Below, piece after piece: positions 1 through 31,443 of a DNA stretch of 31,443 bases (position 1 is the stretch's first letter; each line of letters starts with the position of its first letter). The DNA is taken from positions 1 to 31,443 of the IMG/VR virus record IMGVR_UViG_3300025674_000220. One strand, written 5' to 3'. The DNA comes from a virus. A program made the translations under genes and the position numbers. The notes under the pieces are model-generated. The model ran no database searches. It was given only the letters and a program-made list of their open reading frames with translations, and was not told the origin of the DNA.

Positions 1-190
1 GCTTCTTAACGTCCCCAGTACGGTTCATGTTCGCACGGTCGTACTGGTAGTACTTGTCAGACTGCTTGTCTACACCTACAATAGGGAAGACTTTATCAGC
101 AATGAAGTTATCCTGAGACTGCGCATAAGCAGTCGTCAGATTGGTGAGTGGTGCATCAATATGCACACTAGATGGGGTCAGCAAAGGCAT
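1..190 (-). CDS. Major capsid protein, N-terminal part (runs off the left edge)
   Basis: This is the first 63 codons of a leftward gene cut by the window edge. The N-terminus reads MPLLTPSSVHIDAPL and continues with AYAQSQDNFIADKVFPIV and DKQSDKYYQYDRAN. From memory, that pattern (an AY.Q....FIAD.VFP.V.V..QSDKY core) is typical of one family of siphophage major capsid proteins. A ribosome-binding site (AAGAGG) lies 8-10 bases before the ATG. The gene directly follows the DUF2190-like head gene, which is the usual head-operon order. Only the N-terminal arm is visible, so the fold cannot be checked. The protein would form the icosahedral shell. Confidence 0.75.
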   Translation of the reverse strand, partial: MPLLTPSSVHIDAPLTNLTTAYAQSQDNFIADKVFPIVGVDKQSDKYYQYDRANMNRTGDVKK

Positions 191-216
191 TTGTTATTCC
201 TCTTCCTTAACTGCTA

Positions 217-612
217 TTAAGCGTGAGTGTCAGAAGCTGGCTTGAGCAGAACGGAGATAATGTCCCCGTCAGCAGTAGCAGCAGAAAGAGCTACACCAAC
301 TTTTGCATCATTCGAAGTAGCGGCACCTACTTTACCAGTCGTGCCATCAAACGGAGTGATGTAGTCGCCAGCAAGAATACCGCCACCAGCCTCAGCCAGA
401 GCAATGCCGTCATACTGCACGGTAACAACTTTGCCAGCAGCATCAGCAGAAGTCATAGTAATGCCAAGGGCGTGCTGACCTTGAGCATTAGGGTAAGCTG
501 CACTACCATCAGTGGTGGTAACAGCAGGATCAAGAGTGACCAAACGGTATTGGGCCAGAGCAGCATCCGAGGTCAAGGATACGGTGTTAAAGCGGCCTGC
601 ATTCGTCGCCAT
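217..612 (-). CDS. DUF2190-like head decoration / capsid-associated protein
   Basis: This 131-residue protein is rich in Ala, Gly, Thr and Asp and has repeated short beta-strand patterns (LVTLDPA, HALGITMTSADAAGKVVTVQYDG, IISVLLKPA). It resembles the DUF2190 family of small phage head proteins, which are encoded next to the capsid protein and are thought to decorate the capsid. Its place between the scaffold and the major capsid gene supports this. It starts with ATG four bases after a leftward AGGAG ribosome-binding site. The assignment rests on composition, size and position. It could instead be a different capsid-stabilising protein. Confidence 0.6.
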   Translation of the reverse strand: MATNAGRFNTVSLTSDAALAQYRLVTLDPAVTTTDGSAAYPNAQGQHALGITMTSADAAGKVVTVQYDGIALAEAGGGILAGDYITPFDGTTGKVGAATSNDAKVGVALSAATADGDIISVLLKPASDTHA

Positions 613-615
613 GAT

Positions 616-1407
616 TTACTCTCCTTTGTAGAGCTTAGAAATGAGTGCCTTGCCTTCGTCGGTCTTAGCTACAGCAGCGTATGCTTTAGCATGGTCCTTC
701 TTAGCAAGGTTGTTCTCGTCCATGTAGGACTTAACAAGAGCATCGAGCTTATCGCTGGAAGAGAGCATATCTGCCTCTACCGACGCTTCACCGATCTCAG
801 ACATCGAAGCACCAAGGGCTGCATCAGCAGACTTCAGGGCTTCTACGATTGCGTCGTCTTTAGCTACATGAGCCAAGATGGAGGCCGCAATTTCGTTATC
901 GAAGTTAGGCAGGATTTCTTCAGCTTGCTTCTTAAGCTCGATATGACGCTTAGCAATCTCTGCTTCTTCAAGTGCTTTGAGAATAGGAGCAGGGATATCA
1001 GACTTAATAATCTGCTCACCATTAAATTCGTAGTATTCAGGCTCTTCGGCTTTAGCTACCTCTTCGTCGGTAACTACAAAACCATTATCCTCAAGAGCTT
1101 TAGCCAGTCGCTTAATCTCTGCTTTAGCAGCATCAACTTCAGCGAGAAGCAGTTCAGCTTCAGAAGCATCTTCCGCCTTAGATACTTCAGGCTCTTCAAC
1201 CTCAGTATCGTCAGACTTCTTCATGTCTTCCTTAGCCTTCTTCATGGCTTCCTCTTCGGACATGCCCTTGTCCATGTAGTACGCTTTGCGTTCTTCAAGG
1301 TTCATTGTATTGTCCCTCTTAATAAGACAGATTGTAGCGGCTTGGTTAGCAGGACGGTCAACAAGTGACAGTTCGTCCAACTCCAAGTCGAGTAGGATGC
1401 TAGTCAT
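616..1407 (-). CDS. Head scaffold-like protein carrying a protease-type C-terminal segment at its N-terminus
   Basis: This 263-residue protein is highly charged and Lys/Glu/Ala-rich with long helical stretches, as expected of an internal scaffolding protein. Residues 1-33 contain LDELSLVDRPAN, which in phage head proteases normally forms the end of the protease domain (the ..VDRPANP.A.. segment). Here it lies in the frame following the stop of the upstream protease: the stop and the start overlap as ATGACTAG, and AGGAAGG precedes the ATG. A second start at residue 35 (base 1305) has its own strong ribosome-binding site and would give a 229-residue scaffold alone. Two nested products are therefore plausible, recalling the nested protease/scaffold genes of lambda. 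No catalytic motif is evident in the scaffold part. Confidence 0.6.
   Translation of the reverse strand: MTSILLDLELDELSLVDRPANQAATICLIKRDNTMNLEERKAYYMDKGMSEEEAMKKAKEDMKKSDDTEVEEPEVSKAEDASEAELLLAEVDAAKAEIKRLAKALEDNGFVVTDEEVAKAEEPEYYEFNGEQIIKSDIPAPILKALEEAEIAKRHIELKKQAEEILPNFDNEIAASILAHVAKDDAIVEALKSADAALGASMSEIGEASVEADMLSSSDKLDALVKSYMDENNLAKKDHAKAYAAVAKTDEGKALISKLYKGE
1303..1320 (-). promoter_or_regulatory. Internal ribosome-binding site and start codon inside the scaffold gene
   Basis: On the minus strand AAGAGGG is followed by ACAATACA and then ATG (A at 1305), in frame with the 263-residue ORF. The spacing is close to optimal. Initiation here would give a scaffold of 229 residues lacking the VDRPAN-containing extension. 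This is read directly from sequence; its use in vivo is inferred. Confidence 0.55.
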
Positions 1408-2275
1408 CTACTTCCTTCCTCTTAGCTTTGCCGCCGATAGAAAAGGCCGTAAGTTGGCCAGATTTAACCAAGGACCAGACCTCATCATCGAATACCTTCA
1501 ATGCTACGACCCAACCCTCCCGGTTACTGGAGATACCCAAAGATTCACCAATCTCATTAGTGAGTGGCATAGAGTGGACCACTTGACCCACCTGTTCACC
1601 TTTGTGCATCATCTTACCAACACGAATATGTTCCATGAATTTATTCACGGCCTTAACCATAGTGTCGGCTTCAATTACATCACCCTGACGGTCTACCAGA
1701 GGCTTACCATCTTCAGTGATGACCGAGGCCCAACCATAAACCAGACGTTGCTCGTCATCTGTCTTAAGGATCTGACCCTCTAGGTTCGCTTGTTCGGAAT
1801 CGTCCTTGGAGAGCATGTCTCCCACAGAGGAACCGGATTCCCACATCTTACAGGACCAATAACCAGCAGTGGTCTTATCAGTCTTACTGTCGCAATTATG
1901 TCTGGCTCGGAAGCTGGCCCTAGCTTTAGGGTCGTCCCGACGAATCTCCATCGTAGGACTACCAAAGGTCACACGCTTTACCTTGTCACCAGACTTAACG
2001 TACACACCAAACTTCTTGTTGCTGCCTTTAGGAAGACGGAACGGCTTGTCTAGCGTTACCTTCTCACCACGGTACTCAGCCTTATTCAGGTTGGCCTTAA
2101 CCTTAGAAGCTACATCAGTCTTATTTACAGCAGAGTATGCAGCACGAATGGCCCGTTCTTCGGAACCAGTGTCCTCCAGAACAGAGTTAAAGACACTACG
2201 CCACTGACCCTGCTTAGACTCAGGAACATTGTCTTGTACTGCTTTGGGCAATTCTGCATTAGTGCTGTAGGGCAT
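1400..2275 (-). CDS. Phage head maturation protease (XkdF-like) with N-terminal ChaB domain
   Basis: This is a three-part protein of 291 residues. Residues 1-50 (PYSTNAELPKAVQDNVP, then GSEERAIRAAYSAVNK) match the small ChaB domain. Residues about 60-150 contain VKRVTFGSPTMEIRRDDPKARASFRARHNC and a CKMW end, a module I recall from phage head proteins. Residues about 165-291 (QRLVYGWASVITEDGKPLVDRQGDVIEAD, then AFSIGGKAKRKE) match the XkdF-like putative serine protease family that processes prohead proteins. The chosen ATG has AAAGGA eight bases upstream and overlaps the stop of the preceding 25-codon gene (TGATG). A GTG one codon earlier is possible but less likely. The usual protease tail (VDRPAN) is found in the next gene instead. 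Confidence 0.75.
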   Translation of the reverse strand: MPYSTNAELPKAVQDNVPESKQGQWRSVFNSVLEDTGSEERAIRAAYSAVNKTDVASKVKANLNKAEYRGEKVTLDKPFRLPKGSNKKFGVYVKSGDKVKRVTFGSPTMEIRRDDPKARASFRARHNCDSKTDKTTAGYWSCKMWESGSSVGDMLSKDDSEQANLEGQILKTDDEQRLVYGWASVITEDGKPLVDRQGDVIEADTMVKAVNKFMEHIRVGKMMHKGEQVGQVVHSMPLTNEIGESLGISSNREGWVVALKVFDDEVWSLVKSGQLTAFSIGGKAKRKEVDD

Positions 2276-2352
2276 CACTTTCGTCCTTTGTAGAAAGCCT
2301 CTTCGATAGTCCCTCTGGAGAGGCCGATATCGTAAAGCTCTCGGTCAGTCAT
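2275..2352 (-). CDS. 25-residue DUF1127-like microprotein
   Basis: This tiny ORF is exactly stitched between portal and protease. Its ATG overlaps the portal stop (ATGACTGA) and its TGA overlaps the protease start (TGATG). The product contains DRELYDIGLSRGTIEEA, closely matching the core of DUF1127 (D-R-E-L-x-D-I-G-L-x-R-x-x-I-E), a domain common in small Rhizobiales and Rhodobacterales proteins. No strong ribosome-binding site precedes it, so translation would depend on coupling to the portal gene. It might contribute to RNA-mediated regulation or protein binding, as some host DUF1127 proteins do, but the role here is unknown. Confidence 0.6.
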   Translation of the reverse strand: MTDRELYDIGLSRGTIEEAFYKGRK

Positions 2353-3727
2353 CCGTCGAAGAGCTTGGAGATCCTTCTTCTCCCGGCTCCTCATCTCGAT
2401 CTTGTTCCACAGTCCCGTTAGAAGGCTCATAACTCAGTTCCGCAATATCCATCAGATCCCTGACTACTTCAGGGTGGTCGTCTACAGTAATGTTGGCTTG
2501 GTTCAGGTTGCGCAGGAAGGCAGAGATTTCTCTGAGGTCATGCGGTGCTACATCACCAGCTTTGATGTAAGGCATTGTGTCGTAGGAGAGACCGTTAAGT
2601 TGCCACAGTCGCTCAACGAGTTGCTTGTTAAGTACGTCGGTGATAGCGCTGATATAGCTCTCCAGCGCTCTAAGAAATAAGTCGGTCTTAGACTTAGATA
2701 ACGCATACGAGCCACCGGAACTGTGTGCGCCGAGTAGAAGAAACTCAGACAGAACACTACGAGCAATATCATGCTGATAGCGGCTAACAATCGGGTCGAT
2801 CTCAATGTTCCGAGTACCACTAGACGCCATCAACTCAATATCAAGGAGGCGTACATTCGTAGGACTACCATCCTTGTCGGGGTAGGTATCACTAGGCAGG
2901 ATAATATAACCCTGCTCGTTAAATTTAACATCCCGCAGAACCTGCTGTAGGTCGGCTCGGATAGCAGCTTGGGTGGAGGTGGCGTCACTAGAAAGGTATT
3001 CAGAAGGAATACGAGCTACAGGAATACCTGCAAGCTCTCGTTCCACTGCAATCGCCTCAATAGCCTGAAGATTGTTCAGATACTCATAAGAAGTATAAGC
3101 ATTGCGAAGAATACTACGACCAGCAGGGTCGCCGTTAATTGCAGTGGTCTTGTAGTATAGAGACTTGTTAATGGGGATATAATGAGAGTTCCCAAACTGA
3201 GAACCCTCCTGATACATGCCGAGAACATCACCAGACTTCTTATCTACATCAAACCGGGAAACCGTCCACGGCGCTCTAGAGGCCAGCTTACGGATACCAA
3301 TACGGCCATCACTGTACTTAGAATACTTCTTGTAGTCCCGGAACTGTGGACCGCCCCGTCGCTTGTAAACTACCTCAAACCAAGCAAAGCCATACGAGAG
3401 CGAGGACAAAGCCTCTGCAACGTGATCGTCAAGAGTGTGGTCCATGTCATCTAAGACAGATTCAACAAACTCTTTTTCTCGTTGTGCTTCTGCACTATCG
3501 TTGGCCGCTACAACCTTTAACTCTACGTCACGAAGTACCTGCTCAGTGGCGTACATAACTGCACCAATGGTGCTGTCGTTGTCACGCATCTCACGATACT
3601 TACGGATGGCCTTCTTGCCACGAAGCTCTGGAAGGAACTCGTCTGCTCGAATTTGCCCGTTATGGGTATTGTCGCCAGCTACACCAAGAATCTTCTTGGC
3701 TTCTGTCTCCGAGAGCTTCTTTGGCAT
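2345..3727 (-). CDS. Portal protein
   Basis: This 460-residue protein lies directly after the large terminase gene, where portals are encoded. It contains REMRDNDSTIGAVMYATEQVLRDVELKV, then ALSSLSYGFAWFEVVYKRR and later RSILRNAYTSYEYLNNL and LLLGAHSSGGSYALSKSKTDLF. These patterns resemble the DUF935 / Mu gp29-like portal family (the stem and the AL.S.KT region). The dodecameric portal is the DNA entry channel of the head and the docking site for terminase. The acidic, low-complexity C-terminus (DRDEEPGEEGSPSSS) is not conserved. The start ATG overlaps the terminase stop (TAATG). Confidence is high for the role and moderate for the exact subfamily. Confidence 0.85.
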   Translation of the reverse strand: MPKKLSETEAKKILGVAGDNTHNGQIRADEFLPELRGKKAIRKYREMRDNDSTIGAVMYATEQVLRDVELKVVAANDSAEAQREKEFVESVLDDMDHTLDDHVAEALSSLSYGFAWFEVVYKRRGGPQFRDYKKYSKYSDGRIGIRKLASRAPWTVSRFDVDKKSGDVLGMYQEGSQFGNSHYIPINKSLYYKTTAINGDPAGRSILRNAYTSYEYLNNLQAIEAIAVERELAGIPVARIPSEYLSSDATSTQAAIRADLQQVLRDVKFNEQGYIILPSDTYPDKDGSPTNVRLLDIELMASSGTRNIEIDPIVSRYQHDIARSVLSEFLLLGAHSSGGSYALSKSKTDLFLRALESYISAITDVLNKQLVERLWQLNGLSYDTMPYIKAGDVAPHDLREISAFLRNLNQANITVDDHPEVVRDLMDIAELSYEPSNGTVEQDRDEEPGEEGSPSSSTDD

Positions 3728-5082
3728 TAACGTAATCCTTTCGCAGAGCTATACGCCAGCTTTAGTTGGGGCTTGGCATAGCCCTGTAACGATAAGTCCG
3801 TAATGGCCCAGACAAGGGCATCTAGGCGGTCTGGTGAGCCTACAGAGCCTAGTGGCTCCCAAGTGACCATCTGATCCTCTAGATCGTTCAAGCCCTTTAC
3901 ATGGCGCACCTTGTGTTGTTCATACAGGGCGGAGACTGGCTCAGCACGGGCCATCTTTCCTCGACTAGCATGGACTAGCTTGATAGGCACCGTCTCAGAC
4001 TCTGTTTGCAGAGTATGGCGAACCATATCTCCGCCCTGATTACGTTCGGCGACAATGCGATCAGCTTGATACTCTTCAAAAAGAGACACCGCCCTCGCAG
4101 CCCATTGCTGAGGAGTGTAGCGATCAGTGTAGTCTGCCAGAACGTAAGCGATACCGTTGATGTCTACTCCAGCCACTACAATCCCTGTCATATCAGATTC
4201 AGAGTTGCTGGTGATGGCCGGGTCGATTGCTACTACAATCCTATTAAGGTCCGGTACTTCTTCTTTCTCTATCTCACACTCGGCTAAGAGAGACCTACTC
4301 CACAAGGCTCCAGACGCCTCATCCAAGATCTCTGCATATAGCTCTTGTCTACCAAGCCTCGTCCCCTCATACGTCTTCTTAACTGCGTCTAGGAACGTAC
4401 TGGCTAGGTTAGCCTCATTGTCGTAAGTGGAACCTGTAGAAGTTACCGTCTTATCGTCATTGAGGATGTTTCTTAGTAATTTCGTCGTTTTAGGCGTCGT
4501 AGTGATAAAAACTACAGGATGTCGGCCTAATCGAAGCCCAAACTGCAACATATCCCATGTTTCTTGAGCATTACGCCAAGCACAAAGCTCATCACACCAT
4601 GCAGAGTAAGCCTGCGGACCTCGTAGTCGCTCTGGGTCTTCAGCAGAGAAGAACACCGCCTTAGCGCCATTGGCCCATGTTATCGTGTTGTTAGTAGGAG
4701 ACCATTCAGGAAAACCAATGTCTTTGCCCCGATAAGTCTTGTCACCCTTCCAACATACATTCAGAAGGCCACTATCACCTTCCACCATAACCCTGCGTAC
4801 ATCCCCCTTAGTAGGAGCTACACAATGTACGATCTTGTCACCCTTACGGATACGGTGCCTGACCCACTCAGCCCCGGCTCGGGTCTTGCCCCAACCTCGT
4901 CCCGCTAAAGCTACCCAAATATCCCAGTCATTGCCCTTCGGCTCTGTCTGGTTAGGCCTAGCCCAGAACTCCCAAGTGTGTCGTAACTCTTCCGCTTTAG
5001 CCGGGCCTAGCTTCCTCATAATGGAAGCAACTTCTTCGTCAGGTAACTTTCGTAAGTCTTCAGCCGTTATCGGTAGGCTCAT
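3727..5082 (-). CDS. terL: Terminase large subunit
   Basis: This packaging motor of 451 residues has an N-terminal ATPase and a C-terminal nuclease. The Walker A motif GRGWGKT lies at residues 61-67, Walker B acids at Asp164-Glu165 (AWCDELCAW), and the coupling region TTTPK follows near residue 195. The RNase H-like nuclease acids are Asp287 (VVAIDPA), Glu346 (IVAERNQGG) and Asp421 (DRLDALVWA). It cuts concatemers and pumps DNA through the portal. The ATG at 5082 is preferred; a TTG at 5100 would add six residues. The start lies inside the small-subunit gene, so translation is probably coupled. All catalytic residues are present. Confidence 0.95.
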   Translation of the reverse strand: MSLPITAEDLRKLPDEEVASIMRKLGPAKAEELRHTWEFWARPNQTEPKGNDWDIWVALAGRGWGKTRAGAEWVRHRIRKGDKIVHCVAPTKGDVRRVMVEGDSGLLNVCWKGDKTYRGKDIGFPEWSPTNNTITWANGAKAVFFSAEDPERLRGPQAYSAWCDELCAWRNAQETWDMLQFGLRLGRHPVVFITTTPKTTKLLRNILNDDKTVTSTGSTYDNEANLASTFLDAVKKTYEGTRLGRQELYAEILDEASGALWSRSLLAECEIEKEEVPDLNRIVVAIDPAITSNSESDMTGIVVAGVDINGIAYVLADYTDRYTPQQWAARAVSLFEEYQADRIVAERNQGGDMVRHTLQTESETVPIKLVHASRGKMARAEPVSALYEQHKVRHVKGLNDLEDQMVTWEPLGSVGSPDRLDALVWAITDLSLQGYAKPQLKLAYSSAKGLR

Positions 5083-5455
5083 TGTCGGGGGTCTTACCAA
5101 GTAGGGTCATAAGAGCATCAATAGCAGACTCATCCATATCGGCGTCTACATCCTGCTCTTGCTCATTAACAGTGGAATTAGGAGACCATCCACCCTTAGA
5201 ACGGAGATACAACTCCTGAGACTTGAAGTCACCTTCAAGAGCCTGTTGTACGACCTTATTACCAATCATACCAACAATGTCGGAACGCTCTTGGGCGATA
5301 TCCATCCCATAAGTCTTATAGAACGTAGCCATCGAAGATGGCGCATCCTGAAAGTCTTGAATAGCAGCCAGAATGTCACGAACAGTCACACCGTCTCTAA
5401 TCATACGGCGTACTTTATTCGCTATCGCTTTCTTGTAGGGAAGTGCCGCTGGCAT
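5060..5455 (-). CDS. terS: Terminase small subunit (putative)
   Basis: This 131-residue protein is encoded first in the leftward head operon and overlaps the large terminase gene. The N-terminal half has a basic helix-turn-helix-like stretch (VRRMIRDGVTVRDILAAIQDF, then SMATFYKTYG), as expected for recognition of the packaging site. The C-terminal third is acidic (EQEQDVDADMDESAIDAL), which in small terminases often contacts the large subunit. LRSKGGWSP also resembles small-terminase sequences. The assignment rests on these features and gene order; sequence similarity alone is weak. Its ribosome-binding site is poor (TAGGT). Confidence 0.75.
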   Translation of the reverse strand: MPAALPYKKAIANKVRRMIRDGVTVRDILAAIQDFQDAPSSMATFYKTYGMDIAQERSDIVGMIGNKVVQQALEGDFKSQELYLRSKGGWSPNSTVNEQEQDVDADMDESAIDALMTLLGKTPDNEPTDNG

Positions 5456-5538
5456 ACTACAAACCTAACTACAAAATAGGGGAGATATAGCCTTCTCAAA
5501 GGCAAGACGGACCTATCCTTAAATCCGTGTAGCAAACT

Positions 5539-5597
5539 ACAGTATAAACTGTTAGTTAGCGATTATCGTCGTCGTCGTAGACGAAATCGCATACTGT
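5539..5597 (-). other. Structured 5' leader of the head-operon transcript
   Basis: Nested inverted repeats could form one long hairpin. The outer arms are ACAGTAT (5539-5545) and ATACTGT (5591-5597). The inner arms are GCGATT plus TCGTC (5559-5570) and GACGA plus AATCGC (5580-5590), with a 9-base loop GTCGTCGTA. It lies just downstream of the leftward promoter-like element and about 85 bases before the terminase gene, so it would sit near the 5' end of the late mRNA. It could act as an mRNA stabiliser, an antitermination site or a packaging-related site; no T-run follows, so it is not a standard terminator. Confidence 0.5.
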
Positions 5598-5605
5598 AAG
5601 TTTCT

Positions 5606-5642
5606 ACTATAGTATAGGATCCTTTTGAGGATAAAGGTATAC
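5606..5642 (-). promoter_or_regulatory. Late promoter-like 37-bp element (copy 1, drives head genes)
   Basis: On the minus strand this reads GTATACCTTT, then ATCCTCA, then AAAGGATCCTATACTATAGT. It is nearly identical over 37 bases to the element at 14894-14930, differing only in the middle. It points left, towards the terminase genes. TATACT or TATAGT could be the -10 element. The long conserved block exceeds what host sigma70 needs, which suggests a phage-specific factor. A sigma-like protein is encoded at 10256-10834. Confidence 0.7.
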
Positions 5643-6004
5643 AACTTTTTGTAGTTTTTTATAAAATAATTTTTAACTGTGATATATTAATCACTATGTA
5701 GCCCCCTACCCCTGAAATAAGAGGTGCAGTGTGGCGAAAGTAAGGCAAGGTATATCGAAGGTCGAACCTTTTACTTTATGTTGTAGCCCAGTGTGTATGC
5801 ACCCCCGGATAGATCGAATTTGTGATAATTCCAAGGGACCCATCTTGAATTTACCTTAAGTTTTACCTAAAGTGTGACAAAAAGGACACAACTTCCTGGA
5901 AATACTTTAAGGTGTAGACTTTTTGCTTGCACTCGCTGGGCGAGAGGGCAGCACTCCTACAGCTTTGTTTTAAACTTTAGGTACTACACAAAAAGCCAAG
6001 TCCA

Positions 6005-6024
6005 TACGGTATAATACTACCGTA
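6005..6024. promoter_or_regulatory. Operator-like palindrome containing TATAAT
   Basis: TACGGTA (6005-6011) and TACCGTA (6018-6024) are perfect 7-base inverted repeats with a 6-base spacer. A consensus TATAAT (-10) lies across the left arm at 6010-6015. A binding site overlapping a promoter would fit, but no clear -35 box was found at the right distance on the plus strand. Confidence 0.4.
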
Positions 6025-6055
6025 AAGACTTAGCCTCGTTTACTTATCTTCTTAA

Positions 6056-6098
6056 GCATTTTTCAGGCTTAGGCTTTCGCTCTACACCTGAAAAACGC
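6056..6098 (-). terminator. Terminator-like hairpin after the 6.1-8.6 kb leftward block
   Basis: GCATTTTTCAGG (6056-6067) pairs with CCTGAAAAACGC (6087-6098), a 12-bp stem with one wobble pair and a 19-base loop. It lies 15 bases beyond the last leftward gene, so it probably ends that transcript. The T-tract is inside the stem rather than after it, which makes termination efficiency uncertain. Confidence 0.5.
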
Positions 6099-6112
6099 TC
6101 GGGAGCTACGCC

Positions 6113-6361
6113 CTACAGGTCTCCTTCTCTTTCCGCTCTTTTGGCTTCTTCTAAACCCATAAAGAAATATTGCTTTTCTAGGTCTGTCAGTTGAGACGCT
6201 GTAACAGCCTTCCCTTCTTTATCGAAGTAATGCGGACCGACGTAGCCTTGTGGTTGTCTTGGGTCTTTCCTAGCGTGCCAGTTAAAGCCTGCTTCCCACG
6301 CTCTATCCAACTCAGTCTTGTTAGCCTCAATCGCTTTCAGGCTCTCTTTTAACGTTTTCAT
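6113..6361 (-). CDS. Hypothetical protein, 82 residues
   Basis: This protein is not recognised. It is charged and helical at the N-terminus (MKTLKESLKAIEANKTELDRAWEAG). A middle part reads FNWHARKDPRQPQGYVGPHYFDKEGK, and a C-terminal helix is rich in Glu and Arg. The start at 6361 has GGAG eight bases upstream, inside the end of the preceding gene; an upstream in-frame ATG at 6397 lacks such a site. It is the last gene of the leftward accessory block and is followed by a hairpin. The size and context fit a small phage early protein that acts on the host, but nothing specific shows it. Confidence 0.6.
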   Translation of the reverse strand: MKTLKESLKAIEANKTELDRAWEAGFNWHARKDPRQPQGYVGPHYFDKEGKAVTASQLTDLEKQYFFMGLEEAKRAEREGDL

Positions 6362-6362
6362 T

Positions 6363-6653
6363 TTACTTGCTCCATCCTGCTGTGAAAGCTTGTTCAAATA
6401 GGCGTCTCTTTAATTCTTTGGCGTGCCTAGTGCTAGGCGTCAGGTGCTCCCAAGTCTTTATGACTTCCTTGTCTGTTAGTGCTTCTCTAATGGCCATGGA
6501 GCGCTTGCTAATGCGTCCTGACTTCACTGTCGCAACGTAGTCCTTACAAGCGCTGTAAGAGCCTGCAAAGTACAAGACAGGCTTTTCATAAACATGTGCT
6601 TCGCTACGGTTAACGCTCCACACTTCCCAAACCTGATTTAATGGCTTTTCCAT
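6363..6653 (-). CDS. Hypothetical protein sharing a short motif with the product of 16788-17021
   Basis: The 96-residue product begins MEKPLNQVWEVWSVN. It contains FAGSYSACKDYVATVK, very similar in pattern to WSGTYDSCVDYIAAPQ in the small protein at 16788-17021 (aromatic-x-G-S/T-Y-x-x-C-x-D-Y-V/I-A). This suggests a shared small domain. The C-terminal half is basic and helical (RHAKELKRRLFEQAF). A GGAAGG ribosome-binding site lies near the start. The function is unknown. It abuts the genes on both sides, so the block is one operon. Confidence 0.65.
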   Translation of the reverse strand: MEKPLNQVWEVWSVNRSEAHVYEKPVLYFAGSYSACKDYVATVKSGRISKRSMAIREALTDKEVIKTWEHLTPSTRHAKELKRRLFEQAFTAGWSK

Positions 6654-6655
6654 TG

Positions 6656-6742
6656 CTACACCTTCCCATGATAATGATACGAGATAAACGCCACGAATAA
6701 CGTGACCGTGATAAGCATAAACACGAACTCACTAAACCTCAT
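6656..6742 (-). CDS. 28-residue single-pass membrane microprotein
   Basis: This short leftward ORF has one strongly hydrophobic segment (FVFMLITVTLFVAFISY) and a short His-rich tail. Its ATG overlaps the stop of the upstream 56-codon gene (ATGA) and its stop lies three bases before the next start, so it fits the operon tightly. Such small membrane proteins are common among phage early genes, but no family is recognised. The existence of the product rests on spacing and composition only. Confidence 0.5.
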   Translation of the reverse strand: MRFSEFVFMLITVTLFVAFISYHYHGKV

Positions 6743-6909
6743 TTACCTAGATTCCTGCTGTTATCTTTCCAAAAGTCAAAAAGCAGTAAGGCGGCAGCGA
6801 CTAGACTCTTATCTTCTAAACCGTGCTTTTCACACTGTTTGATGACCTGAACAAGAGTCGCTAGAGTGGAGTCCACTCCCTTCGACACTTCCTCAAACTT
6901 ATCTTCCAT
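6739..6909 (-). CDS. Small hypothetical protein, 56 residues
   Basis: The ORF is held between its neighbours by overlaps: its ATG overlaps the stop of the upstream gene (TAATG) and its TGA overlaps the next ATG. The product is helical and acidic at the start (MEDKFEEVSKGVDSTLATLV). It also contains KQCEKHGLEDKSLVAAALL and an aromatic end (FDFWKDN). It may be a small two-helix protein. No family was recognised. Strict operon packing supports it as a real gene. Confidence 0.6.
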   Translation of the reverse strand: MEDKFEEVSKGVDSTLATLVQVIKQCEKHGLEDKSLVAAALLLFDFWKDNSRNLGK

Positions 6910-7484
6910 TAAACTTCCTCCAGCCTGAACAGTTCAGACTCTTGCTCAATTAAAGCGTCTACATCAGCCTCTGAGAGCGAATAAGGACTATGCTGGACTA
7001 GGTAGTCCACCCTCCCAGAGATAGCCTCAGAGATGTACTCAGAGGCTTCTCCCTCTGTCTGAAAAATGCGTTTTTCTGGAGACGTGTCTAAAGAGGCTAC
7101 ATACTCAGAGACAAGCCAATACCTGACAGAGTCCACGAGATTCGAGAGTTGATCGCTCTCCCAGTCTAAAGCTAAAACGAGAGCATCCGTTAGGCGCTGC
7201 ACCTTAAACGGCTCCCCCGTGCAATCTTCCCATTGCTCTAGAACTGAGTCGATGGCTTCTCTCCAGTGTGGATTAGAGAGAGCCTGCTCTAAATCTTGGG
7301 TGTAGATTAATCCGAAAGAGCCTGCTGCCCAGTGAGCCTGTTCTAAGTCTCTTACAAGGCTTCTCACACTGTCATATTCAGAGTCTGCGAATAGGTCACA
7401 GAGATAAGACTGAATCGAGTTCTGTGATTCGTCTCTAATCCCTAAAGCCTCAAAAATGAGTCCTGCTTTGAATGCTGTTTTCAT
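6909..7484 (-). CDS. Hypothetical acidic protein, 191 residues
   Basis: This acidic, mostly helical protein begins MKTAFKAGLIFEALGIRDES. It is rich in Ser, Glu, Asp and Leu, with several 'SVRSLVRDLEQAHWAAGSFG'-like helices and an EALIEQESELFRLEEV-type end. The start at 7484 has GGGAG seven bases before the ATG; a TTG at 7505 is less likely. No domain was recognised. The strongly acidic, DNA-like charge would suit an inhibitor or anti-defence protein, but that is only a guess from composition. Confidence 0.65.
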   Translation of the reverse strand: MKTAFKAGLIFEALGIRDESQNSIQSYLCDLFADSEYDSVRSLVRDLEQAHWAAGSFGLIYTQDLEQALSNPHWREAIDSVLEQWEDCTGEPFKVQRLTDALVLALDWESDQLSNLVDSVRYWLVSEYVASLDTSPEKRIFQTEGEASEYISEAISGRVDYLVQHSPYSLSEADVDALIEQESELFRLEEV

Positions 7485-7505
7485 GTCTTTCACTCCCTTA
7501 ACCAA

Positions 7506-7718
7506 TTAAACCAAAACCGGAACAATCTTACGACGCTCCATTTTCTCCAATGTCTGCTGGAGTAGAGTCTTTTGATTGCCCCAATAAGAGTCCGGTTTAA
7601 CTCCAGCATCCAAAGCCTCGGAAATACTATCCTCAACATAGTCAATGTGCTTTTCGAGACTGCGAATTACAGCGACATATTCGTCTAGGTCCAAGTCTTC
7701 AATACGATATTCAGTCAT
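7506..7718 (-). CDS. Small hypothetical protein, 70 residues
   Basis: The product is acidic at the N-terminus (MTEYRIEDLDLDEYVAVIRS) and has a helical middle (LEKHIDYVEDSISEALDAG) and a basic end (EKMERRKIVPVL). A strong GGGAG ribosome-binding site lies six bases before the ATG at 7718; a longer reading from 7808 lacks one. No family is recognised. It lies in the leftward accessory block between the methylase-like gene and the 191-residue acidic protein. Confidence 0.6.
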   Translation of the reverse strand: MTEYRIEDLDLDEYVAVIRSLEKHIDYVEDSISEALDAGVKPDSYWGNQKTLLQQTLEKMERRKIVPVLV

Positions 7719-7841
7719 TTTATTCTCCCTATGACTGGTGATTAAGCAAAGGTGCTTATGTAATGCGACCGAGTTTAGTTCTGGAGAGAGAACAAAAGAG
7801 AGCCGCATTGCAAAAGCACCTGAATAAACAGGTGCAATCGT

Positions 7842-8561
7842 TTACGAGACTAGAGAAACGTTAGCTAAGAAAACAGCCTTCGCAAAGCCTCTCGGAGTCT
7901 GAGAGCGTATATTTTTCGTCCTTCTACTCTTTCCGCCTAGCTTTGTGTGCAGCGGCGAGTCCTTGCTAACAGGCTTAACAGGCTTAGGCGTTGGCATAAT
8001 AAAACCGTTGCCAGTCCAAAGACACGTTTTCTTTGTGTAGGCGTCTCTGCTCGGAATGATGTTTGGGTAAGTTGGGTGATAAGCCTCAATGTCTGACAAA
8101 TAGCCGCCATAATCGCACGGATTAAAATAGTAGTTTGGCTTTCTCCACATAGTCGCAAGTCTAGAGACTGGGTTTTCTGCAAACCACGGGGCAAGCCTGC
8201 CTGTTAACTTCTCAGTCTCAAAAGCAAGGTAGCTACCTGCCATTGCTAGGGCCATGGCGTCGTTTTGAAAGTTAGGATTCTCTTTCCTTTTCTTCTCAAA
8301 CCATGCTGCACCAGAGACGGCTAAATCATCACAAGGTGGAAAAGAGAAAACCATACGAGGCTTTTTCCAGCCTGCTAAGTAGCGCAGGCTTTCCGCATTA
8401 CTTAGGTCAATTCTAAGCGCCATAATTGAACCGCCGCTTGGGAAGTGTTCAATCATACCTTCTCTTTCGTGCTGCGTGTCTACTATCACGCAGTGAAAGC
8501 CTGCTTTTGCCCATGGGCGTACCATGTGACCAGACAAGTCAAAAAGGGAAACTATCGACAT
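7842..8561 (-). CDS. DNA-methylase-like protein (C5-cytosine type family)
   Basis: This 239-residue protein opens with VSLFDLSGHMVRPWAKAGFHCVIVD, a SAM-binding motif I-like segment followed by an acidic strand end. It has FSFPPCDDLAVSGAAWF, where PPC matches the catalytic Pro-Cys of C5-cytosine methylases. The C-terminus (RTKNIRSQTPRGFAKAVFLAN) is typical of a phage family annotated as cytosine-specific methylase. It is shorter than full Dcm enzymes and lacks an obvious target-recognition domain. It could modify phage DNA against restriction. It is the first gene of its leftward block and has AAGGA upstream. Confidence 0.7.
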   Translation of the reverse strand: MSIVSLFDLSGHMVRPWAKAGFHCVIVDTQHEREGMIEHFPSGGSIMALRIDLSNAESLRYLAGWKKPRMVFSFPPCDDLAVSGAAWFEKKRKENPNFQNDAMALAMAGSYLAFETEKLTGRLAPWFAENPVSRLATMWRKPNYYFNPCDYGGYLSDIEAYHPTYPNIIPSRDAYTKKTCLWTGNGFIMPTPKPVKPVSKDSPLHTKLGGKSRRTKNIRSQTPRGFAKAVFLANVSLVS

Positions 8562-8723
8562 GAAGAAGAGTCCTTTTAGGTGTTTAAAGTGACTTGCAGT
8601 CTAACACTTACGCACAAAACAGATACAGCAAAAAAGCATGGACGCCATGCGTGACTGTATAAAATCCAAAAGAACAAAAGTGAACATGGGCGTTGGCGGT
8701 TTTTATGGGTTAGTATACCGGAA

Positions 8724-8759
8724 AAGCCCTAAAGCCTCTCAGTGGGCTTTCTAGGGCTT
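8724..8759 (-). terminator. Hairpin, terminator-like when read leftward
   Basis: AAGCCCTA plus AAGCC (8724-8736) pairs with GGCTT plus TAGGGCTT (8745-8759), giving 13 base pairs with a two-base bulge and an 8-base loop. On the minus strand the stem is followed by TTTTCC, so it could stop leftward transcription coming from the right. It lies about 160 bases upstream of the methylase-like gene and may insulate it or form part of a small leader RNA. Confidence 0.45.
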
Positions 8760-8853
8760 TCTACGGCCATTTCTATCAGCAGTAAGCCAGGCACCAGGCT
8801 ATGCACGCAATAAGAGAGTCCAGACTCCAACGTCTAGAGGTATCTTTTTGGTA

Positions 8854-8888
8854 GTGCTAAGGCCAGGATCTTCGCCTAAAAATAGCAC
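8854..8888. other. Two-part hairpin of unknown role
   Basis: GTGCTA plus AGGC (8854-8863) is complementary to GCCT (8874-8877) and TAGCAC (8883-8888), with a 10-base loop and a 5-base AAAAA bulge. It lies in the non-coding region upstream of both early blocks. It could be part of a small RNA or a protein-binding structure. Confidence 0.35.
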
Positions 8889-9176
8889 GGGGGCCGGTGT
8901 GTCCTAAAACGAGAGACCAGGCCAGGTTCCAGGCACTTTAAGTAACTGAGTCCAGTCATTTCAACTTAAGATAGGAAGGACTATCTAAATACGATTATTC
9001 CGATGTGGGGATTGACTCCGTCATGGGATTCGTAGTAGAATCCGCAGCTCCATAAAATTAGAGATAAATACTTATTCTATTAATGGGTGCTATGCAAAAA
9101 TTGAGGTAGCTATGCACTCAGGCGATATCTAATATTGTGCAGTGTGATGCAGCAGATTTTCATATCGAATCTGTAG

Positions 9177-9351
9177 TAAATATTATAGGTATTTGTCTCT
9201 TATGTCAGTACACCCAAAACCTCTAGTATTTGATATAAATACTGATGCACCCAGAACTTAAAATATTTAGGACAAATTCGATGCACTTTTTGCGTGAATC
9301 AAATATGTATCAAATTTTACTAGACTTTTCGACAAATACTTTAGGTATTTG
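9177..9351. promoter_or_regulatory. Cluster of three 19-bp operator-like palindromes
   Basis: Three sites of the same 7-5-7 architecture lie here. Site 1, TAAATATTATAGGTATTTG (9177-9195), is imperfect. Site 2, AGTATTTGATATAAATACT (9225-9243), and site 3, CAAATACTTTAGGTATTTG (9333-9351), have perfect 7-base arms. Sites 1 and 3 agree at 16 of 19 positions. A half site AAATACT also lies at 9066-9072. Repeated dyads upstream of the early promoter suggest binding of a dimeric regulator. Confidence 0.5.
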
Positions 9352-9373
9352 AGCTAAATCGAGATTCACCCCA

Positions 9374-9442
9374 CCGTGGGAAAATGACCCCCGTGGGAAA
9401 ATGAGGGGACCGTGGGAAAATGAGGGGACCGTGGGAAAATGA
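9374..9442 (+). repeat. Four direct repeats CCGTGGGAAAATGA (iteron-like)
   Basis: Exact copies start at 9374, 9391, 9410 and 9429, spaced 17, 19 and 19 bases apart. The last two intervals are identical (GGGGA linkers), giving near-tandem 19-mers. The array ends 13 bases before the -35 box of the early promoter. This position suits an activator or repressor array, and the repeat-plus-AT-rich layout also suits replication-initiator iterons. Confidence 0.85.
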
Positions 9443-9455
9443 TGCTCATACGCTC

Positions 9456-9483
9456 TTGACTACCGCAGTTCAGTTCATATAAC
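9456..9483 (+). promoter_or_regulatory. Sigma70-type early rightward promoter
   Basis: TTGACT (9456-9461) and TATAAC (9478-9483) are separated by 16 bases, close to the host sigma70 consensus. Transcription would start near 9490 and lead directly into the gene at 9521. It lies immediately after the four-copy repeat array, so it is likely controlled by whatever binds there. Confidence 0.65.
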
Positions 9484-9520
9484 AATAACGTACAACGCAA
9501 CTCAGAAAGGGAGAATAAAC

Positions 9521-9784
9521 ATGAGTGACGTGTATACCAAAATCCTAGACCTCAAGCAGGGTATCGTAGACGTGGAGTTCCAGAAGAAGGACGGGACTAT
9601 CACCACCCGGAAGATCACCCTTAACTCTTCTATTGTAGCTGCACTACAGAAGTGGGATGACCACGAGGTCCAGCTTAACCCTAACTTAATCAAGGCTTGG
9701 TCTATCACAGACGATGGCTGGAGGGCCATGAAACCCGGCCTCATCCGTAAATGGACCCCCCTCCATAAACATAGCCCCCTATAG
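9521..9784 (+). CDS. WYL_2 / Sm-like SH3-fold protein (PF10902-like)
   Basis: This 87-residue protein is the first gene of the rightward block. It contains KQGIVDVEFQKKDGTITTRKITLN, which has the pattern of the small beta-barrel WYL_2 (DUF2693) family seen in many phages. An AWSITDDGWRAMKPGLI segment also fits that family. A strong AAGGGAG ribosome-binding site precedes the ATG by seven bases. Being first after the early promoter, it may be a DNA- or RNA-binding regulator. The binding partner is unknown. Confidence 0.6.
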   Translation: MSDVYTKILDLKQGIVDVEFQKKDGTITTRKITLNSSIVAALQKWDDHEVQLNPNLIKAWSITDDGWRAMKPGLIRKWTPLHKHSPL

Positions 9785-9797
9785 AAAGGTAGCCCCT

Positions 9798-9872
9798 ATG
9801 ATGTTGTTCGGCATAGGATGCCTCTTTATCATCACCCTCTCACTCTTACTACTAATATGGAATATAACATGA
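9798..9872 (+). CDS. 24-residue membrane microprotein
   Basis: The product is almost entirely hydrophobic (FGIGCLFIITLSLLLLIW) and would span the membrane once. AAAGG lies eight bases before the ATG, and the stop overlaps the next start (ATGA), so it is likely translated. No family is recognised. Confidence 0.5.
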   Translation: MMLFGIGCLFIITLSLLLLIWNIT

Positions 9873-10051
9873 TTGATCCTACACCTACCATCACCGCCTG
9901 TAAGCGTGCCATCACTCAACTTCGTTCTGAGGTTGAAGGGTGGACTGGACCGAAGAATACCCTCGACTACGTTGGTAAGAAGACGGACCTCCTCACAGCA
10001 GAGAAGCTGCTTGGACAACTCATTTACGCTGAAAAACAAGGAACTCTTTAA
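9869..10051 (+). CDS. Small hypothetical protein, 60 residues
   Basis: The ORF starts at the ATGA overlap with the membrane microprotein. It encodes a helical, charged protein with TACKRAITQLRSEVEGW and DLLTAEKLLGQLIYAEKQ. Longer in-frame starts upstream would overlap the microprotein and have no better ribosome-binding site. The function is unknown. Confidence 0.55.
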   Translation: MIDPTPTITACKRAITQLRSEVEGWTGPKNTLDYVGKKTDLLTAEKLLGQLIYAEKQGTL

Positions 10052-10052
10052 T

Positions 10053-10265
10053 ATGCCTATCTTTGTAGTAGCCAAGTCTTCGGACCAGTCTGATCTTAGT
10101 AATGTCTTGGTGGACATTATGAAAGATGCCTACGCATTGTTACAGGATTCTTACAGTGGAACCTACCCAAGCAGGGCAACATTCGACCGCTTATCAGAGA
10201 ACCTTGCCTGCGCAGAGATTTTTGCTGACGAGGTGTACCAAGAAAAAGGATTAGAATGGACATAA
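10053..10265 (+). CDS. Small hypothetical protein, 70 residues
   Basis: The ATG lies two bases after the preceding stop, with AAGGAA ten bases upstream. The product starts MPIFVVAKSSDQSDLSNV and ends with an acidic helix (ENLACAEIFADEVYQEKG). Its 3' end overlaps the start of the sigma-like gene by ten bases, so it is probably coupled to it. No family was recognised. Confidence 0.55.
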   Translation: MPIFVVAKSSDQSDLSNVLVDIMKDAYALLQDSYSGTYPSRATFDRLSENLACAEIFADEVYQEKGLEWT

Positions 10266-10834
10266 AACAAAAGATGGAGGTCTGCCGGAGGTTAGCTAAA
10301 CGCTTCCGGCGCTCCGACCTGCTAGACGACTTAGTACAAGAAGGTCTTGTAGCTATGTTGGAGTCAGAACAAAGAGGGAATACCCATCAGGAAACCCTCC
10401 GCATGGATGCTCGACTGGCTATGCAGAACTTCATAAGTCTTAAGCAGTCCGCCGTCTCTATTCCCGCCACTCGACATACACGAAGGAACGCAGCAGCCAT
10501 CAGGAAGGGCAAGGAGCGGCCTGTGGAGGATATGGAGCCTAACACCTACAACAGCCTCAAAACCGCTCTGGAGGCTTCTACGGAGCTTACAGACGGTATC
10601 GAGGGTTTTTATGAGTCTAAGATCGAGACGACGATATGGGTGAAAGACATTGGTAGATTGATGGAGGCCCGGCTGAGTAGTCGTCATTATCAAATCTACC
10701 TGATGCGCTACGGCCCCCTAGAGCTAACGCAGCAAGAAGCCTCAGATCGTCTGGGAATGTCGGTCGCCGGGGTCAAAAAAGCAGAAGCTAAGATCAAAAG
10801 CATACTAGCCATGCTAAAAAATATGGATACCTAA
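10256..10834 (+). CDS. Sigma-70-family-like RNA polymerase sigma factor
   Basis: This 192-residue protein has the two conserved parts of a small sigma factor. Residues 20-38 (SDLLDDLVQEGLVAMLESE) match region 2.1-2.2, which binds core polymerase. Residues 50-76 (MDARLAMQNFISLKQSAVSIP, then TRH) resemble region 2.4 running into region 3.0. Residues 139-187 (RLSSRHYQIYLMRYG, ELTQQEASDRLGMSVAGVKKAEAKI) form a region 4 helix-turn-helix. It would redirect host polymerase to phage promoters. A promoter-like element overlaps its 3' end, and close copies precede the SSB and head operons. A strong ribosome-binding site (AAGGA) precedes the ATG by five bases. It is divergent, so an anti-sigma or HTH regulator role is a lesser alternative. 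Confidence 0.7.
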   Translation: MDIKQKMEVCRRLAKRFRRSDLLDDLVQEGLVAMLESEQRGNTHQETLRMDARLAMQNFISLKQSAVSIPATRHTRRNAAAIRKGKERPVEDMEPNTYNSLKTALEASTELTDGIEGFYESKIETTIWVKDIGRLMEARLSSRHYQIYLMRYGPLELTQQEASDRLGMSVAGVKKAEAKIKSILAMLKNMDT

Positions 10835-10861
10835 TTTTGAAAAAGGATCCTAGTATTAACT
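10825..10861 (+). promoter_or_regulatory. Weaker third copy of the 37-bp promoter-like element
   Basis: GGATACCT, then 9 bases, then AAAGGATCCTA occurs at the same internal spacing as in the copies at 14894 and 5606. The final block diverges (GTATTAACT). It overlaps the stop of the sigma-like gene and lies just before the ATG of the primase-helicase at 10885. Function is inferred from similarity only. Confidence 0.5.
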
Positions 10862-10884
10862 ACAGGGATATTAAGGATAGTAGG

Positions 10885-12513
10885 ATGGGCGAAGAGATTA
10901 AGAGACAGCCTTGCATCTACGAAGATTGTGGTAGTTCAGACGCTTTCTTCTACAACACTGACGGTTATGGGAACTGTCGTAGTTGTCAGCGTAAGTACCC
11001 CATGAAGGGCTACAATTATTCTCAAGAGGTTTTGGAAAGATACCCCCCTATCTGGAAAGTCAGACAGCAGGAAGAAGATCCGTTTGGTCATTTAGGAGAG
11101 GACGACTTTCTCCGAGAGTTAAGTTATACCCCGAAAGATATTAAGCCACACAACGAGGGAGGTTTTGTAGCTGTGAGAGGGATTAGACCCGACACTATGG
11201 AGTTCTATGGTGTTAAGACCTTTCAGGGAGCAGATGGTCCAGTTAAGCAGGAGTATGTCTACCCTAGTGGGGGTAAGAAGATCCGCTACTGGCCTAAGAG
11301 TTTCTCTGCTGAGAACCTGAAGATGGATGAACTGTTTGGTATGAACCTGTGGAACGCTGGTTCGTCTAAGTTCGTCACTGTGACAGAGGGTGAGTTAGAC
11401 GCCCTCTCTGCCTACCAAATGCTTAAAGGTAGATATGAGAACCCGGTGGTGTCTCTGCCGTCTGCTGCACCTTCCAGAGCTTTGTGGGAGAAGTGTAGTG
11501 AGTGGCTGGACTCATTCGAGAAGATCATCCTTTCTGTAGATAACGACGAACCAGGAAATGCTCTAGCTGCTAAGATGGCTAACCTGTTTCCTAATAAGGT
11601 CTATAGAGTACCGCATGATAAGTTTAAAGATGCCAACGACTTTCTTCAGGCAGGGGAAGACAAGGCATTTAAGGGTGCTTGGTACGCTGCGAAGAAGTAT
11701 GTTCCTGAGAATATCCTGAACACCACTGAGCAGTTTCTTAGCCTCTACCATGATACTCCTGAACATCAGTATGTTCCCACGGGTATCCAAGCTCTAGATG
11801 ACAAGATCATGGGTTTGATGCAGGGACACTTTACTGTGATGAAGGCTCCTACAGGTGTCGGTAAGACAGAGGTGATGCGTTACCTTGAGTACAACCTGAT
11901 CCAGCAGGGAGTACCCTTTGCCTCATGGCACCTTGAGGAGACGAAGCTACGATCCCTGCTTGGGTTGGTTAGTTATCATGTTAAGAAAAACCTGACCCGG
12001 CGTGACCTCATTGAGACTGAGCAGGCAGAGGGAGAGGTTGAGGGTGCTATCACAGAACTGACGAAGGATGAGCTGTTCTTTCAGTTCTATATGCCGGATG
12101 GTCAGGGTACTGAAGAGCTTATCGACCAGATACGTTTCTTTCGGGAGGCGTGTGGCTGTAAGTTTATCTTCTTCGAGCCGATCCAAGATGTTGTAGCTGG
12201 CCTCACAGAGGCCTCCAAGGAAGAGATACTAGCAGACCTGTCCATCCGATTGTCTAAGCTGGCTGCTGAGTTGAATGTGGGCATTGTGACCATCGCTCAT
12301 ACAAACGAGACAGGAGACCCAAAGTATTGTAAGATGATTGGGCAGAGAGCTTCTGTGATCATCGACCTGCACCGAGACAAAGAGGCAGACAGCTACGAAG
12401 AAAGAAACACAACCTATCTTACTGTGCAGAAGAACCGTCCTTGTAGTGAAGAGGGTTCTGCCGGTAAGCTGCGGTTTGACCCATATACCTTCACACTTAG
12501 GGAGATTGTGTAG
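10885..12513 (+). CDS. Bifunctional DNA primase-helicase (T7 gp4-like)
   Basis: This 542-residue protein combines priming and unwinding at the fork. An N-terminal zinc ribbon has Cys10, Cys15, Cys31 and Cys34. A TOPRIM primase core follows (TVTEGELDALSAYQ; later IILSVDNDEPG). The C-terminal DnaB/RecA-type helicase has Walker A (APTGVGKTEVMRY), Walker B-like FIFFEPIQD and sensor segment TIAHTNE. The ATG at 10885 has AAGGA seven bases upstream. A TTG at 10837 would add 16 residues but lies inside the promoter-like element. The next gene overlaps by one base (TAGTG). Confidence 0.92.
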   Translation: MGEEIKRQPCIYEDCGSSDAFFYNTDGYGNCRSCQRKYPMKGYNYSQEVLERYPPIWKVRQQEEDPFGHLGEDDFLRELSYTPKDIKPHNEGGFVAVRGIRPDTMEFYGVKTFQGADGPVKQEYVYPSGGKKIRYWPKSFSAENLKMDELFGMNLWNAGSSKFVTVTEGELDALSAYQMLKGRYENPVVSLPSAAPSRALWEKCSEWLDSFEKIILSVDNDEPGNALAAKMANLFPNKVYRVPHDKFKDANDFLQAGEDKAFKGAWYAAKKYVPENILNTTEQFLSLYHDTPEHQYVPTGIQALDDKIMGLMQGHFTVMKAPTGVGKTEVMRYLEYNLIQQGVPFASWHLEETKLRSLLGLVSYHVKKNLTRRDLIETEQAEGEVEGAITELTKDELFFQFYMPDGQGTEELIDQIRFFREACGCKFIFFEPIQDVVAGLTEASKEEILADLSIRLSKLAAELNVGIVTIAHTNETGDPKYCKMIGQRASVIIDLHRDKEADSYEERNTTYLTVQKNRPCSEEGSAGKLRFDPYTFTLREIV

Positions 12514-13055
12514 TGGGAAAGAGAAGTGCTTTTGCAAGGGTGGAACGTGACTTCTACCCAACACCGGAGGCAGCGGTGTACCCCCTGCTCCCCCATATCC
12601 CCAAGGGAGTGCGGTACGCTGAACCATGCGCAGGTAATGGTGCTTTAGTCACTCACCTGCACAAGCTGCACAAAGCTTCCTGTATCGAGATGTATGACAT
12701 TGAACCTCAGCATCACTCGGTAGAGAAGATGGACTTTAGGTTTGCCCCGCCTCTGCACCGGGAGGTAGACTACGTTATTACTAACCCACCTTGGGCAAGG
12801 GATGTACTACACCCCCTGATCCAGCACTTTCGTTGGCAACGTCCTACTTGGTTGTTGTTTGACGCAGACTGGATGCACACAAAGCAGGCACGGGACTACC
12901 TACAATTCTGTAGAAAGATTGTCAGTGTTGGCAGGGTCAAGTGGATTCCTGACAGTAAGCACACCGGGAAGGACAACTGTGCTTGGTACTTATTTGACAC
13001 CTTGAGGGGTGACGAGACCAAGATCGAGACAGCATTTTATGGGAGGTCCGAATGA
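12513..13055 (+). CDS. DNA adenine-methylase-like protein
   Basis: This 180-residue protein contains DFYPTPEAAVYPLLPHIP and EPCAGNGALVTHL (SAM-binding motif), then DYVITNPPWARDVLHPLI, whose NPPW is the catalytic motif of N6-adenine methyltransferases. WLLFDADWMHTKQAR follows. It is small and lacks a clear target-recognition domain, so specificity is unknown. It starts with GTG overlapping the helicase stop and overlaps the polymerase start by four bases, so it is within the replication operon. It may protect replicating phage DNA. Confidence 0.75.
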   Translation: MGKRSAFARVERDFYPTPEAAVYPLLPHIPKGVRYAEPCAGNGALVTHLHKLHKASCIEMYDIEPQHHSVEKMDFRFAPPLHREVDYVITNPPWARDVLHPLIQHFRWQRPTWLLFDADWMHTKQARDYLQFCRKIVSVGRVKWIPDSKHTGKDNCAWYLFDTLRGDETKIETAFYGRSE

Positions 13056-14890
13056 CGGTATTTGACGTAGAAGCAGACAATCTTCTTGAGGATGCCACCA
13101 AGATTCATGTCCTCGCATGGATGGATAATGGTGAGATGAACTGGACCTATGACTACGCCCATATGCGTAAGTTCTTTACTGAAGCGGAGGTACTCGTAGG
13201 TCACAACATCATCCGGTACGATATCCCCCTAGTGGAAAAGATCCTCGGGATTAAGGTCAAGGCCAAGCTGGTCGATACATTGGCACTTGCTTGGTACATT
13301 CATTGTGATCGCCCTCGGCATGGACTGGAGGGTTATGGGCAAGACTACGATGTTCCAAAGCCAAAGATCGCAGATTGGAACAACCTATCAAAGGAGGAGT
13401 ATGCACACCGATGCCAAGAAGACGTGAAGATCAACGTAAGGCTCTACAAAGAGCTACACGACCACTTACTAAAGTTATATCCCGAAGAAACAGAGCGGGA
13501 GCGGTTCGTTCAATACTTGTCCTTCAAGATGGACTGCGCACGGCAGCAGGAAGCGCTGGGCTGGAAGTTGGACGTGGCAAAGGCTCAGTCTCACTACGAC
13601 GAACTCTTGAGGCTCAAAGACGAAAAAACAGAGCAACTCGCAGAAGCTATGCCCCGTCAGAAGATTATGAAGAGGATCAACAAACCATCTAGGATGACCA
13701 AGGCTGATGGTAGTCTTACTGTGTTTGGAGAACGGTGGCAGGCTCTTCTTAAAGAAGCCAAGCTACCGCCTACCACCATCGGTCCTGTTCAAGTTGTAGA
13801 CAAGATCGAGAAGGCTAACCCTAACTCTAACGAGCAGGTCAAAGACTGGCTCAAGGGCTTGGGTTGGGAGCCTGCTACATGGAAGTTTGTTCGAGATAAG
13901 GACGGCTCTGAGAGGGCTATTGAGCAGGTCAGAGATGGTTCCGATCTTTGTGATAGTGTCATAGCCTTGATCCCTCAACACCCTTCTGTGGGTCTGCTGG
14001 ATGGTCTCACAGTGATTAATCATCGCTTGGGTATCTTCAAGGCGTTCCTAGACTGTCAGAGAGATGGTGTAGTGAAAGCAGAGATTGCAGGGCTTACGAA
14101 CACGCTACGGTTCAAGCATGCAAAACCTCTGGTGAACCTTCCCGGTGTTGACAAACCGTGGGGTGCAGAGATTAGAGGGTGCTTGGTTGCTCCTGAAGGC
14201 TTTACGCTCTGTGGTGCTGACATGACCTCGTTAGAGGACACTACAAAAAGACACTACATGCAGCCTATTGATCCTGACTATGTAGCTGAGATGAGCAAAG
14301 AGGGTTTCGATCCGCACCTCGACTTGGCAAAGCATGCTAGAGTTATCACCCAAGAAGATATCGACAAGCACAACTCAGGAGAACACGACCTCAAAGCCCT
14401 GCGTAAAAACTACAAAGTGGTAAACTACTCTGCGACTTACGGGGTGGGAGCTAAGAAGCTCAGTAGAACCACTGGGCTATCTGTAGCCGAATCTAAGAAA
14501 CTGCTGGACGCCTTTTGGGATCGTAATGATGCTATTGTGCAAGTTGCAAAGGGGCTGAGTACCCGAGATGTCTATGGCAGGACGTGGCTAAAAAACCCGG
14601 TCAGTGGGTTCTACCATAGTCTGCGTAGTGACAAGGACCGCTTCAGCACTTTGAACCAGTCTACAGGTGTATTCTGCTTTGATAGCTGGGTGGCCCTGTG
14701 CAGAAAAAATGGCGTAAAGACCATTGGACAGTTCCATGATGAGGTGATAGCCCTCGTAGGAAATGGAGAGGAACAACATGTTAGGAGGACGATGGAAAAT
14801 GCCATCGAGAAGCTCAACCAGCGTCTTAACCTTAACGTACCGCTTGGTATAGACGTACAGTTCGGTAACGACTATGCTAAAATTCACTAA
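13052..14890 (+). CDS. Family A DNA polymerase (T7-like, with 3'-5' exonuclease)
   Basis: This 612-residue protein has an exonuclease domain with Asp5 and Glu7 (FDVEADN), Asn52 and Asp57 (HNIIRYD), and Asp124 (RCQEDV). In the polymerase domain motif A is CGADMTSLED (Asp390, Glu395), replacing the usual DYSQIE. Motif B has Arg451, Lys455, Tyr459, Tyr463 and Gly464 (R-x3-K-x3-Y-x3-YG). Motif C is HDE at 562-564. The position equal to E. coli Phe762 is Tyr459. It is shorter than T7 polymerase (704 residues). It starts at an ATGA overlap with the methylase gene and is followed by a promoter-like element. Confidence 0.95.
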   Translation: MTVFDVEADNLLEDATKIHVLAWMDNGEMNWTYDYAHMRKFFTEAEVLVGHNIIRYDIPLVEKILGIKVKAKLVDTLALAWYIHCDRPRHGLEGYGQDYDVPKPKIADWNNLSKEEYAHRCQEDVKINVRLYKELHDHLLKLYPEETERERFVQYLSFKMDCARQQEALGWKLDVAKAQSHYDELLRLKDEKTEQLAEAMPRQKIMKRINKPSRMTKADGSLTVFGERWQALLKEAKLPPTTIGPVQVVDKIEKANPNSNEQVKDWLKGLGWEPATWKFVRDKDGSERAIEQVRDGSDLCDSVIALIPQHPSVGLLDGLTVINHRLGIFKAFLDCQRDGVVKAEIAGLTNTLRFKHAKPLVNLPGVDKPWGAEIRGCLVAPEGFTLCGADMTSLEDTTKRHYMQPIDPDYVAEMSKEGFDPHLDLAKHARVITQEDIDKHNSGEHDLKALRKNYKVVNYSATYGVGAKKLSRTTGLSVAESKKLLDAFWDRNDAIVQVAKGLSTRDVYGRTWLKNPVSGFYHSLRSDKDRFSTLNQSTGVFCFDSWVALCRKNGVKTIGQFHDEVIALVGNGEEQHVRRTMENAIEKLNQRLNLNVPLGIDVQFGNDYAKIH

Positions 14891-14893
14891 AAA

Positions 14894-14930
14894 GTATACC
14901 TTTCTCCCTGAAAGGATCCTATACTATAGT
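14894..14930 (+). promoter_or_regulatory. Promoter-like 37-bp element (copy 2, drives SSB and nucleotide genes)
   Basis: GTATACCTTTCTCCCTG followed by AAAGGATCCTATACTATAGT lies in the only gap between the polymerase and SSB genes. It matches the leftward element at 5606-5642 at 33 or so of 37 positions, with identical first ten and last twenty bases or nearly so. It points right and ends 25 bases before the SSB start codon. It shares no clear -35 box with the host consensus. Confidence 0.7.
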
Positions 14931-14955
14931 ACGAGCCAAAAAAGGAGTACCCGAC

Positions 14956-15522
14956 ATGGCTAAACATTCGATGGATTTTGTTCTGGCTTGGGCCAAGGTG
15001 TTTGAGCAGAACCTCGACAAAGGCGACCCGAAAAGCTCTGAGAAGTGGCTTCGGGAGTTGGCTAAGAGTGGCGGTCAAGCCACCGTTAACTGTTACTTTA
15101 AGTCTGAGGACCAGATCAAAGAGTTGCTGGCACAAGGCTTTCAACAGAAGACTATCAACCCCCGGACTGGTGCAGAGACTGATCGCATCAAGACAGGTGA
15201 TGACCAGTACGGTATCGGTAAGTACATTGTTATGACCCGAAAGATGGACAACATCAAAGAGTGGCCTGACGCCAAGACCGGGCAGATGGTGACAATGGAC
15301 TTTGGTGGTGCGCCTGCGGTTATTGACCTGACGCAGGGCAAGGAAAAGCGTGCTAAGTGGGACTTTGAAAAACAAGGCCCCCTTGGTAACGGAACTGAGG
15401 CTCTTGTCCAATACGACCTTTATAACGGGAACCTTCGCCTAGAGGCTATCGCTGTAACTCAACATGTAGTTTATGAGGAAGCCTCTAAGTCCGAAGATGA
15501 TGAGATTTTCATGGTGGCATAA
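14956..15522 (+). CDS. Putative single-stranded DNA-binding protein
   Basis: The 188-residue product is rich in Lys, Asp and Gly and ends in an acidic tail with aromatic and hydrophobic residues (SKSEDDEIFMVA), as in phage SSBs where the tail contacts the replication proteins. The middle has beta-rich stretches (GKYIVMTRKMDN, VTMDFGGAPAVIDL, LRLEAIAVTQHVVYEE). It follows the DNA polymerase and has an AAGGAG ribosome-binding site and a promoter-like element upstream. No specific motif proves the assignment; gp2.5-like function is inferred from tail, size and position. Confidence 0.55.
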   Translation: MAKHSMDFVLAWAKVFEQNLDKGDPKSSEKWLRELAKSGGQATVNCYFKSEDQIKELLAQGFQQKTINPRTGAETDRIKTGDDQYGIGKYIVMTRKMDNIKEWPDAKTGQMVTMDFGGAPAVIDLTQGKEKRAKWDFEKQGPLGNGTEALVQYDLYNGNLRLEAIAVTQHVVYEEASKSEDDEIFMVA

Positions 15523-15761
15523 TGGATATTAAGATCACTTTTACTCGTACTGAAGAACAAGATGGTGTGGATCAGGTTCTGACTTTAGAAGAAACCGATG
15601 TTGGAGATTATGTCTCTGACGTACTACGCCCCATCCTGTCTGCTCTACAAGCTGCTGGGTATAGCTACCTAGAAGAGATGAGTGCCAGTAACGTGCAGGG
15701 TGATGTTTTTTCCACTGACACCATTGTTCCTCGTCGAACAGAACACGGGGTCTTTAGCTAA
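15522..15761 (+). CDS. Hypothetical protein, 79 residues
   Basis: This small acidic protein starts MDIKITFTRTEEQDGVDQVL and contains DYVSDVLRPILSALQAAGYSYLEEM. It starts at the stop of the SSB gene (TAATG) and ends just before the exonuclease TTG start. No family is recognised. It may be a helper to the SSB or exonuclease, based only on position. Confidence 0.55.
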   Translation: MDIKITFTRTEEQDGVDQVLTLEETDVGDYVSDVLRPILSALQAAGYSYLEEMSASNVQGDVFSTDTIVPRRTEHGVFS

Positions 15762-16469
15762 TTGCGGTATATCTCAAAAGTCTTCATTGATGGGGATATT
15801 GTAGTCTACCGTATGGCTGCTGCTGCTGAATCTAAAGGCCACACCAAAGAAGAGGCTAAAGCGAACGTAGATGGACTCATTGAGTACATTCTATTAGAGA
15901 CCCTGTTAGTCCCGCACCCGTCAGCTTACCAAGTGTTTCTTACGGGTTCGGGCAACTTCAGATACGACATTGCCAAGGCTTATCCCTACAAAGCTAATCG
16001 CAAAGATAAGCCTAAGCCACCATTCCTCCCCCTGTTGCGTGAACACGCTATGGAAAAGTGGTCGGCAATCGTATCTGAGGAAGAAGAGGCTGATGACCTT
16101 ATCTCTAAGGCTGTCACACAGGAAGGGCCAACTGCCTGTGTAGCGTCCATAGATAAGGACATGATGCAGCTTAATTGCTGGCATTTCAATTTCGTCAAGC
16201 ACAAATGGACATTTGTAGACGAGTTTGACGGCCTCAACTTCTTCTATCAGCAAATACTGATGGGAGACAGTGCAGACAATATCTTCGGCCTCGACGGTGT
16301 TGGACCTAAGACCGCAGAGAAAATGCTGGAGAACTGCACAACGGAGAGAGAACTCTATGAAACCTGTGTCAAAGCCTACGGCGGCTACAAAGACAGGGTT
16401 GTAGAGAACGGAAGACTTCTTTGGCTGCGTAGGGAGCCAGAGGAACTCTGGGAGCCGCCTGATGGCTAA
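15762..16469 (+). CDS. 5'-3' exonuclease (FEN/T7 gp6-like)
   Basis: The 235-residue product has FIDGDIVVYRMAAA at the start (metal-binding Asp), YPYKANRKDKPKPPFLP, then SEEEEADDLISKAV with clustered acids, VASIDKDMMQL, and GDSADNIFGLDGVGPKTAEKML, the helix-hairpin-helix/H3TH of the flap-nuclease family. It would degrade RNA primers or host DNA. It begins with TTG, an unusual start, directly after the stop of the previous gene; no nearby ATG gives a complete N-terminus. It overlaps the next gene by eight bases. Confidence 0.85.
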   Translation: MRYISKVFIDGDIVVYRMAAAAESKGHTKEEAKANVDGLIEYILLETLLVPHPSAYQVFLTGSGNFRYDIAKAYPYKANRKDKPKPPFLPLLREHAMEKWSAIVSEEEEADDLISKAVTQEGPTACVASIDKDMMQLNCWHFNFVKHKWTFVDEFDGLNFFYQQILMGDSADNIFGLDGVGPKTAEKMLENCTTERELYETCVKAYGGYKDRVVENGRLLWLRREPEELWEPPDG

Positions 16470-16806
16470 TCCCAGATCTTCCAAGGCAAAAGGTAGGCTC
16501 GGACAACAAGAAGTCCGGGATGCTATCCTTAAAGCCTTTCCCCGCCTAAAGCCTGATGATGTCAGGTCTACAGCTATGGGGCAAAATGGGGAGGACATTC
16601 AGTTGTCCCCCCAAGCCCGTAAGCAGCTACCAGTCTCTATTGAAGTTAAACGGCGTAAGGATTTTGCTACACTTTATGGCTATGTAGAGCAGGCGAAGCA
16701 AGATGGTATCTATGAACCAGTAGTCTTCTTACGGGGAGACAGAAAGCCTTGGCTCTGTGTCGTGAGTATGGAGCATTACTTAGAGTTATGTCAGAAAAAG
16801 AAGTAA
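16462..16806 (+). CDS. PD-(D/E)XK-type nuclease, Holliday-junction-resolvase-like
   Basis: The 114-residue product carries AKGRLGQQEVRDAIL (an N-terminal helix with the family's KGR..E pattern), GEDIQLSPQARKQLPVSIEVKRRKDFATLYGYVEQAKQ, which gives the Asp, the E-x-K pair and the following Gln of a PD-(D/E)XK core. It is the size of phage resolvase-like nucleases. It would cut branched DNA before packaging. The call to resolvase rather than a generic nuclease is by size and context. Confidence 0.7.
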   Translation: MANPRSSKAKGRLGQQEVRDAILKAFPRLKPDDVRSTAMGQNGEDIQLSPQARKQLPVSIEVKRRKDFATLYGYVEQAKQDGIYEPVVFLRGDRKPWLCVVSMEHYLELCQKKK

Positions 16807-17021
16807 CCTATTACGTCTTTGGCCTCATGGACGAGGAATCCCAAGGTGGGTTCGTAGAGGTCTGGAGTGGGACTTACGATAGCTGTGTAGACTATATCGC
16901 AGCGCCGCAGGCTCAGTTAGACATTCAAATGGGTGTATTCGCCTCCTTTGTTATTTGGGACGAAGAGGATTTAGAGACCTTAGAAGGTATTATGGGTTAT
17001 GAAGGGCAAACGATACATTAG
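16788..17021 (+). CDS. Hypothetical protein sharing a motif with the product of 6363-6653
   Basis: The 77-residue product starts inside the 3' end of the nuclease gene. It reads MSEKEVTYYVFGLMDEES and then VWSGTYDSCVDYIAAPQ, which matches FAGSYSACKDYVATVK of the product of 6363-6653. The C-terminus is acidic (VIWDEEDLETLEGI). The ribosome-binding site is weak. The shared motif suggests a small, repeated phage domain of unknown role. Confidence 0.55.
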   Translation: MSEKEVTYYVFGLMDEESQGGFVEVWSGTYDSCVDYIAAPQAQLDIQMGVFASFVIWDEEDLETLEGIMGYEGQTIH

Positions 17022-17151
17022 TGAGTTGCTGAGTAAGTATGGATTGAGACAGATCCTTGTTGATAGCAACATCACCATCGTAGAGGCTTTGGAAATCTTA
17101 GAAGAGCTTGGGTTTGTTGATCTAGAGCAGTATCAAGAAGAAGAAGAATGA
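16999..17151 (+). CDS. 50-residue acidic microprotein
   Basis: The ORF overlaps the previous gene by 23 bases and its TGA overlaps the next ATG (ATGA). The product is MKGKRYISELLSKYG, then a leucine-rich helix (NITIVEALEILEELG) and a poly-Glu end. The coupled overlaps make it likely to be translated, but no family is recognised. Confidence 0.55.
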   Translation: MKGKRYISELLSKYGLRQILVDSNITIVEALEILEELGFVDLEQYQEEEE

Positions 17152-17528
17152 CTTACCCGACAACAAAGACTGACATGGTGAGAGAGTTTACTGAGGCTAT
17201 GGGTCAGCCAGTAGACGTAGCTCCCACCAGAAGTCTACTCAGTCTCCGCTCAAAACTAATCTACGAAGAGACTACAGAAGTCTTGGTAGAACTAGAGTCT
17301 AAAGAGCTAGACAAAGCAGCCCTCACTAAAGAGTTATCCGACTTACTTTATGTAGTGTATGGAACAGCAATAACTTTCGGCTTGCCCCTAGATGTAGTGT
17401 TCAACCGGGTCCATCAATCTAATATGAGTAAGCTAGTTGACGGCAAGCCTCTTTATCGTGAAGATGGTAAAGTATTAAAAGGCCCTAATTATAAACCCCC
17501 TATGCTGGATGATTTGTTTGATGGATAA
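17148..17528 (+). CDS. MazG-like nucleotide pyrophosphohydrolase
   Basis: The 126-residue product carries RSKLIYEETTEVLVELES (the EExxE metal-binding segment), then KELSDLLYVVYGTAITFGLPL (the second acidic helix, E..D) and a FNRVHQSNMSKL...GKVLKGPNYKPP tail typical of phage MazG-type enzymes. It would hydrolyse (deoxy)nucleoside triphosphates or alarmones and adjust the nucleotide pool. It precedes the reductase gene, overlapping it by a few bases, which fits a nucleotide-metabolism operon. Confidence 0.85.
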   Translation: MTYPTTKTDMVREFTEAMGQPVDVAPTRSLLSLRSKLIYEETTEVLVELESKELDKAALTKELSDLLYVVYGTAITFGLPLDVVFNRVHQSNMSKLVDGKPLYREDGKVLKGPNYKPPMLDDLFDG

Positions 17529-19422
17529 CTACCTACCTACCCCTTACCAACAGTTTATTGCTAAATCTCGATACGCACGCTGGCTTCCTTCTGAAGGTCG
17601 CCGGGAAACATGGTCTGAGACTGTTCAGCGCTACATGGACAATGTTGTAGCAGACAAAGCTACTCCCTATGAGGCTGAACGCCTGTCTACTGCTATCTTG
17701 GGCCTAGATGTCATGCCCTCTATGCGTGCGGTAATGACTGCTGGTGTGGCTCTTGACCGAGACAATACCTCGGGGTATAACTGTTCGTATCTTCCGATTG
17801 ATGATCCTAAGAGTTTTGATGAAGCTATGTTCATCTTGCTTTGTGGGACGGGAGTGGGGTTCTCTGTAGAACGTCAATACATCAGCAAGCTACCCGAAGT
17901 ACCAGAGACACTCTTTGACTCTGAGACCACCGTGGTAGTAAAGGACTCCAAGGAGGGCTGGGCCAAAGCCTTTAGGCAAGTAACCTCCCTGCTGTGGGCT
18001 GGAGAGATTCCCAAGTGGGATGTCTCGAAAGTCCGGCCTGCTGGCGCTCGACTGAAGACCTTTGGTGGTCGTGCTAGTGGCCCAGCCCCCTTGGTGGACT
18101 TGTTTAACTTCACAGTAGCTACATTCAAGAAGGCACAGGGACGTAAGCTGACCTCTCTGGAGTGTCACGACCTGATGTGTAAGATTGGCCAGATTGTAGT
18201 GGTCGGCGGTGTTCGTCGTTCGGCTATGATTAGCCTGTCCAACCTGTCGGATGACCGTATGCGTCATGCTAAATCAGGCCAGTGGTGGAAAGAAGAGGGT
18301 CAACGTGCCTTGGCTAATAACTCTGTGTCTTACACGGAGAAGCCAGAGCTTGAGCAGTTCCTTAAAGAGTGGGCAGCACTGATTGAGTCCAAGTCTGGTG
18401 AGCGTGGTATCTTCAACCGGGTTGCCTCTCAGAAGCAGGCAGCGAAGAATGGCCGTCGAGACCCAGAGTGGGAGTTTGGTACGAATCCCTGCTCAGAGAT
18501 CATTTTGCGCCCGTACCAGTTCTGTAACCTGACAGAGGTTGTAGTACGAGCAACTGATACGATTGAGAGCCTGTCTGAGAAAGTCAAGTTGGCTACAATC
18601 CTCGGGACTATTCAGTCTACCTTCACTGTCTTTCCATACCTTCGTAAGGTTTGGCAGAAGAACACAGAGGAAGAGCGCCTGCTTGGTGTGTCTTTGACGG
18701 GGATCATGGACAACCCGCTTATGACCAGCAAGAACGCTGGACTGGAGAAGACCCTTGAACATCTACGAAGTGTCGCTGTTAGCACTAACGCAGAGTGGGC
18801 CGACCGTCTTGGTATCCCTCAGTCAGCAGCCATCACCTGTGTTAAACCGTCTGGGACGGTATCTCAGTTGGTTGATTCTGCCAGTGGTATCCATGCTCGC
18901 CATTCTCAATATTACATCCGCACTGTAAGGGGTGATAACAAAGATCCTCTGACGCACTTCCTTACAGACCAGGGTGTCCCTGCTGAGCCGTGTGTCAGTC
19001 AGCCTGAAACTACAACAGTGTTTAGCTTTCCGGTTAAGTCCCCCGACAACTGCGTAACTCGCAATGACATGACGGCTGTAGAGCAGCTAGAGACTTGGCT
19101 GATGTATCAGCGTTACTGGTGTGAACACAAACCGTCTGTGACAATCTCTGTCAAAGACGACGAATGGATGGAAGTAGGGGCCTTTGTCTACAAACACTTC
19201 GATGAAATGTCTGGGGTTAGTTTCCTCCCACACTCGGACCACGTTTACCAGCAGGCCCCCTATCAGGACTGTGACAAAGCAACCTACCAAGAACTCAGCA
19301 AGTCTATGCCCAAGTCTATTGATTGGGGATTGTTGGCCGGATACGAGGTAGAAGATAACACCTCCGGTATGCAGACAATGGCTTGTTCAGCAGATAGCTG
19401 TGAGATTGTAGACATTACATGA
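17521..19422 (+). CDS. nrdJ: Class II (adenosylcobalamin-dependent) ribonucleotide reductase, monomeric type
   Basis: The 633-residue product makes deoxynucleotides from ribonucleoside triphosphates. Near residue 88 is the NCSYLPIDD cysteine, then LLCGTGVGFSVE, then NPCSEIILRPYQFCNLTEV with the thiyl-radical and partner cysteines, and CVKPSGTVSQLVDSASG. The C-terminus MACSADSCEI provides the two reducing cysteines (C-x4-C). No class I metal-centre genes are nearby, so cobalamin use is expected. The start at residue 5 (MDNYLPTPYQQF) is favoured; 17509 is an alternative. It is shorter than the 739-residue Lactobacillus enzyme. Confidence 0.9.
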   Translation: MDNYLPTPYQQFIAKSRYARWLPSEGRRETWSETVQRYMDNVVADKATPYEAERLSTAILGLDVMPSMRAVMTAGVALDRDNTSGYNCSYLPIDDPKSFDEAMFILLCGTGVGFSVERQYISKLPEVPETLFDSETTVVVKDSKEGWAKAFRQVTSLLWAGEIPKWDVSKVRPAGARLKTFGGRASGPAPLVDLFNFTVATFKKAQGRKLTSLECHDLMCKIGQIVVVGGVRRSAMISLSNLSDDRMRHAKSGQWWKEEGQRALANNSVSYTEKPELEQFLKEWAALIESKSGERGIFNRVASQKQAAKNGRRDPEWEFGTNPCSEIILRPYQFCNLTEVVVRATDTIESLSEKVKLATILGTIQSTFTVFPYLRKVWQKNTEEERLLGVSLTGIMDNPLMTSKNAGLEKTLEHLRSVAVSTNAEWADRLGIPQSAAITCVKPSGTVSQLVDSASGIHARHSQYYIRTVRGDNKDPLTHFLTDQGVPAEPCVSQPETTTVFSFPVKSPDNCVTRNDMTAVEQLETWLMYQRYWCEHKPSVTISVKDDEWMEVGAFVYKHFDEMSGVSFLPHSDHVYQQAPYQDCDKATYQELSKSMPKSIDWGLLAGYEVEDNTSGMQTMACSADSCEIVDIT

Positions 19423-20264
19423 TTAACGATCCCTACGTTCTTCCCGAAGGAAATGTCCTCGTTAGTTTTAGCGGGGGCAGAACCTCTGGGTACATGCTAC
19501 ACAAGATCGTAGAAAGGAACGGCACTCCTGACCGTATGAAGGTTGTTTTCACCAACACCGGGAGGGAGATGTCGGAAACCTACGACTTTGTGCAACGATG
19601 CAGTGAGGAGTTTGAAGTCCCTATCTCTTGGTTAGAATATACCCGACAGGAGAAAAAAGGAAAGTTGAGACCAAGCGTCAAGGTAGTGAGCCACAACTCT
19701 GCCGCAAGGAATGGAGAACCTTTCGACGCTTTAATTCAACATTCCGGGGGAGACTGGCTTCCAGACATCATGCGGCGCAAGTGTACTCAGGAATTGAAGG
19801 TCAAGACAATCAAAAGGTTTCTTGTATCCCAAGGCTGGAAGAAGTGGACAAATACCCTCGGGATACGGTGGGACGAACAGCGGCGGATTAAAGAGTCAAA
19901 AGATGTACGGTTCTCTAACTGGTATCCTCTCGCAGATGCACAGGCGATTAAGAAGGATGTCGGTGCCTTTTGGAAGTCAGCCCCTTTTGACTTAGCTTTG
20001 CCTCTCGTAGATGACAAGACACCTTTGTCTAATTGTGACGGATGCTTCTTGAAGAGCGAGGCTCACCTTGCTTTTATGTGGGAGCAGTATCCTGAGAGGA
20101 TGCAATGGTGGTCTGATAAAGAAGTTCAGACAGGTAAGGTCTTTCGCTTCAAGCAAGGCAGCTATGAAGGTATTCGACAGGCTAAGGAACAACAAATGAT
20201 CTTGGGCCTAGACGAAGAGAGTTTCTTTTGTCAAGCTGACGGGGGAGAATGTACAGGTGATTAA
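19419..20264 (+). CDS. PAPS-reductase-like PP-loop protein with cysteine clusters
   Basis: The 281-residue protein starts with VLVSFSGGRTSGYMLHKI (PP-loop, residues 18-24), then KVVFTNTGREMSETYDFV, as in adenine-nucleotide alpha-hydrolases. IMRRKCTQELKVKTIKRFL and LGIRWDEQRR resemble PAPS reductase or sulfurtransferase-type relatives. Two cysteine sites follow: NCDGCFLK and the end FFCQADGGECTGD, possible metal or Fe-S ligands. The biological substrate is unknown; such genes in phages may act in nucleic-acid modification rather than sulfate assimilation. It overlaps its neighbours by 4 and 8 bases. Confidence 0.75.
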   Translation: MINDPYVLPEGNVLVSFSGGRTSGYMLHKIVERNGTPDRMKVVFTNTGREMSETYDFVQRCSEEFEVPISWLEYTRQEKKGKLRPSVKVVSHNSAARNGEPFDALIQHSGGDWLPDIMRRKCTQELKVKTIKRFLVSQGWKKWTNTLGIRWDEQRRIKESKDVRFSNWYPLADAQAIKKDVGAFWKSAPFDLALPLVDDKTPLSNCDGCFLKSEAHLAFMWEQYPERMQWWSDKEVQTGKVFRFKQGSYEGIRQAKEQQMILGLDEESFFCQADGGECTGD

Positions 20265-20889
20265 CGTAGTTCTCAAACATCACTGTGGTAGCGACCTCAC
20301 TGTTGTCAACTCAGCGAGGGTTTCTTTCGCCAAGGAATCCTCGTCTCTTTCTGACAAGGATGAGAAGCTGATCCACTACCTAGCAGAGCATAAGCACACT
20401 TCACCCTTCGGTCATGCCTTCGTGACCTTCAAGGTAGATGCACCTGTCTTTGTAGCTAGACAGTTGGTGAAGCATAAGTTCTTACGTTGGAATGAGGTAA
20501 GTCGAAGGTACGTTGATGATGAGCCAGAGGTATACTCTCCTGACTTCTGGAGAGGGCGACCAGAGAACAAAAAGCAAGGCTCTTCAGGTGTCTTAGAGAA
20601 GCAAGATCTCCTAGAATCAGGCTACAAAGATATTACCAGTATGGCGGTCAATGCCTATGACTACATGATCCGAATGGGTGTAGCACCAGAGCAAGCTCGT
20701 ATGGTTCTTCCTCAAGGTGTTATGACCTCTTGGTGGTGGTCTGGTAGCTTGGATGCCTTTGCCGATATGTGTAAGCTCCGTTTGGGGCCTGACTCTCAAG
20801 TAGAAGCAAGGGAGGTGGCTATACAGATTGCAGAGTATATGACAGATCTATTTCCTGTATCTTGGAAAGCACTAATGGAGAATGCTTGA
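20257..20889 (+). CDS. thyX: Flavin-dependent thymidylate synthase
   Basis: The 210-residue protein makes dTMP from dUMP. The signature RHRx7S appears as KHKFLRWNEVS at residues 72-82 followed by RRYV, so both arginines are lysines. HTSPFGHAFVTFKVDAPVFVARQ precedes it, and PEQARMVLPQGVMTSWWWSGSLDAFADMCKLR is the expected C-terminal signature. The enzyme starts with GTG inside the previous gene. It lies among reductase, glutaredoxin and MazG genes for nucleotide supply. Whether the Lys substitutions affect FAD or dUMP binding is unknown. Confidence 0.9.
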   Translation: MINVVLKHHCGSDLTVVNSARVSFAKESSSLSDKDEKLIHYLAEHKHTSPFGHAFVTFKVDAPVFVARQLVKHKFLRWNEVSRRYVDDEPEVYSPDFWRGRPENKKQGSSGVLEKQDLLESGYKDITSMAVNAYDYMIRMGVAPEQARMVLPQGVMTSWWWSGSLDAFADMCKLRLGPDSQVEAREVAIQIAEYMTDLFPVSWKALMENA

Positions 20890-21119
20890 TGGCTTGGACA
20901 ATCATCACTCAGCCTAACTGTTCTGCCTGCAAGAAGGCCAAGGAAACCCTAGAGGTCTTTGACCGTCCGTATCAACAATATGATATCACCGACTACAAAT
21001 ACAAGTTTCTCAGAAACATGATGAAGTGGTCTGGGTTAGATACGGTCCCTCAAATCTGGAATCACGAAGGTGATTACGTTGGGGGCTATCAGGAGCTACT
21101 AGCTTATGAACAAGACTAA
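20889..21119 (+). CDS. Glutaredoxin-like protein
   Basis: This 76-residue thioredoxin-fold protein has the active site CSAC (Cys11, Cys14), TVPQIW with the cis-Pro, and VGGYQELL, the glutathione-binding end. It probably reduces the ribonucleotide reductase or the thymidylate pathway. The start ATG overlaps the ThyX stop (TGATG). It overlaps the next gene by 14 bases. Confidence 0.88.
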   Translation: MAWTIITQPNCSACKKAKETLEVFDRPYQQYDITDYKYKFLRNMMKWSGLDTVPQIWNHEGDYVGGYQELLAYEQD

Positions 21120-21696
21120 CTACGCCAAATTCGATCAAGCTAGGTATGACAAGTTTGATGGCAAGGCTAAAAACGCTTTGGTAAGTTATCTGGAGCAGGA
21201 AGGTCATGCAATCAAACGGGTCAAGGAGAACTACCTTGCTGATGTAGTTTCCACCAAAGACAAGGAGACCTTCTACAGTGAGGCGGAAGTTAAAGCGGCT
21301 TGGGAAGGTGAGTGGCCGAAGGACTGGAAAGAGCTTCGTATCCCCGGCAGGAAAGCACGGCTCTTACAAAAGCATGCGACGATCACGTTCTTTGTATTTC
21401 GCAATGACCTCCAAGAATGTTGGGTTGTCAAAGGGTCACAACTAACCCTAGAGAGCCTTAAGGAAGCCTATGGTCCTAAGATCAGCAAAGGCGAAATGTT
21501 CTTCCATATTCCTGTCAATGAGGCGAAACTAATCCGGTATGACAAAGACCGTTGGGCGGAAGTCAAAGAAACCAAACCAACCACAGCCACCAAAAAGACC
21601 ACCTCTGGAGCCAAAGACGGAAAGGCAAAAGCTGTATCTAAACGCTCTAAGGACAAGTCCACAGACGATAGTTTTGGGACCAGCCGGGACGGGTAA
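21106..21696 (+). CDS. Putative PD-(D/E)XK-type protein with a basic low-complexity tail
   Basis: The 196-residue product has KAKNALVSYLEQEGHAIKR, then YLADVVST and FYSEAEVKAAWEG, compatible with the Asp and E-V-K of a PD-(D/E)XK nuclease core, then FFVFRNDLQECWVVKG. The C-terminal 50 residues are Lys/Thr/Ser-rich (KPTTATKKTTSGAKDG) and are encoded in the same DNA as the start of the PhoH gene. The nuclease call is tentative; the tail may bind DNA. It begins 14 bases before the glutaredoxin stop. Confidence 0.5.
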   Translation: MNKTNYAKFDQARYDKFDGKAKNALVSYLEQEGHAIKRVKENYLADVVSTKDKETFYSEAEVKAAWEGEWPKDWKELRIPGRKARLLQKHATITFFVFRNDLQECWVVKGSQLTLESLKEAYGPKISKGEMFFHIPVNEAKLIRYDKDRWAEVKETKPTTATKKTTSGAKDGKAKAVSKRSKDKSTDDSFGTSRDG

Positions 21697-22228
21697 GACC
21701 TACATAGCGGCTAGTTGTGCTTCTCTGATGTACCTAGAGAAGACAATAGGCAAGATTGTCATCACTAGACCGCATGTCTCTGTAGGTAAGGATATAGGGT
21801 TCTTGCCCGGTAACGTCTTGGATAAGGCTACACCTTGGGCCATGCCGACCTTAGACGTATTGGAGCAATGGATGGGTAAAGGGGTTCTTGAGACTTCCCT
21901 AAAGAATGGGAATATCGAGATAGCCCCTTTAGCTTTAATGAGGGGTAGGAGCTTTGAGAACAGCTTCATTATTGTAGACGAGGCACAGAACATCACAACA
22001 CACGAAATTAAGATGTTATTGACCCGTGTAGCAGAGGGTTCTAAAATTGTTCTCAATGGAGATGTTCAACAGTCAGATCTTAAAGAGGCTAACGGCCTAG
22101 CAAAGATTGTTGAATTAAGTAAGAAGTACGAAGTGAACGTACCCGTTATTGAGTTCACAATAGATGATGTAGTTAGGAGTGATGTATGCCGTCAGTGGAT
22201 TTCGATCTTCATGCAGGAGAAAATCTAG
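21539..22228 (+). CDS. phoH: PhoH-like ATPase
   Basis: The 229-residue protein has Walker A GPAGTGKT at residues 47-54, IVITRPHVSVGKDIGFLPG, Walker B with Asp147-Glu148 (FIIVDEAQN) and VLNGDVQQSDL, all typical of PhoH. The first 40 residues (TERQKLYLNAL, needed for the fold's N-terminus) come from DNA that also encodes the end of the preceding gene in another frame, for 158 bases. No strong ribosome-binding site precedes the ATG. PhoH is frequent in marine phages; its role is unclear, perhaps in RNA metabolism. Confidence 0.88.
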   Translation: MTKTVGRKSKKPNQPQPPKRPPLEPKTERQKLYLNALRTSPQTIVLGPAGTGKTYIAASCASLMYLEKTIGKIVITRPHVSVGKDIGFLPGNVLDKATPWAMPTLDVLEQWMGKGVLETSLKNGNIEIAPLALMRGRSFENSFIIVDEAQNITTHEIKMLLTRVAEGSKIVLNGDVQQSDLKEANGLAKIVELSKKYEVNVPVIEFTIDDVVRSDVCRQWISIFMQEKI

Positions 22229-22464
22229 AGTTCCTGTCAGACCAGTATGATGTAGTAAATAAGCCACCGCACTACAACCAAGGTGGTGTTGAGTGTATCA
22301 ACTACATTGAACAGGTCTTGGGTGCTGGCTTCCCCTCCTATTGTAAAGGAAACGTGATTAAGTACCTGCACCGAAGCTCCTACAAGGGCAATGAAGTGCA
22401 AGATCTCAAGAAGGCTCGCTGGTATCTTGATCGCATGATAAAATGGTTGGAAGAAGACTCATGA
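22186..22464 (+). CDS. DUF3310 (SaV-like) protein
   Basis: The 92-residue protein contains YDVVNKPPHYNQGGVECINYIEQVL and SYCKGNVIKYLHRSSYKGNEVQDLKKARWYLDRMIKWL, the characteristic pattern of the phage DUF3310 family (PPHY, GN.IKY..R...K....DL.KA.WYL). Some members are annotated as putative nucleotide kinases, but the biochemical role is not established. It overlaps the PhoH gene by 43 bases and the next gene by four. Confidence 0.8.
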   Translation: MPSVDFDLHAGENLEFLSDQYDVVNKPPHYNQGGVECINYIEQVLGAGFPSYCKGNVIKYLHRSSYKGNEVQDLKKARWYLDRMIKWLEEDS

Positions 22465-22844
22465 GGATTATCGCCACACTTATTGGACTACTGTTCAGCA
22501 CAGTCGCTGTAGCAGACCCTACAGCAAAAGCTACATCCGACATACGGGATATGGCATCACTGATAGCAGCAGACTACAATAAGTGTGGTGTTGTCCAGAT
22601 GGAGAAAGCCATCGACTACCTTGGAGCTATGTCAGCTATTATTGAAGCTGAAAACCCTGACGTAGACACCAACGACCTTATGGTAGGCCAGTTACTAGCC
22701 TTTGAAGAGGCATTCATCATTGCCGATAACTACTCAAAGGTCATGGGCTGTGGGAAAATGAACGAGCTTATCGAAGCATTCCGCTACGGTATGAAGTTCA
22801 ACAAGGACGTTTACTACTTCTATACAGAATTGGGGGTGCTATGA
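22461..22844 (+). CDS. Exported protein of unknown function (signal peptide)
   Basis: The 127-residue product starts with MRIIATLIGLLFSTVAVADP, a clear Sec signal peptide with an AVA cleavage site before Asp19. The mature part is helical and acidic, with two cysteines (NKCGVV and MGCGKM) that may form a disulfide in the periplasm. ATG overlaps the DUF3310 stop (ATGA). The role is unknown; a phage protein in the periplasm may alter superinfection, lysis timing or envelope function. Confidence 0.65.
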   Translation: MRIIATLIGLLFSTVAVADPTAKATSDIRDMASLIAADYNKCGVVQMEKAIDYLGAMSAIIEAENPDVDTNDLMVGQLLAFEEAFIIADNYSKVMGCGKMNELIEAFRYGMKFNKDVYYFYTELGVL

Positions 22845-23068
22845 AGGCATACAATCTGAAGAAGTTCAGGAAACTCGTAGAAGAATCTGATATGGTCTAT
22901 GGCACAGTCAGCCTCAATGCTGCTGTGAGAGTGCCAGTCAGGATCAGGAAGAAGACGCTGCTCAAGTATCTGGACGAAATCACTCCCGGTACTTGGGCTA
23001 ATGAGCTTATAATCTATGCAGAGACAGGGACCAGTCCCAAGGGAAATAATACCCTAAAGCTGGTCTAG
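22841..23068 (+). CDS. Hypothetical basic protein, 75 residues
   Basis: The product is MKAYNLKKFRKLVEES, then SLNAAVRVPVRIRKKTLLKYLDEITPG and ELIIYAETG. It is basic and could be an alpha-beta DNA- or RNA-binding protein, but no family is recognised. It starts at an ATGA overlap with the exported-protein gene and is preceded by GGGGGTG. Confidence 0.55.
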   Translation: MKAYNLKKFRKLVEESDMVYGTVSLNAAVRVPVRIRKKTLLKYLDEITPGTWANELIIYAETGTSPKGNNTLKLV

Positions 23069-23077
23069 GGGATTAAG

Positions 23078-23428
23078 ATGGACAAAGAGTGTAGTTGTTG
23101 CGGAGCAGAGGGGACTACTCATGCCCACCATATTTTACCGAAGGCTTTAGGTGGTGATGACAGACCCTCTAATCTTGTCGAAGTCTGCCCAAATTGTCAT
23201 TGGAAGATACATGGTAGGAAGACTAGGGGGACTGACTGGCGGAACTTACAAGCAGAAGGCATAGCTAAAGCTAAGGCTGAGCGCAAGTACAAGGGACGCC
23301 AGCCACTCAAAGCTGAGAAGGTCGAAAAGCTAAAGGCACTGGTTCAAGCTGGTTCCAGCATCTCCGAAGCAGCCAGAGAAGTGAAGATTAGTCGGGTCAC
23401 AGCGCACAAATACCTGAAAGAGCTTTAG
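23078..23428 (+). CDS. HNH endonuclease with resolvase-like helix-turn-helix
   Basis: The 116-residue protein has Cys5-x2-Cys8 and Cys37-x2-Cys40 zinc ligands around THAHHILPKALGG (HH), SNLVEVCPNC (Asn) and HWKIHG (His), a complete HNH core. Residues about 68-116 (YKGRQPLKAEKVEKLKALVQ, SSISEAAREVKISRVTAHKYL) form the helix-turn-helix of resolvases and invertases. It is probably a free-standing homing-type nuclease. Its stop codon lies directly at the predicted 5' end of the tmRNA, so the two may have been acquired together. Confidence 0.85.
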   Translation: MDKECSCCGAEGTTHAHHILPKALGGDDRPSNLVEVCPNCHWKIHGRKTRGTDWRNLQAEGIAKAKAERKYKGRQPLKAEKVEKLKALVQAGSSISEAAREVKISRVTAHKYLKEL

Positions 23429-23676
23429 CCTTGTTCGCCGTTGATTTGTAGAAGACAGTATGCAGGACCGGGGGGCAGTACCCCGCACCTCCACCATTTC
23501 CACGGGGGTGAACTAGGATCGACTGGTGCTTGATGCTACAATGAGGCAACCGAGTGGTTCCGTAAGAACCAACCTCCATAAGTGCTAACAACTATGTTGC
23601 ACCTTCCCTCGCTGTAGCAGCGTAAGGGACGGGCCTATTTCGGGGGGCCTTGGAACAGAAGGGAGCTTCGGCTCCC
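23428..23676 (+). ncRNA. ssrA: Circularly permuted tmRNA (two-piece type)
   Basis: tmRNA releases stalled ribosomes and tags the unfinished protein. In this permuted gene the acceptor piece comes first: T-stem CGGGG/CCCCG (23469-23473, 23481-23485), CACCTCC and then A-CCA at 23486-23496. After a 7-base spacer the coding piece starts with GGGGGTG (23504-23510), which pairs fully with CACCTCC; pair 3:70 is G:U, the alanine identity element. AACTAGGATCGAC resembles the tmRNA D-region. CTACAA (23536-23541) pairs with TTGTAG (23446-23451), and GAGGC (23543-23547) with GCCTT (23428-23432), as a P2-like stem. GGTTC/GAACC (about 23556-23570) could be a pseudoknot stem before the tag. CGCTG/CAGCG forms a hairpin at the tag end. 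A UUCG hairpin (23661-23676) lies downstream. The T-loop reads GGCAGTA, not the usual UUCRANY. The 5' and 3' ends are approximate. Confidence 0.88.
23584..23625 (+). other. tmRNA tag reading frame (ANNYVAPSLAVAA)
   Basis: Starting at GCT, the frame reads Ala-Asn-Asn-Tyr-Val-Ala-Pro-Ser-Leu-Ala-Val-Ala-Ala and then TAA. A 13-residue tag starting with Ala-Asn and ending in LAVAA fits known tmRNA degradation tags recognised by ClpXP. The GCT is the predicted resume codon, preceded by ATAAGT. The TAA lies within a hairpin region (TCCC/GGGA), as in other tmRNAs. Confidence 0.88.
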
Positions 23677-23718
23677 ACCCGATACATTCTCTCTCCAAAT
23701 AATAATAATGAGGACAAC

Positions 23719-24291
23719 ATGAAACGCTATATTGTTTCGTTCATTTCAACCCTATTCGTCTCTGGTGCAGCAGTGGCTCAAGAAGCTCCTGTGACTGTCA
23801 CCAACACTTATGTAGAGATTGGCACTACGTTTGAAGATGAGACCTTGATTGCTCTTGGTACTGGTATCGGCGCTGGCCCAGTGTCTGCTTATGCAGAATT
23901 GTCTGGTACGACCAACAGCGAGTTTCAGGCTCGTGCCTACACCGACGCTGAGTTCGGTAAGTTTAAGATCACTCCGGGCCTTAACTACACTTGGGGCGAG
24001 TCTGGTGGCGACCTGATTGGCTTTGGTGAAGGCAACGAATGGGGTGATGTAACAGCAGACATGGAAGTGTCTATCCACCCTAATTTGATTGGCGGTGAGT
24101 ATGCCTTTGCTAACACCTCTGTAGGCTTTGATGGCTGGTCTCTTGACTGGGACGGTGGTGAAGTAGGTGCTGGCTACAAGCTAGACATCGCTGATAACGT
24201 CTACCTTGATGCTCGCATGTCTTGGGCCTATGACGACCAGTTTGAATCTGGCGATCGTCGTATTGTAGCTGGTATCGGCCTTAAGTTCTAA
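23719..24291 (+). CDS. Outer-membrane beta-barrel-like protein with signal peptide
   Basis: The 190-residue product begins with the signal peptide MKRYIVSFISTLFVSGAAVA (cleavage after A20). The mature part alternates polar and hydrophobic residues in repeated beta-strands (VTVTNTYVEIGTTF, AYAELSGTT, FKITPGLNYTWGES, GAGYKLDIADNVYLDARMSWAY) and ends in GIGLKF, with the C-terminal Phe typical of BAM-inserted barrels. About eight strands fit. The ATG at 23719 has GAGG upstream; an upstream in-frame start at 23650 would remove the signal. It is the last rightward gene. It might change host surface receptors, but no function is known. Confidence 0.75.
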   Translation: MKRYIVSFISTLFVSGAAVAQEAPVTVTNTYVEIGTTFEDETLIALGTGIGAGPVSAYAELSGTTNSEFQARAYTDAEFGKFKITPGLNYTWGESGGDLIGFGEGNEWGDVTADMEVSIHPNLIGGEYAFANTSVGFDGWSLDWDGGEVGAGYKLDIADNVYLDARMSWAYDDQFESGDRRIVAGIGLKF

Positions 24292-24316
24292 GCTACCCTA
24301 AATTTAGGCATAAAAG

Positions 24317-24346
24317 AACCCCCGTAGGAACTAACCTGCGGGGGTT
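24317..24346. terminator. Bidirectional terminator between convergent operons
   Basis: AACCCCCGTAGG (24317-24328) pairs with CCTGCGGGGGTT (24335-24346), a 12-bp stem with one wobble pair and a 6-base loop. TTAGTTTG follows on the plus strand and CTTTTATG on the minus strand, so it can end both the rightward early/middle operon and the leftward lysis operon. It lies between the two stop codons (24291 and 24366). Confidence 0.85.
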
Positions 24347-24365
24347 TTAGTTTGTCTTGACTAAT

Positions 24366-24689
24366 CTATTTCTTGATTAGGAGTGTTCTGATTAGCCAAC
24401 CTATAGGACCGAAGATGTTTCTCATAATCTCACCGGGAGATGGTAACACCCAGCCCAATATCAGCAACAGGATCATCATCCAGTTTGTGTTAGAAATGTT
24501 TATAATCCCGGCTATGGGAGCAGCAGCACCGCTTACTTCTGACAGGATCTCGGTAGCCTGTTCAATCTGAGCGTTACCAGTGGTCTCAGCTAAGAGTGTT
24601 GCACCTTGAGTGACTAGACCTAAGCCAGCACATCCACTCAGAGTGAACAGGACTACAGACAGGGCTGCGAGGATGCTAGTTGTTTTCAT
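24366..24689 (-). CDS. Lipoprotein with C-terminal membrane segment, candidate unimolecular spanin
   Basis: The 107-residue product begins MKTTSILAALSVVLFTLSGC: lipobox LSGC with Cys20, then Ala at +2, so outer-membrane lipidation is expected. After a helical segment (QIEQATEILSEVSGA), residues about 68-83 (TNWMMILLLILGWVLPS) form a membrane helix, followed by a short amphipathic basic tail (LIRTLLIKK). A lipid anchor plus a C-terminal membrane helix is the layout of T1-type u-spanins that join both membranes in lysis. It lies next to the endolysin. A plain lipoprotein is an alternative. Confidence 0.55.
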   Translation of the reverse strand: MKTTSILAALSVVLFTLSGCAGLGLVTQGATLLAETTGNAQIEQATEILSEVSGAAAPIAGIINISNTNWMMILLLILGWVLPSPGEIMRNIFGPIGWLIRTLLIKK

Positions 24690-24975
24690 AGGACCGTCTC
24701 CGAAGCAATTCCTCTAAGTGGAGGATTGTAGTTTTAGCCTCTGCCAGTGCTTCTCGGAGTTCTGCAATCTCCCGAAGGAGCGACTCTTTCTGGTAGTTTA
24801 GCTTGCCTACTTGTTCGGATAGGGTGTCAATTTGATCTTGAAGAGTTCTACGAAACTCGGAACGTCTTTCATACTCTTGGTCAGAGCGAGACTGAAGGTA
24901 TTTCCATAGCCCCATAGAAGATAAAAATGCTACAACAATGGGTACAAACACCATTGTTATTAATTCAATGACCAT
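24676..24975 (-). CDS. Membrane-anchored coiled-coil protein, possible inner-membrane spanin or lysis accessory
   Basis: The 99-residue product has an N-terminal membrane helix (LITMVFVPIVVAFLSSMGLW) followed by a long charged helix with heptad hydrophobics (TLQDQIDTLSEQVGKLNYQKESLLREIAELREAL). The layout is that of Rz-type i-spanins (inner membrane anchor and periplasmic coiled coil), and it overlaps the endolysin and the lipoprotein gene. If the neighbouring lipoprotein is an o-spanin, this would be its partner. The orientation in the membrane is not shown by sequence alone. Confidence 0.55.
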   Translation of the reverse strand: MVIELITMVFVPIVVAFLSSMGLWKYLQSRSDQEYERRSEFRRTLQDQIDTLSEQVGKLNYQKESLLREIAELREALAEAKTTILHLEELLRRRSYENN

Positions 24976-25414
24976 CCGGCCTCTCCCTTAATTCAAAATG
25001 CGGATAATCCTTGAAGGTTCTCCAGTCTCCTCCCCAGACTATCGGTATATTGAGAGTGTCGGATGCTTCTTTCATAGCCTCTGCAATAGGCAGGAAGGCT
25101 TCTTTATCCCATCTCACCGGGATAGGCACTACATCTACAGCATGACCTGTTAGGTGCTTAGAGCGCATAGTCTGGCTCTTGCCTGTGTTGTAGTAGTGCC
25201 TTTGCTCCTCTATCGTTCTACGACCGTCTGTGATCTCAAAGGGGACAGTGGAAATAAGTCTAGCTAAGAAAACTACCTCATAGAGGTCAGGGTGGATCTC
25301 CGCTAGATGTTCTTTGCTACGTTGACTAAACTCTCTGCTGTCGGCTATTGCAAAGACCGTGAAAAGAGATACCCAAAAGATACCACTGAAGACTAAGACG
25401 GTGGCACGGGCCAT
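24965..25414 (-). CDS. Endolysin, M15-family peptidase with N-terminal signal or anchor
   Basis: The 149-residue product has residues 5-24 as a hydrophobic segment ending FAIAD, a possible signal peptide (AIA before Asp25) or signal-arrest-release anchor. The catalytic domain has SKHLTGHAVDV (His87, Asp94) and DYPHFE (His139), the zinc ligands of M15 D-Ala-D-Ala or L-Ala-D-Glu peptidases. DGRRTIEEQRHYYNTGKS is also typical. It would cut peptidoglycan stems. It is flanked by spanin-like genes and overlaps them by 11 and 22 bases. Confidence 0.88.
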   Translation of the reverse strand: MARATVLVFSGIFWVSLFTVFAIADSREFSQRSKEHLAEIHPDLYEVVFLARLISTVPFEITDGRRTIEEQRHYYNTGKSQTMRSKHLTGHAVDVVPIPVRWDKEAFLPIAEAMKEASDTLNIPIVWGGDWRTFKDYPHFELRERPDGH

Positions 25415-25758
25415 TCTACGTTCCTTGGGTCTGTAGTATTAGCAGGTAGGTCACGAAGCTGTTGACGGTAGGTAGCCCAAGCTGCTGCGTCTACAGGAGC
25501 GTCTGGTACTTGAGTCCAGTCAGACTTTTGCAGGAGGCGTGTTCGTTTACTCTTTAGGTCAAACCAAGCCTCATTTAACTCCCGCTCTTGCAGTTCTTCT
25601 TCAGACTTACGTTGTGCAACCCCGTCTACAACGACATACTCTTTGCTTGAGTAAAACCCCTCGATAAGGCTAATACCTTCGGGAACATGTGCAGGGTTCC
25701 CACTAAAGCGCCCTTCTATAATGCCAGTTTCGGAGTCGTATTTAGTAAACTCGGCCAT
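25393..25758 (-). CDS. Tail fibre assembly / tail chaperone-like protein
   Basis: The 121-residue product ends with RTRLLQKSDWTQVPDAPVDAAAWATYRQQLRDLPA, a pattern typical of phage tail assembly chaperone proteins (PF16778-like: SDWTQ..D.P....AWA.YRQ.LRDLP). The N-terminal half has short repeats of beta-type (EGRFSGNPAHVPEGISLIEGFYSSKEYVVVDG). It follows the tail tip gene with a TAATG overlap. It may help fold or attach tail fibres. Confidence 0.75.
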   Translation of the reverse strand: MAEFTKYDSETGIIEGRFSGNPAHVPEGISLIEGFYSSKEYVVVDGVAQRKSEEELQERELNEAWFDLKSKRTRLLQKSDWTQVPDAPVDAAAWATYRQQLRDLPANTTDPRNVEWPVPPS

Positions 25759-28133
25759 TAAGCTGCCTCCGTCTTGGTCACAGTTGTCACAATGTAAATG
25801 TCAACTTGCGGTCTTGCCCCAAGGTAAGAGTAACCATTAAGTGTAATTGTCGCATCAATATTATAAGTGCCAGAAGCATTAATAGTCTTACTCCCAATAA
25901 GGGTAATGCCCCCAAAAACATTTTCTTCATGGGGGCCAGTTATCCACCGCTCTTGCTCATCACTATTAATCTCCAAAACCATTACAGCGGAATCAGTTCC
26001 GGTCGTAGTAGTCCCTACTACAGAAAAGAAAGCCGTCGCAGTAATTCTATTTGTACCACCTGTTGGAGGGGTGGGCAGAGTTACTTGCGCTCTTTTAGTT
26101 ACCGCTACTCCATCAGCAGGGTTAAAGTTCTCAAACGAGTCAAACTGCGTAAAAGAGATATCGTCTTGTTGGATTTTAGCTGTGGTAATATTAAAATTAC
26201 TTACTTTGGCCGTAGTAACAGCATTTGTCTCAATATCATCAGTGGTGATGTCTTTGACGGTTATAGGACCGATTGGTCCAACTAAATCGCCTAGAGTGCC
26301 TGTGCTGGTGTAAGGCCTTGCCCAAACCCACCTTTGGTCATTAGCACTAAGGTTTTCAATAACAAAAGATTCCCCCGTAACATCTGCTGTGCTTGCACCA
26401 CTAATGCCATTATCATCATCATAATAAATTCTGGTAAAACTAAAGTCATCATTTACAGGATTAGACCAGTTGACGTAAATCTCTCGTACACCACCAGATG
26501 CAGTTAAGCCTGTAACCTCTGTAGTAGAGCTTACGTCACCAGAACCGGGAATAACCGTAGGACCAAGGATGCCGGGGAGGGTAGTGTTGTCTGTCTCAAA
26601 GGCGTTGTCTTGATACTCGTCATAGGCACCAGTGGTGATCTCACGAAGCGTAAGGTTGACCTCTAAGCCATAGTTGTTATCAAGCCCAAATGACCAACCA
26701 GCTACCTCAAAGAGGTCTGTACGAGGAGTAGCATTAGGGTCAAACCCCAGTCTGGTATTGCTAATGCTTACTACATCACCAACCTGAAGCTCGAAAGCCT
26801 TAAGGCTAAACGTGCCTACAAGGGTAAGCTGACTACGGTTACGCTCAAGAGCAATGTTAGCTAGACGCTGTGCTTCACCGGGACTGTCAGTAAAAGGTAG
26901 AGGGAAGTCCAGCACAGACTCTTGACCACCATCTACAGTGACGAAGTTGTCTGGATCACTAAGAGGCAGGGTGCTTTCTACTGTGGGGTAGTCAGTAAAG
27001 TGATAGTTACTAGCTGGCCCCTTGAACGTCCCTCTTACCTTGTTAAAGTTTGCCCTACGGGAGTGCCTAGTGGAAATAGACAGGTTTCCTCGCAGGTCGT
27101 CCTCAGTCAGCGTTATAGTAGGGGCTACATACTTACCTGCCTTGATCCTCCACTCACCTTGAGCATACCACAGCATACCTGCACAGGTAGCCATGAGCTG
27201 GTTGAGAAGGTCTACAGGAACCTGAGAGGTTAGCCATGCGCCGTTACAGGTGTATCTTGTGCTACTGTCTGTGGTAACAGTCTCATCACAGATGTTAGCT
27301 GCTGTAGCAAGTCTCGTGTCGTCAATGTTGCTAGTGGACTCACCAAGGCCGTACTTAGTGTTGGTAAGATAGTCTCGTACAATTAGAGCAGGGTTGTCAG
27401 ACCAAGCTGTGGTGCCAGTACGAGGATCATAGACCTTCTTGCCCCGAATAATAGCTGTTACGCTAGGCAGGCCATTATCGTACTTCTCTTCGTCATCTTC
27501 ATCTTCAGGCTTGTAATACTTGAACATGATTGCCAAGTGGGCAATGCCCTGTAGCTTGTGGTTCGAGGTCCACTTAGTCTCGCCAAAGTTGTTACCATCA
27601 ATAGACAAGCTCTGCCCGCCCAAGGATGCAGTATGTCCCCCCAGCACCTTGCGGATTTTAATATAGCCACTAAACCTATCATCAGCAACGCCAATGACGT
27701 TGCCGTTCTCGTCTACTTCTCGGACCTCAGCTACGTTACCGTCTGAGCCAAGAGAAGTTACTTTGTAGTTGTCAATGTAGATGTCTTCAAAGGCGTCAAT
27801 CTCATGCGCTGCATAAGCAATAATACGGCTTAGGTAGCTGTTGTTAGTGCCGTGTGCATGGTCAAATACAACTACACCACCGATCTTAGTCTTACCGTAG
27901 ACAATCTGGTGATGAAGTGCAGTACCCTTCTGGTTGACTGTATAGCCACCAGTAGTGTCCATCATAAGGGACTTTGCTTGGTTGTACTGGAATAGACTGA
28001 GACTACCGCCGATAATAGCGCCAACACCAGCACCAAAGATTGCGCCGGGTAGTCCCCATTTAGAACCCCAACCAGCGCCGGTGATAGCCCCGCCACCAGC
28101 ACCAGCAGTAAAGGCTTGTACCTGTTCTCCCAT
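25758..28133 (-). CDS. Tail tip protein (lambda J-like)
   Basis: The 791-residue product has a Gly/Ala-rich N-terminus (AFTAGAGGGAITGAGWG, FGAGVGAIIGG) followed by GTALHHQIVYGKTKIGGVVVFD, as in proteins attached to the tail tip. The central domain (NPALIVRDYLTNTKYGLGES; LNQLMATCAGMLWYAQGEWRIKAG; RLANIALERNRSQLTLVG; LQVGDVVSISNT) matches the TipJ-type tail protein. A fibronectin type III-like segment at about 540-640 (VTGLTASGGVREIYVNWSNP) precedes a beta-rich C-terminus that may bind receptor. Confidence 0.85.
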   Translation of the reverse strand: MGEQVQAFTAGAGGGAITGAGWGSKWGLPGAIFGAGVGAIIGGSLSLFQYNQAKSLMMDTTGGYTVNQKGTALHHQIVYGKTKIGGVVVFDHAHGTNNSYLSRIIAYAAHEIDAFEDIYIDNYKVTSLGSDGNVAEVREVDENGNVIGVADDRFSGYIKIRKVLGGHTASLGGQSLSIDGNNFGETKWTSNHKLQGIAHLAIMFKYYKPEDEDDEEKYDNGLPSVTAIIRGKKVYDPRTGTTAWSDNPALIVRDYLTNTKYGLGESTSNIDDTRLATAANICDETVTTDSSTRYTCNGAWLTSQVPVDLLNQLMATCAGMLWYAQGEWRIKAGKYVAPTITLTEDDLRGNLSISTRHSRRANFNKVRGTFKGPASNYHFTDYPTVESTLPLSDPDNFVTVDGGQESVLDFPLPFTDSPGEAQRLANIALERNRSQLTLVGTFSLKAFELQVGDVVSISNTRLGFDPNATPRTDLFEVAGWSFGLDNNYGLEVNLTLREITTGAYDEYQDNAFETDNTTLPGILGPTVIPGSGDVSSTTEVTGLTASGGVREIYVNWSNPVNDDFSFTRIYYDDDNGISGASTADVTGESFVIENLSANDQRWVWARPYTSTGTLGDLVGPIGPITVKDITTDDIETNAVTTAKVSNFNITTAKIQQDDISFTQFDSFENFNPADGVAVTKRAQVTLPTPPTGGTNRITATAFFSVVGTTTTGTDSAVMVLEINSDEQERWITGPHEENVFGGITLIGSKTINASGTYNIDATITLNGYSYLGARPQVDIYIVTTVTKTEAA

Positions 28134-28134
28134 A

Positions 28135-28587
28135 TCAGCCTCCTACACACTTAACGTAGGTATGCTCATCAGCGGTGTAGCCAAGATATTCAAGAAGTCT
28201 GCCGAAAGGCTTATGTACTTTTGTCGTGATAAACAAGACAGATGCTCCGTCCTCTTTAAGATACTTCTCTGCAAACTGAATCAGCTTGATTCCTGTGCGA
28301 CCTTTCCTGTACTCGGGACGTAGGAAAATGAGGTCATTGGTTGCAAAGAGGTGATCTTTATAATGTAAACTGCGAGAAAGGACTGCTACATAGTACCCAA
28401 CTAGCTTGCCTTCTTCTCGGGCAGTAAAGACTTTAAGAAAGCCCTTTTCCTCTAGGTAGTGGTACATGTCCCAATCAGGGTTTAACTTAATCTCCTGTTG
28501 GTTTGTAGCTATCTCTTTCCAGTGTTCCTCTAGCAAGGGTCGGATGTCATTCTCGACTTGTATCAAGAACTCTTGCTGGTACTTCAC
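28135..28587 (-). CDS. GNAT-family acetyltransferase
   Basis: The 150-residue product has FTAREEGKLVGYYVAVLSRSLHY, then DLIFLRPEYRKGRTGIKLIQFAEKYLKEDGASVLFITTK and FGRLLEYLGYTADEHTYVK. LRPEYRKGRTGIKL is the acetyl-CoA-binding R/Q-x-x-G-x-G/A loop region, and the rest follows the GNAT order. It starts with GTG and lies between two tail genes. Its target is unknown; it might modify a tail or host protein. Confidence 0.85.
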   Translation of the reverse strand: MKYQQEFLIQVENDIRPLLEEHWKEIATNQQEIKLNPDWDMYHYLEEKGFLKVFTAREEGKLVGYYVAVLSRSLHYKDHLFATNDLIFLRPEYRKGRTGIKLIQFAEKYLKEDGASVLFITTKVHKPFGRLLEYLGYTADEHTYVKCVGG

Positions 28588-29141
28588 TCAGGGATGCCTC
28601 CCCAGATAATCTTTTTGTTCTGTAGGCCCTCTACATAGTTTAGGCCTTTGTCACCGGAATACTGGCTCTTCTGATAGGCAGAAGTGTAACGAGTTGCTGC
28701 TGGACGCTCTAAAGCTACCAGCTTGTTTTCTACGGTCATTGAGATAGAGCAGCTTTCTGGTCCCTCATCAATCGTCATCTGATCCATATAACCAGAGAAG
28801 ATCTCAACATAGTCTGCTGGCGTCCCCATGACACCGAAGTATATCTTACAGACTCGACCTTGGTACTTTGTAGACAGTGCGTGACTAAGCAGGCTGGATG
28901 GAACACCACTCAGGGTAAGGGTAGCCCCCCTAGCTGAAATATCGGCTGTCTCTTCGATAGGCTCGATCTGTAGCAAGGCACCAGCCCCCTGATAGGTCTT
29001 GCTGTTGATGGTCTTGTCACCAACGCCAGTCCACAGGTATAGCTCACTAGGGGAATCAAAGAGTAGATCGACAGCGAAGAACGGCTCAATAACATCAGCC
29101 GTCAACGCTGTCTCTACTACAGAGGTAAGGTCTCTACTCAT
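28584..29141 (-). CDS. Tail protein (baseplate-hub-like, DUF2163-like)
   Basis: The 185-residue product has LLFDSPSELYLWTGVGDKTINSKTYQGAGALLQIEPIEE, SARGATLTLSGVPSSLLSHAL and VMGTPADYVEIFSGYMDQMTIDEGPES. It has a beta-rich pattern of tail hub proteins encoded just before the J-like tip gene, a common siphophage order. ATRYTSAYQKSQYSGDKGLNYVEGLQNKKIIWG is the conserved end of this family as I recall it. The family name is given with moderate confidence. Confidence 0.65.
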   Translation of the reverse strand: MSRDLTSVVETALTADVIEPFFAVDLLFDSPSELYLWTGVGDKTINSKTYQGAGALLQIEPIEETADISARGATLTLSGVPSSLLSHALSTKYQGRVCKIYFGVMGTPADYVEIFSGYMDQMTIDEGPESCSISMTVENKLVALERPAATRYTSAYQKSQYSGDKGLNYVEGLQNKKIIWGGIPE

Positions 29142-29344
29142 TTAAGGGAGGTCTTAGCCGTTACTCGACCGTAGACAGCCAATGCACCACCACCTACAGT
29201 GATAGCTTGCATGATAAGTTCTACAATCGTACCCTGAAGCTCAGGGGTTAGTGGGATACCAGTAGAAGACAAAGCAGAGGAGATAAGCATAACAACTACC
29301 CCCCATACAGTCTTAGACATCCACCATTGTTTTTGGTCCAACAT
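29138..29344 (-). CDS. Holin-like small membrane protein
   Basis: The 68-residue product contains two hydrophobic segments (TVWGVVVMLISSALSSTGIPL and GTIVELIMQAITVGGGALAVYG) and a short basic end (RVTAKTSLK). The KTVWGVVVML..SA.SSTGI..TPE and GG.A.YGR patterns occur in phage holins. It lies in the tail operon rather than next to the endolysin, which is unusual but not rare. A GGAG ribosome-binding site precedes the ATG. It would form the pore that triggers lysis. Confidence 0.65.
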   Translation of the reverse strand: MLDQKQWWMSKTVWGVVVMLISSALSSTGIPLTPELQGTIVELIMQAITVGGGALAVYGRVTAKTSLK

Positions 29345-29354
29345 AGTAATTCTC

Positions 29355-29786
29355 CTATAACCAAGTTCTATGAGGAGTGGCTGGCTCTACACCATACTCA
29401 GCATCAATCGCCTCTGCCTCGTCCCGCATGTAGTCGCCACGAATACGCAGGTTGATATGCCAGCCGGGAACTGGAGCCATCTCGGGGTATTCCATACCTT
29501 CGTCGTCTGTGAGCATATTGCCCGTGGCCTTGTGGATCAGGCCGATGATGTCAAACGCATGGTCTGCCGACCCTGTGACAAGGTAGGCGTCGCCATCGTT
29601 TTCCATGATGGGTTCGCCGGTTTCTTCGTCGAACAGTTTCTCGCCCGTCTCGGGGTCAACGGACTGGACCTGTGGTTGGTGGTAGAAGGGCTGTAGCGCA
29701 GTTGCAGCAGCCGCTTCGTCGGTGAAGGCGTAGTAGAAGTCTCGCTTTTTGGGAGCTTCTTCGATGATTTCTGGTTCTTCGGTCAT
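29355..29786 (-). CDS. Hypothetical acidic tail-region protein, 143 residues
   Basis: The product is acidic (TEEPEIIEEAPKKRDFYYAFTDEAAAATAL) and has a repeat-like region (VDPETGEKLFDEETGEPIMENDGD) and an end VPGWHINLRIRGDYMRDEAEAID. Its start ATG overlaps the fibre stop. It may be a fibre-associated or assembly protein. No family was recognised with confidence. Confidence 0.55.
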   Translation of the reverse strand: MTEEPEIIEEAPKKRDFYYAFTDEAAAATALQPFYHQPQVQSVDPETGEKLFDEETGEPIMENDGDAYLVTGSADHAFDIIGLIHKATGNMLTDDEGMEYPEMAPVPGWHINLRIRGDYMRDEAEAIDAEYGVEPATPHRTWL

Positions 29787-31381
29787 TAGCTTGTAAGCTC
29801 CTGTAGTTGTGCGTTGGTTAGACGGCGTGGGTAGTATTTGAGGGACTTGATGTGGCCGTTGAGGTAGTTGTTGGTTAAGTTACGCTGCGTTCCCAGCGCA
29901 AGAATGTCTGACGCCGCTGGCATGGCACCGGCTTGGTCTGTTTGAACAGAGGCACCCGATAGACTGCCGGCAAAATCGTTCTCTTTGAGAGCCATAGCCA
30001 CAGTTTCAACCGTATTCGGCGTGATCGACCCGCTCCAGCCTGCGAATGCAACCCCTAAATCTGATACTACGACGGCGGCTGTCGTTGTGTTTGTCGGGTT
30101 TACAAGAAACCTCGCCAAGTCCGTACCAGACGTGTTTGAAAGCGAGAATACACGGGGGTAATCAGCGCCATCAGACCCATTGGTATCAAACTCCACCACA
30201 ACAGTCCCCGCCGTCTGATTGTACCCAAACGCCGTCACCGGGATGCTTGCGATGTCCGCCGAGCGGGTCTGCTGACTGCCCGAGGTGGGAATGTAGGAGG
30301 TCGGAAAAGAGCCTTCTTCGAGTTGTGCGCCGTAGATGTTTAACCCCTTTCCGGCGTCCCCAAGAAAGTTGTTTGAAGTCCCGTCTGTCGAGTGAATGCG
30401 CACAGACCCAGCACCAGCAGTCCCAGCAGTAGTTCCAGATATGCTTACTCGATAGAAGGAGCCGACCTGCTCTATGTCTGCTGAAATGTTCGTGGGAGGG
30501 GCTGAACCCGATGCGGCGGGGCCAGCCACAACACTTCCTGACGCAAGATCAAATGTTGCAGAAAGGATCGTGTTGATACTATTTGTGAACCAAAACAGAG
30601 TGCAATTCCTGCCGCCGATGGGAGACACATACGCCGACAGCGTGTAAGCCGTGTTTGCGCTTAGGCTTACGTTTTCGTTGACTTGATGTTCGCCGGTAGT
30701 AGCGGTTTCCAGCATTTGTGTGGCACTGTTGGTTGCTCCGTCTGGCCCTTCAGATGCTCCGGAAGTGTCGACGTTGATTAGGTTGAAAGCGCCAGTTCCG
30801 GTGCTGAAATCTTCCGAGTACGTCAGCAAGTTCGTCCGCTGTTCCTCGATCAGTAGCCCTTTCAGCGCCCCGTCAGACCCGTATTCGATCCGTGGGGTGT
30901 CGTCGGGGTGGTTGAACAGAACGAGGGGGTCCGTGGCACGGTCGAAGATGACTTCACGGACTGAGATGTTGTCGATGGAGCCTGAGTTTGAGCCAGAAGG
31001 ACACCGCCAAAGCAGATTTCCGTTCGCAATCGAATGCGTGAAAGTAAACGTATATGTCCCCGTGGTGTAGATGTCTTTCAGGGGGGTTCCGTCATTGTTA
31101 ATGACCTCCATTGACCCCGTTGTCACTACAGCATCAAACGTCACCTCATAGTGTTTTCCGTTGGTGACTATATCCTGATAGATCATCGACAAACCACCAG
31201 TGCCATCTAGCACACCCTCGCCACCAGTGATGGTCGCATTGACTTTGGTCCAAACCGTATCCGTATCAAACCCACCGTTCGTCACCAACTCATCACCATA
31301 ACCGACACGACGCAAAGCCGTGCCGGAAGAACTGCGAGCGAACGTGATGAGGTCGGTCGCATTATCATAGACTTTCGTCAT
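29786..31381 (-). CDS. Tail fibre / receptor-binding protein
   Basis: The 531-residue product opens MTKVYDNATDLITFARSSSGTALRRVGYG. It then has a beta-sandwich-like region (ELVTNGGFDTDTVWTKVNATITGG, then FTFTHSIANGNLLWRC), EYGSDGALKGLLIEEQRTNLLTYSEDF, an FDLASGSVVAGPAASGS domain with ISADIEQVGSFYRVSISG, and a C-terminal lectin-like domain (FGYNQTAGTVVVEFDTNG, HIKSLKYYPRRLTNAQLQEL). The order and EQRTNLL...PTSYIPT motifs are common in phage fibres and carbohydrate-binding modules. The ATG at 31381 has GGAG; 31426 lacks one. Confidence 0.75.
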   Translation of the reverse strand: MTKVYDNATDLITFARSSSGTALRRVGYGDELVTNGGFDTDTVWTKVNATITGGEGVLDGTGGLSMIYQDIVTNGKHYEVTFDAVVTTGSMEVINNDGTPLKDIYTTGTYTFTFTHSIANGNLLWRCPSGSNSGSIDNISVREVIFDRATDPLVLFNHPDDTPRIEYGSDGALKGLLIEEQRTNLLTYSEDFSTGTGAFNLINVDTSGASEGPDGATNSATQMLETATTGEHQVNENVSLSANTAYTLSAYVSPIGGRNCTLFWFTNSINTILSATFDLASGSVVAGPAASGSAPPTNISADIEQVGSFYRVSISGTTAGTAGAGSVRIHSTDGTSNNFLGDAGKGLNIYGAQLEEGSFPTSYIPTSGSQQTRSADIASIPVTAFGYNQTAGTVVVEFDTNGSDGADYPRVFSLSNTSGTDLARFLVNPTNTTTAAVVVSDLGVAFAGWSGSITPNTVETVAMALKENDFAGSLSGASVQTDQAGAMPAASDILALGTQRNLTNNYLNGHIKSLKYYPRRLTNAQLQELTS

Positions 31382-31382
31382 G

Positions 31383-31443
31383 CTATTCACTCCATGAAAG
31401 GTTGTAGTACGAGCCGCCTGTGCCATCGAAGGTCAGGCTCAGG
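31383..31443 (-). CDS. C-terminal end of a tail protein (cut by the right edge)
   Basis: In the minus strand the last 19 codons of a gene precede the fibre gene, with residues LSLTFDGTGGSYYNLSWSE and then TAG. The stop lies one base before the fibre ATG. The Gly-Ser-Tyr-Tyr pattern is seen at the end of some tail proteins, but too little is present to assign a role. Confidence 0.5.
   Translation of the reverse strand, partial: LSLTFDGTGGSYYNLSWSE

Follow-up and report, generated by a model that had tools for sequence, protein, structure and literature searches.

The single RNA gene that ARAGORN finds in a 31,443-base IMG/VR virus record, the whole of which is called the window here, is to judge from its letters an alphaproteobacterial-type circularly permuted (two-piece) tmRNA in a phage genome. 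Very probably it is a functional tmRNA of a marine phage related to Roseobacter phage CRP-6, which would join the rescue pathway of the host with a phage-specific tag. ARAGORN placed a permuted tmRNA with the tag ANNYVAPSLAVAA* at 23403–23716 of the plus strand. Two Rfam models matched above their curated cut-offs, RF04321 (tmRNA_permuted) at 23440–23625 with 100.6 bits (E=1e-18, cut-off 47) and RF01849 (alpha_tmRNA) at 23384–23669 with 69.2 bits (E=4e-17, cut-off 50), the latter score being above the cut-off yet modest. As Rfam at the gathering cut-off yielded tmRNA models only, no glutamine riboswitch was found in the window. The original prediction of a phage-encoded circularly permuted tmRNA is thus borne out by ARAGORN and both models, and its limits of 23428–23676 came close to the conserved extent of the gene, which comparison within the clade puts at about 23433–23676.

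Two-piece tmRNAs are made as one transcript, from which RNase P and the enzymes that trim 3' ends produce two pieces held together by P2. The RNA is charged with alanine via G3:U70, SmpB brings it to stalled ribosomes, and the tag which is added there directs the protein to proteolysis. All the parts that had been proposed for the window gene were recognised in its letters, namely the 7-bp acceptor stem with G3:U70 and an encoded CCA, the T-stem, a D-region-like stretch located 3' of the 5' acceptor strand, the P2 pairing, which comprises four helices connecting the acceptor and coding pieces, and a tag frame ending in LAVAA and a stop codon. The proposed order, with the acceptor piece preceding the coding piece, was found alike by ARAGORN, Rfam and sequence inspection. 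The parts are the following.

23433..23496, plus strand: acceptor (tRNA-like 3') piece with the 5' P2 strands, T-arm, 3' acceptor strand, discriminator A and CCA (RF04321 and RF01849 alignment; conserved in 21 distinct clade sequences)
23469..23485, plus strand: T-arm, stem CGGGG/CCCCG and loop GGCAGTA (two of five pairs with double changes in relatives, CG/UA/AU and GC/CG)
23469-23473 / 23481-23485, plus strand: strands of the T-stem (sequence inspection, Rfam)
23486-23492 / 23504-23510, plus strand: acceptor stem CACCTCC / GGGGGTG, 7 bp including G3:U70 (sequence inspection, Rfam)
23493, plus strand: discriminator A (sequence inspection)
23494-23496, plus strand: encoded CCA (sequence inspection)
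23497..23503, plus strand: spacer TTTCCAC of 7 nt between CCA and G1, presumed to be removed in processing
23504..23676, plus strand: coding piece, with GGGGGTG as 5' acceptor strand, GGATCGAC as D-region, the P2 strands, a hairpin in the PK1 region, the tag frame and 3' hairpins (Rfam and clade alignments)
23556..23570, plus strand: hairpin GGTTC/GAACC 5' of the tag, in the PK1 region (UA to CG double change in relative L004)
23584..23625, plus strand: tag frame with resume codon GCT, ANNYVAPSLAVAA and then TAA (ARAGORN; kept in 21 distinct genes)
23605..23629, plus strand: stem TCCCT/AGGGA around the tag stop codon (TCTGT/ACAGA and TCCGT/ACGGA in relatives)
23661..23676, plus strand: 3' hairpin GGGAGC-TTCG-GCTCCC, with which the coding piece probably ends (double change of A-U to G-C)

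In the PK1 region upstream of the tag one hairpin with one double change was found, and a second pseudoknot strand was not identified. A terminator scan showed no T-run after the 3' hairpin at 23661–23676 on the plus strand, a T-tailed form being present for the opposite strand only. A dedicated promoter of the tmRNA was rejected, as the promoter search gave no candidate above chance.

The Rfam scores and the comparison with relatives put the window tmRNA far beyond chance, and it is a real RNA gene. All 48 proposed pairs were kept in each of the 21 distinct gene sequences of the clade, and all seven acceptor pairs, including G3:U70, were invariant in them. In an alignment of eight sequences standard pairs filled 100% of 384 pair cells. 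Six pairs were changed on both sides, a number equalled by 5 of 500 shuffles, and there were 15 double-changed cells, a number equalled by none of the 500. When the partners were slid in the same test, pairing fell to 37–51% and the double changes to zero. Double changes occur in four helices: the T-stem, the hairpin 5' of the tag, the stop-codon stem and the 3' hairpin. The four P2 helices can be formed in all sequences and are nearly invariant, with little covariation; since the acceptor pairs and most P2 pairs never vary, they yield no covariation evidence either way. The stem around the stop codon changes from TCCCT/AGGGA to TCTGT/ACAGA in relatives where the tag end SLAVAA is replaced by SVALAA or SVAIAA, so that it is compensated although the tag is recoded. 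In one contig (L350, near a minus-strand match at 358–392) about 40 extra bases lie just 3' of the tag stop, inside the loop of this stem, which is kept as TCCGT/ACGGA.

This conservation bears on the proposal, made for the tag-less form of phage DS6A, that a processed RNA of this kind acts as a decoy or inhibitor which binds SmpB or ribosomes and mainly disturbs host trans-translation. No smpB gene was found on seven records of the clade, two of them of about 44 kb, and host SmpB is therefore presumed to be used, for which the phage RNA would compete. A decoy would, however, have no need of the resume codon, tag frame, stop codon and stop-codon helix which are kept here under compensatory change, and we regard it as very unlikely in comparison with a tmRNA that works in rescue and tagging.

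The tag itself is strongly conserved. Its first eight residues, ANNYVAPS, are invariant in the 21 distinct genes, with silent substitutions only, and are followed by LAVAA, VALAA or VAIAA, the later substitutions being conservative (L/V/I) and the -AA end always kept. The proposed comparison with host tags was run as a degenerate exact-pattern search, in which ANNYVAPxLAVAA, a pattern that does not extend to the VALAA and VAIAA variants, had no match in 84,980 bacterial and archaeal species genomes. The absence of this pattern from the host species, together with a start of ANN-YVAP where most of the host and phage tags listed start with AND, would fit a working tmRNA whose tag was built to alter what becomes of rescued proteins, for instance through weaker recognition by an adaptor, beyond adding rescue capacity. 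Against this, some host tags are likewise without the aspartate (ANNKFALAA, ANNNFALAA, ANESYALAA) and the degradation end of the phage tag is kept, which makes such a tag swap unlikely. Similarly doubtful is a wider idea, in which the phage tmRNA might replace or override that of the host in infection and its phage-only tag might alter protein fate, by sparing proteins from a protease or steering them to one, thereby countering host RNA-cleaving defences or the loss of host tmRNA.

The gene of the window resembles the two-piece tmRNA of alphaproteobacteria (RF01849; merged in RF04321) in the order of acceptor piece, spacer and coding piece, in the T-loop GGCAGTA, the D-region TAGGATCGAC, G3:U70, the encoded CCA and the ATAA-NT-GC resume region, and in a block following the tag, which reads GGAACAGAA in the window and GGCAACAGAA in the host form. 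Unlike the alphaproteobacterial host examples examined, it is shorter as a whole and in the region after the tag, it does not evidently have the hairpin that precedes their acceptor piece, and its tag pattern was not found in host species. When 385 alphaproteobacterial genomes, a set not targeted to Rhodobacterales by name, were searched with the whole gene, only the tRNA-like part was matched, at best with 90% over 58 nt, and a host donor among them was rejected. The gene is therefore alphaproteobacterial in type, but it was not copied recently from any of the host genes sampled. This also weighs on the thought that it is a passive, decaying remnant of a host gene, acquired for example by imprecise prophage excision at ssrA. 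As ssrA is a common integration site, such an origin was weighed by the authors of the report on methylophage Melnitz (PMC9004378); in the present case, however, both pieces are intact, 100% of the pairs are kept with compensatory changes, the location is conserved in the phage subclade, and no host relative in the 385 genomes is close beyond the tRNA-like part, so that a remnant is hardly credible.

While the alphaproteobacterial-type permuted tmRNA in a phage genome stood up, the novelty and rarity that the original prediction had seen in it did not. For 402 phages a paper of 2022 records 133 unique tmRNA structures, of which 53 were called two-piece, 50 of these 53 coming from marine or aquatic samples, and it details the two-piece tmRNA of Melnitz (PMC9004378). 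Another arrives at 79 unique sequences for phage tmRNAs of every form (PMC11915505). A strict pattern for the acceptor, spacer and D-region core matched at least 119 IMG/VR viral stretches. Two cultured phages, Phaeobacter phage MD18 and Sphingobium phage Lacusarx, likewise have a permuted tmRNA, to which RF04321 gives 118.7 and 90.7 bits, respectively. In contrast to the window phage they are much larger, with 149 and 130 kb, and have the tags ANTNAAPMEMAIAA and ANDNDVVTAEVRLAA, and the spacer of Lacusarx is much longer than the 7 nt of the window. The permuted tmRNA of MD18 (MT270409.1, 21785–22073, minus strand, 118.7 bits) is unannotated in its record. With Melnitz and the other marine phages of PMC9004378 the window shares the alphaproteobacterial-type permuted form and a marine phage as carrier; it differs from them in its phage group, which is related to CRP-6, and in its tag. 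Two-piece tmRNAs in marine phages were thus already known, and the window is a well-supported further case of this known kind and no new kind of system.

The tmRNA gene is common to about 35 IMG/VR contigs of one phage group, the window's own clade, in which the tag pattern matches 25 viral contigs and the coding-piece pattern 35. By DNA polymerase (61.7%) the closest cultured relative is Roseobacter phage CRP-6, a phage that PMC6918029 places in a group of its own. For NrdJ the nearest proteins are those of HMO-2011-type and Cobavirus roseophages; the HMO-2011-type membership at which this hints was rejected, as the DNA polymerase points to CRP-6. The host range of the tmRNA-bearing phages we infer from relatives alone. 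The Rfam model search gave no RF04321 match in CRP-6, CRP-2, CRP-5, HMO-2011 and two IMG/VR relatives and gave one in two near relatives of about 44 kb, so that the tmRNA characterises a subclade. In many contigs, including those of 43.8 and 44.9 kb, it occupies the same genome position, at the end of a rightward gene block (PhoH, DUF3310, small proteins) and facing leftward late genes.

Directly upstream of the tmRNA, at 23078–23428 of the window, lies an HNH endonuclease gene, which is found at the same site in two other subgroups (L006, L011); in L006 a DNA methyltransferase-like frame comes next. L210, with flanks that are 98–99% identical, lacks the HNH gene, and it looks as if a mobile gene had recently been gained or lost there. 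The proteins encoded at 23722–24291 and 22443–22844 of the window both seem to have a signal peptide, and neither had a Pfam or PHROGs match; by eye the former resembles a small outer-membrane barrel.

The spacer between the two pieces has 5, 7 or 9 nt in most members of the clade and 93–149 nt in three variants. The 7-nt spacer was rejected as exceptional, since spacers of 3–12 nt are common in alphaproteobacterial genomes, in a sample which was gathered with the same pattern and is biased by it. The long spacers have complementary ends and measure 102 nt in L201 (locus at 8198–8489), 93 nt in L202 (locus at 784–1055) and 149 nt in L203 (locus at 3641–3979), and two of these variants occur in two contigs each (L201/L208 and L203/L204). 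The tmRNAs of L201–L203 still score above the Rfam cut-off. A known RNA within the long spacers was rejected, as Rfam at E up to 1 gave tmRNA only. Because similar closing repeats (TAAxCAC...TTATGAT) recur in the spacers of other phage tmRNAs and long tmRNA spacers have been described in general (PMC11915505), the long spacers are not claimed as new. The L203 spacer holds a 47-amino acid frame, for which no convincing relative was found in phage records (best E 0.9), and the T-arm of L202 differs, reading AGGGG-TGCAAAT-CCCCT. In L057 the acceptor piece is that of this clade, and from a switch near the T-arm onwards the coding piece and the gene after it are those of another phage group, which reflects either an assembly chimera or recombination at the tmRNA.

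The spacers of permuted tmRNAs in other phages were found to contain a 22-nt element, GGTGGCTTATGTAATCCCTTCC, which is absent from the window spacer. It occurs in 35 to 36 IMG/VR contigs (L010, L018, L085, L104, L116 and L383–L413; for example L085:9829–9850), ends at the base before G1, and has a mean pairwise identity of 99%, as compared to 62% for the 80 nt upstream and 160 nt downstream. This invariance is partly due to selection, as the scans which gathered the element required most of its bases. A relaxed pattern added only four variants, each with one mismatch, and all five examples among the listed matches of the core pattern (at least 119), which does not select on the spacer, were exact. 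GGTGG within the element is complementary to CCACC at the CCA end and could pair with it. The element was not seen in the 385 alphaproteobacterial genomes (up to two mismatches) or in phage records, and no other Rfam family scored above cut-off at its site. Its role may lie in processing, in transcription of the coding piece as a promoter, or in serving a mobile element as a site. Unusually long tags of 22, 31 and 29 amino acids are predicted for phage permuted tmRNAs in L010, L018, L085, L104 and L116, in L032/L108 and in L059, respectively. The 22-residue tag ANxxALGFADLTVG...LRLAA is conserved in many contigs, and the 29-residue tag ends in LAV and not in AA.

For the window gene a role in ribosome rescue and tagging during infection is a reasonable prediction. 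Conservation of the gene, its structure and its tag is seen directly, and from there we infer processing, charging, ribosome use and benefit. Host tRNA-processing enzymes would cut the single transcript, RNase P at G1 and 3' trimming enzymes back to the encoded CCA, and the resulting acceptor and coding pieces would stay joined by the P2 helices. Host alanyl-tRNA synthetase would charge the phage tmRNA via G3:U70, and host SmpB and EF-Tu would carry it to ribosomes stalled on broken mRNA. There the ribosome would append ANNYVAPSLAVAA, the hydrophobic-Ala-Ala end of which should direct the protein to ClpXP-type proteases, and during infection the phage would profit from added capacity for rescue and from having its own tag.

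The window adds a well-supported lineage of phage two-piece tmRNA, related to CRP-6 and with a tag pattern absent from host-species genomes. Phage permuted tmRNAs are common, and their spacers vary and contain a near-invariant element in another phage group. Provided that the RNA is in use, proteomics directed at the tag could tell tagging by the phage from tagging by the host in infection.
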